Part shown: positions 1-36,231 of the stretch, in pieces
Layout: every line of letters starts with the position of its first letter
How positions within the stretch are numbered: the first letter of the stretch is position 1
The notes under the pieces: model-generated
What the model saw: the letters and a program-made list of their open reading frames with translations, nothing else
What the model was told of the DNA's origin: nothing
The model's database searches: none
Program-made: the position numbers and the translations under genes
DNA from: a virus
Reading direction: 5' to 3' (one strand)
Length of the DNA stretch: 36,231 nt
IMG/VR virus record: IMGVR_UViG_3300008113_000317
Location: 1-36,231 of that record

Positions 1-2
1 CA

Positions 3-71
3 GGTGGAAGCAATCTTAAAGATCAGGTAGGAAACCAGTGTTGGTTTTCCAAAAATGATTGGAATATATAG
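3..71 (+). CDS. 3' end of an upstream gene (partial)
   Basis: An open frame enters from the left edge and ends at TAG 69-71, giving about 22 residues ending in CWFSKNDWNI. The other two forward frames stop earlier (taa at 17-19, tag at 28-30), so if a gene enters from the left this is the best candidate. The stop overlaps the promoter-like motif at 65-72, an arrangement also seen at 24934-24944. Too little remains to name a function. Confidence 0.35.
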   Translation, partial: GGSNLKDQVGNQCWFSKNDWNI

Positions 72-72
72 A
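65..72 (+). promoter_or_regulatory. putative late promoter motif TATATAGA
   Basis: TATATAGA, followed by an A-rich tract, 32 nt before the ATG at 97. It is one of ten occurrences of a (G)ATATATA(G/A)A element placed before structural genes in this window. By analogy with the T4 late promoter TATAAATA, read by gp55, it is inferred to be the late promoter of the first unit. Confidence 0.6.
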
Positions 73-96
73 ATAGAAAAAATAATCTAACATAAA

Positions 97-1659
97 ATGT
101 CAAAAAATCTCAAGCAGAGAATAGAAGACCTCATGGCTAGAACAGATTCTCCAGCAGTGATGGAGAACTGCAAATCAGCAATTGCAAAGTTCAATGAATT
201 TGCGGCTCTTAACTTGCCAGCTGCCGTGATGGGAAAGATGGAAGATGTCATCGCAGAAGAATTTATCGGTAGTCTTTCCGACGAAGGAGCTATCTTAGAA
301 TTCTCAGACATCGCTATCAACAATCTAGGTGTTCGCAGCGCGATCGCTGAACTAGGAAAGGTCGATACTTCTAAGAACATGCCACTTCGCTACGTTCTTG
401 AGAAAGTAGGTGTACTTGGACAACAGCCAGAGTGGTTGGTTTATGAGCAGTTCATTTCTGCTTTGAAGCCTTTTGACTTTGAGCCAGTTGTTCTTGAGAC
501 TATCAACAACATCAAAGCAAACGCTAACAAGTACGCAGAAGATATCAAGATTCACAGAGCAATCTACGAAGCAAAAGTTTCTAAAGCAAACTACATCCTT
601 CCTACAGTTCAGCCTGAGATCGACGCTTATCTTTCAACAAGAACAGCTTCTGCTAGAACTCTTTTGATCGAAAAGTTGAATAAGTATATCTTTGATCCAA
701 CGGTTAAGAAACTTTACAACATCATCATCGAGTCAGCTCAATCTTTTGAGATTAAAGCAACAAGCAACGATGCCATCGTAAGAAAAGTGTATTCACCAGT
801 GATCGTAACCAACGAAACCGAAACTTTCGTAGTTCATGGTAAAGTATTCAAGAAAAACGGAAACGATATCACTCCTCTTGAAGAAGGTGAAATTTCTTAT
901 CTTCCAGAAGGATTCGTGGCTCTTGCCAACTTCATCAACCAACCAAACGTTGAGATGGGCGAGAACACAATGAAAATCTTCTCAAGAGACAAGAAAGTTT
1001 CAATCACCGAGTCTGAAGAAGGCGCTCTTACAATTGCAGTAAACGAAAGAACAACTACACCTGAAGAATTCAGCAAAATCTATCTTACTTCAGGATTGTT
1101 CAACTCAGCTGAGATCGATGTTCTTCGCACTGTCAATACAATCGTTGAAAATTGGAACACAATCTTTGAGATCGACTACGTTAAGTCAATCTATTCAAAA
1201 GCATACCCAAATCGTAGAGCAGACATATTCCGCTGCGGAGACAAAATGCACGTCAACACAGTGGATTCTTTAATGAACGAAAATCTATTCCACTCTAACT
1301 GCACAGCTCATCAGTCACGCAACCACATTCTTGAGTTTGTTAACTACGACCTTTCTCGCACCTTTGAAGATCTTATGACTCCTGAAAAGAGAGAAATCGC
1401 GGCTTTGGAATCTAAGAAAGGCGAATACGCTGAAGCAATCCAATACCTCGAAGAACGCTTAAACCTTCTCGAAAGTCAAGAAGAAGCTGTACGCAACGCA
1501 CCTGAAGTTAAAGAACTTATCGAAGCAATCTCTGTAGAAATCACTACATTGAAAAAAGATTACTTTGAAAATCAGACTAAGATCAACTCTTTGACTAAAG
1601 TAACTGAAGGAGTAGGAGCAAACGTTGGTGATTCTGCCGAGTACTTAAAAAAAAAGTAA
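97..1659 (+). CDS. large protein of unknown function, 0-frame product of a candidate -1 frameshift gene
   Basis: This 520-residue protein is not recognised. It is soluble-looking, with no signal peptide or membrane segment. The last ~110 residues (about 400-500) are charged and heptad-like, consistent with a coiled coil. It has a strong late-promoter motif 32 nt upstream and sits directly before gp55, gp4 and portal homologues, so a virion or head-assembly role is an inference from context. The oddity is its end: the last codons are TTA AAA AAA AAG TAA, a run of nine A containing an in-phase A AAA AAG slippery heptamer, and the -1 frame is open for a further 216 codons to 2306. Ribosomes that slip would make a protein of about 736 residues. 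An assembly error in the A run is the main alternative. Start chosen as the first ATG after the promoter motif. Confidence 0.8.
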   Translation: MSKNLKQRIEDLMARTDSPAVMENCKSAIAKFNEFAALNLPAAVMGKMEDVIAEEFIGSLSDEGAILEFSDIAINNLGVRSAIAELGKVDTSKNMPLRYVLEKVGVLGQQPEWLVYEQFISALKPFDFEPVVLETINNIKANANKYAEDIKIHRAIYEAKVSKANYILPTVQPEIDAYLSTRTASARTLLIEKLNKYIFDPTVKKLYNIIIESAQSFEIKATSNDAIVRKVYSPVIVTNETETFVVHGKVFKKNGNDITPLEEGEISYLPEGFVALANFINQPNVEMGENTMKIFSRDKKVSITESEEGALTIAVNERTTTPEEFSKIYLTSGLFNSAEIDVLRTVNTIVENWNTIFEIDYVKSIYSKAYPNRRADIFRCGDKMHVNTVDSLMNENLFHSNCTAHQSRNHILEFVNYDLSRTFEDLMTPEKREIAALESKKGEYAEAIQYLEERLNLLESQEEAVRNAPEVKELIEAISVEITTLKKDYFENQTKINSLTKVTEGVGANVGDSAEYLKKK

Positions 1660-1680
1660 CGGTTATTGGGACAACCCAAT
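1645..1680 (+). other. candidate programmed -1 ribosomal frameshift signal
   Basis: The slippery heptamer A AAA AAG occupies 1650-1656 in the correct phase, immediately before the 0-frame stop TAA 1657-1659. After an 8-nt spacer a hairpin follows: ATTGGG 1665-1670, loop ACAA, CCCAAT 1675-1680. An alternative stem pairs TATTGG 1664-1669 with CCAATA 1681-1686. Heptamer, spacing and hairpin match known bacterial -1 sites such as dnaX and several phage and IS elements. The -1 frame is free of stops from 1656 to 2303. Confidence 0.6.
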
Positions 1681-1904
1681 CCAATAGAACTCTTACAGTA
1701 GAAGATACTGAAGGCAACACATACGAAGTCAAACCAACCGACTTAAAGAACCTCAAAAAGGCCTCCGAATCCAAACCGGGTAACGACCTCGAGATCACTA
1801 CACAGATCGACGGCGCAACGGTAGGGATTAAGGAGGCCAAAGAGTATGTAAAGGCCGAAATAACAGACACCGACTATTCTGGTCCTGGCGCAGGCGAAGA
1901 AGTC
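1656..1904 (+). other. open -1 frame joining two genes (putative frameshift extension)
   Basis: These 83 codons carry no ATG, GTG or TTG start near their beginning, yet read as ordinary protein: it begins VTVIGTT and has a beta-rich pattern with residues such as LTVEDTEGNTYEV. They run in frame into the ATG ATG at 1905. Without frameshifting this stretch would be 245 untranslated nt in a genome where gaps are otherwise under about 130 nt. It is therefore listed as the likely translated link between the upstream and downstream genes. Confidence 0.55.
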
Positions 1905-2306
1905 ATGATGAAAGCTCTTGACTTTACCAGCCGCGGAGACAACGACGACGTAGAGATCTTATACGGCGGCGGAAAGAAAACTTACATTAAGAAGAAGTTC
2001 CTCAAACCGTTAGAGGTTTTTGAAAACAAGAACCTTTCTGAGACTGGTGTATATAACTCAGAAACGGATATACACGCAAATGCTAAAACTTCCGAGAACA
2101 AACCCGACAAGACAAACGGAGTTCTCGCAGCCATTGCCGACAAAGTAACAGAAATACTTTACGGCATGGATGATTTAAGAACATTTATCAAGGACAATTC
2201 TGAAATCTCACACGACGCGGTTGACAAAGCCATCGCAGATTTCAAATCTTATTTAACATCACTTGATTCTGAATCTGAAGTAGCGGCAAGCGGATCCGTA
2301 AACTAA
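1905..2306 (+). CDS. unknown protein, or C-terminal part of the frameshift product
   Basis: From the first ATG this is a 133-residue acidic protein with no recognised domain. A motif ILYGGGKKTYIKKKFLKPLEVF-like segment (residues about 15-37) suggests a small beta-barrel joined to a basic strand, followed by an alpha-helical tail. The frame is open upstream back to 1656, where it meets the slippery site at the end of the previous gene. Two readings are possible: an independent gene starting at ATG 1905 or 1908, or the end of a 736-residue -1 frameshift fusion. No promoter motif or Shine-Dalgarno sequence is seen before 1905, which favours the fusion. It is followed after 6 nt by the gp55-like gene. 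Confidence 0.6.
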   Translation: MMKALDFTSRGDNDDVEILYGGGKKTYIKKKFLKPLEVFENKNLSETGVYNSETDIHANAKTSENKPDKTNGVLAAIADKVTEILYGMDDLRTFIKDNSEISHDAVDKAIADFKSYLTSLDSESEVAASGSVN

Positions 2307-2312
2307 CAAGAC

Positions 2313-2657
2313 ATGGCAAACTACATTGATCCAGAAGAGTTCAGAAAAGAAATACTTCTATCCAAAGAACGAGATGAACTGACGCCCAGAGCAGTAGAGA
2401 TGCTACAGCTGATGGCAAAAGAAGCTTCCAAGAAATTAAAGTACAAAGACGAAGAGGATCGCAAGGATGTAATTGCCTTCGCGTTAATGGATGTCATTAA
2501 GTACTGGAGAAGTTACAACCCAGAAAAATCAAAGTATCCGTTTGCGTACTATACGCAAATCATTAAACACGGATTCGCAAAGGGTTGGAAGAAGCTTCAT
2601 CCAATCAGAGACATCGATAAACTATCACTAAGTAACGAGAACCTCTATAGTCTATAA
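2313..2657 (+). CDS. 55: late-transcription sigma factor, T4 gp55-like
   Basis: The 114-residue protein resembles T4 gp55, the small sigma factor that directs host RNA polymerase to phage late promoters. Supporting features are the order and spacing of a helical segment KLKYKDEEDRKD (about residues 42-53), a second helix rich in aromatic residues, NPEKSKYPFAYYTQIIKHGF (about 70-89) and a basic tail. T4 gp55 has the equivalent pattern ending in KYKNPHAYITQACFNAF, which corresponds to sigma region 2. It is shorter than T4 gp55 (185 residues) and no separate C-terminal clamp-binding peptide can be assigned with confidence. Position among head genes differs from T4. The recurrent TATATA(G/A)A motif is its presumed target. 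Identification is from memory of the family, not an alignment. Confidence 0.7.
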   Translation: MANYIDPEEFRKEILLSKERDELTPRAVEMLQLMAKEASKKLKYKDEEDRKDVIAFALMDVIKYWRSYNPEKSKYPFAYYTQIIKHGFAKGWKKLHPIRDIDKLSLSNENLYSL

Positions 2658-2663
2658 GACAAT

Positions 2664-3149
2664 ATGAGTATCAAAAACAACAAGCCTACAGCAAAGAGTG
2701 GATTTCGTCAAGGATACTATAAACTTAACAATCCTGACAAATACATAGGTGATCCTACCAAGATCATCTACCGTTCTTCGTGGGAGTATCGTTTTTGTAA
2801 ATACTGCGACGATGGTGAAAACGTAGTAAAGTGGTCTTCAGAACCAGTCGGGATAAAATACACAAGTCCCATTGACAATAAACAGCACGACTATTACATA
2901 GACTTTTATGCAAGAATCAAAAAAGGTGATACCGAAGAAGATTACTTGGTGGAAGTCAAACCCGAAGCATCTCTTGAGCGCCCACTCATGGAAAGCGGAA
3001 GCATGACCATGAAAAGGTTGAAAAACTACAACTATGCTTTACAGACTTGGATAACCAACCGAGCGAAGTTTCAAGCAGCTAAAGATCATGCAGAAAGAAT
3101 CGGCTACAAGTTTGTCATAGTCACAGAAAAATTCTTATTCGATAGGTAA
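2664..3149 (+). CDS. 4: head completion protein, T4 gp4-like
   Basis: This 161-residue protein matches the T4 gp4 (gp50/4) family, needed to finish filled heads before tail joining. Characteristic segments are the basic N-terminus, NPDKYIGD (about 22-29), IIYRSSWEYRFCKYCD (about 34-49), VVKWSSEPVGIKYTSP (about 54-69) and YYIDFYARI followed by YLVEVKP. The D...(E)VK spacing (Asp in YIDFY, Glu and Lys in VEVKP) is the active-site pattern of PD-(D/E)XK nuclease folds, to which this family is related. Length is close to the family norm. It is 6 nt downstream of the gp55-like gene and its stop overlaps the next start (TAATG at 3147-3151). Confidence 0.8.
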   Translation: MSIKNNKPTAKSGFRQGYYKLNNPDKYIGDPTKIIYRSSWEYRFCKYCDDGENVVKWSSEPVGIKYTSPIDNKQHDYYIDFYARIKKGDTEEDYLVEVKPEASLERPLMESGSMTMKRLKNYNYALQTWITNRAKFQAAKDHAERIGYKFVIVTEKFLFDR

Positions 3150-3883
3150 TGGCAAAAGTAGACGGTCATATCGACATTAAGAAATACTACGAGGACGCAA
3201 ATAAGTCCAAAGAGAGGACAGGTGCTTTCCAGTTCTTTAGCGACAAGTACATCAAAAGTCCGTTTGAAAATTACTTCATCATAGAAGAAGAGTCCCGTTT
3301 TGAGGCACGCAAACTAAACTTTTTCTTACCGGGTTCGATCTATATGTTTCGATACCCCAACCCAATCACAAAAGATTATTTAAGTTACTACGACAAACGA
3401 CCTATGGTGTTAATCATAGGCACTTTCATCGCCAAGACCACGGGTAGAACTATAGTTCAAGGTATCAATTTGGACTTCATTCCAGAAAAACAAAAAGTGG
3501 ACTTGTTGGATACTTACTACCGTGTATATATGAAAGACTTACTCGGTGCAGAGAAAGATTCTGACTCTGGGCTTGTTGGACAAGCAAAGAACTTGGCGAA
3601 GTACTTAAAAGACTGGTCACTTATGTCGAAGGTCTTTGTTGATCAAGCCAAGATACCTCTTACTTTCGCAATCAGAAACTATGATATGGCAGGAATCTTA
3701 AACCCAGTACTAGTAGAGATCGAAGACTGGTGTATGATACCTTTCTATGTGCCAAAAGAAATACAAGGAAAGGGTTTGGCAAAAGTTTATGCTGAATACA
3801 TAACAGCCAAAAAACAAGCACTTTCTAAGAAAACGCCAACAGACTTGGCAAAAGTACAAGCAAATAAGAAACGATTCAAATAA
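3149..3883 (+). CDS. conserved T4-like head-module protein (possibly gp2-like)
   Basis: The 244-residue protein contains GSIYMFRYPNP, then YYDKRPMVLIIG (about 83-94) and a GINLDFIPEKQKVDLLDTYY-type segment (about 108-127). The pattern of a short 'Y-P-K, YYD-x-P-L-V, G-hN-h-x-Y-h-P' is familiar from a family found in head modules of many T4-like phages. Some members are annotated as DNA end protector, but I cannot confirm that equivalence. A basic lysine-rich tail (last 30 residues) could bind DNA. It lies between gp4 and portal homologues, start overlapping the gp4 stop, which fits a role in head completion or the packaged-DNA end. Function remains inferred. Confidence 0.6.
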   Translation: MAKVDGHIDIKKYYEDANKSKERTGAFQFFSDKYIKSPFENYFIIEEESRFEARKLNFFLPGSIYMFRYPNPITKDYLSYYDKRPMVLIIGTFIAKTTGRTIVQGINLDFIPEKQKVDLLDTYYRVYMKDLLGAEKDSDSGLVGQAKNLAKYLKDWSLMSKVFVDQAKIPLTFAIRNYDMAGILNPVLVEIEDWCMIPFYVPKEIQGKGLAKVYAEYITAKKQALSKKTPTDLAKVQANKKRFK

Positions 3884-3890
3884 ACTAAGA

Positions 3891-3898
3891 TATATAAA
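3891..3898 (+). promoter_or_regulatory. putative late promoter motif TATATAAA before portal
   Basis: GATATATAAAAC occupies 3889-3900 and abuts the ATG at 3901. The TATATAAA core starts only 10 nt before the start codon, so if it works like a T4 late promoter the transcript would start at or inside the start codon. It could instead be a near-leaderless promoter or a relic. Confidence 0.5.
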
Positions 3899-3900
3899 AC

Positions 3901-5514
3901 ATGGCAGGATTCATTGATAGAGCCGGAGTCAATCCGATATTTGGGCAACTCTCAAAAAGTTTGAGAAGGCTCGCCAACTTAGGCATGCAGTACGACGACA
4001 TGGTTATACGCCAGTCTCGTGCGATAGGTGTGACCGAAGCAGAGTTTGGAAACCAAGGCTACTTGCCAGAGGAATTCTTATACTCACTCGCTCTGTCCGA
4101 TGTAGGACAGAAAAAGTTCATCGCATTCTTCGACAAAGACTATAAGTCAAGACGAGAATATCTTCGTCGCTTTGCGATGAACCCTGAAATTGAGTTCATC
4201 TTAGATACCGTTGCCGATGAAGCGATCGTATTCGACTCAGCAAACTATTTTTGTCAACCCGACGTAACCAAAGTCAAAGAGATCGTATCTCCTGAGAACA
4301 TGGAAGAAATCGTCGATGAAATCTGGACGCAGTACAAAAAGATCTATGCCCACTTTAACTTTAACCAAGGTCACGACGCATGGTCATATTTCCGCCAACT
4401 TTTAATCGACGGATTCCTTGCTTTTGAAATCATCTTTGATCCCGAAGGTAAGAACATCATAGGTTTCAAAGAACTTGACCCTATCTCTCTACGCCCAGGT
4501 GTTGAGAAAGGCGGAGATGGTTCATACAAGAAAATCTGGGTTCAGTACGAGGACATTCCTTCAATGAAAAGGGTATTACTTGACTCACAGATCATTTACA
4601 TATCGTACGCAAAAGGAAACTTCGTAAGCCGCGTATCTTACGTGGAAAGAATGGTTCGTTCTTTCAACTTGTTACGCATCATGGAGAACAGCCGTATCAT
4701 CTGGAACATTATGAACAGCTCGTTCCGTCTTAAGATGGTGGTTCCTATCGGAACCAAGTCTCCGCAGAAAGCTAAAGAATCTTTGGCTGAATTGATGTCA
4801 ATGTACAAAGAAGACATCTCATTAAACTTTGATTCTGGAGAACTTTCGGTAAACGGCCAGCCTTCAATGCAGTTCTACAAAAACTATCTGTTCCCTTCTA
4901 AGAACGGAGAATCGCCGGAGATCGAAACCATCGGTGGTGACGGTTATGACTTGAGCGATACCGATGCTCTGAAATACTTTAAAGACAAAGTAATCGAAGA
5001 TTCAAAAGTGCCGCAGTCTCGATTCGACAGCGAGAACGCTGGTAATGTTTCATTCAGCGCAGATGCAATCGACCGCGAAGAAATACGCTTTGGTAGATTC
5101 GTCAATCGCCTTCGCTCGATCTATCAAGAAATCATTCTTAAGCCTCTGTTCATTCAGATGGGTCTTCTTCGTCCAGAACTGGCTGAAGACGAACTCTTTA
5201 AGTCAGCTCTTGCCATCAAGTTCAACAAAGACAACCTCTTCGAAGAACTCAAAGAAATGGAGATCATGACGAAACGCATCGACTTCGCAAACAGCTTGAT
5301 GCAGATTATGGACAAGAGAAAAGACGCAACGGGAATGGACGTCGATGTACCATACTTCGTACCACAGTTCGTCATCGAGAAATATATGAAGCTCGACAAA
5401 TCAGACGTCGACGAAAACGCTCGCCTCAAGAAAGCCAAAGACATCGAAGATCTAGAGTACATGAAGAAGCAACAAGATCTACAGAACCAAGGTGGCGGTA
5501 TGGGCGGATTCTAA
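3901..5514 (+). CDS. 20: portal vertex protein, T4 gp20-like
   Basis: The 537-residue protein forms the dodecameric channel at the head vertex through which terminase pumps DNA and to which the neck attaches. Family marks include RREYLRRFAMNPEIEFILDTVADEAIV (about residues 81-107, equivalent to the gp20 'MA-x-NPEI...D-x-I...EAIV' block), the central ME-N-SR-I-IW helix region (about 259-267), and PEIETIGGDGYDLSDTDALKYFKDK followed by VPQSRFD (about 339-376), which matches the gp20 'EI-TL-GG...D-x-x-YF...L-x-VP-x-SR' block. Length is close to T4 gp20 (524). It ends in a glycine-rich GGGMGGF tail. In T4 gene 20 follows the tube gene; here it is at the end of a separate head cluster and is followed by a strong terminator. 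Confidence 0.93.
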   Translation: MAGFIDRAGVNPIFGQLSKSLRRLANLGMQYDDMVIRQSRAIGVTEAEFGNQGYLPEEFLYSLALSDVGQKKFIAFFDKDYKSRREYLRRFAMNPEIEFILDTVADEAIVFDSANYFCQPDVTKVKEIVSPENMEEIVDEIWTQYKKIYAHFNFNQGHDAWSYFRQLLIDGFLAFEIIFDPEGKNIIGFKELDPISLRPGVEKGGDGSYKKIWVQYEDIPSMKRVLLDSQIIYISYAKGNFVSRVSYVERMVRSFNLLRIMENSRIIWNIMNSSFRLKMVVPIGTKSPQKAKESLAELMSMYKEDISLNFDSGELSVNGQPSMQFYKNYLFPSKNGESPEIETIGGDGYDLSDTDALKYFKDKVIEDSKVPQSRFDSENAGNVSFSADAIDREEIRFGRFVNRLRSIYQEIILKPLFIQMGLLRPELAEDELFKSALAIKFNKDNLFEELKEMEIMTKRIDFANSLMQIMDKRKDATGMDVDVPYFVPQFVIEKYMKLDKSDVDENARLKKAKDIEDLEYMKKQQDLQNQGGGMGGF

Positions 5515-5533
5515 TCAAACTTTTAACGCATGG

Positions 5534-5567
5534 ACACATGGACACTAAAACTGTCCATGTGTTTTTT
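5534..5567 (+). terminator. rho-independent terminator after portal
   Basis: An 11-bp perfect stem, ACACATGGACA (5534-5544) and TGTCCATGTGT (5552-5562), with a 7-nt loop CTAAAAC, runs straight into TTTTTT (5562-5567). It ends the head-gene unit 20 nt after the portal stop and directly precedes the next promoter module. Confidence 0.9.
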
Positions 5568-5622
5568 GTTAATAACTTTTGGCAAAAAAGTTTGCTATTG
5601 TCAAATCAATTGGTTAATTTTG
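5568..5622 (+). promoter_or_regulatory. Bacteroidota-type promoter with upstream GTTAATAACT box
   Basis: GTTAATAACT 5568-5577, then TTTG 5591-5594 and TAATTTTG 5615-5622, a perfect match to the Bacteroidota housekeeping consensus TTTG/TAnnTTTG with a 20-nt spacer. Box, -33 and -7 elements have the same spacing at 8889-8943 and 27135-27189. It drives the small-gene cluster starting at 5640, about 18 nt downstream. Confidence 0.85.
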
Positions 5623-5639
5623 CTCTATAATTATTCGAT

Positions 5640-5912
5640 ATGGAAATACGCAGATTTGATCGACACGAAAACATGAGTTCCGAAACACTTTCCAAGATCC
5701 TGAATATCATAGGTGATCTTGTAGACATTGAAGCACCAACCAGACAGCTGGAGAACATGCTTTACGGATTCTTCGATGGTTATGACTATACCCAGCAAAT
5801 CATCTTTTCGAAGGATCTTGCAAACGTAACACACGAAAACCCATCACTGGGCGCTAAGATCTCAGAGATCTGTGGTGTTATTGAATCTTACCCTACTTTA
5901 CAAGCTGCTTAA
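5640..5912 (+). CDS. small protein of unknown function (90 aa)
   Basis: First gene after the promoter at 5568-5622. The protein is acidic and probably all helical, with no recognised motif, signal peptide or membrane segment. It contains a regular helix-like stretch LSKILNIIGDLVDIEAP (about residues 18-34). The position in a promoter-headed cluster with the nucleotidyltransferase and clamp loader suggests early or middle expression. Next start lies 2 nt after the stop. Confidence 0.7.
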   Translation: MEIRRFDRHENMSSETLSKILNIIGDLVDIEAPTRQLENMLYGFFDGYDYTQQIIFSKDLANVTHENPSLGAKISEICGVIESYPTLQAA

Positions 5913-5914
5913 AC

Positions 5915-6169
5915 ATGGAAAAACTCAATACATACTTCGCAACGCAAGCAGCCGCTCTTATGGCAGTTGAAGATGAAACTCGCAGACGCGGTTATGATAT
6001 CGTCTATGCTGACCGCCTCTGGGCTGAACATGTTGCATACGGTTCTACCGTCAAGTACAGCTTCCCGCTGACGGTGGTCAAAACAGGAAACGAGGCAAAG
6101 AAGTGGGTACATATCCAAATCTATAGAATGGGATGTGGAAAATACGAACTTAACTTTTACATTGCTTAA
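5915..6169 (+). CDS. small protein of unknown function (84 aa)
   Basis: A compact mixed alpha/beta protein with an alternating hydrophobic C-terminal half (KWVHIQIYRMG then YELNFYIA), suggesting paired beta strands. No family is recognised. It is wedged between another unknown gene and the nucleotidyltransferase, with gaps of 2 and 1 nt, so it is almost surely co-translated with them. Confidence 0.7.
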   Translation: MEKLNTYFATQAAALMAVEDETRRRGYDIVYADRLWAEHVAYGSTVKYSFPLTVVKTGNEAKKWVHIQIYRMGCGKYELNFYIA

Positions 6170-6170
6170 C

Positions 6171-6908
6171 ATGCCACAGATATTCAAAGTAGGCGGATGT
6201 GTTCGAGATGAACTACTCGGCCTACAATCAAAAGACATAGACTTTACCTTCGTTCTTGACGATCTTACACAGACCGTTGAAGAAGGTTTTCAGCAAATGA
6301 CTGACTGGATGACTCATGAAGGATTTCAGATCTTTCTATCCACACCCGACTGCTTTACTATCAGAGCAAAGTTTCCGCAGGATAGTCCTAACGCTGGACT
6401 TGTCGCTGACTTTGTGATGGCTCGCAAAGAAATCGGCTACATGGAAGGCACTCGTCGTCCAATCTTAGCGCTTGGAAGTCTGGAAGATGACTTGCTTCGC
6501 AGGGACTTTACCCTGAATGCCATGGCAGTAGATGAAGACGGTAATCTGATAGACTTATTTGGCGGCAGAGAAGATTTGGAACGCAGGCTGCTTAGAACAC
6601 CGTTGCCAGCCGCTCAAACCATGATGGACGATCCACTTAGAATCATGCGTGCTCTGAGGTTTAAGATCACTAAAGGTTTCAGCATCGCAGACGAAATCTG
6701 GTTGGCTATGATGCAGCCTGAGATACTGGAAAAACTCAGGACTACTGTTAGCGCCGAAAGAATCAGAGAAGAACTTATCAAGATGATGAAGCATGATACC
6801 GTTGCGACTCTTAAACTTTTGCATCTTGTGGAATCTAGGTCTATACCAGGTTTCTTGGATCTGATATTCGACCGAGGACTGTGGCTGAAACCAACATTTG
6901 AACTTTAA
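6171..6908 (+). CDS. CCA-adding/poly(A)-polymerase-type nucleotidyltransferase, head and neck only
   Basis: The 245-residue protein has the class II tRNA nucleotidyltransferase/poly(A) polymerase signature: VGGCVRDELLG (residues 7-17), the catalytic pair D22-x-D24, a third acidic site in VADFVMAR (D80), RRDFTLNAMA (110-119), the nucleotide-selecting DDPLRIMRALRF (153-164) and an ERIREEL helix near 203. Such enzymes add CCA or A residues to RNA 3' ends. The usual body and tail domains that grip tRNA (cellular enzymes are about 400 residues) are absent. Start set at ATG 6171, one nt after the previous stop and 6 residues before the GG motif; an upstream in-frame GTG at 6135 would overlap the preceding gene. 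Substrate is unknown; phage tRNA repair or polyadenylation are both possible. Confidence 0.85.
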   Translation: MPQIFKVGGCVRDELLGLQSKDIDFTFVLDDLTQTVEEGFQQMTDWMTHEGFQIFLSTPDCFTIRAKFPQDSPNAGLVADFVMARKEIGYMEGTRRPILALGSLEDDLLRRDFTLNAMAVDEDGNLIDLFGGREDLERRLLRTPLPAAQTMMDDPLRIMRALRFKITKGFSIADEIWLAMMQPEILEKLRTTVSAERIREELIKMMKHDTVATLKLLHLVESRSIPGFLDLIFDRGLWLKPTFEL

Positions 6909-6920
6909 TCACTTAATCAT

Positions 6921-7241
6921 ATGAACAATACATTAAATATCAAAGACGATCACGCAGACGTTGTACTGCTCGTAAGAAACACCGGCGCCAGCACTGGTCT
7001 GAGAAGCGCTTCTTCTTTTGGCCACAAGAATGCATACGAAGGTTGTTACTTAAGAACGAACCAATTACGCTATTGGAACTCTGACGATATCGAAGAGTTA
7101 AAACAAGCCTTCACTAAGACCAATGAAGAAAGTCAAGAATATGAATTTGAGTTTAAAGACGTATGCGACTATGAACGTGAGTACGACGACGATCGTGACT
7201 GGCCTGCAAGTTTTTCATTTGTGGTTCGCAAGAAGAACTAA
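6921..7241 (+). CDS. unknown acidic protein (106 aa)
   Basis: No family recognised. The N-terminal half has an alternating pattern with VVLLVRNTGAS and two Ser/Gly-rich turns; the C-terminal half is very acidic (YEREYDDDRDW near residues 83-93) and ends in a beta-strand-like FSFVVRKKN. No membrane segment. It follows the nucleotidyltransferase by 12 nt and precedes the clamp loader. Confidence 0.65.
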   Translation: MNNTLNIKDDHADVVLLVRNTGASTGLRSASSFGHKNAYEGCYLRTNQLRYWNSDDIEELKQAFTKTNEESQEYEFEFKDVCDYEREYDDDRDWPASFSFVVRKKN

Positions 7242-7280
7242 GTATACTTTTGAGAATATAAACATAAATCTTACAACAAA

Positions 7281-8231
7281 ATGATCGGAGAACTATTTAC
7301 TGAAAAGTACAGACCAAAGAAACTTGAGCAGATGATCCTGCCCGAACGTATCCGCAAATCAATCGGAGACGGAGTGTTACATCAGAACTATTTGTTCTAT
7401 GGATCGCCAGGATTAGGTAAGACTTCTTTGGCAAAGGTGCTTGCAGCAAACTATCCTTTCTTATACATAAACGTATCCGATGAAAGTTCGGTCGACATCA
7501 TACGCGAGAAAATCACCAACTGGTGTTCTACCATCAGTCTTCTTGATGGCGCAGAAATGTTTAAGGTAGTCATTCTTGATGAGATGGACGGTGCTTCTGA
7601 CCAATTCTACAAAGCTCTTCGTGCCACCATCGAAAAGTTTGCAGCTACTGCTCGTTTCATAGGAACTTGTAACTATATCAACAAAGTTCCTGAGCCCGTT
7701 CAGTCTCGTTTTACTTGCATTAACTTTGACTTCTTAAGCAAAGAAGAAGAAAAAGAAGTTATGGTCGAGTTCATCAAACGCTCTTGGGCAATCTTTAAGT
7801 CATGTGGTATCGAAATCGAAAAGGACGCAATCGTCGAGTTCGTAAAAAGAAACTTTCCTGACATGCGTTCTATCGTGAACAAGATACAGACATTTGCGAT
7901 CCAAGGCGTCAAAAAGATCGAGGCAAATGATGTTAAGAAGCTGAACTACTCATTCCGCGATATCTTTGAAATGATATGTAAGTCAGGCGATCCTCAAGAG
8001 AACTATAAGTTTCTGATGACCAACTATTCATCAAAAGTTGACGATGTACTATTTGCTTTAGGAAACGAACTTCCTGACTACTTGAGAGACAATCAGCCTG
8101 CCAAGGTGGCTAAGATACCGCAGATCCTGATTAAAGTCGCACACTACCAATCACAGCGAGTTCATGTGATAGATCCAGCGATCTCTATGCTTGCCGCTGT
8201 GTATGAGTGCCAAATAATCCTAAATCAATAA
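7281..8231 (+). CDS. 44: sliding clamp loader large subunit, T4 gp44-like AAA+ ATPase
   Basis: The 316-residue protein loads the DNA polymerase sliding clamp on primer-template DNA using ATP. It opens with the clamp-loader motif FTEKYRPKKL and has Walker A GSPGLGKT (41-48), Walker B VVILDEMD with D100/E101, sensor 1 in GTCNYINKV (about 128-136) and the SRF motif (142-144) that supplies the arginine finger (the SRC motif of cellular loaders). The C-terminal half carries the helical lid and collar. T4 gp44 is 319 residues, nearly identical in length. A GAATATAAAC element at about 7254 may drive it, but matches the late motif poorly. T4 gp62, its small partner, is not recognisable next to it. 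Confidence 0.93.
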   Translation: MIGELFTEKYRPKKLEQMILPERIRKSIGDGVLHQNYLFYGSPGLGKTSLAKVLAANYPFLYINVSDESSVDIIREKITNWCSTISLLDGAEMFKVVILDEMDGASDQFYKALRATIEKFAATARFIGTCNYINKVPEPVQSRFTCINFDFLSKEEEKEVMVEFIKRSWAIFKSCGIEIEKDAIVEFVKRNFPDMRSIVNKIQTFAIQGVKKIEANDVKKLNYSFRDIFEMICKSGDPQENYKFLMTNYSSKVDDVLFALGNELPDYLRDNQPAKVAKIPQILIKVAHYQSQRVHVIDPAISMLAAVYECQIILNQ

Positions 8232-8234
8232 ATC

Positions 8235-8651
8235 ATGGTTACATTAGAGGACATTGTTTATGCCGCATACGAACATGGAATTAGAGAAGACTTGTTCATA
8301 GAAGTGGACAAGATCAAACATCTGCCAGAGAACAAGTACATATCCACGGTAGACCTCTACTATAAAGCATTTCAATCAGCAATTATGAAAAAGATGGAAA
8401 CTGAAAATATCGCAATAGAAACTAAAGAATGGACATCGGCGCTTGTAAAAAGTACGACGTACAACCCAATGTCTAACACCTTAACCGTAGAATTCAACAA
8501 CGGAAAGGTCTATGAATACAAAGAATTTGCCAAAGAAACGTATCAGGAATTCCTGGATGCTGAATCAAAAGGAAAATTCTTTCTTACAAAGATTCGTGCT
8601 GTCTACAAAGACACACCAGAAAAAGTAATCAAAGTTACACTTGAAGCATGA
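8235..8651 (+). CDS. KTSC-domain protein with an extra N-terminal helical domain
   Basis: Residues about 70-138 match the short KTSC domain: S-x-x-x-x-Y-(N)P-x-x-x-x-L-x-V-x-F-x-x-G-x-x-Y-x-Y, then VYEYKEFAKETYQEFLDAESKGKFFLTKI. The domain occurs alone or fused to nucleic-acid enzymes; its role is poorly defined. Residues 1-55 form a separate helical region (VTLEDIVYAAYEHG, DLYYKAFQSAIMKK). It starts 3 nt after the clamp-loader stop, the position T4 uses for gene 62, so the N-terminal part could be a diverged small clamp-loader subunit, but nothing in the sequence proves this. It overlaps the next gene by 4 nt (ATGA). Confidence 0.75.
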   Translation: MVTLEDIVYAAYEHGIREDLFIEVDKIKHLPENKYISTVDLYYKAFQSAIMKKMETENIAIETKEWTSALVKSTTYNPMSNTLTVEFNNGKVYEYKEFAKETYQEFLDAESKGKFFLTKIRAVYKDTPEKVIKVTLEA

Positions 8652-8893
8652 ACCGCGTATCAGACCTAAAGAACTACATTTCGTCAACGTATCCTGCTCT
8701 TTCAAAAGCAAAATTTGACATCGCCAAAATCGGCGCTAGAATCTACATTTACTTGGTGGACCGCCAAGGAAACCTGCAAAGAGAGCCGCTGTTCCGCGGA
8801 GCTCTTCCTACCGTGAATGAGCTTCCTGCTTTAAAGAAACAGCTCGAGGCTAACATCAAGGCAGTCATGGTCAAGTGGGAATACAATTGTTAA
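8648..8893 (+). CDS. small protein of unknown function (81 aa)
   Basis: Starts inside the stop of the KTSC gene (ATGA overlap at 8648-8651). It has a helix (VSDLKNYISSTYPALSKAKF) followed by a beta hairpin (RIYIYLVDRQGN) and a final helix. No family recognised. The stop codon lies inside the GTTAATAACT box of the next promoter. Confidence 0.65.
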   Translation: MNRVSDLKNYISSTYPALSKAKFDIAKIGARIYIYLVDRQGNLQREPLFRGALPTVNELPALKKQLEANIKAVMVKWEYNC

Positions 8894-8943
8894 TAACTAA
8901 TCACAAGTAAATTTGCTACTGTAAAATACATTGGTTAAATTTA
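8889..8943 (+). promoter_or_regulatory. Bacteroidota-type promoter with upstream GTTAATAACT box
   Basis: GTTAATAACT 8889-8898, TTTG 8912-8915, then 20 nt and TAAATTTA 8936-8943 (7 of 8 to TAnnTTTG). Spacing is identical to the copies at 5568 and 27135. It lies 16 nt before the RNase H start codon and overlaps the end of the previous gene. Confidence 0.8.
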
Positions 8944-8959
8944 CACTATAAATCAAAAT

Positions 8960-10066
8960 ATGAATCTTATATTCGACGGCAACTACCTTTTCTACAAAAC
9001 GCTATTCATCTTTGGAGGTTACGGCTCCAAAGGTAAAGTTCTGGAAGAAAAGAAAGAACAAGAAATGTTCATCAGAAAAGTCGCAACCGACTTTTCACAC
9101 GCTATCCGTACTTTCGGCAATCCCGACCGCATAGTTTTTACAATCGACTCTCGTTCGTGGAGAAAAGAAATCGAAATTGAGGACGGTGCATACAAAGGAC
9201 ATCGCGAAGAAAAGACTTCCACAATCGACTGGGACTCTTTCTATTCCTGTATGAACGAGTTTGGCGAGATCCTCAAAGCCAAAGGCATCATCGTGTCTCG
9301 CGAAGAACGCGCCGAAGGCGATGATCTTATGTACCTGTGGGCTCAGAAATTCTACGAAGAAGGACAAGACTCGGTTATCGTAACCGGTGACCGTGACTTG
9401 ACACAATGTGTTCAGTTCGATGGTAAAAACTTTGTGGTTGTCTACAACCCTAACTCTAAGAGCCGCAAGATCGTAGCTCCTGAAGGTTTTCAAGCTTGGC
9501 TCAAGAACGAAGAATACGATCTGTTCGACGCAAGCACTTATATGAACCGCAGCAAAGACCTAATCGTCGAAGCAACCAGCTCTGTTCCAGTCGAAGAAAT
9601 CGACCGCAAGTACATCATATTCGAAAAGGTAATCACTGGTGATGCAGGTGACGCAGTTCCACCGATCTGGTCCTGGACAAAAGAAGGCAAAACATTCCGA
9701 GTGACTGCTTCCAAAGCCAAACGAATGTACGACATTCTCAACATGGTAAAACCCGTCACTGATGTTTATGACTTGCCTAATCGCGCAGCAGAAGTTGCTA
9801 GCTCAATCGAGGCGACATGCAAACAATCAGCTCCTGCTGCAGTCATCAAGACAAGACTCGAGAGAAACCTTCAGTTGGTATTCCTCGATGATCGCATCTT
9901 ACCTACCGACATACAGGAGAAGTTCCGCTCTTCTTTCGACAAGGCTTGGGAGAACAAAGAGCTGGGAGCTCGCACATACGATATGAACGCTCTTCTTGAA
10001 GGCACTCGATTCGTCAGCAACGGACGAACCTTTGAAGCAGATATTTTCTCACAATTCAAATTCTAA
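8960..10066 (+). CDS. rnh: 5'-3' exonuclease / RNase H (FEN family)
   Basis: This 368-residue protein belongs to the flap-endonuclease family used by T4-like phages to remove RNA primers from Okazaki fragments. Metal-binding acidic residues are visible at D6 (FDGNY), D63 (TIDSRSWRK), E119/D121/D122 (AEGDDL), D144/D146 (TGDRDL) and D228/D231 (ITGDAGDAVPP), which is the full two-metal set, followed by the helix-hairpin-helix-like region. The basic RSWRK and the K-x-H-R at residues 79-82 match the helical arch. T4 RNase H is 305 residues; the extra length is mainly an insert at about 175-215 and a C-terminal extension. Driven by its own promoter at 8889-8943. Confidence 0.9.
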   Translation: MNLIFDGNYLFYKTLFIFGGYGSKGKVLEEKKEQEMFIRKVATDFSHAIRTFGNPDRIVFTIDSRSWRKEIEIEDGAYKGHREEKTSTIDWDSFYSCMNEFGEILKAKGIIVSREERAEGDDLMYLWAQKFYEEGQDSVIVTGDRDLTQCVQFDGKNFVVVYNPNSKSRKIVAPEGFQAWLKNEEYDLFDASTYMNRSKDLIVEATSSVPVEEIDRKYIIFEKVITGDAGDAVPPIWSWTKEGKTFRVTASKAKRMYDILNMVKPVTDVYDLPNRAAEVASSIEATCKQSAPAAVIKTRLERNLQLVFLDDRILPTDIQEKFRSSFDKAWENKELGARTYDMNALLEGTRFVSNGRTFEADIFSQFKF

Positions 10067-10068
10067 CT

Positions 10069-10239
10069 ATGAAAAAACTTTGGTTCTTTTTTTCAGCTAT
10101 CCTTACTGTGATAATCATGGTAGGTTTGGTTGGCACTCTTGTCTACTCGGCATACACATCAATTCCTGTCGAACAACTGATTGACTGGGACTGGTGGGCA
10201 TTGTTTCTTCTTGCTGAAATTTGGAAAATCGAAGAATGA
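10069..10239 (+). CDS. tiny single-pass membrane protein (56 aa)
   Basis: ATG at 10069 is 2 nt after the RNase H stop, and TGA 10237-10239 overlaps the next start (ATGA). Residues about 4-28 (LWFFFSAILTVIIMVGLVG and onward) form one transmembrane helix or uncleaved signal anchor; a second aromatic amphipathic segment IDWDWWALFLLAEIW follows. No family recognised. Its tight coupling on both sides supports real translation despite small size. Confidence 0.65.
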   Translation: MKKLWFFFSAILTVIIMVGLVGTLVYSAYTSIPVEQLIDWDWWALFLLAEIWKIEE

Positions 10240-10469
10240 TAGAAATAATAGGATGGATAGGAACAGCTGCTGTGTTGGCATCTTTTTTAATGAAAGACAT
10301 GCTAACACTGCGCTTAATGAATGTTGCTGCTTGTTTGATCTGGGTTTCATACGGAATGATTAAACAAGACATGCCTATCGTTGTCACCAACGGATCAATC
10401 ATAATGATACACTTACTTTGGTTTCATAAGAACTACAAACAATCAAAAGAATATAAACTACATGAGTGA
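10236..10469 (+). CDS. small membrane protein, YgjV-like
   Basis: The 77-residue protein has three predicted membrane helices: GWIGTAAVLASFLM, MNVAACLIWVSYGM and TNGSIIMIHLLWF. Order and key residues (G-x-I/W-G near the start, L-R-L-x-N before helix 2, hYG at its end, N-G between helices 2 and 3) fit the YgjV-type inner-membrane family, which is distantly like half-transporters of the SemiSWEET/PQ-loop type. Start set at ATG 10236, overlapping the previous stop; an earlier TTG would extend it by 5 residues without benefit. Role in the phage is unknown; altering the host membrane is possible. Confidence 0.65.
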   Translation: MIEIIGWIGTAAVLASFLMKDMLTLRLMNVAACLIWVSYGMIKQDMPIVVTNGSIIMIHLLWFHKNYKQSKEYKLHE

Positions 10470-10878
10470 TCTTTTCGGCTTCATAAACACAATGTTCTCA
10501 AAACCGGCTGAGTTTAAGAAGACCAAGATGCACGATCGTGCCAAGCACTTCTTTATGATCAACCGTTTCATGGCGATCAAACATCCAGTGCAGGCAAGCT
10601 ACTTCAACAATCTTAAGATCAATCCAGGCCAGGTCGTTACTTATTGGCAAGAGAGTTTAAGCAAGGTGTACAATCGAACTCCAGGGTGGATGTACGTCAA
10701 AACAGCTAAAGCAAAAGAGGCAAAGAAAAAAGAATCGCAGCCAGTATCTGACGAAGCAATCCGCTTATACTGCGAACATTACAAGATATCCCGCAGGGAC
10801 ATAGAAGAAGCTCTTCTCTTGGTAGGCAAACCTTTTGAAGATGACCTTCGTGGATTCGAAAAACTTATTTCCCAGTAA
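10462..10878 (+). CDS. conserved-looking protein of unknown function (138 aa)
   Basis: A basic, helical protein. Two segments look like conserved family blocks: HDRAKHFFMINRFMAIKHP (about 24-42) and INPGQVVTYWQ (about 52-62), followed by a lysine-rich linker and a C-terminal helical domain with SRRDIEEALLL. I associate this type of 'FFMINRFM-IKHP' sequence with replication regions of phages of this group, but cannot name a function; a diverged clamp-loader small subunit or DNA-binding accessory protein is possible. It overlaps the YgjV-like gene by 8 nt, and the sequence GAATATAAACTA at 10449-10460 just before its start resembles the late motif weakly. Confidence 0.65.
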   Translation: MSDLFGFINTMFSKPAEFKKTKMHDRAKHFFMINRFMAIKHPVQASYFNNLKINPGQVVTYWQESLSKVYNRTPGWMYVKTAKAKEAKKKESQPVSDEAIRLYCEHYKISRRDIEEALLLVGKPFEDDLRGFEKLISQ

Positions 10879-10897
10879 ACCGCTATCTAAGTAGGGA

Positions 10898-10905
10898 TAT
10901 ATAGA
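10898..10905 (+). promoter_or_regulatory. putative late promoter motif TATATAGA before neck-like gene
   Basis: GGGATATATAGAAAAAA at about 10894-10910, 28 nt before ATG 10926. It is among the best copies of the motif and the spacing (27-28 nt to the ATG) is shared with the copies at 19960, 21286 and 28263. Confidence 0.7.
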
Positions 10906-10925
10906 AAAAATAGTATCCCTAATAG

Positions 10926-12917
10926 ATGCAAGCCATACTTACGAGTCCAGGTGATTTTATCAAGTACACTCAGGACAAGCCTTTCTTATATGTTACAAAG
11001 CTCACTGGGTGGATGGACGACATCGCTGGTAGCGGCGTGTACAGGAAAGAGTTTCGTTGGGGCACATCAAACAGGGTAAGGTCTTCTTGGGTAGAACTGA
11101 CCAACAAGAATGTGACCGATGTGGTACTTAACGCTAATGACGATCTTTTTGTTGACTTTAGAGTAACATTGATCAGCGGAGGACCAATCACAATCAACAA
11201 CATTGAGATTACATACGAACAGGATCCTATCGCCAAAGATCCTTACATCGGGTTTGTTCCCGTCTATACTGTTGCCGACAAAGGTAACATTAGTAACATA
11301 ACAAAAGTTGAAAACTTTACATTTAGACCGTACCAAGTAAATCCTTTAGTGGTTCTTTACAAGGAACTTTCATTTACAGTCAATCAGCTATTTGGAATTG
11401 ATGTAATGTACGCCAGGGCAGTTCCTTTGGCAATAGGTAAAGATATCGTTTTGAACGAATGGAATCTGTACGATGTTGATGAACCAAAGTGCATCAAAGT
11501 AGTCGTACCCAACAATGAATTTCCTGACAGCAAGCTGTTGTTCAATCCGATGGGCGTTGACTTTGAAATGCCGTTTGAAGTACACATCACTAAGAATTAC
11601 TTTGAAGAATTGTTTGGTGTAGGCACAGCTCCGCAAAAGAGAGACATAATTTACATGCCTCTGGAGAACAGGGTATATGAAGTCGACAGTTCTTATCTTT
11701 ACAAAGACCTCATGAGAACTGAGATCTACTGGAAAGTGAGTCTTACGAAATACCAACCCAAAGCAAACCGCAAAGAAACACAAAACTTACGAGAAGAATT
11801 TGATGTTCTGACCACGAGCTACCAAGAAGAATTCCAAGAAGAACTCGACTTACTTGAAGTTAAGACCACTGATCCACAACAGTACGATCCTAAGATCGGC
11901 TCAAGAGACTACGATCCTACAAGACAAGACATCAATAACGATCTAATAATCTCACAGCTCAAAGTAAACAACTATTCTTTGCTTCTTTCTGAATCACAGT
12001 ATGACTTAAGATCCATCTTTACAGGAAAGGATGAAGTCGAGGCTGTAAAGTACAGAGCAAAAGTTGTACTTCCGACGACAGAAGAAAGATCGTTCTCTTG
12101 TTGGTTCAAAGAAATTCCCCCTAAACTTACAATACCTAAAGACAATGTCAAAGGCGGACTGATACTTGGTGCCGCAAGCGGAGACTATCAACAGCTGACT
12201 TTCAAACTTGCAGCAACTCGTAAGTACGTCGCAGGAGACATCATTAAGATCAATAAGTTTAACGGATTCTCTGTCTATGGTACATGGGTAAGTACTTCTG
12301 CAGTAGCAGGCGGGTACAACTACACCATATCCGTAAGAAAAGACATCATAGAATTTCTAAATCTTTACTACCCAAATTGGTCGGGACCGTCTGGTAGTGG
12401 TTACATAGCAGAAAAGACTTTTGAAAACATTGTCTTTAACGGTTATGATTCTGCATCAGCAAAAGGATTACGAATCAGTGTATTCGCAAGCAGATACTTT
12501 ATGATCATGAGAAATGGTGAATCATCGCTGTTCATCTTAAAGAACAACTTGGTACAAGATTATTGGTACGCACTTTTCATAAACATGTCGAACTTCTACC
12601 GACAGCTTTCATTGGACCTTTGGGTTCGTAAGTGGAACGAGACAAATCCTAACTCTCCACAAACCACCGACTTGGAGAATATATACAGTGCGGTACAGAC
12701 TATAGAACAGCTTGACCTATCCGTCGATAGCAACTATAACCTTCTTGCCGCAAATCTTGTAAGTACTAACATAAGACTGTACGATAAGATAGAGACCGAA
12801 CAAATTAAACAAGTGAACATGCTTAATCAGGCAATTGTACAAGACGCACAGTTCAGTATCATTATTGACAACGCAATTCCTAGATTGAAGTTACCTTGGA
12901 TAGCAAACACAAAATAA
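10926..12917 (+). CDS. large virion protein, neck (gp14-like) region plus extra C-terminal domain
   Basis: The 663-residue protein has a middle block, YFEELFGVGTAPQKRDIIYM then PLENRVYEV (about 225-255), followed by a strand ending in WKVSLTKYQPK. This is the layout of T4-like neck proteins of the gp14 type, where 'FG...P-x-x-GD-hhhhP...hYEV' is followed by a 'Y-x-h-x-L' strand. T4 gp14 is only 256 residues. Residues about 390-500 look like an added beta-sandwich: RSFSCWFKEIPP resembles the start of LamG/concanavalin-like domains, and later strands end in LRISVFASRYFMIM. The last 120 residues are helical. Its own late-type promoter and placement directly before terminase genes fit a neck or connector role. 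Assignment to gp14 is tentative. Confidence 0.5.
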   Translation: MQAILTSPGDFIKYTQDKPFLYVTKLTGWMDDIAGSGVYRKEFRWGTSNRVRSSWVELTNKNVTDVVLNANDDLFVDFRVTLISGGPITINNIEITYEQDPIAKDPYIGFVPVYTVADKGNISNITKVENFTFRPYQVNPLVVLYKELSFTVNQLFGIDVMYARAVPLAIGKDIVLNEWNLYDVDEPKCIKVVVPNNEFPDSKLLFNPMGVDFEMPFEVHITKNYFEELFGVGTAPQKRDIIYMPLENRVYEVDSSYLYKDLMRTEIYWKVSLTKYQPKANRKETQNLREEFDVLTTSYQEEFQEELDLLEVKTTDPQQYDPKIGSRDYDPTRQDINNDLIISQLKVNNYSLLLSESQYDLRSIFTGKDEVEAVKYRAKVVLPTTEERSFSCWFKEIPPKLTIPKDNVKGGLILGAASGDYQQLTFKLAATRKYVAGDIIKINKFNGFSVYGTWVSTSAVAGGYNYTISVRKDIIEFLNLYYPNWSGPSGSGYIAEKTFENIVFNGYDSASAKGLRISVFASRYFMIMRNGESSLFILKNNLVQDYWYALFINMSNFYRQLSLDLWVRKWNETNPNSPQTTDLENIYSAVQTIEQLDLSVDSNYNLLAANLVSTNIRLYDKIETEQIKQVNMLNQAIVQDAQFSIIIDNAIPRLKLPWIANTK

Positions 12918-12918
12918 T

Positions 12919-13608
12919 ATGCGAAAGCCTACAGACGAAAAACGTAAAGAACTCGAACTCAAGGACGAACTGGAAAGGTTAGTAAATTCTGACATCCAGG
13001 ACATGACCAACCTCGTGAACGAAGCAAGAGGTATTCTTCCAGCAAGGGTTACGAACTTTATGGACTATGACGGAGTCAAGACTGACTCCGATGGTAAAGC
13101 CGATGATATCGTAGATTCCATCGCAGAGTTCTATCTGGACAAAGGAATTATTCAAGAGATTCCTTACATTCAGCAAAAGAACGTTGTTGACAAGATCACC
13201 GTGTCTAACTTACTATTCCAAATGAAGACCGCCGAACACGCGATCACTAAACTCTTGGAAGAGATCGACAATGGAAATCTACACCCAAGAACTTTTGAAG
13301 TCTTAGCATCTTTGCAGAGGTCAAAGATGGAGATCGTCAAGCACCTTGCACAGTTCATGGTGATCATGGAGCAAAACTACAAGAATCTAAAAGAAGACTA
13401 TCGAGTCAAGAAGTCGGAGGAACCTACATTGATAGATTCTGGTGATTCTCCAGAATATGATGAGAATAAGAATACATTCCAGATGCGAGGAAGTCGACAT
13501 CTGATAGAAACTCTTCGTGAAGTGATACCTGAACGAAGAGCGTCTGCCAAACCAAAAGAAAGATTAAAAGATGGCGAAGGGGAAAGTCTGGAGCACCAAG
13601 AAGATTAA
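12919..13608 (+). CDS. 16: terminase small subunit, T4 gp16-like
   Basis: The 229-residue acidic protein sits directly upstream of, and overlaps, the large terminase gene. Its core (about residues 95-165) is a long helical hairpin, with AEHAITKLLEEIDNGNLHPRTFEVLASL and then KMEIVKHLAQFMVIM, matching the gp16 pattern in which a helix containing 'HPRAYEV' is followed by a coiled-coil segment that assembles the ring. T4 gp16 is 164 residues; this one has longer acidic ends. It recognises DNA and stimulates the gp17 ATPase during packaging. The C-terminus, with charged SAKPKERLKDGEG residues, overlaps the gp17 start by 38 nt. Confidence 0.78.
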   Translation: MRKPTDEKRKELELKDELERLVNSDIQDMTNLVNEARGILPARVTNFMDYDGVKTDSDGKADDIVDSIAEFYLDKGIIQEIPYIQQKNVVDKITVSNLLFQMKTAEHAITKLLEEIDNGNLHPRTFEVLASLQRSKMEIVKHLAQFMVIMEQNYKNLKEDYRVKKSEEPTLIDSGDSPEYDENKNTFQMRGSRHLIETLREVIPERRASAKPKERLKDGEGESLEHQED

Positions 13609-15394
13609 CGAAGAGATCGACCGAATAGAACGCGGTCTGCCAGCAGACACATCACCGTTCCATGAAGGTAAGATCGACACAAAGGCTGCTGATGTAGTCT
13701 TTGAGTACACACGCGAAGAAATGGAAGAATTGGCCAAATGCGCCAATGACGTAGTTTACTTTGGTAACAAGTACTGTCACTCTATGACTGACGAAGGTAT
13801 TCGTCAGATTACACTACGTCCATATCAAGAAGACATGCTTGACTCATTCCAAGACAATCGTTTTGTGATCATGCTTGCTTCTCGACAAATCGGTAAGACA
13901 GTTACATCATCGATCTTTATTGCTTGGTATGTAACTTTCCACTCGGACAGGAACGTACTCGTGGTTGCCAACAAACTTGCGACCACCAACGAGATCGTTG
14001 ATAAGATTAAGACGATCCTCAAGAACTTACCGTACTTCATGAAACCTGGTGTTGCATCGGGCGGTGTTACAGGTATGAGGTTCGACAACGGTAATCGTCT
14101 GTTCTCACAAGCAACAACCAAAACCGCGGCGATTGGTTTTACCATCCACCTTCTGTACGCGGATGAGTTTGCTCACATTCACAGCAACTTCTTATCTCCG
14201 TTCTATCGATCAATCTATCCTACGCTGTCTTCTTCTCAGATTTCAAGAATGATCATATCTTCAACGCCAAACGGTATGAACCTCTTCTATGAGATCTACC
14301 AAGGAGCGATCGAAGGTAAGAACAACTTTAAGCCGATTCGAGTGGACTGGTGGCAAGTTCCAGGCAGGGATGAAGAATGGAAGAAACGAGAAATTGCAAA
14401 CTTAGGTTCCGAAGAATTGTTCAACCAAGAATACGGCAACCAGTTCTTAGCTTCATCGAGACTTCTATTCGACGCAAACACTCTAATGTTGATGAAGAGA
14501 ACTTGTAAAGAATACCGCTGGGTTGAGCTGGATCCGTTGTTGGACTACCCCGACCTTAGCGCTGCTTTAAAGTGGCACCCAGATTTTGAGCCTGATCGAG
14601 AGTTTGATGAACGCGGTGATAAATTTGTAATGTCAGTTGACTTAGGAGACGGTGTTGGTCGAGACTATTCAGTCATCAACATTTTTAAGTTGGAACCAAA
14701 ATCTCCTGCCAAAATCAGAGCAACCAAAGATTGGGCAGACGAATCAGCCTTTTTCAAACTCAAACAGGTTGGAATGTTTAGATCAAACGCACACTCGGTT
14801 GAAGAAGTCGCAAAAGTACTTGAGATACTAACATTCGAACTTTTTCACTACGAAAGTGTGAAGATAGTCTTAGAGATCAACTTTAAAGGTCACGCAATCA
14901 TCGACAGGCTATCAAAGAACCGCGATTACTATCCAGAGATATTCTTACACACAAAACAAACATTGGCAAACGATCAGCTTAAGATTGGTGTTAAACTTCA
15001 AAAGGATAATCGTGAGTCATACTTCCGAGAAATGCGAAACCTTGCAAGAGATCGCAAGATCGTTATCAACGAAGTCAGATCGTTTGAAGAGCTGTCTGCT
15101 TTTGGTGTAAACAACATAGGAAGATATGAATCACAGATAGCACATGATGACGTTGCTCTCTCGATCGTAAACACGGTTTCTTTCTTTGATTCCACAGATT
15201 TCTTTGAGATGGTTGAAGATATATATGATACAATTCCCGAGAAAACAAAGAGGGCAATGGAAAAAAGAATGGAAGCAGGTGACCGCTCAGAAGACGATTT
15301 CCTCGAAGCTTTTAGGATCATGAAAGAGTTCACAAACCCCTTCGACGCTACGCAGCAAATGATCAACAATGCCTATGAAAAGAAGAGAAGATGA
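13571..15394 (+). CDS. 17: terminase large subunit, T4 gp17-like
   Basis: The 607-residue packaging motor couples ATP hydrolysis to DNA translocation and cuts the concatemer. N-terminal ATPase: adenine-binding RPYQEDML near 85, Walker A ASRQIGKT (103-110), Walker B LLYADEFAH with D198/E199, coupling motif SSTPNG (near 238). C-terminal RNase H-like nuclease: first catalytic Asp in SVDLGDG (D357), second acidic site in VLEINFKG, and a late AHDD-x-A motif. Length is nearly that of T4 gp17 (610). Its ATG overlaps the gp16-like gene by 38 nt, a common coupling for these two subunits. No frameshift or missing residue is seen. Confidence 0.97.
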   Translation: MAKGKVWSTKKINEEIDRIERGLPADTSPFHEGKIDTKAADVVFEYTREEMEELAKCANDVVYFGNKYCHSMTDEGIRQITLRPYQEDMLDSFQDNRFVIMLASRQIGKTVTSSIFIAWYVTFHSDRNVLVVANKLATTNEIVDKIKTILKNLPYFMKPGVASGGVTGMRFDNGNRLFSQATTKTAAIGFTIHLLYADEFAHIHSNFLSPFYRSIYPTLSSSQISRMIISSTPNGMNLFYEIYQGAIEGKNNFKPIRVDWWQVPGRDEEWKKREIANLGSEELFNQEYGNQFLASSRLLFDANTLMLMKRTCKEYRWVELDPLLDYPDLSAALKWHPDFEPDREFDERGDKFVMSVDLGDGVGRDYSVINIFKLEPKSPAKIRATKDWADESAFFKLKQVGMFRSNAHSVEEVAKVLEILTFELFHYESVKIVLEINFKGHAIIDRLSKNRDYYPEIFLHTKQTLANDQLKIGVKLQKDNRESYFREMRNLARDRKIVINEVRSFEELSAFGVNNIGRYESQIAHDDVALSIVNTVSFFDSTDFFEMVEDIYDTIPEKTKRAMEKRMEAGDRSEDDFLEAFRIMKEFTNPFDATQQMINNAYEKKRR

Positions 15395-15417
15395 AAAAAG
15401 AGCTGAATTAGGCAAGA

Positions 15418-15425
15418 TATATAGA
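15418..15425 (+). promoter_or_regulatory. putative late promoter motif TATATAGA before tail sheath
   Basis: GATATATAGATAAAC at 15416-15430, 53 nt before ATG 15471, followed by a 40-nt A-rich leader. It is a longer leader than at the other copies, in keeping with a highly expressed gene. Confidence 0.65.
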
Positions 15426-15470
15426 TAAACTAACAATAAAAGAAAACAAGAAAAATAACAATAAAGCAGA

Positions 15471-18400
15471 ATGGCTAAAATCACGCTTGATCTAAACCAA
15501 TTCAAAGCATCTGGTGTTTACACTGTAGAGTTCGATGCTTCAGAAAGAATTGTGGTTACAACGCAAACAATTCGTCTTGTGGTTGGCTTTTCCCGCATCG
15601 GTGTTTTTAACGCACCGGTGTTCCTTAGAGATGTAGCAACCGCCAGAAAAGTGTTTGGACCTATTGATGCATACTTGGAAAAACGAGGTTCGTTCTTCCA
15701 CAGAGCAATCGAGACATGTCTACAAACAGCACCGATATTTGCATTGAACTTATTGCCGCTGAACAACGTTCCGGCTAACGAAGGCGGTGATGCCGTTCAG
15801 TACCGTTCGTTCTCGCTCGAGGCTGCCGGAGAAAATGGTATCAACACAACCGCTCTTCTCTCATCTTTCTACAACAAAGAGAGATTCTGGTTCGCGGATA
15901 CAAACTACTTGCAAGCTACTGTTGACAGCAAACCTTCAAATAGAGGAAGACTGTTCAACATCGTAAACTTGAGTCAACAAGTTACAAGCACAATCATCCG
16001 TAAGTCGGTGAACGCAACACAGTATAACATTACTGCCCAAGATTACTTTGGACCAGATGATGTACCTGCATATGTTAAACCAACTGACTATGTTTCTGAC
16101 TACTTCGTAGATATCTTTGTAGTCAAAGGTGATTGGTCAGACCTTCCCGTTCTTTCTAAAGATCCGGTTTGGTCAAAATACTTTGATGCAAGAGGTATCA
16201 ACACAGCACAGCTGGAAAACTTCTTAAGTCTTGACGATGTAACTCTTTTGGGATCGTTCACTGGATGTATCATCCCTAACTTCATCGACAACAACGGTGT
16301 AAACCAATCAATCGACGTTATCGTCAATCAAGCAACTGCTCTAACCGGCCTTTTCTTGAACATCAACGAAACCGAACTTGATGATTACGACAACTCAACT
16401 TACAAGGTAGATATGGTTGGTCACTCTCTCATCAACTCAACTGATGAGGTACTTGACTTCCTTTCATACAACACACCTCTTAAAGATGTGCTTTCTTACT
16501 CTGGAGAAAATTCACTCGCAGGTGATGAGGCTTCACAGCCTTTCGATACTGCTGGTGATTCAACTGCTCCATATGTAAGTTCATATCCTTACGGCGGAAA
16601 CGGCGGTAAATTCTTGAACCAGCTTGTTGTTTACAAGCCTGTTCCTACAGACACCACCTTTACACCTTCAATGTACAACGCCCTTCTTACGGGTCTTACT
16701 ACAAATTCATTGATCGCTACATACGGTGCAGACACTCTTGACACTGCAGCGATGCCTAATGACTATGTTAAAGTTGACAATGTAATTGATTCAGGTGACT
16801 TCTTTATCGCACCTGTGAGCAACCCTCTGAATTCCGATGCAACATATACAGCTGCATACATTGAAGAAGGCGAAGTTCTAACTGTACCAACAGTTGCTAA
16901 CCAAATCAATGCAAACTTTACAACTCTTACACCTGCTGCTGGAGATGTTATTTTGGTTGAAGCTACCGGCTATGCCAAGTACTTTGAAATTGACACTGTA
17001 ACTGGTATCACTGGAGGTTTCCAAATCGATGTTGCTACTACTCTTACATCAGGCACAAACTTCTATCAAGACAAATACTGTGTACCAGGATTTGCTGCTG
17101 ATGAATTCTCATCATTCCTTCAGCCTTCTGATTTGACAATCACATTGCTTGACATCAGCGCTGCTGCTGCAGATAACCTGGTTCCTGACTTAAACACGGC
17201 TGATCAAATCGACTACATCTTAAATCCTACATATACATACAGTAAGATCGATGGTGTATCAATACTTGACAACGCGGGTAACTCTGCTGACGCAGACGGA
17301 AACTTGGTAACTGTCTTTAACGTTACTACGGACGCTGCAATTGCGGGTACGTGGTATCTCAAAGGTTGGGAAATCAATACTACCGACGCAGACTTTGGAA
17401 AAATCAGAGTTGTAGGAACCACAAACGCAAACGCATTCGATAATGAAACTTTAGGCGATGTGATCGAGGTCACTCTTCTAAACGGAAAAGTAATTACCGG
17501 GGAAGTTTCATCTGTTGCAGCAACAACTGCAGCTGGTTCATTCAACTTGGAGAATACCAACGTAGCTGAACTCGCTATCATTGAGGCTTACCCTGGTTCA
17601 ACACTTGCAAGCAACATTAACAATCAACTTGTAGTTGACGGTGATCGTATTAAATATGGTACAGGTTCTTCTGAGTTCAACTACATCAACGCTAATCCAA
17701 ACTGGAGCAGAACAATCGACGCATACAGCGGTATTGCTTACGGTCTTAAAGGTGCTTCATTCCGTCAGTTCTCTGACACAACATTGCAAACACCTGCTGA
17801 CGCAACATACGCAGACGTAAATGAAACGTATATCGATTCATCTGTGTACGATGATGGAGGCACTCTTAATTACATCGCTTTCTATTCTTCAATCGCGAAG
17901 AACATTTCAGAAAACGTTAAGATCGAAGCGCCAGGACTTTACGACGGCGGCAAGAAATTCAAACTTACAGTTGCAAACGCAAGCAAGATTGAAGTTGGAG
18001 ACTACCTCGTAGACAATTCTGATACTTTGTTGATCCGCATCATTTCTAAAGTTAAGAAAACCGACGCGGCAACTGGTGTTGCATACTTTGAGTACAGCAC
18101 GCTCGTTACTCCTAAGACAACCGTAACCAGCGGTCTTACATACGTCACAAGATACCAGTCAATCCAGAAATTTGCTGACAGACTGCAGTTCACTGCTCTC
18201 TCAGGATTCACTCTGACTGACTACCATCTTCCTAACAATACAGATGCTCAACTTGATAAGATCTACGGCGTTCTCGAGAATACCAACTTGTCTAAGACAC
18301 TTGCATCTGACGACGTAATTACATTCCGCTATATCGTTGATACTTTCAACTTGGGTATTCAGCCTTACATGGGAGCTAAGCAAATTCTTAGCCGACTTGC

Positions 18401-19253
18401 TAAGAATCGTCAACAATGTTTGGCGATCATCAACGCTCCTTCTATCGCAGAATTCCAAGCAAGCACTGATCCACGATTCACCGAACTTCCAGATCCTCAA
18501 GCAGGAAACCCTGCTCCGGTTCTTAACACTTACTACATCTCAACTGGTGGTAACCTTACACTCGGCCCTTCATTCGTATGGAGTCTTCCTGATGAAGAGC
18601 AAGGCGCTAAGTTCATCGGTGTATTCACACCTAACCTCATCATCAGAGAGAACGCTAAGAACAAGAGCATTCCACCTGCCGCTGACGTATCAAACAACTT
18701 CATACGTAAGTTTATCAATGGTACTCCTTACGCAATCGTTGCTGGTCCTCGTCGTGGTGTAATCTCGAATCCTAGATTCGTGGCAATGGAATACGACTAC
18801 TTACTGTCTGACCGCGAAAACCTCGAGCCGATCGGTCTTAACCCAATCACAAACGTTAAGAACGTTGGTCCGATGATCTTCGCTAACCAGACTGCTTACC
18901 AAAGAACTCTCTCAGCATTCAACAACCTCCACGTTAGAGACTTGTTGATTACTATCGAGACTGCGGTAATCGAGGTTCTTCAACAATACCTCTTTGAATT
19001 CAACGACGCTACTACTCGTCTTGAGATCAAAACTATCGTTGAGAACTATCTAGATGTGGTTAGAAACGGCGGAGGAATCTATGCTTACTCAGTTATCATG
19101 GACGAAACCAACAACACACCTGAAATCATCGACCAAAACTTCGGTATCATTGACATCGGAATTGAGCCTGCTCGCGGTCTGCAGAAATTTATCAACCGCA
19201 TCACAGTCCTCAAGACAGGAGGTATCAGCTCAGGCGGTTTTTCAGCAGCCTAA
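15471..19253 (+). CDS. 18: tail sheath protein, T4 gp18-like, greatly enlarged
   Basis: The 1260-residue protein forms the contractile sheath. The N-terminus has the sheath start, VVGFSRIGVFNAPVFLRDV and a fold leading to FHRAIETCLQTAPIFALNLLP (about 40-100). The C-terminal ~300 residues hold the conserved sheath core: YMGAKQILSRLAKNRQQCLAII (about 965-986), FINGTPYAIVAGPRRG (about 1083), NPITNVKNVGPMIFANQT and a LHVRDLLITIETAVIEVLQQYLFEFND helix that interlocks neighbours. T4 gp18 is 659 residues. Here about 600 extra residues lie between about 330 and 930; they are rich in Asp, Thr, Asn and Ala, beta-pattern and low in Lys, as expected of surface-exposed added domains. No stop or frameshift breaks it. 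Confidence 0.9.
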   Translation: MAKITLDLNQFKASGVYTVEFDASERIVVTTQTIRLVVGFSRIGVFNAPVFLRDVATARKVFGPIDAYLEKRGSFFHRAIETCLQTAPIFALNLLPLNNVPANEGGDAVQYRSFSLEAAGENGINTTALLSSFYNKERFWFADTNYLQATVDSKPSNRGRLFNIVNLSQQVTSTIIRKSVNATQYNITAQDYFGPDDVPAYVKPTDYVSDYFVDIFVVKGDWSDLPVLSKDPVWSKYFDARGINTAQLENFLSLDDVTLLGSFTGCIIPNFIDNNGVNQSIDVIVNQATALTGLFLNINETELDDYDNSTYKVDMVGHSLINSTDEVLDFLSYNTPLKDVLSYSGENSLAGDEASQPFDTAGDSTAPYVSSYPYGGNGGKFLNQLVVYKPVPTDTTFTPSMYNALLTGLTTNSLIATYGADTLDTAAMPNDYVKVDNVIDSGDFFIAPVSNPLNSDATYTAAYIEEGEVLTVPTVANQINANFTTLTPAAGDVILVEATGYAKYFEIDTVTGITGGFQIDVATTLTSGTNFYQDKYCVPGFAADEFSSFLQPSDLTITLLDISAAAADNLVPDLNTADQIDYILNPTYTYSKIDGVSILDNAGNSADADGNLVTVFNVTTDAAIAGTWYLKGWEINTTDADFGKIRVVGTTNANAFDNETLGDVIEVTLLNGKVITGEVSSVAATTAAGSFNLENTNVAELAIIEAYPGSTLASNINNQLVVDGDRIKYGTGSSEFNYINANPNWSRTIDAYSGIAYGLKGASFRQFSDTTLQTPADATYADVNETYIDSSVYDDGGTLNYIAFYSSIAKNISENVKIEAPGLYDGGKKFKLTVANASKIEVGDYLVDNSDTLLIRIISKVKKTDAATGVAYFEYSTLVTPKTTVTSGLTYVTRYQSIQKFADRLQFTALSGFTLTDYHLPNNTDAQLDKIYGVLENTNLSKTLASDDVITFRYIVDTFNLGIQPYMGAKQILSRLAKNRQQCLAIINAPSIAEFQASTDPRFTELPDPQAGNPAPVLNTYYISTGGNLTLGPSFVWSLPDEEQGAKFIGVFTPNLIIRENAKNKSIPPAADVSNNFIRKFINGTPYAIVAGPRRGVISNPRFVAMEYDYLLSDRENLEPIGLNPITNVKNVGPMIFANQTAYQRTLSAFNNLHVRDLLITIETAVIEVLQQYLFEFNDATTRLEIKTIVENYLDVVRNGGGIYAYSVIMDETNNTPEIIDQNFGIIDIGIEPARGLQKFINRITVLKTGGISSGGFSAA

Positions 19254-19270
19254 CGGGTAAAACTTAAAGA

Positions 19271-19280
19271 GATAAATACA
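19271..19280 (+). promoter_or_regulatory. variant late promoter motif GATAAATACA before tail tube
   Basis: GATAAATACA, 35 nt to ATG 19306. It differs from the GATATATA copies but is closer to the T4 late consensus TATAAATA. Inferred to give extra transcription of the tube gene. Confidence 0.45.
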
Positions 19281-19305
19281 GAGATCAAAATAAAAAGAAA
19301 GCAAA

Positions 19306-19869
19306 ATGGCAGGACTACCACATTATAGAAATTCGGTCGCCGCGATGAACAAATTCGAACCTGTGTACCAATCACAGTTCGAAATCTTGTTGACTCCACC
19401 GCCCGCTGTATCAAACTGGCAGCTAGTAATGGAAAACGTTACAAACATCGGTGGTGTTGAAGTAAACAAACTTCCAGGCGCTCAAGAGCAGATGTACAAA
19501 TTCGCAAGAAGATCGTTTGCTGGAGGTGCTCCCGAAAGTACAACGGTTGATGTAACTCTTGACTTTGAAGTCAACTTAGACGACGCCAACAGCGCATACG
19601 TCTACAAGGCTCTTCGTCAATGGTGCGATATCATCTATGATCCACTTACAGGTCGTATGGGAATCAAGAGAGATTATGCAGGTGGTCCGATGATCATCAA
19701 CTACTTCAACAAGAACGGTGATATCTATCGCCAGTTGACTTTCCCAACAGTATTCCCGACAACTGCAATCGCAGGATTCGGAAACGAAGCAAACTTCTCA
19801 GAAGCAGGTATCTACAAGATCACCGGTTTCACACTTCGCGCAGACTACTGGGAAGAAACAATTCTCTAA
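19306..19869 (+). CDS. 19: tail tube protein, T4 gp19-like
   Basis: The 187-residue protein builds the inner tube through which DNA passes. It shows the gp19 layout: N-terminal FEPVYQSQFEILLTPPP (about 19-35), LPGAQEQMYKFARRSFAGG (about 62-80), a VTLDFEVNLDDANSAYVYKALRQWCDIIYDP block (about 89-119) and a C-terminal AGFGNEANFSEAGIYKITGFTLRADYWEE region. T4 gp19 is 163 residues. Placement directly after the sheath and before a terminator is the standard late tail order. The short KFARRSFAGG loop is typical of the inter-ring contact. High confidence. Confidence 0.95.
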   Translation: MAGLPHYRNSVAAMNKFEPVYQSQFEILLTPPPAVSNWQLVMENVTNIGGVEVNKLPGAQEQMYKFARRSFAGGAPESTTVDVTLDFEVNLDDANSAYVYKALRQWCDIIYDPLTGRMGIKRDYAGGPMIINYFNKNGDIYRQLTFPTVFPTTAIAGFGNEANFSEAGIYKITGFTLRADYWEETIL

Positions 19870-19899
19870 ACATCCATTTGGTCTCAGTACCAAATATCA

Positions 19900-19926
19900 A
19901 GAGGGACTTCGGTCCCTCTTTTTTTT
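19900..19926 (+). terminator. rho-independent terminator after tail tube
   Basis: An 8-bp stem, AGAGGGAC (19900-19907) and GTCCCTCT (19912-19919), closed by a UUCG-type loop TTCG (19908-19911), is followed by eight T's (19919-19926). It separates the sheath/tube unit from the next promoter at 19960. Confidence 0.92.
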
Positions 19927-19959
19927 GTCCCAAAACTAAGAACCAAAATCATGCTGTGA

Positions 19960-19967
19960 TATATAAA
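19960..19967 (+). promoter_or_regulatory. putative late promoter motif TATATAAA before gp26-like gene
   Basis: GATATATAAACTAACA at 19958-19973, 27 nt before ATG 19987 and 33 nt after the tube terminator, which makes a role as promoter for the following hub and tape-measure genes likely. Confidence 0.7.
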
Positions 19968-19986
19968 CTAACAAAACTAATTCCAT

Positions 19987-21000
19987 ATGTCAGAATACGA
20001 AAACTTGAGCAACGAAGAGCTTCAAGACAAGATCGAAAAAGAAGCCGCTTTGTTTGCAAAACAAAACGAGATGAATGAGGTTGTAGAAGAAGCTGAAGAA
20101 GTTCAGCCTATGCCTCAAGCAAAAGCAACACCAGTTACATCGCTGGGAAAAGCACAGAAATTCCAAAATCCTGAAGCAGACAGCTTACTTGCTGCTGAGA
20201 TTGGGTGGAAAAACGTACCGTTAGAAAACATACCTTCAAAGGGTCTTTTCTACGACAGTGAAACGCAAATTGCAATTCGTGCTGCCAGCGTAGCTGAAAT
20301 TCGCCACTGGTCCACAATCGATGAAAATGACTTGTTGGCAACCGACGACATGTTGAACTTCATCATGGAGAAATGCTGTCGCATCAAGGTTCCTGGAAAG
20401 CCAGGTAACTTTAAAGATCTTATGGAGATCGACCGTTTTTATTTGATATTTGCTATCAGAGACTTTACGTTTAAGAACGGAGAAAACAAGTTGATGATCA
20501 GTGTTTCCGACGACGACGGAGTAGAAGAAAAGGTAGAAGTAACTAAAGATCTTCTTGATTACTTCAACCCAGACGAGCGCTTGATGAACTACTATGATCA
20601 TACGAACAAGTGCTTTAAGATTCAAATGAAGAACGGCGAATCTTTCGATTTGTACTTACCTACTTTAGGTATCATGAACTTCATCAAGAACTACATCAAG
20701 ACCAAACAACAGACCAACAAGAATTTCGACAAAGCGTTCATCAAGTATGCGCCATTCTTGTTCCCTGAGTGGAAAACTTTGACACAAGCATCTTACGACA
20801 AAGCTGTTCAAGAGAGTATGACCTGGAGCCTCCAGCGCATATCTGTACTCGACAAACTCGTCGAGATCCTTTCATCATCAGTGAATCCGCAGATTCGCTA
20901 CATGAGCTCTACCGGAGGAGAGAGGGTGAGCCCCCTTAACTTTCCAGGAGGGGTCAAGTCTATTTTCCTTATTTCAGATATCTTTGGAGAATTGGTTTGA
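19987..21000 (+). CDS. 26: baseplate hub/tape-measure chaperone, T4 gp26-like
   Basis: The 337-residue protein resembles the T4 baseplate protein family containing gp26. After a variable acidic N-terminus (1-70) comes the family opening, PLENIPSKGLFYDSETQIAI (about 77-96), with RAASVAEIRHWSTIDEND, then a helical region with a D-R-x-Y-L-I-F-A-I-R-D motif (about 149-158) and a beta section ending in an 'S-V-x-D...' strand. In T4-like phages it helps assemble the hub or tail-tube initiation complex; here its place between tube and tape measure is that of a tail assembly chaperone. It ends GTT TGA, and the following gene overlaps it in the +1 frame. An AGGAGGGG sequence at 20946-20953 lies inside its 3' end. 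Confidence 0.7.
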   Translation: MSEYENLSNEELQDKIEKEAALFAKQNEMNEVVEEAEEVQPMPQAKATPVTSLGKAQKFQNPEADSLLAAEIGWKNVPLENIPSKGLFYDSETQIAIRAASVAEIRHWSTIDENDLLATDDMLNFIMEKCCRIKVPGKPGNFKDLMEIDRFYLIFAIRDFTFKNGENKLMISVSDDDGVEEKVEVTKDLLDYFNPDERLMNYYDHTNKCFKIQMKNGESFDLYLPTLGIMNFIKNYIKTKQQTNKNFDKAFIKYAPFLFPEWKTLTQASYDKAVQESMTWSLQRISVLDKLVEILSSSVNPQIRYMSSTGGERVSPLNFPGGVKSIFLISDIFGELV

Positions 21001-21274
21001 GTTGGAGTTTCTCCTACTCAAAATTCTTCGTCTTCAACCATCGGAACTCGAGATCATGGAGTTCTATCGAGCAGAGTTCTTGATAGAAAACTTGAAGAAG
21101 AATACCGAGGAAGAAAACAAGCAGAGGAAGAAAGACGAAGATGAACAGAGCAAAATGATGCCTCAACAGCCTAATGCATCTAAGATGATGTCGGACGCTC
21201 GCAAGAGTATGCCTACGCCATCGTTCAGAATGCCGACTGGCGGTTTGAGCAACTTCGGTAAACTGTCTCTGTAA
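20984..21274 (+). CDS. small tail assembly protein (gp51-like position), no ATG start
   Basis: The 96-residue product has an N-terminal helical block, FELEFLLLKILRLQPSELEIMEFYRAEFLIENL (about 5-37 in the TTG frame), followed by a charged linker and a low-complexity tail rich in Met, Ser and Pro. Gene order (tube, gp26-like, this gene, tape measure) is that of tail assembly chaperone second frames, and T4 gp51 plays a comparable hub-assembly role. There is no ATG or GTG before the block: the only start available is TTG 20984. The frame is open from 20930 inside the previous gene, so initiation at TTG by coupling or +1 frameshifting from the upstream gene are both possible. Confidence 0.6.
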   Translation: MENWFELEFLLLKILRLQPSELEIMEFYRAEFLIENLKKNTEEENKQRKKDEDEQSKMMPQQPNASKMMSDARKSMPTPSFRMPTGGLSNFGKLSL

Positions 21275-21285
21275 TTCATCTGGGA

Positions 21286-21293
21286 TATATAGA
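21286..21293 (+). promoter_or_regulatory. putative late promoter motif TATATAGA before tape measure
   Basis: GGGATATATAGAAAAAG at 21282-21298, 27 nt before ATG 21313, identical in core and spacing class to the copy at 10898. Confidence 0.7.
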
Positions 21294-21312
21294 AAAAGAC
21301 CTCACTGAATAA

Positions 21313-24300
21313 ATGTCTGTTGCCAACCAGGCTAACGAAAAGCTAACCCAACTTGTCACTCTCACTGCAAAGATAGAGAGCTATCTTAACCCTGCGAAAA
21401 AGGGTAAAGGCGGAGGACAAGCTGGCGCACAGGTTGCCGGAGACGGTGCAACTGGAGGTGGTGGAGTCAACAGAATCAAAGAAGCCATAGCAGTGGGCGG
21501 AATGGCCCAGTCACTTGCTATGTTCTTTAAAGAATACACCAAGTCAAAACTCGGCGACGGTGAAAAGGTCAAGCAACTTTTGATCAACCTCTCGGATGGT
21601 ATGCGCCAAGCGTACGATAAAATCAAAGAGATAGACGAAAAAGAAATGTTAAACAAAATCAGCACTGTCATTAAAGGCATTGCTGGTTTTTCTTTGACCA
21701 TGGTTCTCTTAAGTCTTGCCGCTGTTCCTTTTGCTCTGGGGATACTTGTGTTTTCTCTGGGGATCAGTGCGATGAATATGATCTTCAACCTTTTAGTTAA
21801 GGACACTAAGAAGACCGATGAAGCATTGGGCATATTAGGAAAGATCGGACAGGGCGCTGCGTTGTTTACACTTGCGATGGTCTTAATTGGCTATACCGCT
21901 CCTGCTTTTGCGTTGGGAGTCATTGTCTTCACACTTGCCGTTAGTGGTATGCTTCTTGTTTTCAGCTTATTAGGAAGTACAAAAGTTAAGAAGACTGTTA
22001 CTGATTCCATGCAGATCATTTTCGATATGGCAAAAGGCGCTGCCTTCTTTGCGCTCTCTATGATTCTAATCGGAATCACTGCTCCTCTATTTGCATTTGG
22101 TGTAGTTGTGTTTACTTTAGCAATTTCCGCCATGATATTGGTGTTTAGCTTATTGAACGGCGTTAAGAAACAAGTCAGAGATTCTCTTCAGCTGATTCTG
22201 TCTATGTCGACAGATATAGCGATATTTGCGTTAACCATGACGTTGATTGGATTAGTCGCTCCTCTGTTCGCATTAGGTACGATTGTCTTTACACTTGCAC
22301 TGGCCGCAGTCATGGGAGTTCTGATTCTTGCTGGGAAATTCGACAAGCAACTAAGTAAAGGTGTTAAGGCACTTGATATGATGGCGATACCTATTGCCAT
22401 TCTTGCTGGCGTATTCCTCATTGTAGGACTTGTTTGGGAACCCGTTCTGAAAGGTGGAGCAACTGTGGCCGCAACTATTCTTTTAGTCGGAACAGCGACA
22501 GCACTTATTGGAATGATGGATAAAAACGTCAAGAAAGGCATTAAGACGCTTGATCAGATGATCCTGCCTGTCTTAGCTTTTGCAGGCGCTCTTCTAATCA
22601 TTGGATTGATACCAACAGATCCGTTAGAATTGTTACTTAAGGTGGGTGTAATGGCTGTTGCTATTACTGTGCTCGGGTTGGCTGCATTTGTACTAGGGCT
22701 TCCAGCAGTAGCGCCTTTCGCAACAGCTGGTGCTGCCGTATTAGTTACTTTGACAGTACCTATGATCGTATTTGCAGCTGCACTCTTCATAATATCTAAA
22801 GCAACATTTACCAAAGAGTCCATCATCAACCTTGGAATGGCAATCGGTGTCATAGGAGTTGCGATGGCTGGTATGGGTCTACTTGCGCCTTTTATTCTAA
22901 TAGGAAGTGCTGTGATGGCCGTAGCCGCTGTCGCTCTTCTACCTATCACTGCGTCATTAGCGATATTTAAGTCTATAGGTTGGAAAGAATCGGACGGCGA
23001 ATCTCTTAAGAATTCTTTGAAAAGTACAGTGCAAGCATTCGCACATGCATTGGACGGAGTCGGTATCACAGGTATGTTTAAGCTACTCGCTGCTATTCCA
23101 ATAGTCGCTTTGTTGGGACTGTCTCTTACAGCCCTTGCGATGGGAATCAAAGCGATGGCTACCATGACTTTCACCGAAATGGAGTGGGACGATAAAGAAA
23201 AGAAACTCATTCCAAAGCGACAAGTCAAACTCACAGACGCTGAAATTCAGGCTGTAGGTCCTAATGTCGCATCCATACTTAACGCACTTGCTGATCCTCT
23301 TCTGGAATTTGGTAAGAAAGCAGCGGAAGGACCATTATCTTTGTTTGGTCTGGGCTACATGGCCCAAGGTATCAAAGCAGCCGCTGGAATCGGTGAAGTA
23401 ATTTCTTCTCTTGCGAAAGGCGTTGCTGACATGGCAAAACTTAACGTCGTCGAGTACCAAGTAAAAGACGGTAAGCTGGTTCCAAAGTCGGTAAGAAAAC
23501 TTACTCCGCTTGACTTTGTGATGGCAGGAATCAACACAGGATTGATTCTAGACGCATTGGCGGTTCCTCTTACGAGATTTGGTATGTACGCTTCGTTGGG
23601 CGAAGGCATATTCTCCAGCGGTTACATGGAGAAAGGTATTGAAGCCGCAAGCAAAGTAGGAAATGCGATAGCATCTATCGCCAAAGGAGTCTCCGACATG
23701 GCCAACTTGACCGTCGTTGAAAACCAAGTAAAAGACGGTAAGTTAGTTCCAAAAAGCTCAAGACAGCTGACAGATGCTGACTTTACTCTTGCCGGCGAAA
23801 ATGTTGGCAAAATTCTAAAAGCATTGGTAGTCCCGTTGACCGATTTTGGAAAAGCCTGGGAAGACGGCAGCAGTTGGTTCAGCAACAGTTATTTAGAATC
23901 AGCGGTCAAAGGTATAAACGCGGTCACAGATCCTATCTCTAAGTTGGCTAAGATGATCACTGAACTGGCGTCAGGAAACGCCGTGGTCAGTGAAGTAAAA
24001 GACGGCAAGTTAGTTCCAAAGCAAGCAATATCTTTTGCTGATGCAGTGCCTAAAGCAACCGCAGCGATTAGTGAACTCCTTACAGCTTTGCCTAAATCAC
24101 TTACGGCATTTGGACAATCATACGAAAACGACAAAGACGCGATAACTTCAGGAATCGATGCGATCGGCATCATAGCTGGTTCTGTGAACAAGATAGCAGA
24201 CTTTGGTAAGAATTACATAGAAAGAAAGGCTGACATTGAAGGCTCTATTGAAGGAGCGAAAAAGTTGGTGCCTGCTTCGGCCGACATGGTCAAGATACTT

Positions 24301-24936
24301 AAGAACTACGTTAAGATGAAAGACGCGCTTGATCAAAAATCAAGAGGAGGGCTGTTTGGGCTATTTGGCAGCAAAGAATCTAAGTTAGCCGACATCTTCA
24401 CGGAAATCAGCGAGGGACTTATCGCAATCCAACCAGGGCTGCAAGTAATTCAGCCCGCACAAATCACTTCTTTCTCCAACCTTACAAGTGTTATAGAAAG
24501 ACTGTCCAGAGTGGTTTCTCCGTTCGAGCGATTCACCAAAGCTTTTGGAACATTCTCTAAAGACATGGGCGTGTTTACCAAAAACTGGAAGCAGTTCAAT
24601 AAGCAAGACGCTATGAATTTTAAGATCTATGGAGATGTCACAGATAAGATATCAAAAGTAGATGTTGGCAAACTTAAGCAAGCTCTCGAAGCACTGATCG
24701 TATATGAAAAGGACAAGATTGCGATTGAAAAAGAACGCGCTCAGATAGTCAAAGACATTGCTGCCAGCGGAGGAGACACTTCTAGCAATCCTCTTGAAAA
24801 GATAGGCAACATGCTTGATTCTCTATTAGGCGGTGGCGGAGGAGATACTAAAACCGCTGATGGCAAGGGTGGCATCATAAACACACCAAGAATCCAAGTG
24901 AACGGAGACATTATTGTAACCGGCGATGTTAAGTAA
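21313..24936 (+). CDS. tape-measure-like tail protein with two internal repeat families
   Basis: The 1207-residue protein occupies the tape-measure place after tube and chaperone genes. Residues about 30-50 are a Gly-rich linker. Residues about 118-600 are strongly hydrophobic, with four tandem copies (starting near 126, 185, 246 and 305, period 59-61) of a unit containing 'F-(S/T/A)-L-(T/A/S)-M-h-L-h-x-h-x-A-P-x-F-A-(L/F)-G' and 'hVF-(S/T)-L'. Residues about 620-950 carry four copies, period 89-90, of a soluble unit marked by (D)GKL(V/I)PK (near 632, 722, 811 and 900). The C-terminus is helical with a Gly-rich end. Such hydrophobic stretches are typical of tape measures that insert in the host membrane. 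Which T4 counterpart (gp29) it matches is not certain. Confidence 0.75.
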   Translation: MSVANQANEKLTQLVTLTAKIESYLNPAKKGKGGGQAGAQVAGDGATGGGGVNRIKEAIAVGGMAQSLAMFFKEYTKSKLGDGEKVKQLLINLSDGMRQAYDKIKEIDEKEMLNKISTVIKGIAGFSLTMVLLSLAAVPFALGILVFSLGISAMNMIFNLLVKDTKKTDEALGILGKIGQGAALFTLAMVLIGYTAPAFALGVIVFTLAVSGMLLVFSLLGSTKVKKTVTDSMQIIFDMAKGAAFFALSMILIGITAPLFAFGVVVFTLAISAMILVFSLLNGVKKQVRDSLQLILSMSTDIAIFALTMTLIGLVAPLFALGTIVFTLALAAVMGVLILAGKFDKQLSKGVKALDMMAIPIAILAGVFLIVGLVWEPVLKGGATVAATILLVGTATALIGMMDKNVKKGIKTLDQMILPVLAFAGALLIIGLIPTDPLELLLKVGVMAVAITVLGLAAFVLGLPAVAPFATAGAAVLVTLTVPMIVFAAALFIISKATFTKESIINLGMAIGVIGVAMAGMGLLAPFILIGSAVMAVAAVALLPITASLAIFKSIGWKESDGESLKNSLKSTVQAFAHALDGVGITGMFKLLAAIPIVALLGLSLTALAMGIKAMATMTFTEMEWDDKEKKLIPKRQVKLTDAEIQAVGPNVASILNALADPLLEFGKKAAEGPLSLFGLGYMAQGIKAAAGIGEVISSLAKGVADMAKLNVVEYQVKDGKLVPKSVRKLTPLDFVMAGINTGLILDALAVPLTRFGMYASLGEGIFSSGYMEKGIEAASKVGNAIASIAKGVSDMANLTVVENQVKDGKLVPKSSRQLTDADFTLAGENVGKILKALVVPLTDFGKAWEDGSSWFSNSYLESAVKGINAVTDPISKLAKMITELASGNAVVSEVKDGKLVPKQAISFADAVPKATAAISELLTALPKSLTAFGQSYENDKDAITSGIDAIGIIAGSVNKIADFGKNYIERKADIEGSIEGAKKLVPASADMVKILKNYVKMKDALDQKSRGGLFGLFGSKESKLADIFTEISEGLIAIQPGLQVIQPAQITSFSNLTSVIERLSRVVSPFERFTKAFGTFSKDMGVFTKNWKQFNKQDAMNFKIYGDVTDKISKVDVGKLKQALEALIVYEKDKIAIEKERAQIVKDIAASGGDTSSNPLEKIGNMLDSLLGGGGGDTKTADGKGGIINTPRIQVNGDIIVTGDVK
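21688..22332 (+). repeat. four tandem hydrophobic repeats inside the tape-measure gene
   Basis: In-frame repeats starting at 21688, 21865, 22048 and 22225, spaced 177, 183 and 177 nt. Each encodes a hydrophobic hairpin-like unit ending in a 'SLL' or 'LLA' turn. The DNA is diverged, so the duplication is old and protein-level. Confidence 0.7.
23191..24030 (+). repeat. four repeats marked by GKLVPK inside the tape-measure gene
   Basis: The 'KL(V/I)PK' mark falls at about 23206, 23476, 23743 and 24010, spaced 270, 267 and 267 nt. The surrounding units share 'A...h-x-PL-x-x-FG' and 'h-x-(S)(L/I)(A)KG(V)xDMAxL'. Codon-level divergence shows an old internal duplication. Repeat number could set part of tail length. 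Confidence 0.7.
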
Positions 24937-24944
24937 TATATAGA
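24937..24944 (+). promoter_or_regulatory. putative late promoter motif TATATAGA overlapping tape-measure stop
   Basis: TAATATATAGATTAG at 24934-24948, 19 nt before ATG 24956. It begins immediately after the TAA stop of the tape-measure gene, so stop codon and promoter motif share bases. Confidence 0.6.
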
Positions 24945-24955
24945 TTAGAAAAATA

Positions 24956-25279
24956 ATGTCAAACATGAGCAAATTTGTAAAATTCGCTGATTGGGAAAGT
25001 TCTAAATACTCTGTCGCAGAAGACAAAGAAAAAGATGTAGTAGAGAAAGAACCTTCGTCCGCTCAGCTGATTGCTGAACTTGAAGAACTGACCGAGAAAA
25101 GAAAGAAGGCTGTTCGCGAGAAAGATTCATATGAATCACAGATCCTTGAGCTCGACATCAAACTCAAAAAGCTTGAGATTGAAAGAGCGGACATTCTTAA
25201 GAAACAGAAAGATCTGTCCGAAGCAAGAGACATTGCCAAGAAGACAAAAATAGAAGGAAGAAGTCATGACCAAGAATAA
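24956..25279 (+). CDS. coiled-coil protein of unknown function (107 aa)
   Basis: Residues about 35-95 form a long, heavily charged coiled coil, with heptads in LIAELEELTEKRKKAV and ILELDIKLKKLEIERA. No recognised family. Start ATG 24956; a second ATG at 24965 is nearly as good. It follows the tape measure by 19 nt, overlaps the next gene by 14 nt and is preceded by its own late-type motif. A tail assembly or baseplate scaffold role is suggested only by place. Confidence 0.65.
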   Translation: MSNMSKFVKFADWESSKYSVAEDKEKDVVEKEPSSAQLIAELEELTEKRKKAVREKDSYESQILELDIKLKKLEIERADILKKQKDLSEARDIAKKTKIEGRSHDQE

Positions 25280-25460
25280 GACCAAAAAGTTCGAAGAATT
25301 CGAGGACGGTCTCACCAGCAGCTACTCTCCTCCTAAGTACTTAGTGCAGCCCGCCGAAGGTGACAAAGGATTCTACATGTTTCAGAAAGCTTTCAAAGAC
25401 CAAAAGAAATTCTTTAAGCCGTTTATTCGCAGTACCAACAAAGATCTGGAAGAACACTAG
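25266..25460 (+). CDS. small protein of unknown function (64 aa)
   Basis: Basic and aromatic, with FEEFEDGLTSSYSPPKYLVQP (residues about 9-29) and a Lys/Phe-rich middle, FQKAFKDQKKFFKPF. No family recognised. Overlaps the coiled-coil gene by 14 nt, so translation is probably coupled. It is the last gene of the tail block before an intergenic stretch. Confidence 0.6.
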   Translation: MTKNKTKKFEEFEDGLTSSYSPPKYLVQPAEGDKGFYMFQKAFKDQKKFFKPFIRSTNKDLEEH

Positions 25461-25549
25461 TATGTATTAGCAAGACACTAGAATGACTTGCTCCTCCCCG
25501 AAATATATTACCTAATCCGCGCTGCTGGGTTCATTAGAAGATTAGAACT

Positions 25550-25566
25550 AATTCACGCTTAGTGAA
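25550..25566 (+). other. hairpin in a 123-nt intergenic stretch
   Basis: ATTCAC (25550-25555) pairs with GTGAAT (25561-25566) around a short GCTTA-type loop, just before a GAATATAAGAT element and the ATG at 25584. The stretch 25461-25583 also holds CTAATC near 25513 and GATTAG near 25540, which could pair. No T tract follows, so it is not a clear terminator; a small RNA or leader structure is possible. Confidence 0.35.
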
Positions 25567-25583
25567 TATAAGATTAAACTTAT

Positions 25584-25856
25584 ATGATCGACAAGCAAAA
25601 GACAGATTTTCTGCGTAAGAAGATCAATCAGCTCAAGGAAGATGCGTCTATCGATCCTCCTTCCCAAGAAGAGACCAACGAAAGGAATAGCCTTTACTAT
25701 TTGATTCTATTCACTCTTCGCTACTTAGCATTCTTCGGGTCACAGTACTACATTCTTGAAAGGACACAATACAAGCCGTTCGGCCTGTGGGAATCTTTTG
25801 TGATCTACCTAACATTACTAACATTCATATCCATCTTTAAGAAAACAGAAAAATGA
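25584..25856 (+). CDS. small membrane protein of unknown function (90 aa)
   Basis: An N-terminal basic/acidic helical region (1-35) is followed by two membrane helices: YLILFTLRYLAFFGSQYYIL (about 38-57) and FVIYLTLLTFISIF (about 71-84). No recognised family; holin-like length but the positive-to-acidic order is not typical enough to call. It is coupled by a 4-nt overlap (ATGA) to the guanylate-kinase-like gene. Confidence 0.6.
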   Translation: MIDKQKTDFLRKKINQLKEDASIDPPSQEETNERNSLYYLILFTLRYLAFFGSQYYILERTQYKPFGLWESFVIYLTLLTFISIFKKTEK

Positions 25857-26404
25857 AAATCGTCCTAATTGGAAAATCTTGCTCAGGAAAAACGCAGTTC
25901 TCTCTACTGCTAAAAGAAAGAGGGTTAAAGGTAGCCGTCACATGTACTTCTCGACCTATGAGACCGGGCGAAATCGACGGAGTTCATTATCATTTCTTAG
26001 ACGAAAACACATTTCTTAGAGAACTCAGCGATGACCAGTTCGTAGAACACGATGTTTTCAACGGTTGGTACTACGGCCTGCCAAAATCTGAGTATCGCAA
26101 CAGCGACATCTTAATCGTTACCCCAAGAGGTCTACAGGCTTTGATCGATTCTTTCGGCAGAGAAAACCTTTTGGTGGTCTACTTGGACACAGAGACAGCG
26201 GTCCGTCTTGACCGAGCAGCAAAACGTGGTGATGATCCTAAAGAAGTTTTGCGCAGATACGGAACCGATGAAAAAGACTTCCGAGACTTTATCTTCCGAC
26301 AAGATTGGGACATCAGGATCGACCAAAAACGTGAGAACAGCTTTCAGTTTTTTATTGATGTTTTTTCACAGAGCCGAGAACTAAATTCACCAGTCTTAAT
26401 ATAA
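25853..26404 (+). CDS. guanylate kinase-like nucleotide kinase
   Basis: The 183-residue protein resembles guanylate kinases, which convert (d)GMP to (d)GDP with ATP. It has the P-loop GKSCSGKT (7-14), the TSR motif with TSRPMRPGE (32-40), GVHYHF (43-48) where GMP is usually gripped, and a lid-like arginine-rich segment RAAKRGDDPKEVLRRY (about 123-138). Cellular enzymes are about 200 residues, so this is essentially complete but with a shortened core. T4 uses gp1 for the same step but with a different fold. Neighbouring dCMP deaminase supports a role in dNTP supply. Confidence 0.82.
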   Translation: MKIVLIGKSCSGKTQFSLLLKERGLKVAVTCTSRPMRPGEIDGVHYHFLDENTFLRELSDDQFVEHDVFNGWYYGLPKSEYRNSDILIVTPRGLQALIDSFGRENLLVVYLDTETAVRLDRAAKRGDDPKEVLRRYGTDEKDFRDFIFRQDWDIRIDQKRENSFQFFIDVFSQSRELNSPVLI

Positions 26405-26427
26405 AACTAAAATAACAAAAAGTCAAA

Positions 26428-26700
26428 ATGTCACAAAAAGTATTTGAAGTAACAGCCGAATTTAAGGAAAGACTAACCGAAATTCTACAAGCTAAGAAGT
26501 TTGGAGCAGTTTTCCCTTACATGAACTTGGTAAACCGCGAAGGTTTCACTTACACAGAAGAAGAACTTAATTCTTTTGTAGCGCTTCTTTCAGAATTTCC
26601 TTACGGAGAAGTTGCCGAGTTTTTCGCGACAATTAAACAGAATGTCACAGAAGTTAACACAGGACAAGAACAACCAGCAGAGGTTCCAGCAGAAGATTAA
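26428..26700 (+). CDS. small acidic protein of unknown function (90 aa)
   Basis: The product is helical (about residues 5-75) with an acidic tail (TGQEQPAEVPAED). No family recognised. A leader with ATATAAAACTAAAATAAC precedes it at about 26400, loosely like the late motif. Its last 59 nt overlap the start of the deaminase in another frame. Confidence 0.65.
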   Translation: MSQKVFEVTAEFKERLTEILQAKKFGAVFPYMNLVNREGFTYTEEELNSFVALLSEFPYGEVAEFFATIKQNVTEVNTGQEQPAEVPAED

Positions 26701-27139
26701 CGTCTTTTCTGAAATCACTAAAGAGATCGCCGCACTTTCAGTTGCATCAAGACTGAAAGTCGGCGCTATCGCTGTTAGGAAAGATTTTTCCAAGATAGCC
26801 TCCTTTGGCTACAACGGAAGTTATTCCAACGCACCGATCAATGAAAACACCGGAACCGAGGAAGAAAGCTTGATACCTGGTGAAAGTGGAATGATACATG
26901 CTGAGATCAATTTAATTGCCAAGTTTCGGGAGAACGATCCAGAGAACTACGCAATCATAATATCTCACTCTCCTTGCAAGATGTGCACCAAAGTTTTGGT
27001 CAATGCAGGATTCAGAAACATTCATTGGTTGGAGGAATACCGGGATACGTCTCACCTCACTGAGATTTTTGAAAGAACTGGTGTAGCAGGATGTAACGTA
27101 AAAGATCTGACAGATTCTTTTGGTTGTATAAATTGTTAA
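26642..27139 (+). CDS. dCMP/cytidine deaminase family protein
   Basis: The 165-residue protein has the zinc-site residues of the deoxycytidylate deaminase family: HAE (86-88) in MIHAEINLI, and PCKMC (101-105) in SHSPCKMCTKVLVNAG. The N-terminal ASRLKVGAIAVR (about 35-46) and FGYNGSYSNAP segments are also family marks. dCMP deaminase supplies dUMP for dTMP synthesis and is common in T4-like phages. Start set at ATG 26642, which overlaps the preceding gene by 59 nt; a TTG at 26612 would add ten residues. No ATG exists between 26642 and the conserved core, so the long overlap seems real. The stop is inside the GTTAATAACT box of the next promoter. Confidence 0.82.
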   Translation: MSQKLTQDKNNQQRFQQKINVFSEITKEIAALSVASRLKVGAIAVRKDFSKIASFGYNGSYSNAPINENTGTEEESLIPGESGMIHAEINLIAKFRENDPENYAIIISHSPCKMCTKVLVNAGFRNIHWLEEYRDTSHLTEIFERTGVAGCNVKDLTDSFGCINC

Positions 27140-27189
27140 TAACTTAAAAGAAAAAAGTTTGCTGCTAAAGATTTTTATAGTTATATTTG
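27135..27189 (+). promoter_or_regulatory. Bacteroidota-type promoter with upstream GTTAATAACT box
   Basis: GTTAATAACT 27135-27144, TTTG 27158-27161, 20 nt, TATATTTG 27182-27189 (perfect TAnnTTTG). Same distances as the other two copies. It drives the ECF sigma gene starting at 27210, 20 nt downstream, and overlaps the stop of the deaminase. Confidence 0.85.
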
Positions 27190-27209
27190 CTATATTAAAT
27201 TAAATTTAC

Positions 27210-27824
27210 ATGCATAAGGAACCTCAAAAAGAAATGTCGCTGCAAGAGATGGGCTTGCGTTTTTATCAATCCCGTCAAGAAAATGATTTTACGAGAGTTT
27301 ACAACAGGCTTCGTCCTAGTATCTCTTACTACCTTAGAGAACTCGTGCCGCAGCACGATGATCGCAACGAAGTGATAGCCACCACATTCGCTAAAGTTTG
27401 GAACAAGATCGAACAGTATGATCCGTATTGGAACTTCAGTACTTGGGTCTATCGCATCGCCCGCAATGAAGCTTTGCTTTTCCACAGAGGTCGCAAGAAA
27501 ACGTATTCGTACGAAGCGATGGAAGAAAAAGGTATCAACATGGAGAAACATTCCTCTTATGAACAAACGTTCGAACATGAAGAGGATCCTATTGATTCTT
27601 TATACGATCAAGCTGTCATCGCTATCCAAGATCTTCCAGAGATCTATCGCACTGTCTTGACTCTTCGTGAGATTCAAAAGAAAAAGTACGAAGACATTGC
27701 CGAAGAACTAGGCTGGAAACACAACACGGTTAGGACAAGAATTCGCAAAGCACGCGAGCTTGTTCGGGTCAGTCTCTTAAAGAAAGATCCAGAGCTCGTT
27801 AAAAAATACCAACAATCAATATGA
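27210..27824 (+). CDS. ECF-type RNA polymerase sigma factor
   Basis: The 204-residue protein has both sigma-70 regions that define extracytoplasmic-function factors. Region 2 (about 25-95) includes LRPSISYYLRELV, EVIATTFAKVWNKIEQYDP (-10 contact helix) and NFSTWVYRIARNEALLFHRG. Region 4 (about 135-190) has IQDLPEIYRTVLTLREIQ and the helix-turn-helix KYEDIAEELGWKHNTVRTRIRKARELV. Between them is an acidic linker. Regions 1.1 and 3 are absent, as usual for ECF factors. It has its own early-type promoter and is followed by a membrane protein that overlaps by 4 nt, the classic place for an anti-sigma factor. It is distinct from the gp55-like factor at 2313. Confidence 0.88.
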   Translation: MHKEPQKEMSLQEMGLRFYQSRQENDFTRVYNRLRPSISYYLRELVPQHDDRNEVIATTFAKVWNKIEQYDPYWNFSTWVYRIARNEALLFHRGRKKTYSYEAMEEKGINMEKHSSYEQTFEHEEDPIDSLYDQAVIAIQDLPEIYRTVLTLREIQKKKYEDIAEELGWKHNTVRTRIRKARELVRVSLLKKDPELVKKYQQSI

Positions 27825-28243
27825 TGAGAACATTGATACTTCTTTGGTACGACATTAAAGGCTACTTCATGGTCAGAAGTATCCTTCGTAAACAAATGAA
27901 AACTGTCGACTTCAACAAGCTTGGCTTGAGAGTTGACTGGGTGAACAGGGCTTACACAGTGATCAATCCGTCAGAAGAAGACAAGGGTGACGATCCAAGC
28001 ATGCTTAGAATCAAAGCGCAAAATAAGATGCTGCCAATCCATCGCTACATGGACAAGATTGGCCTTAGTGAATTTGTTTCAGTATCGGTAGAACAGATTC
28101 CAGACTCTGAGGATCCATCCAAGCTTTCGGATTCTTATCTGTTGGTCTATTACCCAATCTTCCGTGTTATCACTACATGGAAGGTCGCAGTGTTCTTTGT
28201 CATCTCAGGAGTGGCATCATGGGCACTTTATTATTTCCTGTAA
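27821..28243 (+). CDS. membrane protein of unknown function downstream of sigma factor (140 aa)
   Basis: A soluble N-terminal part (1-110) ends in a single C-terminal membrane helix (ITTWKVAVFFVISGVASWALYYF, about 117-139). The N-terminal region includes MVRSILRKQMKTVDFNKLGLRVDWVNR and acidic PDSEDPS segments. No family recognised. It overlaps the sigma gene by 4 nt. Single-pass proteins after ECF genes are often anti-sigma factors, but no zinc-binding anti-sigma motif is visible, so this is only a possibility. Confidence 0.65.
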   Translation: MMRTLILLWYDIKGYFMVRSILRKQMKTVDFNKLGLRVDWVNRAYTVINPSEEDKGDDPSMLRIKAQNKMLPIHRYMDKIGLSEFVSVSVEQIPDSEDPSKLSDSYLLVYYPIFRVITTWKVAVFFVISGVASWALYYFL

Positions 28244-28262
28244 CCTATTTTTCAAAAGAAGA

Positions 28263-28270
28263 TATATAAA
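28263..28270 (+). promoter_or_regulatory. putative late promoter motif TATATAAA
   Basis: GATATATAAACTCGATAAAC at 28261-28280, 28 nt before ATG 28291; same core and spacing class as the copies before the neck-like, gp26-like and tape-measure genes. Confidence 0.65.
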
Positions 28271-28290
28271 CTCGATAAACACAAAACAAC

Positions 28291-28860
28291 ATGGCAACAA
28301 AAGAAGCAAAATTAGAAGTAGTATCGTCTACAAACGAAAAGCAAGAAAAGAGAAAAGCACTTGCTGAGTTCTTGGAGAAAAAACTTAACGCTAAGCGCGA
28401 AGAGGTAGCTGCAAAAAGATATCCTGTGAATGGGGGTCTAATCACAGCAAAGGCTCTTAATCAGTTCGTTAAAAACGATGCACAGTGGAAATTTACCGAG
28501 AGCTTGGGCATCTTGGAATCTGCTCGTGTTCTTGATGAGCAAGTCAAAGCATTAAGTGTAAAAGATACTGAAGCAAAAGAGCTAACATTAACAGCTATCA
28601 CAATTGAGGCAATTTACTATTTCTTGACTAAAGAAGAAGGAAAAGGACTTTCAAAGGCCGCATCCTATGTGAACAACTTGCTTCGTCCAATCTCAGAAGC
28701 TCTTAACGTTTCTAAAGCAGATCGCGAAGAAATCAACCAAATGGAAAGAGACTTAGGAACTTTGCAAGACGCAGTTCTTAACCGAGTAGGGTTTGAAGGC
28801 GAAGACGAATTGTTAGCTGAGATTGAAAAAGAACTCGGCGAAGAAATCGAAAAAAACTAA
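28291..28860 (+). CDS. helical protein of unknown function (189 aa)
   Basis: The protein is mostly helical and charged, with a basic N-terminal third (LAEFLEKKLNAKREEVAAKRY near 25-45) and an acidic C-terminus ending EKELGEEIEKN. No family recognised. It begins a late-promoter-headed unit and lies 6 nt before a membrane protein gene, so a structural or assembly role is possible but unproved. Confidence 0.65.
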   Translation: MATKEAKLEVVSSTNEKQEKRKALAEFLEKKLNAKREEVAAKRYPVNGGLITAKALNQFVKNDAQWKFTESLGILESARVLDEQVKALSVKDTEAKELTLTAITIEAIYYFLTKEEGKGLSKAASYVNNLLRPISEALNVSKADREEINQMERDLGTLQDAVLNRVGFEGEDELLAEIEKELGEEIEKN

Positions 28861-28866
28861 ACCAAT

Positions 28867-29160
28867 ATGAACAAGTTCAACGAATTCTTAGACAAACATT
28901 ATAGGAAGGTTTTCTTCTTCCTATTGTTGGTCATCTTTGTAAACACTTGTGGCAACCCAAACAAGTCGGTCAATAAAAGAATCGATGCGTTGACCGTTAA
29001 GATCGATTCTTTGGAAGCAAGTGCTGTGACAAAGAAAGAGTTGACGATCGAAGGACTCAAAGCCGAAAAGAGAATGATCCAGTCGACTGACAGGAAGATG
29101 CTCGACGTTCAGCGCCAGTCGGAAATCGACAACGAGATAAAAAGACTTGAAGAAAAATGA
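28867..29160 (+). CDS. small membrane-anchored coiled-coil protein (97 aa)
   Basis: An N-terminal membrane helix (VFFFLLLVIFVN, about 14-25) is followed directly by TCGNPNKS and a charged heptad-rich segment (IDALTVKIDSLEAS, then GLKAEKRM and EIDNEIKRLEEK). A cysteine just after the helix (residue 27) is at a lipoprotein-like place, but the preceding residues do not form a proper lipobox. Spanin-like architecture is possible. It overlaps the next gene by 4 nt (ATGA). Confidence 0.6.
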   Translation: MNKFNEFLDKHYRKVFFFLLLVIFVNTCGNPNKSVNKRIDALTVKIDSLEASAVTKKELTIEGLKAEKRMIQSTDRKMLDVQRQSEIDNEIKRLEEK

Positions 29161-29978
29161 GACCCAGCCTTGTAAAAGGTTTCATCATATCAACCTTTGT
29201 ATCGCTTTACTTGGTGGTGAGCATCATCTCGACCATCCACGTAATTGACTTCTTTAGACTCTCAAATCCAAACTGGCTCGCTGTATCTCTCGCGATCGCA
29301 TTCGAGATAGGTGCTGCTGCCAGTTTGGCCTCACTCATTGCACTGGATAAGATGAATAAAACTCTTATCTGGTTTTTGTTCATTCTACTGACCGCAATGC
29401 AGATGATGGGCAACACATACTATGCTTTCACTAATCTACAAGACTATCAAAGTTGGATAGAGCTGTTCGGCCTCGTTGATGAAGAACCTATCTACCAAAA
29501 GCGGATTCTATCAATCATAAGCGGAGCCATACTTCCGTTGGTCGCTTTAGGATTCATCAAGTCTTTGGTTGATTACATCAAACCTTCCGAAGAATTACCT
29601 GCCTCTGAGGTTGAAGAAGAACCTGCATTAGAAGTTGCGGCGGTAGAAACAGCGCCTCTACAAAAAGAAGCTGAAAAAATTTGGGCAAAGTTAGAAGAAC
29701 TCAAAAAGGAAGGCAAACTTCCAGCGGATCCTACGCCCGAAGAACTTGCCGAAGAACCTACTGCATTAGCGAATTCTGGGTACACTGAAGAATACGCAAG
29801 TGATGAGGACATGGAAACAGCTTCATTGGTAGATTTTGAAAACTTCATCGAAGAAGAGGCGAGCGCTCAAGCACAAGAAGAACTTATAGTTGAAGAGGCT
29901 CCTTCTGTTGAAGAGATAAATAGAATAGAAGAGAATCAAATATCCGATGAACCTTCTGATGAGAAAAAAAAACTATAA
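29157..29978 (+). CDS. multi-pass membrane protein with long acidic cytoplasmic tail (273 aa)
   Basis: Four membrane helices are visible in residues 1-140: FIISTFVSLYLVVSIISTI, VSLAIAFEIGAAASLASLI, LIWFLFILLTAMQMMG and ILSIISGAILPLVALGFI. The remaining ~130 residues are very rich in Glu, Ala and Pro, with low-complexity stretches such as SEVEEEPALEVAAVE. No family recognised. It is coupled to the 97-residue membrane protein. Together with the preceding genes it forms a membrane cluster whose role (lysis, host-envelope change or virion assembly at the membrane) cannot be read from sequence. Confidence 0.65.
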   Translation: MRPSLVKGFIISTFVSLYLVVSIISTIHVIDFFRLSNPNWLAVSLAIAFEIGAAASLASLIALDKMNKTLIWFLFILLTAMQMMGNTYYAFTNLQDYQSWIELFGLVDEEPIYQKRILSIISGAILPLVALGFIKSLVDYIKPSEELPASEVEEEPALEVAAVETAPLQKEAEKIWAKLEELKKEGKLPADPTPEELAEEPTALANSGYTEEYASDEDMETASLVDFENFIEEEASAQAQEELIVEEAPSVEEINRIEENQISDEPSDEKKKL

Positions 29979-30041
29979 CCAAAGCTAGAATGCATCCTCA
30001 AATCATGCCAGGAGTTTTGGACTAAAATTACATAAACAGAA

Positions 30042-31151
30042 ATGTCCGTCATACCTAAAATCATTTGCCCGCCTGACTATTCTATCCGCTGTTTTAGGCT
30101 GATAGATCCTATGTCGTTTGGGATCATAAAAGGAGCGGCTACCGAGATTGCGATACCGACTAAAGGTATCTGCATACCAGTAAACCGTTATGACGACAAG
30201 AGGTTGGTTCTTAAAGCAGGATCTACTTTAAAGGTTGACATTAGCGGAATTGCTGAGTACGGCGATTTGCAAGAAGAATACCAATTCTCAGTTGATCTTG
30301 TCACAACGCCCGACATCCTCAACGAAGGAACCAAACACAAATACGAACTATACGATTCTGAGCTGAATCTCTTAAGCTCAATCGAATTCACTGTATCTGG
30401 AACGTTCGCGCAATCTTTGCTAACGGCTGTTAGTGGAAATTCTACGATCTACGGTCTTATGAATTTCGATACTGCCGACATCGCAAACGGAAACTTTACC
30501 GTAACAGCCAACACAAAAGGCATAAAGTATCGTCATGTGTTTTACTTTGATCTTGACGGCTTTGGCGGGTCAGAACCGCATCCTTACATCCACCCAGGCA
30601 ACTTGGTTCAGATGTATCGCAAGTACCCAGACGGAAGAGCCAAAGTCATGCTTATCATTCCGGAGTTTTCCAGAGTAAATACCGATTCTTGCGGATGTAC
30701 AGATTCATCGGGAGCGATGCTTTCAAACAAAAAGTATTTTCAATACGCCCTTGCTTCTGACTACGAAAACTCTAAAAATCCATCTTCGCCGATTTTGATA
30801 GACGGTGAAGACACCTCTTACGTCTGGAATCAACAGAGCACGGATCACATAGGATACCACTTCAACACGGGTGACCTGGTCAACATGAGTACCGCTTCAA
30901 CCAAAAGAGCGTTGATTCAATCTGTCCAAGGATATGCTGTGACTACCGACACCGAGATTGGCAACAACACACAGACTTATCTTAATCATGTTTGGAGTCC
31001 AAGCAACGTCACTTGGAGAACCGGTGGTGAGATGAATCTCTTTACAGGAGGACAAGATGTTTACGACTCAGATCGTCTTTTCATAGAAACAATTTACTTA
31101 AAAAATCCTCATACATTCGACATACCTATGAGGATCTTAATCGGAGTATAA
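30042..31151 (+). CDS. probable virion or adsorption protein, unknown family (369 aa)
   Basis: A beta-rich protein with no predicted membrane segment. Markers are CPPDYSIRCF (about 9-18), repeated beta strands in residues 40-160, an SCGCTDSSGAM cysteine cluster (about 225-235) and a Gly/Asn-rich C-terminus, all typical of secreted-style phage structural proteins. It starts a run of four genes leading into the fibre gene; the next starts 1 nt after its stop. Start ATG 30042 was chosen as it opens the beta-rich region; no earlier ATG exists in frame nearby. Confidence 0.6.
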   Translation: MSVIPKIICPPDYSIRCFRLIDPMSFGIIKGAATEIAIPTKGICIPVNRYDDKRLVLKAGSTLKVDISGIAEYGDLQEEYQFSVDLVTTPDILNEGTKHKYELYDSELNLLSSIEFTVSGTFAQSLLTAVSGNSTIYGLMNFDTADIANGNFTVTANTKGIKYRHVFYFDLDGFGGSEPHPYIHPGNLVQMYRKYPDGRAKVMLIIPEFSRVNTDSCGCTDSSGAMLSNKKYFQYALASDYENSKNPSSPILIDGEDTSYVWNQQSTDHIGYHFNTGDLVNMSTASTKRALIQSVQGYAVTTDTEIGNNTQTYLNHVWSPSNVTWRTGGEMNLFTGGQDVYDSDRLFIETIYLKNPHTFDIPMRILIGV

Positions 31152-31152
31152 A

Positions 31153-31452
31153 ATGTCATTCTTTGCAACAAATTACTATCCTCTTTCCGAAAACTTTTTC
31201 GCGGTCAAAGGAGCTCATGTGGTTAAGATGGACGGGCGAAGACCCGTTATCGGTATGCACATCTTTAAGTGGAATCCTGAAGTGTCTACAATTAAGATCA
31301 AAACCACAGGAGGATCAATCATAAACTTCACAGGAAACGCACTTGTTGAAGGCGCGGTCTACTGGATCGGCGTGGCCGAAGTTCTTGAAATGTCAGGGAC
31401 TGCGCAAGATACTGAGATACACGGTATCATATCTACTCTTAAGACGGTTTAG
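31153..31452 (+). CDS. small beta-rich protein of unknown function (99 aa)
   Basis: Starts 1 nt after the previous stop. The protein is a series of beta strands (VVKMDGRRPVIGMHIFKWNP, TIKIKTTGGSIINF) with Gly turns, as expected for a small virion or fibre-accessory protein. No family recognised. Followed by a 35-nt gap with a late-type motif. Confidence 0.6.
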   Translation: MSFFATNYYPLSENFFAVKGAHVVKMDGRRPVIGMHIFKWNPEVSTIKIKTTGGSIINFTGNALVEGAVYWIGVAEVLEMSGTAQDTEIHGIISTLKTV

Positions 31453-31475
31453 TTTATCATAGGATCTCGCCATGA

Positions 31476-31483
31476 TATATAGA
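31476..31483 (+). promoter_or_regulatory. putative late promoter motif TATATAGA abutting a start codon
   Basis: CATGATATATAGAAAAAATG: the TATATAGA core begins 12 nt before the ATG at 31488. As at 3891 this leaves almost no leader if the motif acts like a T4 late promoter. Confidence 0.55.
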
Positions 31484-31487
31484 AAAA

Positions 31488-31922
31488 ATGGCAGAAGTAG
31501 GTCTGATGAAAAACAGAGCGCAATACATAGAGAAGGTTATTCATTCCATCGATTGGAGAAAAATCAAATCTTATTACCGAAAGCTGGGTATCCGTTGGGA
31601 ATACCAAGAAGATAAAGAGACCGTCCAAAGGACACCGTCTGTTGCTGATTTGAAAGATGATTTCAGATCAATACTTTCGCACATGCTTGACCAAGAAATC
31701 AACTACATTTCTTATGGAAGTTGGATCGTGTTCTGGGACCGTGAAGACGGATCGCTTGGAGACATACGAGTCATTTTCAGGCTCGCTGATTTTGTTTTTG
31801 AAGAAGACAAAAAATCTGCACATAGCCTTGAAGAAAGACTAAGAAATGCAGTAGAGCGCGAAGACTATGAATACGCAGCAGTCATTCGAGACGAGATCAA
31901 AAATAACATAGGTATATCTTAA
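31488..31922 (+). CDS. unknown protein with C-terminal UVR-like motif (144 aa)
   Basis: The last ~30 residues (LEERLRNAVEREDYEYAAVIRDEI) fit the short UVR motif found in UvrB, UvrC and ClpC-type proteins, where it mediates protein contacts: 'L-x-x-x-L-x-x-A-x-x-x-(E)DYE-x-AA-x-hRD-x-I'. The rest (1-110) is mixed helix and strand with WDREDGSLGDIRVIFR-type beta segments and no recognised family. It lies 1 nt before the fibre gene. A role as fibre-assembly or attachment accessory is an inference from place only. Confidence 0.65.
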   Translation: MAEVGLMKNRAQYIEKVIHSIDWRKIKSYYRKLGIRWEYQEDKETVQRTPSVADLKDDFRSILSHMLDQEINYISYGSWIVFWDREDGSLGDIRVIFRLADFVFEEDKKSAHSLEERLRNAVEREDYEYAAVIRDEIKNNIGIS

Positions 31923-31923
31923 G

Positions 31924-34900
31924 GTGGCTACTGAAACAAATTTGATAACCTCCTTCGTTAGGAGAATAAGTAAGTATTTTCTTTCCGACACTGCGACCTG
32001 GTATAGACCTCGCAGCGTTGAACCTGGTTTAAACCACATAGACGATCCCACCGCTTTCGATGAAAAGACCATCTACAAGGGCGAAGAAATCGTCGATCTT
32101 GACAAAGGTCGCTTGTTCACACAGGACGGTGCAGAAATCATCGAACTAAATACCGATGACGCAATTCTTAACGGCTTACTTGTTAGAGAATCTGCTTCAC
32201 TTTCGGGAGGACCTCTTTGGCTAACTGTTGAATCAGGCTCTGCAAGAATCAACGGAAGAACTTACTGGCACAAGCAATCTGAAGCCAGCGGCGATATCCA
32301 AATTTCGCCGAATCCTAGCACGACTCAATCAAGAATCGATGTAATTACAATATCCAGCAATTACCCCGTTCCTGCTACCGGGGTCACTGGTATGCCCGCT
32401 AATGCAACAGAATACTCGGGACAGATAAATTACCATCAAGGAACCGCAAGTCGTCCAGGAAGACCCATCACATTCAAAGGAAACGTTACCAACGGATCCG
32501 ACATAATAACATTCTCTGGAGGAACAGGCGCTGTAAGTGGAATAAACGCGGGAGACATCATCGTCGGAAGTGGAATTGCTTCGCAGGCAACCGTCTTGGT
32601 AGTGACCACCACGCATATTCAGATAAGCACATCGTTTGCTTCTACCGCCAATGATGTTGCTTTTGCGATTGCGATAAATCTTTTAGGACAAGATATTGCG
32701 TTTTTTGCGTCTGGCTCTACAGGATCAAACGCTCTTACATTGATCGGAGGATCTACGCCGGCAGTTGGAGATTTGGTATACGGGTATGGTTTTGACTTTG
32801 GGACAGAAGTTACCAACGTTTCAGGATCCACAATAACAGTTTCAGAAAACTGTACAGTGGGTGGGGACAACATATATGGTCTAGGAGACGCTGCTGACGT
32901 TGCGATATACCAACCAATAATTATACCAGACGGTGAACTTGTTCTTGCTGCGGTTATCGTACCGCCTAATTACACAGGTGCGTCTGCGCAAAACAAATTA
33001 AGACCTTTTAGCGTTAGCCAGATATGGAAGACGTTTGGCATAGCCGCACAAGATGTTCCCACTATACTGGAGACTTTAAGACAAAGCGTATCATATTACA
33101 CAACTGACACATCTTACGCATCTGATCAAATAGTTATAGATCGCTTAACCCACGGGGTCTATCAAGTAGTACGAAATCATTACAGCTCTACATTGACTTC
33201 GTCCGTCTCCAACGGAGACATGATATCAGTGTCAAGCACCGGAGGCGGAGGAGGTGGGGGCGTAAGTACTTCAGGATCTTCAGGATCTTCAGGAACTTCA
33301 GGAACCTCGGGTTCTGGAACTTCTGGATCATCGGGAACTAGCGGTTATGGTTTTATTTGGCAAGGAACATGGAACATAGCAAACCCATACGCGCTAAATG
33401 ACGTTGTAGTCTACAACGGTGATGTATATGCAGCGATTGGAACAATTTTACCAGGAGGATCAACACCAGACATAAATCCTTCGTGGGACCTGTGGGTTGT
33501 ATCAGGATCAAGCGGATCATCTGGTTCTTCAGGAACTTCAGGAACCGACGGAACTTCAGGAACCGACGGAACTTCAGGAACCGACGGAACCTCGGGCACA
33601 AACGGAACTTCAGGAACCGATGGTACATCAGGGAGCTCGGGATCTTCAGGGACATCTGGGTCTTCAGGAACTTCGGGAAGCTCAGGAATAGATGGGACAT
33701 CTGGATCTTCAGGAACATCTGGTTCTAGCGGAACTTCTGGCACAGACGGAACCTCGGGCACAAACGGAACATCAGGCACAGACGGAACTTCAGGAACCGA
33801 TGGTACATCAGGGAGCTCGGGATCTTCGGGGACATCGGGATCTTCGGGGACATCTGGATCTTCAGGAATAGATGGGACATCTGGATCTTCAGGAACATCG
33901 GGCAGCTCAGGAACATCGGGCAGCTCGGGAACAGACGGAACATCTGGATCTTCAGGAACTTCAGGCAGCTCAGGAACTGATGGGACATCAGGGAGCTCGG
34001 GATCTTCAGGCACAAGTGGATCATCAGGAACTTCGGGAAGCTCAGGAACAGACGGAACTTCAGGATCTAGTGGCACAAGCGGATCTTCCGGAACAGACGG
34101 AACTTCAGGATCTAGTGGCACAAGCGGATCTTCCGGAACAGACGGAACGTCAGGATCTTCGGGAACGTCAGGAAGCTCAGGAACAGACGGAACTTCAGGA
34201 TCTTCGGGCACAAGCGGTTCTAGTGGAACAGACGGAACTTCAGGATCTTCGGGCACAAGCGGTTCTAGTGGAACAGACGGAACTTCGGGATCTTCAGGAT
34301 CTAGCGGAACTTCGGGCAGCTCCGGAACAGACGGAACTTCAGGATCTTCAGGCACAAGCGGGTCAAGTGGGTCAAGTGGGTCAAGCGGATCATCAGGCAC
34401 ATCTGGTTCTTCAGGATCTTCAGGCACAAGCGGATCTTCAGGCACAAGCGGATCTTCAGGAACTTCTGGTAGCTCAGGAATAGACGGAACTTCAGGATCT
34501 TCAGGATCTTCAGGCACAAGCGGATCTTCGGGAACATCAGGTAGCTCGGGTTCATCAGGAACATCAGGCAGCTCAGGAACGTCAGGATCTTCGGGAAGCT
34601 CGGGAACAAGTGGATCTAGTGGAACTTCTGGTTCATCAGGAACGTCTGGTTCTAGTGGAACTTCTGGTTCATCAGGAACGTCTGGCTCTTCGGGAACATC
34701 AGGGAGCTCTGGAACTTCTGGCTCTAGTGGATCTTCAGGCACATCTGGATCTTCAGGAACGTCAGGTAGCTCAGGAACGTCAGGTAGCTCAGGAACATCT
34801 GGTTCTAGCGGTTCTTCAGGAACTTCAGGTTCATCAGGCAGCTCGGGTTCATCAGGAACTTCGGGCAGCTCAGGAACTTCAGGATCTAGTGGAACTTCAG

Positions 34901-36231
34901 GATCTAGTGGAACATCAGGTAGCTCGGGTTCATCAGGATCCGCAGGAACTTCGGGCAGTAGCGGTTCTTCTGGCATCAGCGGTATAAGTGGAACCGACGG
35001 TTCCAGTGGAACATCGGGATCTAGCGGAACATCGGGATCTAGCGGAACATCGGGATCTTCGGGATCCAGCGGATCTAGTGGAAGCTCGGGTACCTCGGGT
35101 AGCTCAGGAACAAGCGGATCTAGCGGAACGTCAGGTTCTAGTGGATCATCAGGTTCTAGCGGATCTTCAGGTAGCTCAGGATCATCAGGATCATCAGGCA
35201 GCTCAGGAACAAGCGGATCTTCAGGCAGCTCAGGAACAAGTGGTTCATCAGGATCCAGTGGTTCATCAGGATCCAGCGGTACTTCAGGAAGCTCGGGCAC
35301 ATCGGGATCGTCAGGATCGTCAGGTACGTCTGGCTCTTCAGGATCCAGCGGAACCTCAGGTAGCTCAGGAACTTCAGGATCCAGCGGAACCTCAGGTAGC
35401 TCAGGATCATCAGGGACTTCAGGCAGCTCAGGATCATCAGGCACTTCAGGATCTTCGGGCACGTCAGGAATATCAGGTGTTGATGGAACTTCAGGCACAT
35501 CAGGATCGTCAGGATCTAGCGGCACAAGCGGATCATCAGGAACTTCTGGTTCTAGTGGAACATCAGGCAGTTCGGGCACGTCAGGATCTTCGGGCAGCTC
35601 TGGATCATCGGGTAGCTCGGGAACTTCAGGATCGTCAGGTAGCTCAGGCACTTCAGGATCCAGCGGAACCTCAGGTAGCTCGGGAACTTCAGGATCATCA
35701 GGATCATCGGGCAGCTCAGGAAGTTCAGGATCATCGGGATCATCGGGCAGCTCAGGATCATCAGGCACCTCAGGATCTTCGGGCACGTCAGGATCTTCGG
35801 GCACGTCAGGTAGCTCAGGAACGTCAGGTTCTTCGGGATCATCAGGTACATCGGGGAGTTCAGGATCTAGCGGCACAAGCGGGTCTTCAGGAACTAGCGG
35901 TATTTCAGGGGTCGATGGAACTTCAGGAACCAGTGGTTCTAGCGGATCATCTGGCTCAAGCGGATCTAGTGGCACAAGTGGTTCTTCGGGATCCTCGGGA
36001 TCCTCGGGCACGAGTGGTTCTTCAGGATCATCGGGTTCTTCGGGTTCTTCAGGAACCAGCGGAACTTCTGGTTCTAGTGGCACATCAGGTAGCTCGGGAA
36101 CTTCGGGTTCTTCGGGATCCTCGGGCACAAGCGGATCATCCGGTTCTTCGGGTTCTTCGGGTTCTTCAGGAACCAGTGGAACTTCTGGTTCTAGTGGCAC
36201 ATCAGGCAGTTCGGGCACATCAGGCAGTTCG
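31924..36231 (+). CDS. giant collagen-like tail fibre / adhesin, open at the window end
   Basis: From GTG 31924 (one nt after the preceding stop) the frame is open to the last base, 1436 codons without a stop, so the gene continues past the window. Residues 1-80 resemble fibre attachment regions (GRLFTQDGAEIIELN). Residues about 80-440 are beta-rich, with two copies of a 'VGD/AGD-hh-G-x-G-(I/F)...G-x-x-V-x-x-V' unit near 200 and 280. A Gly7 run and first GSSGTSG repeats start near 440. Residues 479-527 form a carbohydrate-binding-like module (W-x-G-x-W...Y-x-x-x-DVV-x-Y-x-G-x-x-Y-x-A...W-x-L-W). From about 527 to the end are collagen-type Gly-X-Y triplets, mainly GTS, GSS and GTD. The likely role is a long flexible receptor-binding shaft. 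No signal peptide is seen; the GTG start is the first possible after an in-frame TAG at 31909. Confidence 0.85.
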   Translation, partial: MATETNLITSFVRRISKYFLSDTATWYRPRSVEPGLNHIDDPTAFDEKTIYKGEEIVDLDKGRLFTQDGAEIIELNTDDAILNGLLVRESASLSGGPLWLTVESGSARINGRTYWHKQSEASGDIQISPNPSTTQSRIDVITISSNYPVPATGVTGMPANATEYSGQINYHQGTASRPGRPITFKGNVTNGSDIITFSGGTGAVSGINAGDIIVGSGIASQATVLVVTTTHIQISTSFASTANDVAFAIAINLLGQDIAFFASGSTGSNALTLIGGSTPAVGDLVYGYGFDFGTEVTNVSGSTITVSENCTVGGDNIYGLGDAADVAIYQPIIIPDGELVLAAVIVPPNYTGASAQNKLRPFSVSQIWKTFGIAAQDVPTILETLRQSVSYYTTDTSYASDQIVIDRLTHGVYQVVRNHYSSTLTSSVSNGDMISVSSTGGGGGGGVSTSGSSGSSGTSGTSGSGTSGSSGTSGYGFIWQGTWNIANPYALNDVVVYNGDVYAAIGTILPGGSTPDINPSWDLWVVSGSSGSSGSSGTSGTDGTSGTDGTSGTDGTSGTNGTSGTDGTSGSSGSSGTSGSSGTSGSSGIDGTSGSSGTSGSSGTSGTDGTSGTNGTSGTDGTSGTDGTSGSSGSSGTSGSSGTSGSSGIDGTSGSSGTSGSSGTSGSSGTDGTSGSSGTSGSSGTDGTSGSSGSSGTSGSSGTSGSSGTDGTSGSSGTSGSSGTDGTSGSSGTSGSSGTDGTSGSSGTSGSSGTDGTSGSSGTSGSSGTDGTSGSSGTSGSSGTDGTSGSSGSSGTSGSSGTDGTSGSSGTSGSSGSSGSSGSSGTSGSSGSSGTSGSSGTSGSSGTSGSSGIDGTSGSSGSSGTSGSSGTSGSSGSSGTSGSSGTSGSSGSSGTSGSSGTSGSSGTSGSSGTSGSSGTSGSSGTSGSSGTSGSSGSSGTSGSSGTSGSSGTSGSSGTSGSSGSSGTSGSSGSSGSSGTSGSSGTSGSSGTSGSSGTSGSSGSSGSAGTSGSSGSSGISGISGTDGSSGTSGSSGTSGSSGTSGSSGSSGSSGSSGTSGSSGTSGSSGTSGSSGSSGSSGSSGSSGSSGSSGSSGTSGSSGSSGTSGSSGSSGSSGSSGTSGSSGTSGSSGSSGTSGSSGSSGTSGSSGTSGSSGTSGSSGSSGTSGSSGSSGTSGSSGTSGISGVDGTSGTSGSSGSSGTSGSSGTSGSSGTSGSSGTSGSSGSSGSSGSSGTSGSSGSSGTSGSSGTSGSSGTSGSSGSSGSSGSSGSSGSSGSSGSSGTSGSSGTSGSSGTSGSSGTSGSSGSSGTSGSSGSSGTSGSSGTSGISGVDGTSGTSGSSGSSGSSGSSGTSGSSGSSGSSGTSGSSGSSGSSGSSGTSGTSGSSGTSGSSGTSGSSGSSGTSGSSGSSGSSGSSGTSGTSGSSGTSGSSGTSGSS
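33358..33504 (+). other. CBM5/12-like carbohydrate-binding module inside the fibre
   Basis: Residues about 479-527 of the fibre. The aromatic pattern W-x-G-x-W...Y-x-x-x-D-V-V-x-Y-x-G-x-x-Y-x-A, then G-x-x-P...W-D-L-W, is that of small chitin/cellulose-binding modules of the CBM5/12 type. It is flanked on both sides by Gly-Ser-Thr repeats, which argues for a separately folded module on a flexible shaft. Confidence 0.6.
33505..36231 (+). repeat. collagen-like Gly-X-Y coding repeat (9-nt based)
   Basis: Over 2.7 kb the + strand reads as Gly followed by two of Thr/Ser/Asp/Asn, e.g. GTSGTDGTSG, GSSGTSGSSG. Rare departures are GID (about 33685, 33865, 34477), GSA (about 34936), GIS (about 34972, 34981, 35467, 35899) and GVD (about 35476, 35908). 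There are near-exact longer duplications, such as a 117-nt copy linking about 36034-36098 with 36151-36215. Asp-bearing GTD triplets are frequent up to about 34350 and scarce afterwards. Confidence 0.9.

Follow-up and report, generated by a model that had tools for sequence, protein, structure and literature searches.

The window analysed here, the whole 36,231-nucleotide stretch of IMG/VR virus record IMGVR_UViG_3300008113_000317, carries an open reading frame whose last codons, TTA AAA AAA AAG TAA, place a run of nine A's (A9) and a G directly before the stop (Table 1). The -1 frame is open from 24 nt upstream of the G at 1656 through 2306, and the A-run lies within the 28 nt that make up the whole overlap of the two open frames. 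The first ATG of the -1 frame is at 1905, and its first 83 codons contain no ATG, GTG, or TTG. A previous reading of the sequence alone (hereafter, the sequence-only reading) had proposed that a programmed -1 ribosomal frameshift joins the two frames at this place, and it described the site accurately: the heptamer A_AAA_AAG is in the correct phase, as read off the sequence, the hairpin lies 8 nt 3' of it, and the 216-codon length and start-less beginning of the -1 frame were both correctly given.

Table 1. Features of the window (positions counted from its first nucleotide).
Feature	Position	Strand	Remark
0-frame ORF, short product of 520 aa	97-1659	+	helical N-terminal region, beta region, C-terminal coiled coil, disordered end
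SH3/Tudor-like barrel (NVGDSAEYLKKK/VTVIG...TDLKNL), coding cut by the frame change	1621-1754	+	profile alignment; model of homolog L176
A9-G, putative slippage site (A9 1647-1655, G 1656), holding the in-phase A_AAA_AAG 1650-1656	1647-1656	+	A9 in 49 of 50 distinct contexts
-1 frame extension, 216 codons, fusion product of ~736 aa	1656-2306	+	conserved in ten sequences
0-frame stop TAA, directly 3' of A9-G	1657-1659	+	sequence
6-bp hairpin ATTGGG-ACAA-CCCAAT, 8 nt after the heptamer	1665-1680	+	could stimulate a shift in this phage only
Second gene ending in A9, 273 aa in 0-frame	29157-29978	+	hydrophobic, membrane-like segments at start
-1 frame tail of second gene	29963-30025	+	G001 counterpart is in-frame and ends in KARMHPQIMPGVLE
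Second A9 run; one inserted A opens tail ...KARMHPQIMPGVLD	29964-29972	+	only other A9 in the window

The neighbouring genes encode a gp55-like late sigma factor, a gp4-like head closure protein, a gp2-like DNA end protector, and the portal, which identifies a T4-like late gene unit and agrees with the earlier placement of the gene in a head/neck unit. For the 520-aa protein, no match was found in PHROGs, in Pfam above cut-offs, or among PDB sequences, a fold search with the N-terminal model gave nothing significant, and an Rfam search of positions 1-4000 of the window gave nothing. Judging from its neighbours, the protein may have a structural or assembly role in the virion or head. Synteny does not link the gene to the head core, since in related genomes the homologs of prohead protease and gp23 are located at a distance from it. 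Some phages are known to carry ribosomal protein S21, and a lead that the related phages belong to these carriers was dropped, with no S21 match in five related contigs. In the 238-kb contig of a relative (G001, the contig of L001), at least 22 ORFs (e.g., those at 182315, 177442, 176737, and 175091 on the minus strand) start with MK..K.F(E/D).F(L/I)NE, like T4 capsid-targeting sequences, which suggests a large set of internal head proteins.

Relatives of the gene were identified in IMG/VR at 75% (L001/L009), 43-48%, and 37% identity, with one more in G007/L152, and no homologs were found among bacterial genome contigs. When the -1 frame was searched as a single sequence, no relatives emerged; an alignment search yielded 20 loci. 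A9-G is present in all 14 distinct contexts of this group (clade A), in which the G after the run is invariant. In 13 sequences, including the window, the 0-frame stop (TAA, TAG, or TGA) falls 0-2 codons past the site, and in 12 clade A relatives the two frames overlap by 22-58 nt, always with the A-run inside. The codon ahead of the Lys codons is TTA, CTA, or GGA, always A-ending (23.5% of Leu codons in the window end in A). The third base is invariant at 5 of 342 degenerate columns (A/G-free third positions, 12 sequences); the consecutive A9G codons account for four of them and one GAA for the fifth. Comparing both frames among relatives, which the sequence-only reading had proposed as a check, reveals selection on both: conservation of the -1 product begins at its very first codons, with 34 invariant columns among ten sequences, 13 of which lie upstream of the first -1 ATG at 1905. 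In one member (L023), the -1 frame has no ATG. L009 has a second A9-G within its -1 ORF (GKKKLIKK, at ~9871-9879), where a slip would shorten the product.

A profile alignment of the clade A fusion product to in-frame homologs spans the shift point (E=3.4e-6), and an AlphaFold model of one homolog (L176) contains a five-stranded barrel. This barrel resembles Tudor domains (TMt ~0.76, rmsd 1.7), with E-values >0.1, as the barrel is only a small part of the query. Since the barrel is in-frame in the homologs and the alignment crosses the junction, the shift point in the window cuts a domain that the -1 product completes. As modelled, the short form finishes in a disordered stub past the coiled coil; the long form would have a completed barrel plus ~180 further residues.

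The N-terminal domain was also found in 20 related records, within frames of 760-965 codons, and a further scan for distant homologs yielded 151 stretches, 80 of which were kept. In these homologs (clades B and C), the frame continues past the coiled coil through the SH3/Tudor-like barrel, and A9 lies further downstream, where the 0-frames close with (L/V/S)KK(N/K)-stop. Inserting one A opens the way to a conserved tail, KKKLSRNFYFAPK...SKAPDGK in clade B and KKKLRKILSKVWSFAPT...SVAPDGK in clade C, and no start codon precedes the conserved motif in 30 of 31 clade B tails and 4 of 4 clade C tails. The long frames of L153-L172 were initially a candidate for a simple unshifted ancestral state, which was dropped because their 3' ends also carry A9; they remain evidence that the barrel is a single domain. 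Three members (L214, L215, and L221) have the tail in-frame and keep A9, as do three others (L217-219) in which the clade B tail forms a separate ORF that has a start of its own. In L217, A9 precedes this tail ORF (5808-6035), whose N-terminus, MSSNKILDFFSYINEENAD, fits the capsid-targeting-like pattern F..(F/Y)(L/I)NE, of which there are 22 in G001; by analogy with T4 capsid targeting, this hints that the clade B tail is destined for the head. In addition, two clade B/C homologs (G016 28037 and G010 24840) have repeated GYN(L/I/V)xE motifs between low-complexity stretches, which resemble, in sequence, the (L/I)xE sites of prohead proteases.

In the maximum-likelihood tree, clade A (98/99) is apart from the clade B/C group (97/93), and clade B forms its own clade (97/99); L173 and the Lak rows are on long branches, and their placement is unsure. 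The sites of clade A and of clades B/C are at different alignment positions, indicating that the run moved or arose more than once. Homologs in uncultured phages of 462-735 kb (L173 3843-5735, L175, and L007) have neither A9 nor a long extension at their ends.

The only other A9 in the window is in a second gene, and there too one inserted A opens a -1 tail, ending in HPQIMPGVLD. Five distinct relatives have this gene with A9, in another codon phase, and a -1 tail ending in NP(Q/H)(I/V)RPGV, and the matching end in L121 carries A10. Other relatives, G001 and G002 among them, encode this tail in-frame and lack an A-run there.

The length of the A-run in relatives, a further comparison suggested by the sequence-only reading, is strikingly uniform: 71 loci from many metagenomes gave 50 distinct contexts, 49 with A9 and one with A10, and the single A10 context keeps the out-of-frame relation. 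Near-identical contigs all have A9, so that run length is constant between close copies. What varies at A9 sites is the next base (G, C, or T), the codon phase, and the frame of the tail, which is in the -1 frame, in-frame, or a separate ORF, and never in +1. The codon ahead of the run in clades A-C encodes Leu, Val, Ser, or Gly and is A-ending throughout. Long runs are avoided in other coding sequence. In the ORFs of nine related genomes or contigs (1.1 Mb), compared with shuffles that preserve proteins and codon usage and ignore codon-pair effects, we counted 12 runs of at least nine A's vs. 87 expected, and none of at least nine T's vs. 20 expected. By length, observed and expected counts were 345/411 for A7, which is near expectation, 63/144 for A8, a reduction, and 12/54 for A9, a strong one, which puts the break between A7 and A9. 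Of the 12 long A-runs, this site accounts for nine (one in each genome), the second gene for two, and the G001 -1 ORF for one; in the 348-kb contig G026, this site is the only run of at least nine A's in ORFs of at least 100 codons. Therefore, given its near-universal presence at the site and this scarcity elsewhere, A9 is not due to chance or sequencing error. Nine is also the run length with evident counter-selection in many bacteria and that of the Thermus dnaX run (PMC1088944, PMC5009743). The avoidance of long A-runs may partly reflect replication slippage, as also raised by the authors of that work (PMC1088944). Such a run is not entirely confined to this gene, as related phages have a few stretches of at least nine A's close to gene starts. 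Most A9 runs outside this gene in G001 are just upstream of start codons (e.g., 181328, 175881, and 63292 in plus-strand coordinates), and several of them precede genes with capsid-targeting-like N-termini.

Overall, a programmed frame change, whether transcriptional or ribosomal, is almost certain at this locus, and the conserved A9 together with the conservation of both frames supports the earlier proposal of two products sharing an N-terminus. At the window junction, both shift models give an identical protein, LKKK-VTVIG. From the sequence comparisons, programmed transcriptional slippage is the best explanation, and a probable one. As the base after the run can be G, C, or T, the conserved unit is the nine-A run and not the heptamer, and a run that is kept while the heptamer and hairpin are not is the pattern expected of RNA polymerase slippage. 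Transcriptional slippage is favoured by the constancy of A9 while flanks, codon phase, and tail frame vary, by the avoidance of runs of at least nine A's, and by the lack of conserved hairpins; it is further supported by the retention of A9 where the tail is in-frame or separate, by its service to a second gene in other codon phases, and by the invariance of third bases at exactly the four A9G codons. Against it, the shift is always to -1 where one is required, and a constant direction has been taken as a sign of ribosomal frameshifting (PMC3711429). Further points against it are the hairpins of four members that stand out from codon shuffles in one or both of two measures, the few long A-runs close to gene starts, and the alternative origin of run avoidance in replication slippage.

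The main alternative is -1 programmed ribosomal frameshifting, in which tRNAs would re-pair on A_AAA_AAG or A_AAA_AAA, aided by a hairpin in some members, and which we consider less likely. It would account for the constant direction, the invariant G after the run in clade A, and the in-phase heptamer ahead of the 0-frame stop, such a heptamer being unavoidable within A9. However, seven A's would do for this mechanism and nine are kept, the heptamer reads A_AAA_AAC in most of clade B, and A9 persists even though the tail is in-frame in some members. Other ORFs also tolerate the in-phase A_AAA_AAG (87 observed vs. 152 expected, a moderate reduction; 32/27 in G001, no reduction). The hairpin in the window stands out from codon shuffles in its stem (p=0.005) and less so in its MFE (p=0.127), hairpins of the same layout but with different stem bases are present at 9 nt in L023 and L152 (MFE p=0.010 and 0.008), and L033 has another (p=0.025). 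Against codon-preserving shuffles, however, no hairpin is present in L009, the nearest relative, or in most other clade A members, and clades B and C have no conserved downstream structure (mean z -0.10 over 34 sites). Motifs like a Shine-Dalgarno sequence are found upstream of only 4 of the 34 clade B/C sites, and none is evident by eye upstream of the window site. A hairpin-dependent ribosomal model thus proved patchy, and the heptamer and hairpin of the sequence-only reading are not supported as the main mechanism.

Sequencing or assembly error, a pseudogene, or a phase-variable contingency locus at the DNA level is very improbable: homopolymers are generally error-prone and hypermutable, yet the run is nearly invariant across loci from many metagenomes, its one exception keeps the out-of-frame relation, its length is constant within groups of near-identical contigs, and both frames are conserved. 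Least probable of all are two separate genes with a meaningless overlap, the -1 ORF starting on its own, as the ATG at 1905 and the separate tail ORFs of L217-219 might suggest, because coding conservation reaches the slip site through a domain contiguous in homologs, and the -1 frame of L023 and nearly all clade B and C tails lack a suitable start.

If transcriptional slippage operates here, the RNA polymerase (probably a host core enzyme carrying the phage's gp55-like sigma factor) would slip on the nine A's and produce mRNAs with differing A counts. Those with A9 would give the 520-aa protein, and those with A10, in which one extra A is in effect a -1 shift, would give the ~736-aa product, completing the barrel and adding a further C-terminal region. 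We infer that the slip takes place during RNA synthesis, that the short and long forms are both produced, and that they function in assembly of the virion or head. With slippage at A9 setting the ratio of short to long form, run length would be under selection.

Programmed transcriptional slippage is itself a known kind of process. In the searchable literature, functional slippage is described for a few bacterial genes, IS elements, and RNA viruses, and the only suggestion of it that we met in tailed phages concerns one Campylobacter phage methyltransferase (PMC2853527). The same literature, from which most subscription journals are absent, yielded no account of slippage in this gene or in these phages. 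It seems somewhat likely that a large T4-like, often jumbo phage lineage sets the ratio of two isoforms of a head/neck-associated protein by polymerase slippage on exactly nine A's, that the device was kept while its site moved within the gene and the C-terminal module was exchanged, and that part of the lineage also uses it in a second, membrane-protein-like gene. Coding sequence in these genomes has no A9, or almost none, besides the conserved one. If this reading is true, dsDNA phages would have an added route to fix protein stoichiometry, in a late gene near the portal, and gene callers would be missing the long protein of this gene family.

Among known systems, the dnaX genes of Thermus thermophilus and, with two ORFs and A10, of Chlorobi likewise have a stretch of nine or ten A's close to where the 0-frame ends and products with a shared N-terminus (PMC1088944, PMC3711429). 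The Thermus layout is matched by the clade B member L214 with its in-frame tail, whereas the phage gene is not homologous to dnaX, and in most members slippage would be needed for the long form. Transcriptional slippage in Shigella mxiE and IS elements likewise joins two ORFs into a long product; these are not homologous either, and the phage site is conserved across several phage clades. The -1 ribosomal frameshift of E. coli dnaX uses the same heptamer in the same phase and has a hairpin, as a few phage members do, but the phage site keeps nine A's beyond the heptamer, its hairpin is not conserved, no Shine-Dalgarno-like element was seen in the phage, and the shift makes the long form here. 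Lambda G-GT and related tail chaperone frameshifts are also in phage late genes, use the -1 frame, and give two products in a ratio. The gene described here is a different one, and it is found in a different place: it has no PHROGs or above-cut-off Pfam match that would indicate tail chaperone homology, and its neighbours are gp55, gp4, gp2, and portal genes, not a tape measure gene downstream. Finally, the Prevotella Lak megaphage homolog shares the N-terminal region at ~23% identity, but it is encoded in a single frame of ~1,690 codons in code 15, with no A-run of seven or more.

Follow-up and report, generated by a model that had tools for sequence, protein, structure and literature searches.

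In T4, middle promoters (MotA box, AsiA) carry an added box upstream of a -10-type element, serve replication and nucleotide genes, and are accompanied by separate late promoters; the MotA box, near -30, takes the place of the -35 element. The UP elements and class I activator sites of E. coli occupy one helix face in steps of about one turn, and sites for the C-terminal domain of the RNA polymerase alpha subunit (alpha-CTD) are phased with the helix, near -45, -55, and -65. In strong Bacteroides phage promoters, Whitaker et al. reportedly described in 2017 a GTTAA motif that precedes TAnnTTTG by roughly 45-50 nt. The Bacteroidota sigma-A (sigma-ABfr) core consists of a -33 TTTG and a -7 TAnnTTTG (PMC7366714, PMC9723704), and in Flavobacterium this -7 element spans -12 to -5 (PMC9723704).

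We analyzed a stretch of viral DNA of 36,231 bases, the IMG/VR virus record IMGVR_UViG_3300008113_000317 (referred to as the window). The window is a piece of a T4-like tailed phage genome, since it encodes a portal protein, a terminase, head closure and DNA end protector proteins, and also a clamp loader, a tRNA nucleotidyltransferase, an RNase H-type exonuclease, and a sigma factor. A megablast search with its first 25 kb returned no match to known phages. The closest relatives of the terminase (32-40% identity) come from Lak phages of Prevotella and from huge uncultured phages, and these relatives, together with the TAnnTTTG core, point to a host that is probably a member of the Bacteroidota.

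The original prediction held that the same 10-mer precedes TTTG by 23 nt at 5568, 8889, and 27135, and that TTTG is followed at rigid spacing by TAnnTTTG or a form with one mismatch. We confirmed both: exact GTTAATAACT (the box) begins at these three positions, always on the + strand and nowhere else in the window, and at all three sites its start lies 23 nt from the -33 TTTG and 47 nt from the TA of the -7 element (Table 1). TTTG stands about 20 nt before TAnnTTTG at every site, with one mismatch in TAAATTTA, so that core elements and spacing are as in Bacteroidota sigma-A promoters. The strict, phased GTTAATAACT box is an addition to this known core, as had been supposed, since the passages of the sigma-A reports that we searched describe the core alone (PMC7366714, PMC9723704). 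Cores of the form TTTG-N20-TAnnTTTG with zero or one mismatch are common throughout the window, and the box is therefore the informative part of these promoters. First-order Markov simulations give a chance expectation for exact GTTAATAACT of 0.047 per window on both strands, and the full box and core pattern was absent from all 150 simulated windows of the same dinucleotide make-up. A repeat search grouped the three sites as one 65-nt family, with 78% and 68% identity to the reference copy. Two of the boxes make use of the stop codon of the upstream gene, again as predicted, with the TAA lying within GTTAA; a box start 3-9 nt from such a stop codon is the usual arrangement in related phages. 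This overlap reflects the compactness of the genome.

Table 1. Promoter elements and associated genes in the window
Feature	Position	Strand	Remarks
Terminator-like hairpin, ACACATGGACA-CTAAAAC-TGTCCATGTGT and T-run	5534..5567	+	3' of portal gene, adjoins box 1; read from sequence
Box 1, GTTAATAACT	5568..5577	+	
Promoter 1 -33 element TTTG	5591..5594	+	
Promoter 1 -7 element TAATTTTG	5615..5622	+	
90-aa protein, no assigned function	5640..5912	+	First gene of promoter 1
84-aa protein, no assigned function	5915..6169	+	Second gene of promoter 1 unit
tRNA nucleotidyltransferase-like protein	6135..6908	+	phrog_24229; real start possibly 6171
DNA polymerase clamp loader	7281..8231	+	phrog_168
Box 2, GTTAATAACT	8889..8898	+	Holds TAA stop of gene ending 8893
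Promoter 2 -33 element TTTG	8912..8915	+	
Promoter 2 -7 element TAAATTTA	8936..8943	+	One mismatch to TAnnTTTG
5'-3' exonuclease / RNase H-type protein	8960..10066	+	PF02739, phrog_107
Box 3, GTTAATAACT	27135..27144	+	Holds TAA stop of dCMP deaminase gene ending 27139
Promoter 3 -33 element TTTG	27158..27161	+	
Promoter 3 -7 element TATATTTG	27182..27189	+	
Sigma factor, regions 2 and 4	27210..27824	+	PF04542, PF08281; phrog_1740

The three promoters precede the clamp-loader unit, the exonuclease, and the sigma factor. The second of these had been called RNase H; it is more exactly a 5'-3' exonuclease-family protein, of the family to which T4 RNase H belongs. The 90-aa and 84-aa genes of promoter 1 are box-driven also in an otherwise different viral record, G309 (62% identity). 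In related phages, we found the box upstream of genes for an NAD-dependent DNA ligase, nicotinate phosphoribosyltransferase (NAPRTase), two RNA ligases, a kinase, a phosphoesterase, UvdE, and a 5'-3' exonuclease, as well as a phosphoribosyltransferase-domain protein that reads as PRPP synthetase. No structural gene was recognized among the phage box-served genes that we examined. The window promoters thus resemble T4 middle promoters in having an added sequence-specific box, in serving replication and nucleotide genes, and in standing apart from late-type promoters. They differ in where the box lies: taking the Flavobacterium -7 element as -12 to -5 places it at about -59 to -50, with the -33 TTTG still present downstream.

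To judge conservation, we relied chiefly on relatives of the sigma gene and on whole records, since the individual IMG/VR loci had been fetched by exact box. Among 21 relatives of the sigma gene, found through the sigma protein and not through the box, the upstream box is exact in 16, has the one-letter variant GTTAAAAACT in three, is weak in one, and is absent in one. In all 19 exact or one-letter cases the distance from box to -7 element is 46-47 nt, even where the -33 TTTG has become TTTT or GTTT; at the sigma gene the box is thus better conserved than the -33 element, unlike a plain sigma-A core. Across 14 related viral records, the matches listed comprise 72 on the gene strand against one for a reversed-pattern control, and nearly all of the listed gene-strand matches have the 47-nt spacing. 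All nine exact boxes of the full record G302 (106 kb) are on the gene strand, eight with a spacing of exactly 47 nt, and this spacing also holds for most or all of the exact boxes found in G309 and in the window. The original prediction had named absence of the box in relatives that keep the core as evidence against it; we found this once, at the G302 RNase H promoter, and not for the sigma gene, where 19/21 keep the box. One-mismatch variants are rare at phage positions, and flanking bases lengthen the consensus to about TTGTTAATAACTTT.

The distance between box and core follows the DNA helix. The pattern box-N13-TTTG-N20-TAnnTTT occurs in 88 IMG/VR stretches, with three or more copies on several contigs, and when the gap between box and TTTG was left free it peaked at 3, 13, and 23 nt, one DNA turn apart, with few boxes in between (counts for gaps 3-12 are at least the values obtained). 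Some phages carry two boxes 21 nt apart. The reverse-complement box was never found at phased positions in the IMG/VR loci, which rules out a symmetric palindrome as the nature of the box. Nor is the box a universal element of Bacteroidota phages, since 13 cultured members of this group lack it, as do five large or crAss-like phages. The GTTAA element attributed to Whitaker et al. is possibly a looser form of the box, and if an upstream element of this type has already been described for a Bacteroides phage promoter, the novelty of the box could be lowered. We found no enrichment of GTTAA at that distance (~45-50 nt) in six cultured phages or in host segments.

Bacterial chromosomes carry the box as well. 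When 84,980 genomes were scanned for the full pattern, 40 stretches were returned, 39 of them in Bacteroidota as judged by record title. When the genes behind these stretches were read, greA was the most frequent and B12-type ribonucleotide reductase was found five times, with prs, dnaE, dnaB, nrdB, pyrB, and rpoD among the others; since greA and rpoD bear the box in some Bacteroidota, the host set is not purely one of replication genes. Among the matches listed for 199 Flavobacteriaceae genomes, the distance from box to TA peaks sharply at 37, 47, and 57, and 127/150 fall within 1 nt of one of these values (binomial p ~1e-38, a figure that ignores shared ancestry). The genes downstream, read at sites that were picked from the match lists and not at random, include dnaX, gyrB, dnaN, dnaB, a dnaQ-type gene, trxB, tkt, a putative HU/SPOR-like gene, and a few others. 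At the loci where position was read by gene (L465-L499 and L500-L559), the helical position tends to be gene-specific, mostly 56-57 for gyrB and dnaX, about 47 for tkt and dnaN, and 37 for trxB and the dnaQ-type gene.

We also examined orthologous promoters in genomes chosen without regard to the box. dnaX and gyrB were located by protein in 80 genomes, and the best 30 matches per gene were read wherever the start was recognized. The box is kept at 56-58 nt in 19 of the 20 dnaX promoters read, once as TGTTAATAATT, and TGTT(A/G)ATAA(C/T) is kept at 56-58 nt in most of the 28 gyrB promoters read. Conservation at fixed phase is thus found before orthologous replication genes. Exact boxes are nonetheless rare per chromosome: two genomes had only two relaxed matches each, and the box with a full core is very rare in a phylum-wide sample of 395 genomes. 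Upstream of ordinary sigma-A promoters, examined in ~0.8 Mb of host DNA and in six cultured phages, GTTAA is not enriched. These scarce matches and the lack of GTTAA enrichment led us to reject a general Bacteroidota promoter element.

We propose that the box is a host activator site for replication and dNTP genes that has been co-opted for phage early/middle genes, and we assign this reading a probability of about 0.58. The box (extended consensus TTGTTAATAACTTT) would bind an activator sequence-specifically and would stand one, two, or three turns of the helix ahead of an ordinary sigma-A core; in the window phage the distance is two turns, and the box is centered near -55. The protein that binds it is most likely host-encoded; a host factor is favored over a phage MotA-like protein because host promoters use the same site and phase. 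This putative factor would normally activate dnaX, gyrB, dnaN, dnaB, the dnaQ-type gene, trxB, tkt, ribonucleotide reductase, and prs, and the copied site would let host RNA polymerase and the factor transcribe the phage early/middle genes, namely, the clamp-loader unit, the exonuclease, and the sigma factor. The phage sigma may next read separate GATATATA(G/A)A promoters ahead of structural genes. It is a reasonable inference that an early/middle class is transcribed by host polymerase and a late class with the phage sigma. More tentatively, and with somewhat less than even confidence, we suggest that the box marks an undescribed Bacteroidota replication regulon, in which a candidate activator would act on TGTT(A/G)ATAACTT located one to three helical turns ahead of the sigma-A promoters of dnaX, gyrB, dnaN, dnaB, trxB, tkt, ribonucleotide reductase, and prs, and whose best site would have been copied independently by several phage lineages onto replication and sigma genes. 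To our knowledge, no such regulon for replication and nucleotide supply is known in Bacteroidota, and in the literature that we searched the core is documented while a description of the strict phased box was not found. If the proposal is correct, it offers a cis-element, and hence a handle on a protein, for joint control of replication and nucleotide supply in Bacteroidota, and it would mean that phages tap the host replication program through a copied regulatory site, without an activator of their own. Being strict, portable, and tied to set distances, the 10-bp box would then also lend itself to promoter design in Bacteroidota.

DnaA is a serious candidate for the host factor. On this account, which we regard as unlikely overall, the box is a DnaA-box variant through which DnaA would co-activate replication genes and the phage copies. 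On the reverse strand the box reads TTATTAACA, one base off the DnaA box TTATnCACA, and the host genes that it serves resemble a DnaA-type replication set. In addition, a consensus DnaA box, TTTTnCACA, precedes TGTTRATAACTT in many gyrB promoters (Flavobacteriaceae loci L530-L559), at a constant distance of 15-16 nt and in inverted orientation. However, the phage box keeps its one mismatch to TTATnCACA, neither of the stronger DnaA forms, GTGGATAACT and GTTGATAACT, ever takes its place at phage positions, and dnaX and phage promoters lack an adjoining DnaA box.

A contact for alpha-CTD that resembles an UP element and involves no dedicated regulator appears improbable to us. The box positions (though not any function) match the helical steps of UP elements and class I sites, with gaps of 3/13/23 in viruses and box-to-TA distances of 37/47/57 in hosts, and phasing at about -45, -55, and -65, set relative to the core, fits alpha-CTD sites. 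UP elements, however, are A+T-rich, loose, and common at strong promoters, whereas the box is near-invariant, far stricter than either UP elements or class I sites, asymmetric, and tied to host replication genes. The lack of GTTAA enrichment at ordinary host or cultured-phage sigma-A promoters also speaks against this account, and alpha-CTD contact alone leaves the functional clustering of the host genes unexplained.

The suggestion that the box serves as an activator site or polymerase contact has held up and can be sharpened to an orientation-specific, near-invariant, and helically phased site, but its comparison with a phage-specific MotA-like system has not. A phage-encoded activator of this kind would recognize the box and turn on middle genes, and we consider it quite improbable. 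The served genes are non-structural and a separate late-type motif exists, as in the T4 program, and box density is far higher in these phages than in chromosomes. Against this, the box also precedes host replication genes, where its helical positions are the same, and in this it differs from the MotA box. PF09114 (MotA) had no match in seven records, a search in which no positive control matched and in which the records may be fragments, and no protein common to the window, G302, G309, and G300 that could act as a shared phage regulator was seen on comparison. Finally, recent duplication of one promoter, with the box kept by descent alone, would account for the 68-78% identity of the 65-nt stretches to their reference copy but is hardly tenable, being contradicted by gap choices that follow the helix and by the constancy of the box itself across many phage lineages and host orthologues in which the flanking sequence has diverged.

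The motif GATATATA(G/A)A occurs in the window at 63, 3889, 10896, 15416, 19958, 21284, 24935, 28261, and 31474 (all +), as AATATATA at 63 and 24935, and stands shortly before mostly structural genes. GATATATA is strongly biased between strands, with eight copies on + versus none on - in the window, 13 versus 1 in G302, and 12 versus 2 in G309. It looks like a T4 late promoter, and transcription from it may use the phage sigma.

A terminator-like hairpin lies between box and -7 element in 12 of 99 box promoters from phages, compared to 0.3 expected from mononucleotide shuffling; about nine of the 12 are convincing. The -33 position lies in or beside the loop of these nested hairpins, and transcripts from upstream may end inside the next promoter. 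Sites in G302 are at 22300, 83655, 90300, and 91610 (reversed coordinates; L367-L372 region), and others were seen in G301, G303, G305, G307, and G309. Five G302 core promoters without the box are preceded by a different element, AAGTTTAACAAAAATTTAACATT, an 11-bp direct repeat of TTTAACA (reversed coordinates 92287, 93116, 101925, 104012, and 106285). At the end of the window, positions 33411-36231 form a long degenerate repeat of GGAACTTCAGGATC-type units, in which the minus strand is open as a 935-aa frame.

Follow-up and report, generated by a model that had tools for sequence, protein, structure and literature searches.

The question raised by this locus is what kind of protein is specified by a viral gene whose frame stays open to the end of the contig and is filled with glycine-periodic triplets of Ser and Thr. 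The window (the whole stretch of DNA that was analysed) corresponds to one IMG/VR virus record and is 36,231 bases long. The open reading frame starts with a GTG at 31924 and, as an earlier note on this DNA had stated, runs to 36231 without a stop (1436 codons). The gene and its immediate surroundings are divided into the following parts:

31488..31922, plus strand: small upstream gene of 144 aa with a UVR motif (PF02151); its stop adjoins the fibre GTG
31924..33273, plus strand: conserved N-terminal domain, residues 1-450, presumed to fix the fibre to the virion (13 relatives aligned, AF2 model, synteny)
32467..32883, plus strand: two tandem beta modules within the N-terminal domain, residues ~182-320 (alignment gaps, likeness to 8eci_1)
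33274..33318, plus strand: first, short Gly-X-Y stretch of 5 triplets
33367..33495, plus strand: CBM 5/12-like insert, residues 482-524, absent from L003 (Pfam PF02839, phrog_5073)
33505..36231, plus strand: Pro-free Ser/Thr collagen-like shaft of 303 Gly-X-Y triplets, cut by the contig end
33411..36218, minus strand: spurious antisense open frame of 935 codons, no gene (codon redraws)

The antisense frame had rightly been called false. When the codons of the fibre were redrawn with its amino acids kept, this frame stayed free of stops in all 200 redraws for each of two codon usages, and it is therefore an automatic by-product of the codons. The GTG of the fibre gene follows immediately after the stop of the upstream gene, an arrangement that is common to several orthologues. 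The 144-aa upstream protein scores above the cut-off of PF02151 (E=1.5e-6, 28.2 bits vs 21.5). A gene with this UVR (UvrB/UvrC) motif occupies the same place in nine of the ten related loci compared, and none was detected in the closest relative (L014/L016); its product may help to assemble the fibre or may have an unrelated role.

The window, which covers part of the genome of a jumbo-type myovirus, also carries genes for portal, head closure, terminase and tail sheath. The last two have their nearest counterparts in uncultured huge phages, Lak phages, Flavobacterium phage MaF61 and Tenacibaculum phage PTm1, and this proximity suggests that the host is probably a member of the Bacteroidota. 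The gene thus lies among virion structural genes, as judged from the window genes and the conserved gene order. It is best explained, with a probability of roughly 0.78, as a fibre gene of the tail/baseplate region of such a phage, composed of an anchor, a trimeric collagen-like shaft that has grown by duplication, and a C-terminal head that lies out of sight. The N-terminal domain of ~440 residues would fix the fibre to the particle, and three chains would wind into a very long collagen-like shaft. The head beyond the contig would nucleate the folding of the trimer, set its register and meet the host. The shaft would lengthen by local in-frame duplication in multiples of nine bases, and selection would keep Gly at every third place with Ser, Thr and Asp between. 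The collagen-like virion fibre that had been proposed earlier is supported by the structural genes of the window, the conserved gene order and the matches of the shaft to tail-fibre PHROGs.

The N-terminal domain aligns with 13 relatives at 36-72% identity, and its AF2 model has a mean pLDDT of 83.8. The two beta modules are missing from the shorter domains of L142/L156 and L135/L158, where the alignment shows gaps. Residues 262-321 resemble the phage decoration protein 8eci_1 (sequence E=0.011; structure probability 1.00 over 67 columns). The complete domain matches no PHROG family at E<=0.1, which separates it from the PHROG tail-fibre families that recognize the shaft, no Pfam or PHROG family above cut-off, and no PDB entry at E<=0.001 in Foldseek (best 0.019). 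In BFVD, 20 matches are found at E<=0.001, headed by a protein of Indivirus whose name refers to collagen repeats, but their TM-scores are 0.10-0.26 (query length) with an rmsd of 15-43. Two queries against 50,697 phage records gave no match, and none of 11 pattern stretches in genome contigs was confirmed. The role as an anchor is presumed from the position of the domain, not from its fold.

The conserved ~440-aa domain is present at the same locus in the window and in 17 IMG/VR loci, and the upstream gene order is conserved among the family loci. With the tail tube as marker, 80 loci were collected, and of the 78 that had not been searched before, 48 were then searched over their full length for Collagen, which matched in 19 of the 48 at E<=0.001 (16 above the family cut-off). 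A profile built from nine family members raised the total to 17 loci, that is, 18 members with the window. L002 and L003, in which the domain is 72% identical to that of the window, are one virus assembled twice (100% identical across 18,728 bases), and both stop inside the repeat at different points. Seven of the 18 members are complete at 801-1072 aa (L145, L147, L150, L151, L152, L155 and L159; L147 and L159 give an identical 919-aa result). Their C-terminal parts are of several unlike kinds, which argues that the heads are swapped. They have 5 to 59 triplets and contain Pro in all cases except L155; with the orthologous shafts short and mostly Pro-containing, the long Pro-free shaft is specific to the lineage of the window. 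The remaining 11 members run off their contigs, six of them, the window included, inside the Gly-X-Y repeat, and several family contigs end at the fibre gene because of repeats. The contig of the window ends within the shaft, and the seven complete members make a head beyond it expected; the earlier reading that the gene runs off the end of the contig is supported, and a C-terminal head is present in relatives. The head of L147 is present in 3 of 14 records and not in the relative virus.

No contig beyond the break was found when viral sequences were scanned twice, with patterns of 35 and 36 bases taken from the end of the window, and no such gene is located at the far end of the 238-kb relative or at the start of L015. 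None of the 120 listed loci with Ser/Thr shafts described below resembles the missing part: the number of 27-mers in common is at most 15 for the window shaft (in L210) and at most 3 for L003. L015, a 49-kb relative contig, begins with an EEEDSE-type low-complexity repeat (positions 1-250), and both of its ends are repeats.

The shaft (residues 528-1436) is a single unbroken run of 909 residues, which agrees with the more than 900 residues of nearly exclusively Thr, Ser and Asp triplets noted before. All 303 first positions are Gly, and Gly is found at none of the 606 X and Y positions. The triplets are GSS (162), GTS (112), GTD (17), GIS (4), GID (3), GTN (2), GVD (2) and GSA (1). Thr accounts for 43.2% of X and is absent from Y, Asp accounts for 7.1% of Y and is absent from X, and more generally T/I/V are confined to X and D/N to Y. 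Charge is limited to 22 of 909 residues, all Asp. Pro is absent not only from Y, as had been pointed out, but also from X. The Gly-X-Y run is not a product of chance: Pfam Collagen matches the protein with E=6.6e-122, and the Gly-X-Y domain of phage collagen-like tail fibres is present. The PHROG tail-fibre and "collagen like minor tail" families phrog_5073, phrog_6320 and phrog_1806 match the shaft (phrog_5073 with E=2.2e-118, a kind of value that low-complexity repeats inflate). The PDB matches are collagens picked by the Gly register, and the three alignments shown have Pro-rich chains. Only in the form of an extended triple helix would the shaft measure ~260 nm at 0.286 nm per residue as a lower bound, in line with the predicted hundreds of nanometres.

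Bases 1 and 2 of the Gly codons are invariant and the third base has an entropy of 1.59 bits, which indicates that the glycines are held fixed and that silent sites are scattered. Repeated 31-mers cover 231 positions of the shaft vs 0.34 expected after shuffling of synonymous codons; the shaft therefore grows through local duplications that keep the frame and then change at silent sites.

Shafts of this type are common in viral sequence collections, and the gene itself is ordinary. A scan of viral contigs for 15 consecutive Gly-[ST]-[ST]-type triplets gave at least 120 stretches; 116 of the 120 listed were confirmed by script, 109 of these 116 with less than 1% Pro, and the 116 represent 107 non-redundant groups. 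Among the matches listed, 30 of the 116 loci have both ends of the frame and over 50 residues beyond the shaft. L242 carries 546 triplets and L189 a complete 3412-aa frame with 590. In LR756501.1, an uncultured huge phage of 735 kb, a frame of 3488 aa is complete and contains 848 triplets, in which Thr predominates in X (659) and Ser in Y (683). Since the shafts of 590 and 848 triplets are complete, the window gene is neither alone nor the largest, and the very large size for which it had been singled out is not special. Behind such shafts, 59 C-terminal tails were searched (from 58 of the 116 scanned loci, and L130). Among the matches listed, Peptidase_S74, a chaperone of trimeric fibres, occurs in 17 of the 59, and tail-fibre PHROGs are matched by many, a single one of them by up to 16. 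PF01391 was found in two of the ten published relatives searched (0/3 and 2/7) and nothing in the other eight.

The genome of LR756501.1 was manually curated to completion, according to Al-Shayeb et al. 2020 (PMC7162821). Its giant Ser/Thr genes resemble the window gene in having mostly Thr in X and mostly Ser in Y; the giant gene differs in its N-terminus, and its record is unannotated. The word collagen is absent from the main text of that paper as far as the available part extends. Collagen-like phage fibres are known, and the Ser/Thr variant, which lacks Pro and reverses the X/Y preferences, sits unannotated in public records such as LR756501.1; the literature searched contains no description of Pro-free Ser/Thr phage shafts, and subscription papers could hold one. 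The shafts of LR756502.1 are of a different type, with Thr/Gln in Y. Two plus-strand Collagen matches in LR756501.1 (~394651-395039) contain one and two in-frame TGA stops, and are possibly antisense matches or written in another code.

The X/Y preferences of the Ser/Thr shafts are reversed compared to known collagens. In the 116 listed loci (24,909 triplets), Thr makes up 46.1% of X and 4.9% of Y (per-locus means 0.455 and 0.075), and Asp 0.2% of X and 2.9% of Y. Thr is more frequent in X than in Y in 106 of the 116 loci and otherwise in 10, and Asp favours X in 8 loci vs 66 with the opposite preference. Because the scan pattern makes no distinction between X and Y, the search did not create this bias. 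The family to which the window gene belongs shows the opposite preferences in nine Pro-type members (702 triplets), where Thr makes up 2.7% of X and 49.3% of Y, and Asp 8.1% of X and 0.6% of Y. In Table 4 of Ghosh et al. 2012 (PMC3368898), Thr ranges from 0.1 to 3.1% in X and from 2.8 to 48.3% in Y among collagen groups. The composition of known collagens (Pro frequent in X, Thr in Y, Asp/Glu in X) is not that of the window.

The closest described systems are EPclA and EPclB, side-tail proteins of E. coli O157 prophages, as far as the consulted part of Ghosh et al. 2012 (PMC3368898) describes them. Like the window gene, they combine an N-terminal domain with a Gly-X-Y shaft, like its relatives they carry a C-terminal domain, and like the window fibre they have no preference for Pro in Y. 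EPcl shafts differ in that Pro fills 48% of X, charged residues are numerous and Thr is placed in Y, whereas the window shaft has no Pro and has Thr solely in X. Trimers and a triple helix were demonstrated for EPcl. No coiled coil was noticed in the window fibre, and its N-terminal domain has no Pfam or PHROG match above cut-off. By the same table, Y without Pro is normal for phage and bacterial collagens. The earlier expectation that the helix would be stabilised differently from animal collagen is therefore partly supported: the feature on which it was built is ordinary in such collagens, and the unusual ones are X without Pro, scant charge, and the reversal of Thr and Asp.

A triple helix is not assured with reversed X/Y preferences, no Pro and little charge, and the Ser/Thr shaft could instead adopt a glycine-periodic non-collagen fold, such as a polyglycine-II-like bundle, with a rule of its own (Thr/Ile in X, Ser/Asp in Y). 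Such a fold would account for the Thr bias in the listed loci, for the opposite preferences of Pro-type shafts on the same N-terminal domain, and for the missing Pro and low charge. It is nevertheless unlikely, as both types stand behind one N-terminal domain and occur within single unbroken runs. Mixed runs (at least 4 Pro-type and at least 8 Ser/Thr-type triplets) number 7 distinct cases among 664 Gly-X-Y runs, the 664 not being de-duplicated. In the clearest, L185, one unbroken run of 213 triplets passes from the Ser/Thr to the Pro type with the Gly register intact. Although seven runs are few, their kept register favours a triple-helical fold that both types would share.

A broader conjecture, rather unlikely on present evidence, is that Pro-free Ser/Thr shafts with reversed preferences (Thr/Ile/Val in X; Ser/Asp/Asn in Y) form a separate class of glycine-periodic fibres, widespread in uncultured phages, whose rod would be held without imino acids, charge pairs or hydroxyproline, possibly in a non-standard fold. 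Bacteroidota O-glycosylation, which uses a D-S/T motif, was rejected as a stabiliser, as this motif occurs 0 times in the window shaft. The tested phage collagen-like fibres in the part of the literature consulted for comparison are rich in Pro or charge. A direct test of what keeps a collagen-type rod stable is provided by natural Gly-Thr-Ser shafts that are long, lack Pro and have the opposite X/Y preferences, and L185 offers both chemistries in one unbroken run of one protein.

For the collagen-like fibre, the length of the repeat could be wrong through short-read assembly, since 6 of 18 family contigs end within the repeat and L002 and L003, two contigs of one virus, break off at different points of it. 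Such an error is highly unlikely, because any exact repeat in the window shaft is shorter than 71 bases and long Ser/Thr shafts are complete within other contigs (L189, L130 and the 735-kb phage). That the stretch is a disordered, flexible tether from anchor to head and not a rod is very improbable: the charge is very low and Gly/Ser/Thr-rich sequence is typical of linkers, but a tether would have no need for Gly to recur 303 times at a strict spacing of three residues while staying out of X and Y, nor for the confinement of T/I/V to X and of D/N to Y.

The insert ahead of the shaft matches PF02839 with E=0.028 in the whole protein and E=0.0019 alone, at 18.6 bits vs the Pfam gathering cut-off of 26.2, which places it outside CBM5/12 proper. 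It also matches the tail-fibre family phrog_5073 (E=5.6e-6). The AF2 model of the insert is unusable (pLDDT 44.9), and phmmer found 0 matches to it in the loci collected. As judged from its sequence, the CBM5/12-like insert may touch glycans. The glycan binding that was suggested earlier is thus weakly indicated, its sole hint being an insert that scores below the curated cut-off.

A second collagen-like fibre gene lies directly after the complete orthologue in L131 (7257-10766, equal to L147 12778-16287; 1169 aa) and in L133 (6228-10241; 1337 aa). L130, a 202-kb relative, encodes a different fibre (7712-12112, minus strand) with a short N-terminus, ~391 Ser/Thr triplets, recurring GIGTHG breaks and a C-terminal head that matches tail-fibre PHROGs; a Gly-X-Y run of at least 5 was present in none of five published proteins resembling this head (five of 7 matched records). 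In L152, a long repeat that resembles an antifreeze/ice-binding beta roll (residues 471-1072) replaces the long shaft and matches LbR_Ice_bind with E=3.7e-6, below its cut-off. LbR_Ice_bind is also found in one of the 59 tails behind Ser/Thr shafts, with E=1.4e-10 (among the matches listed).
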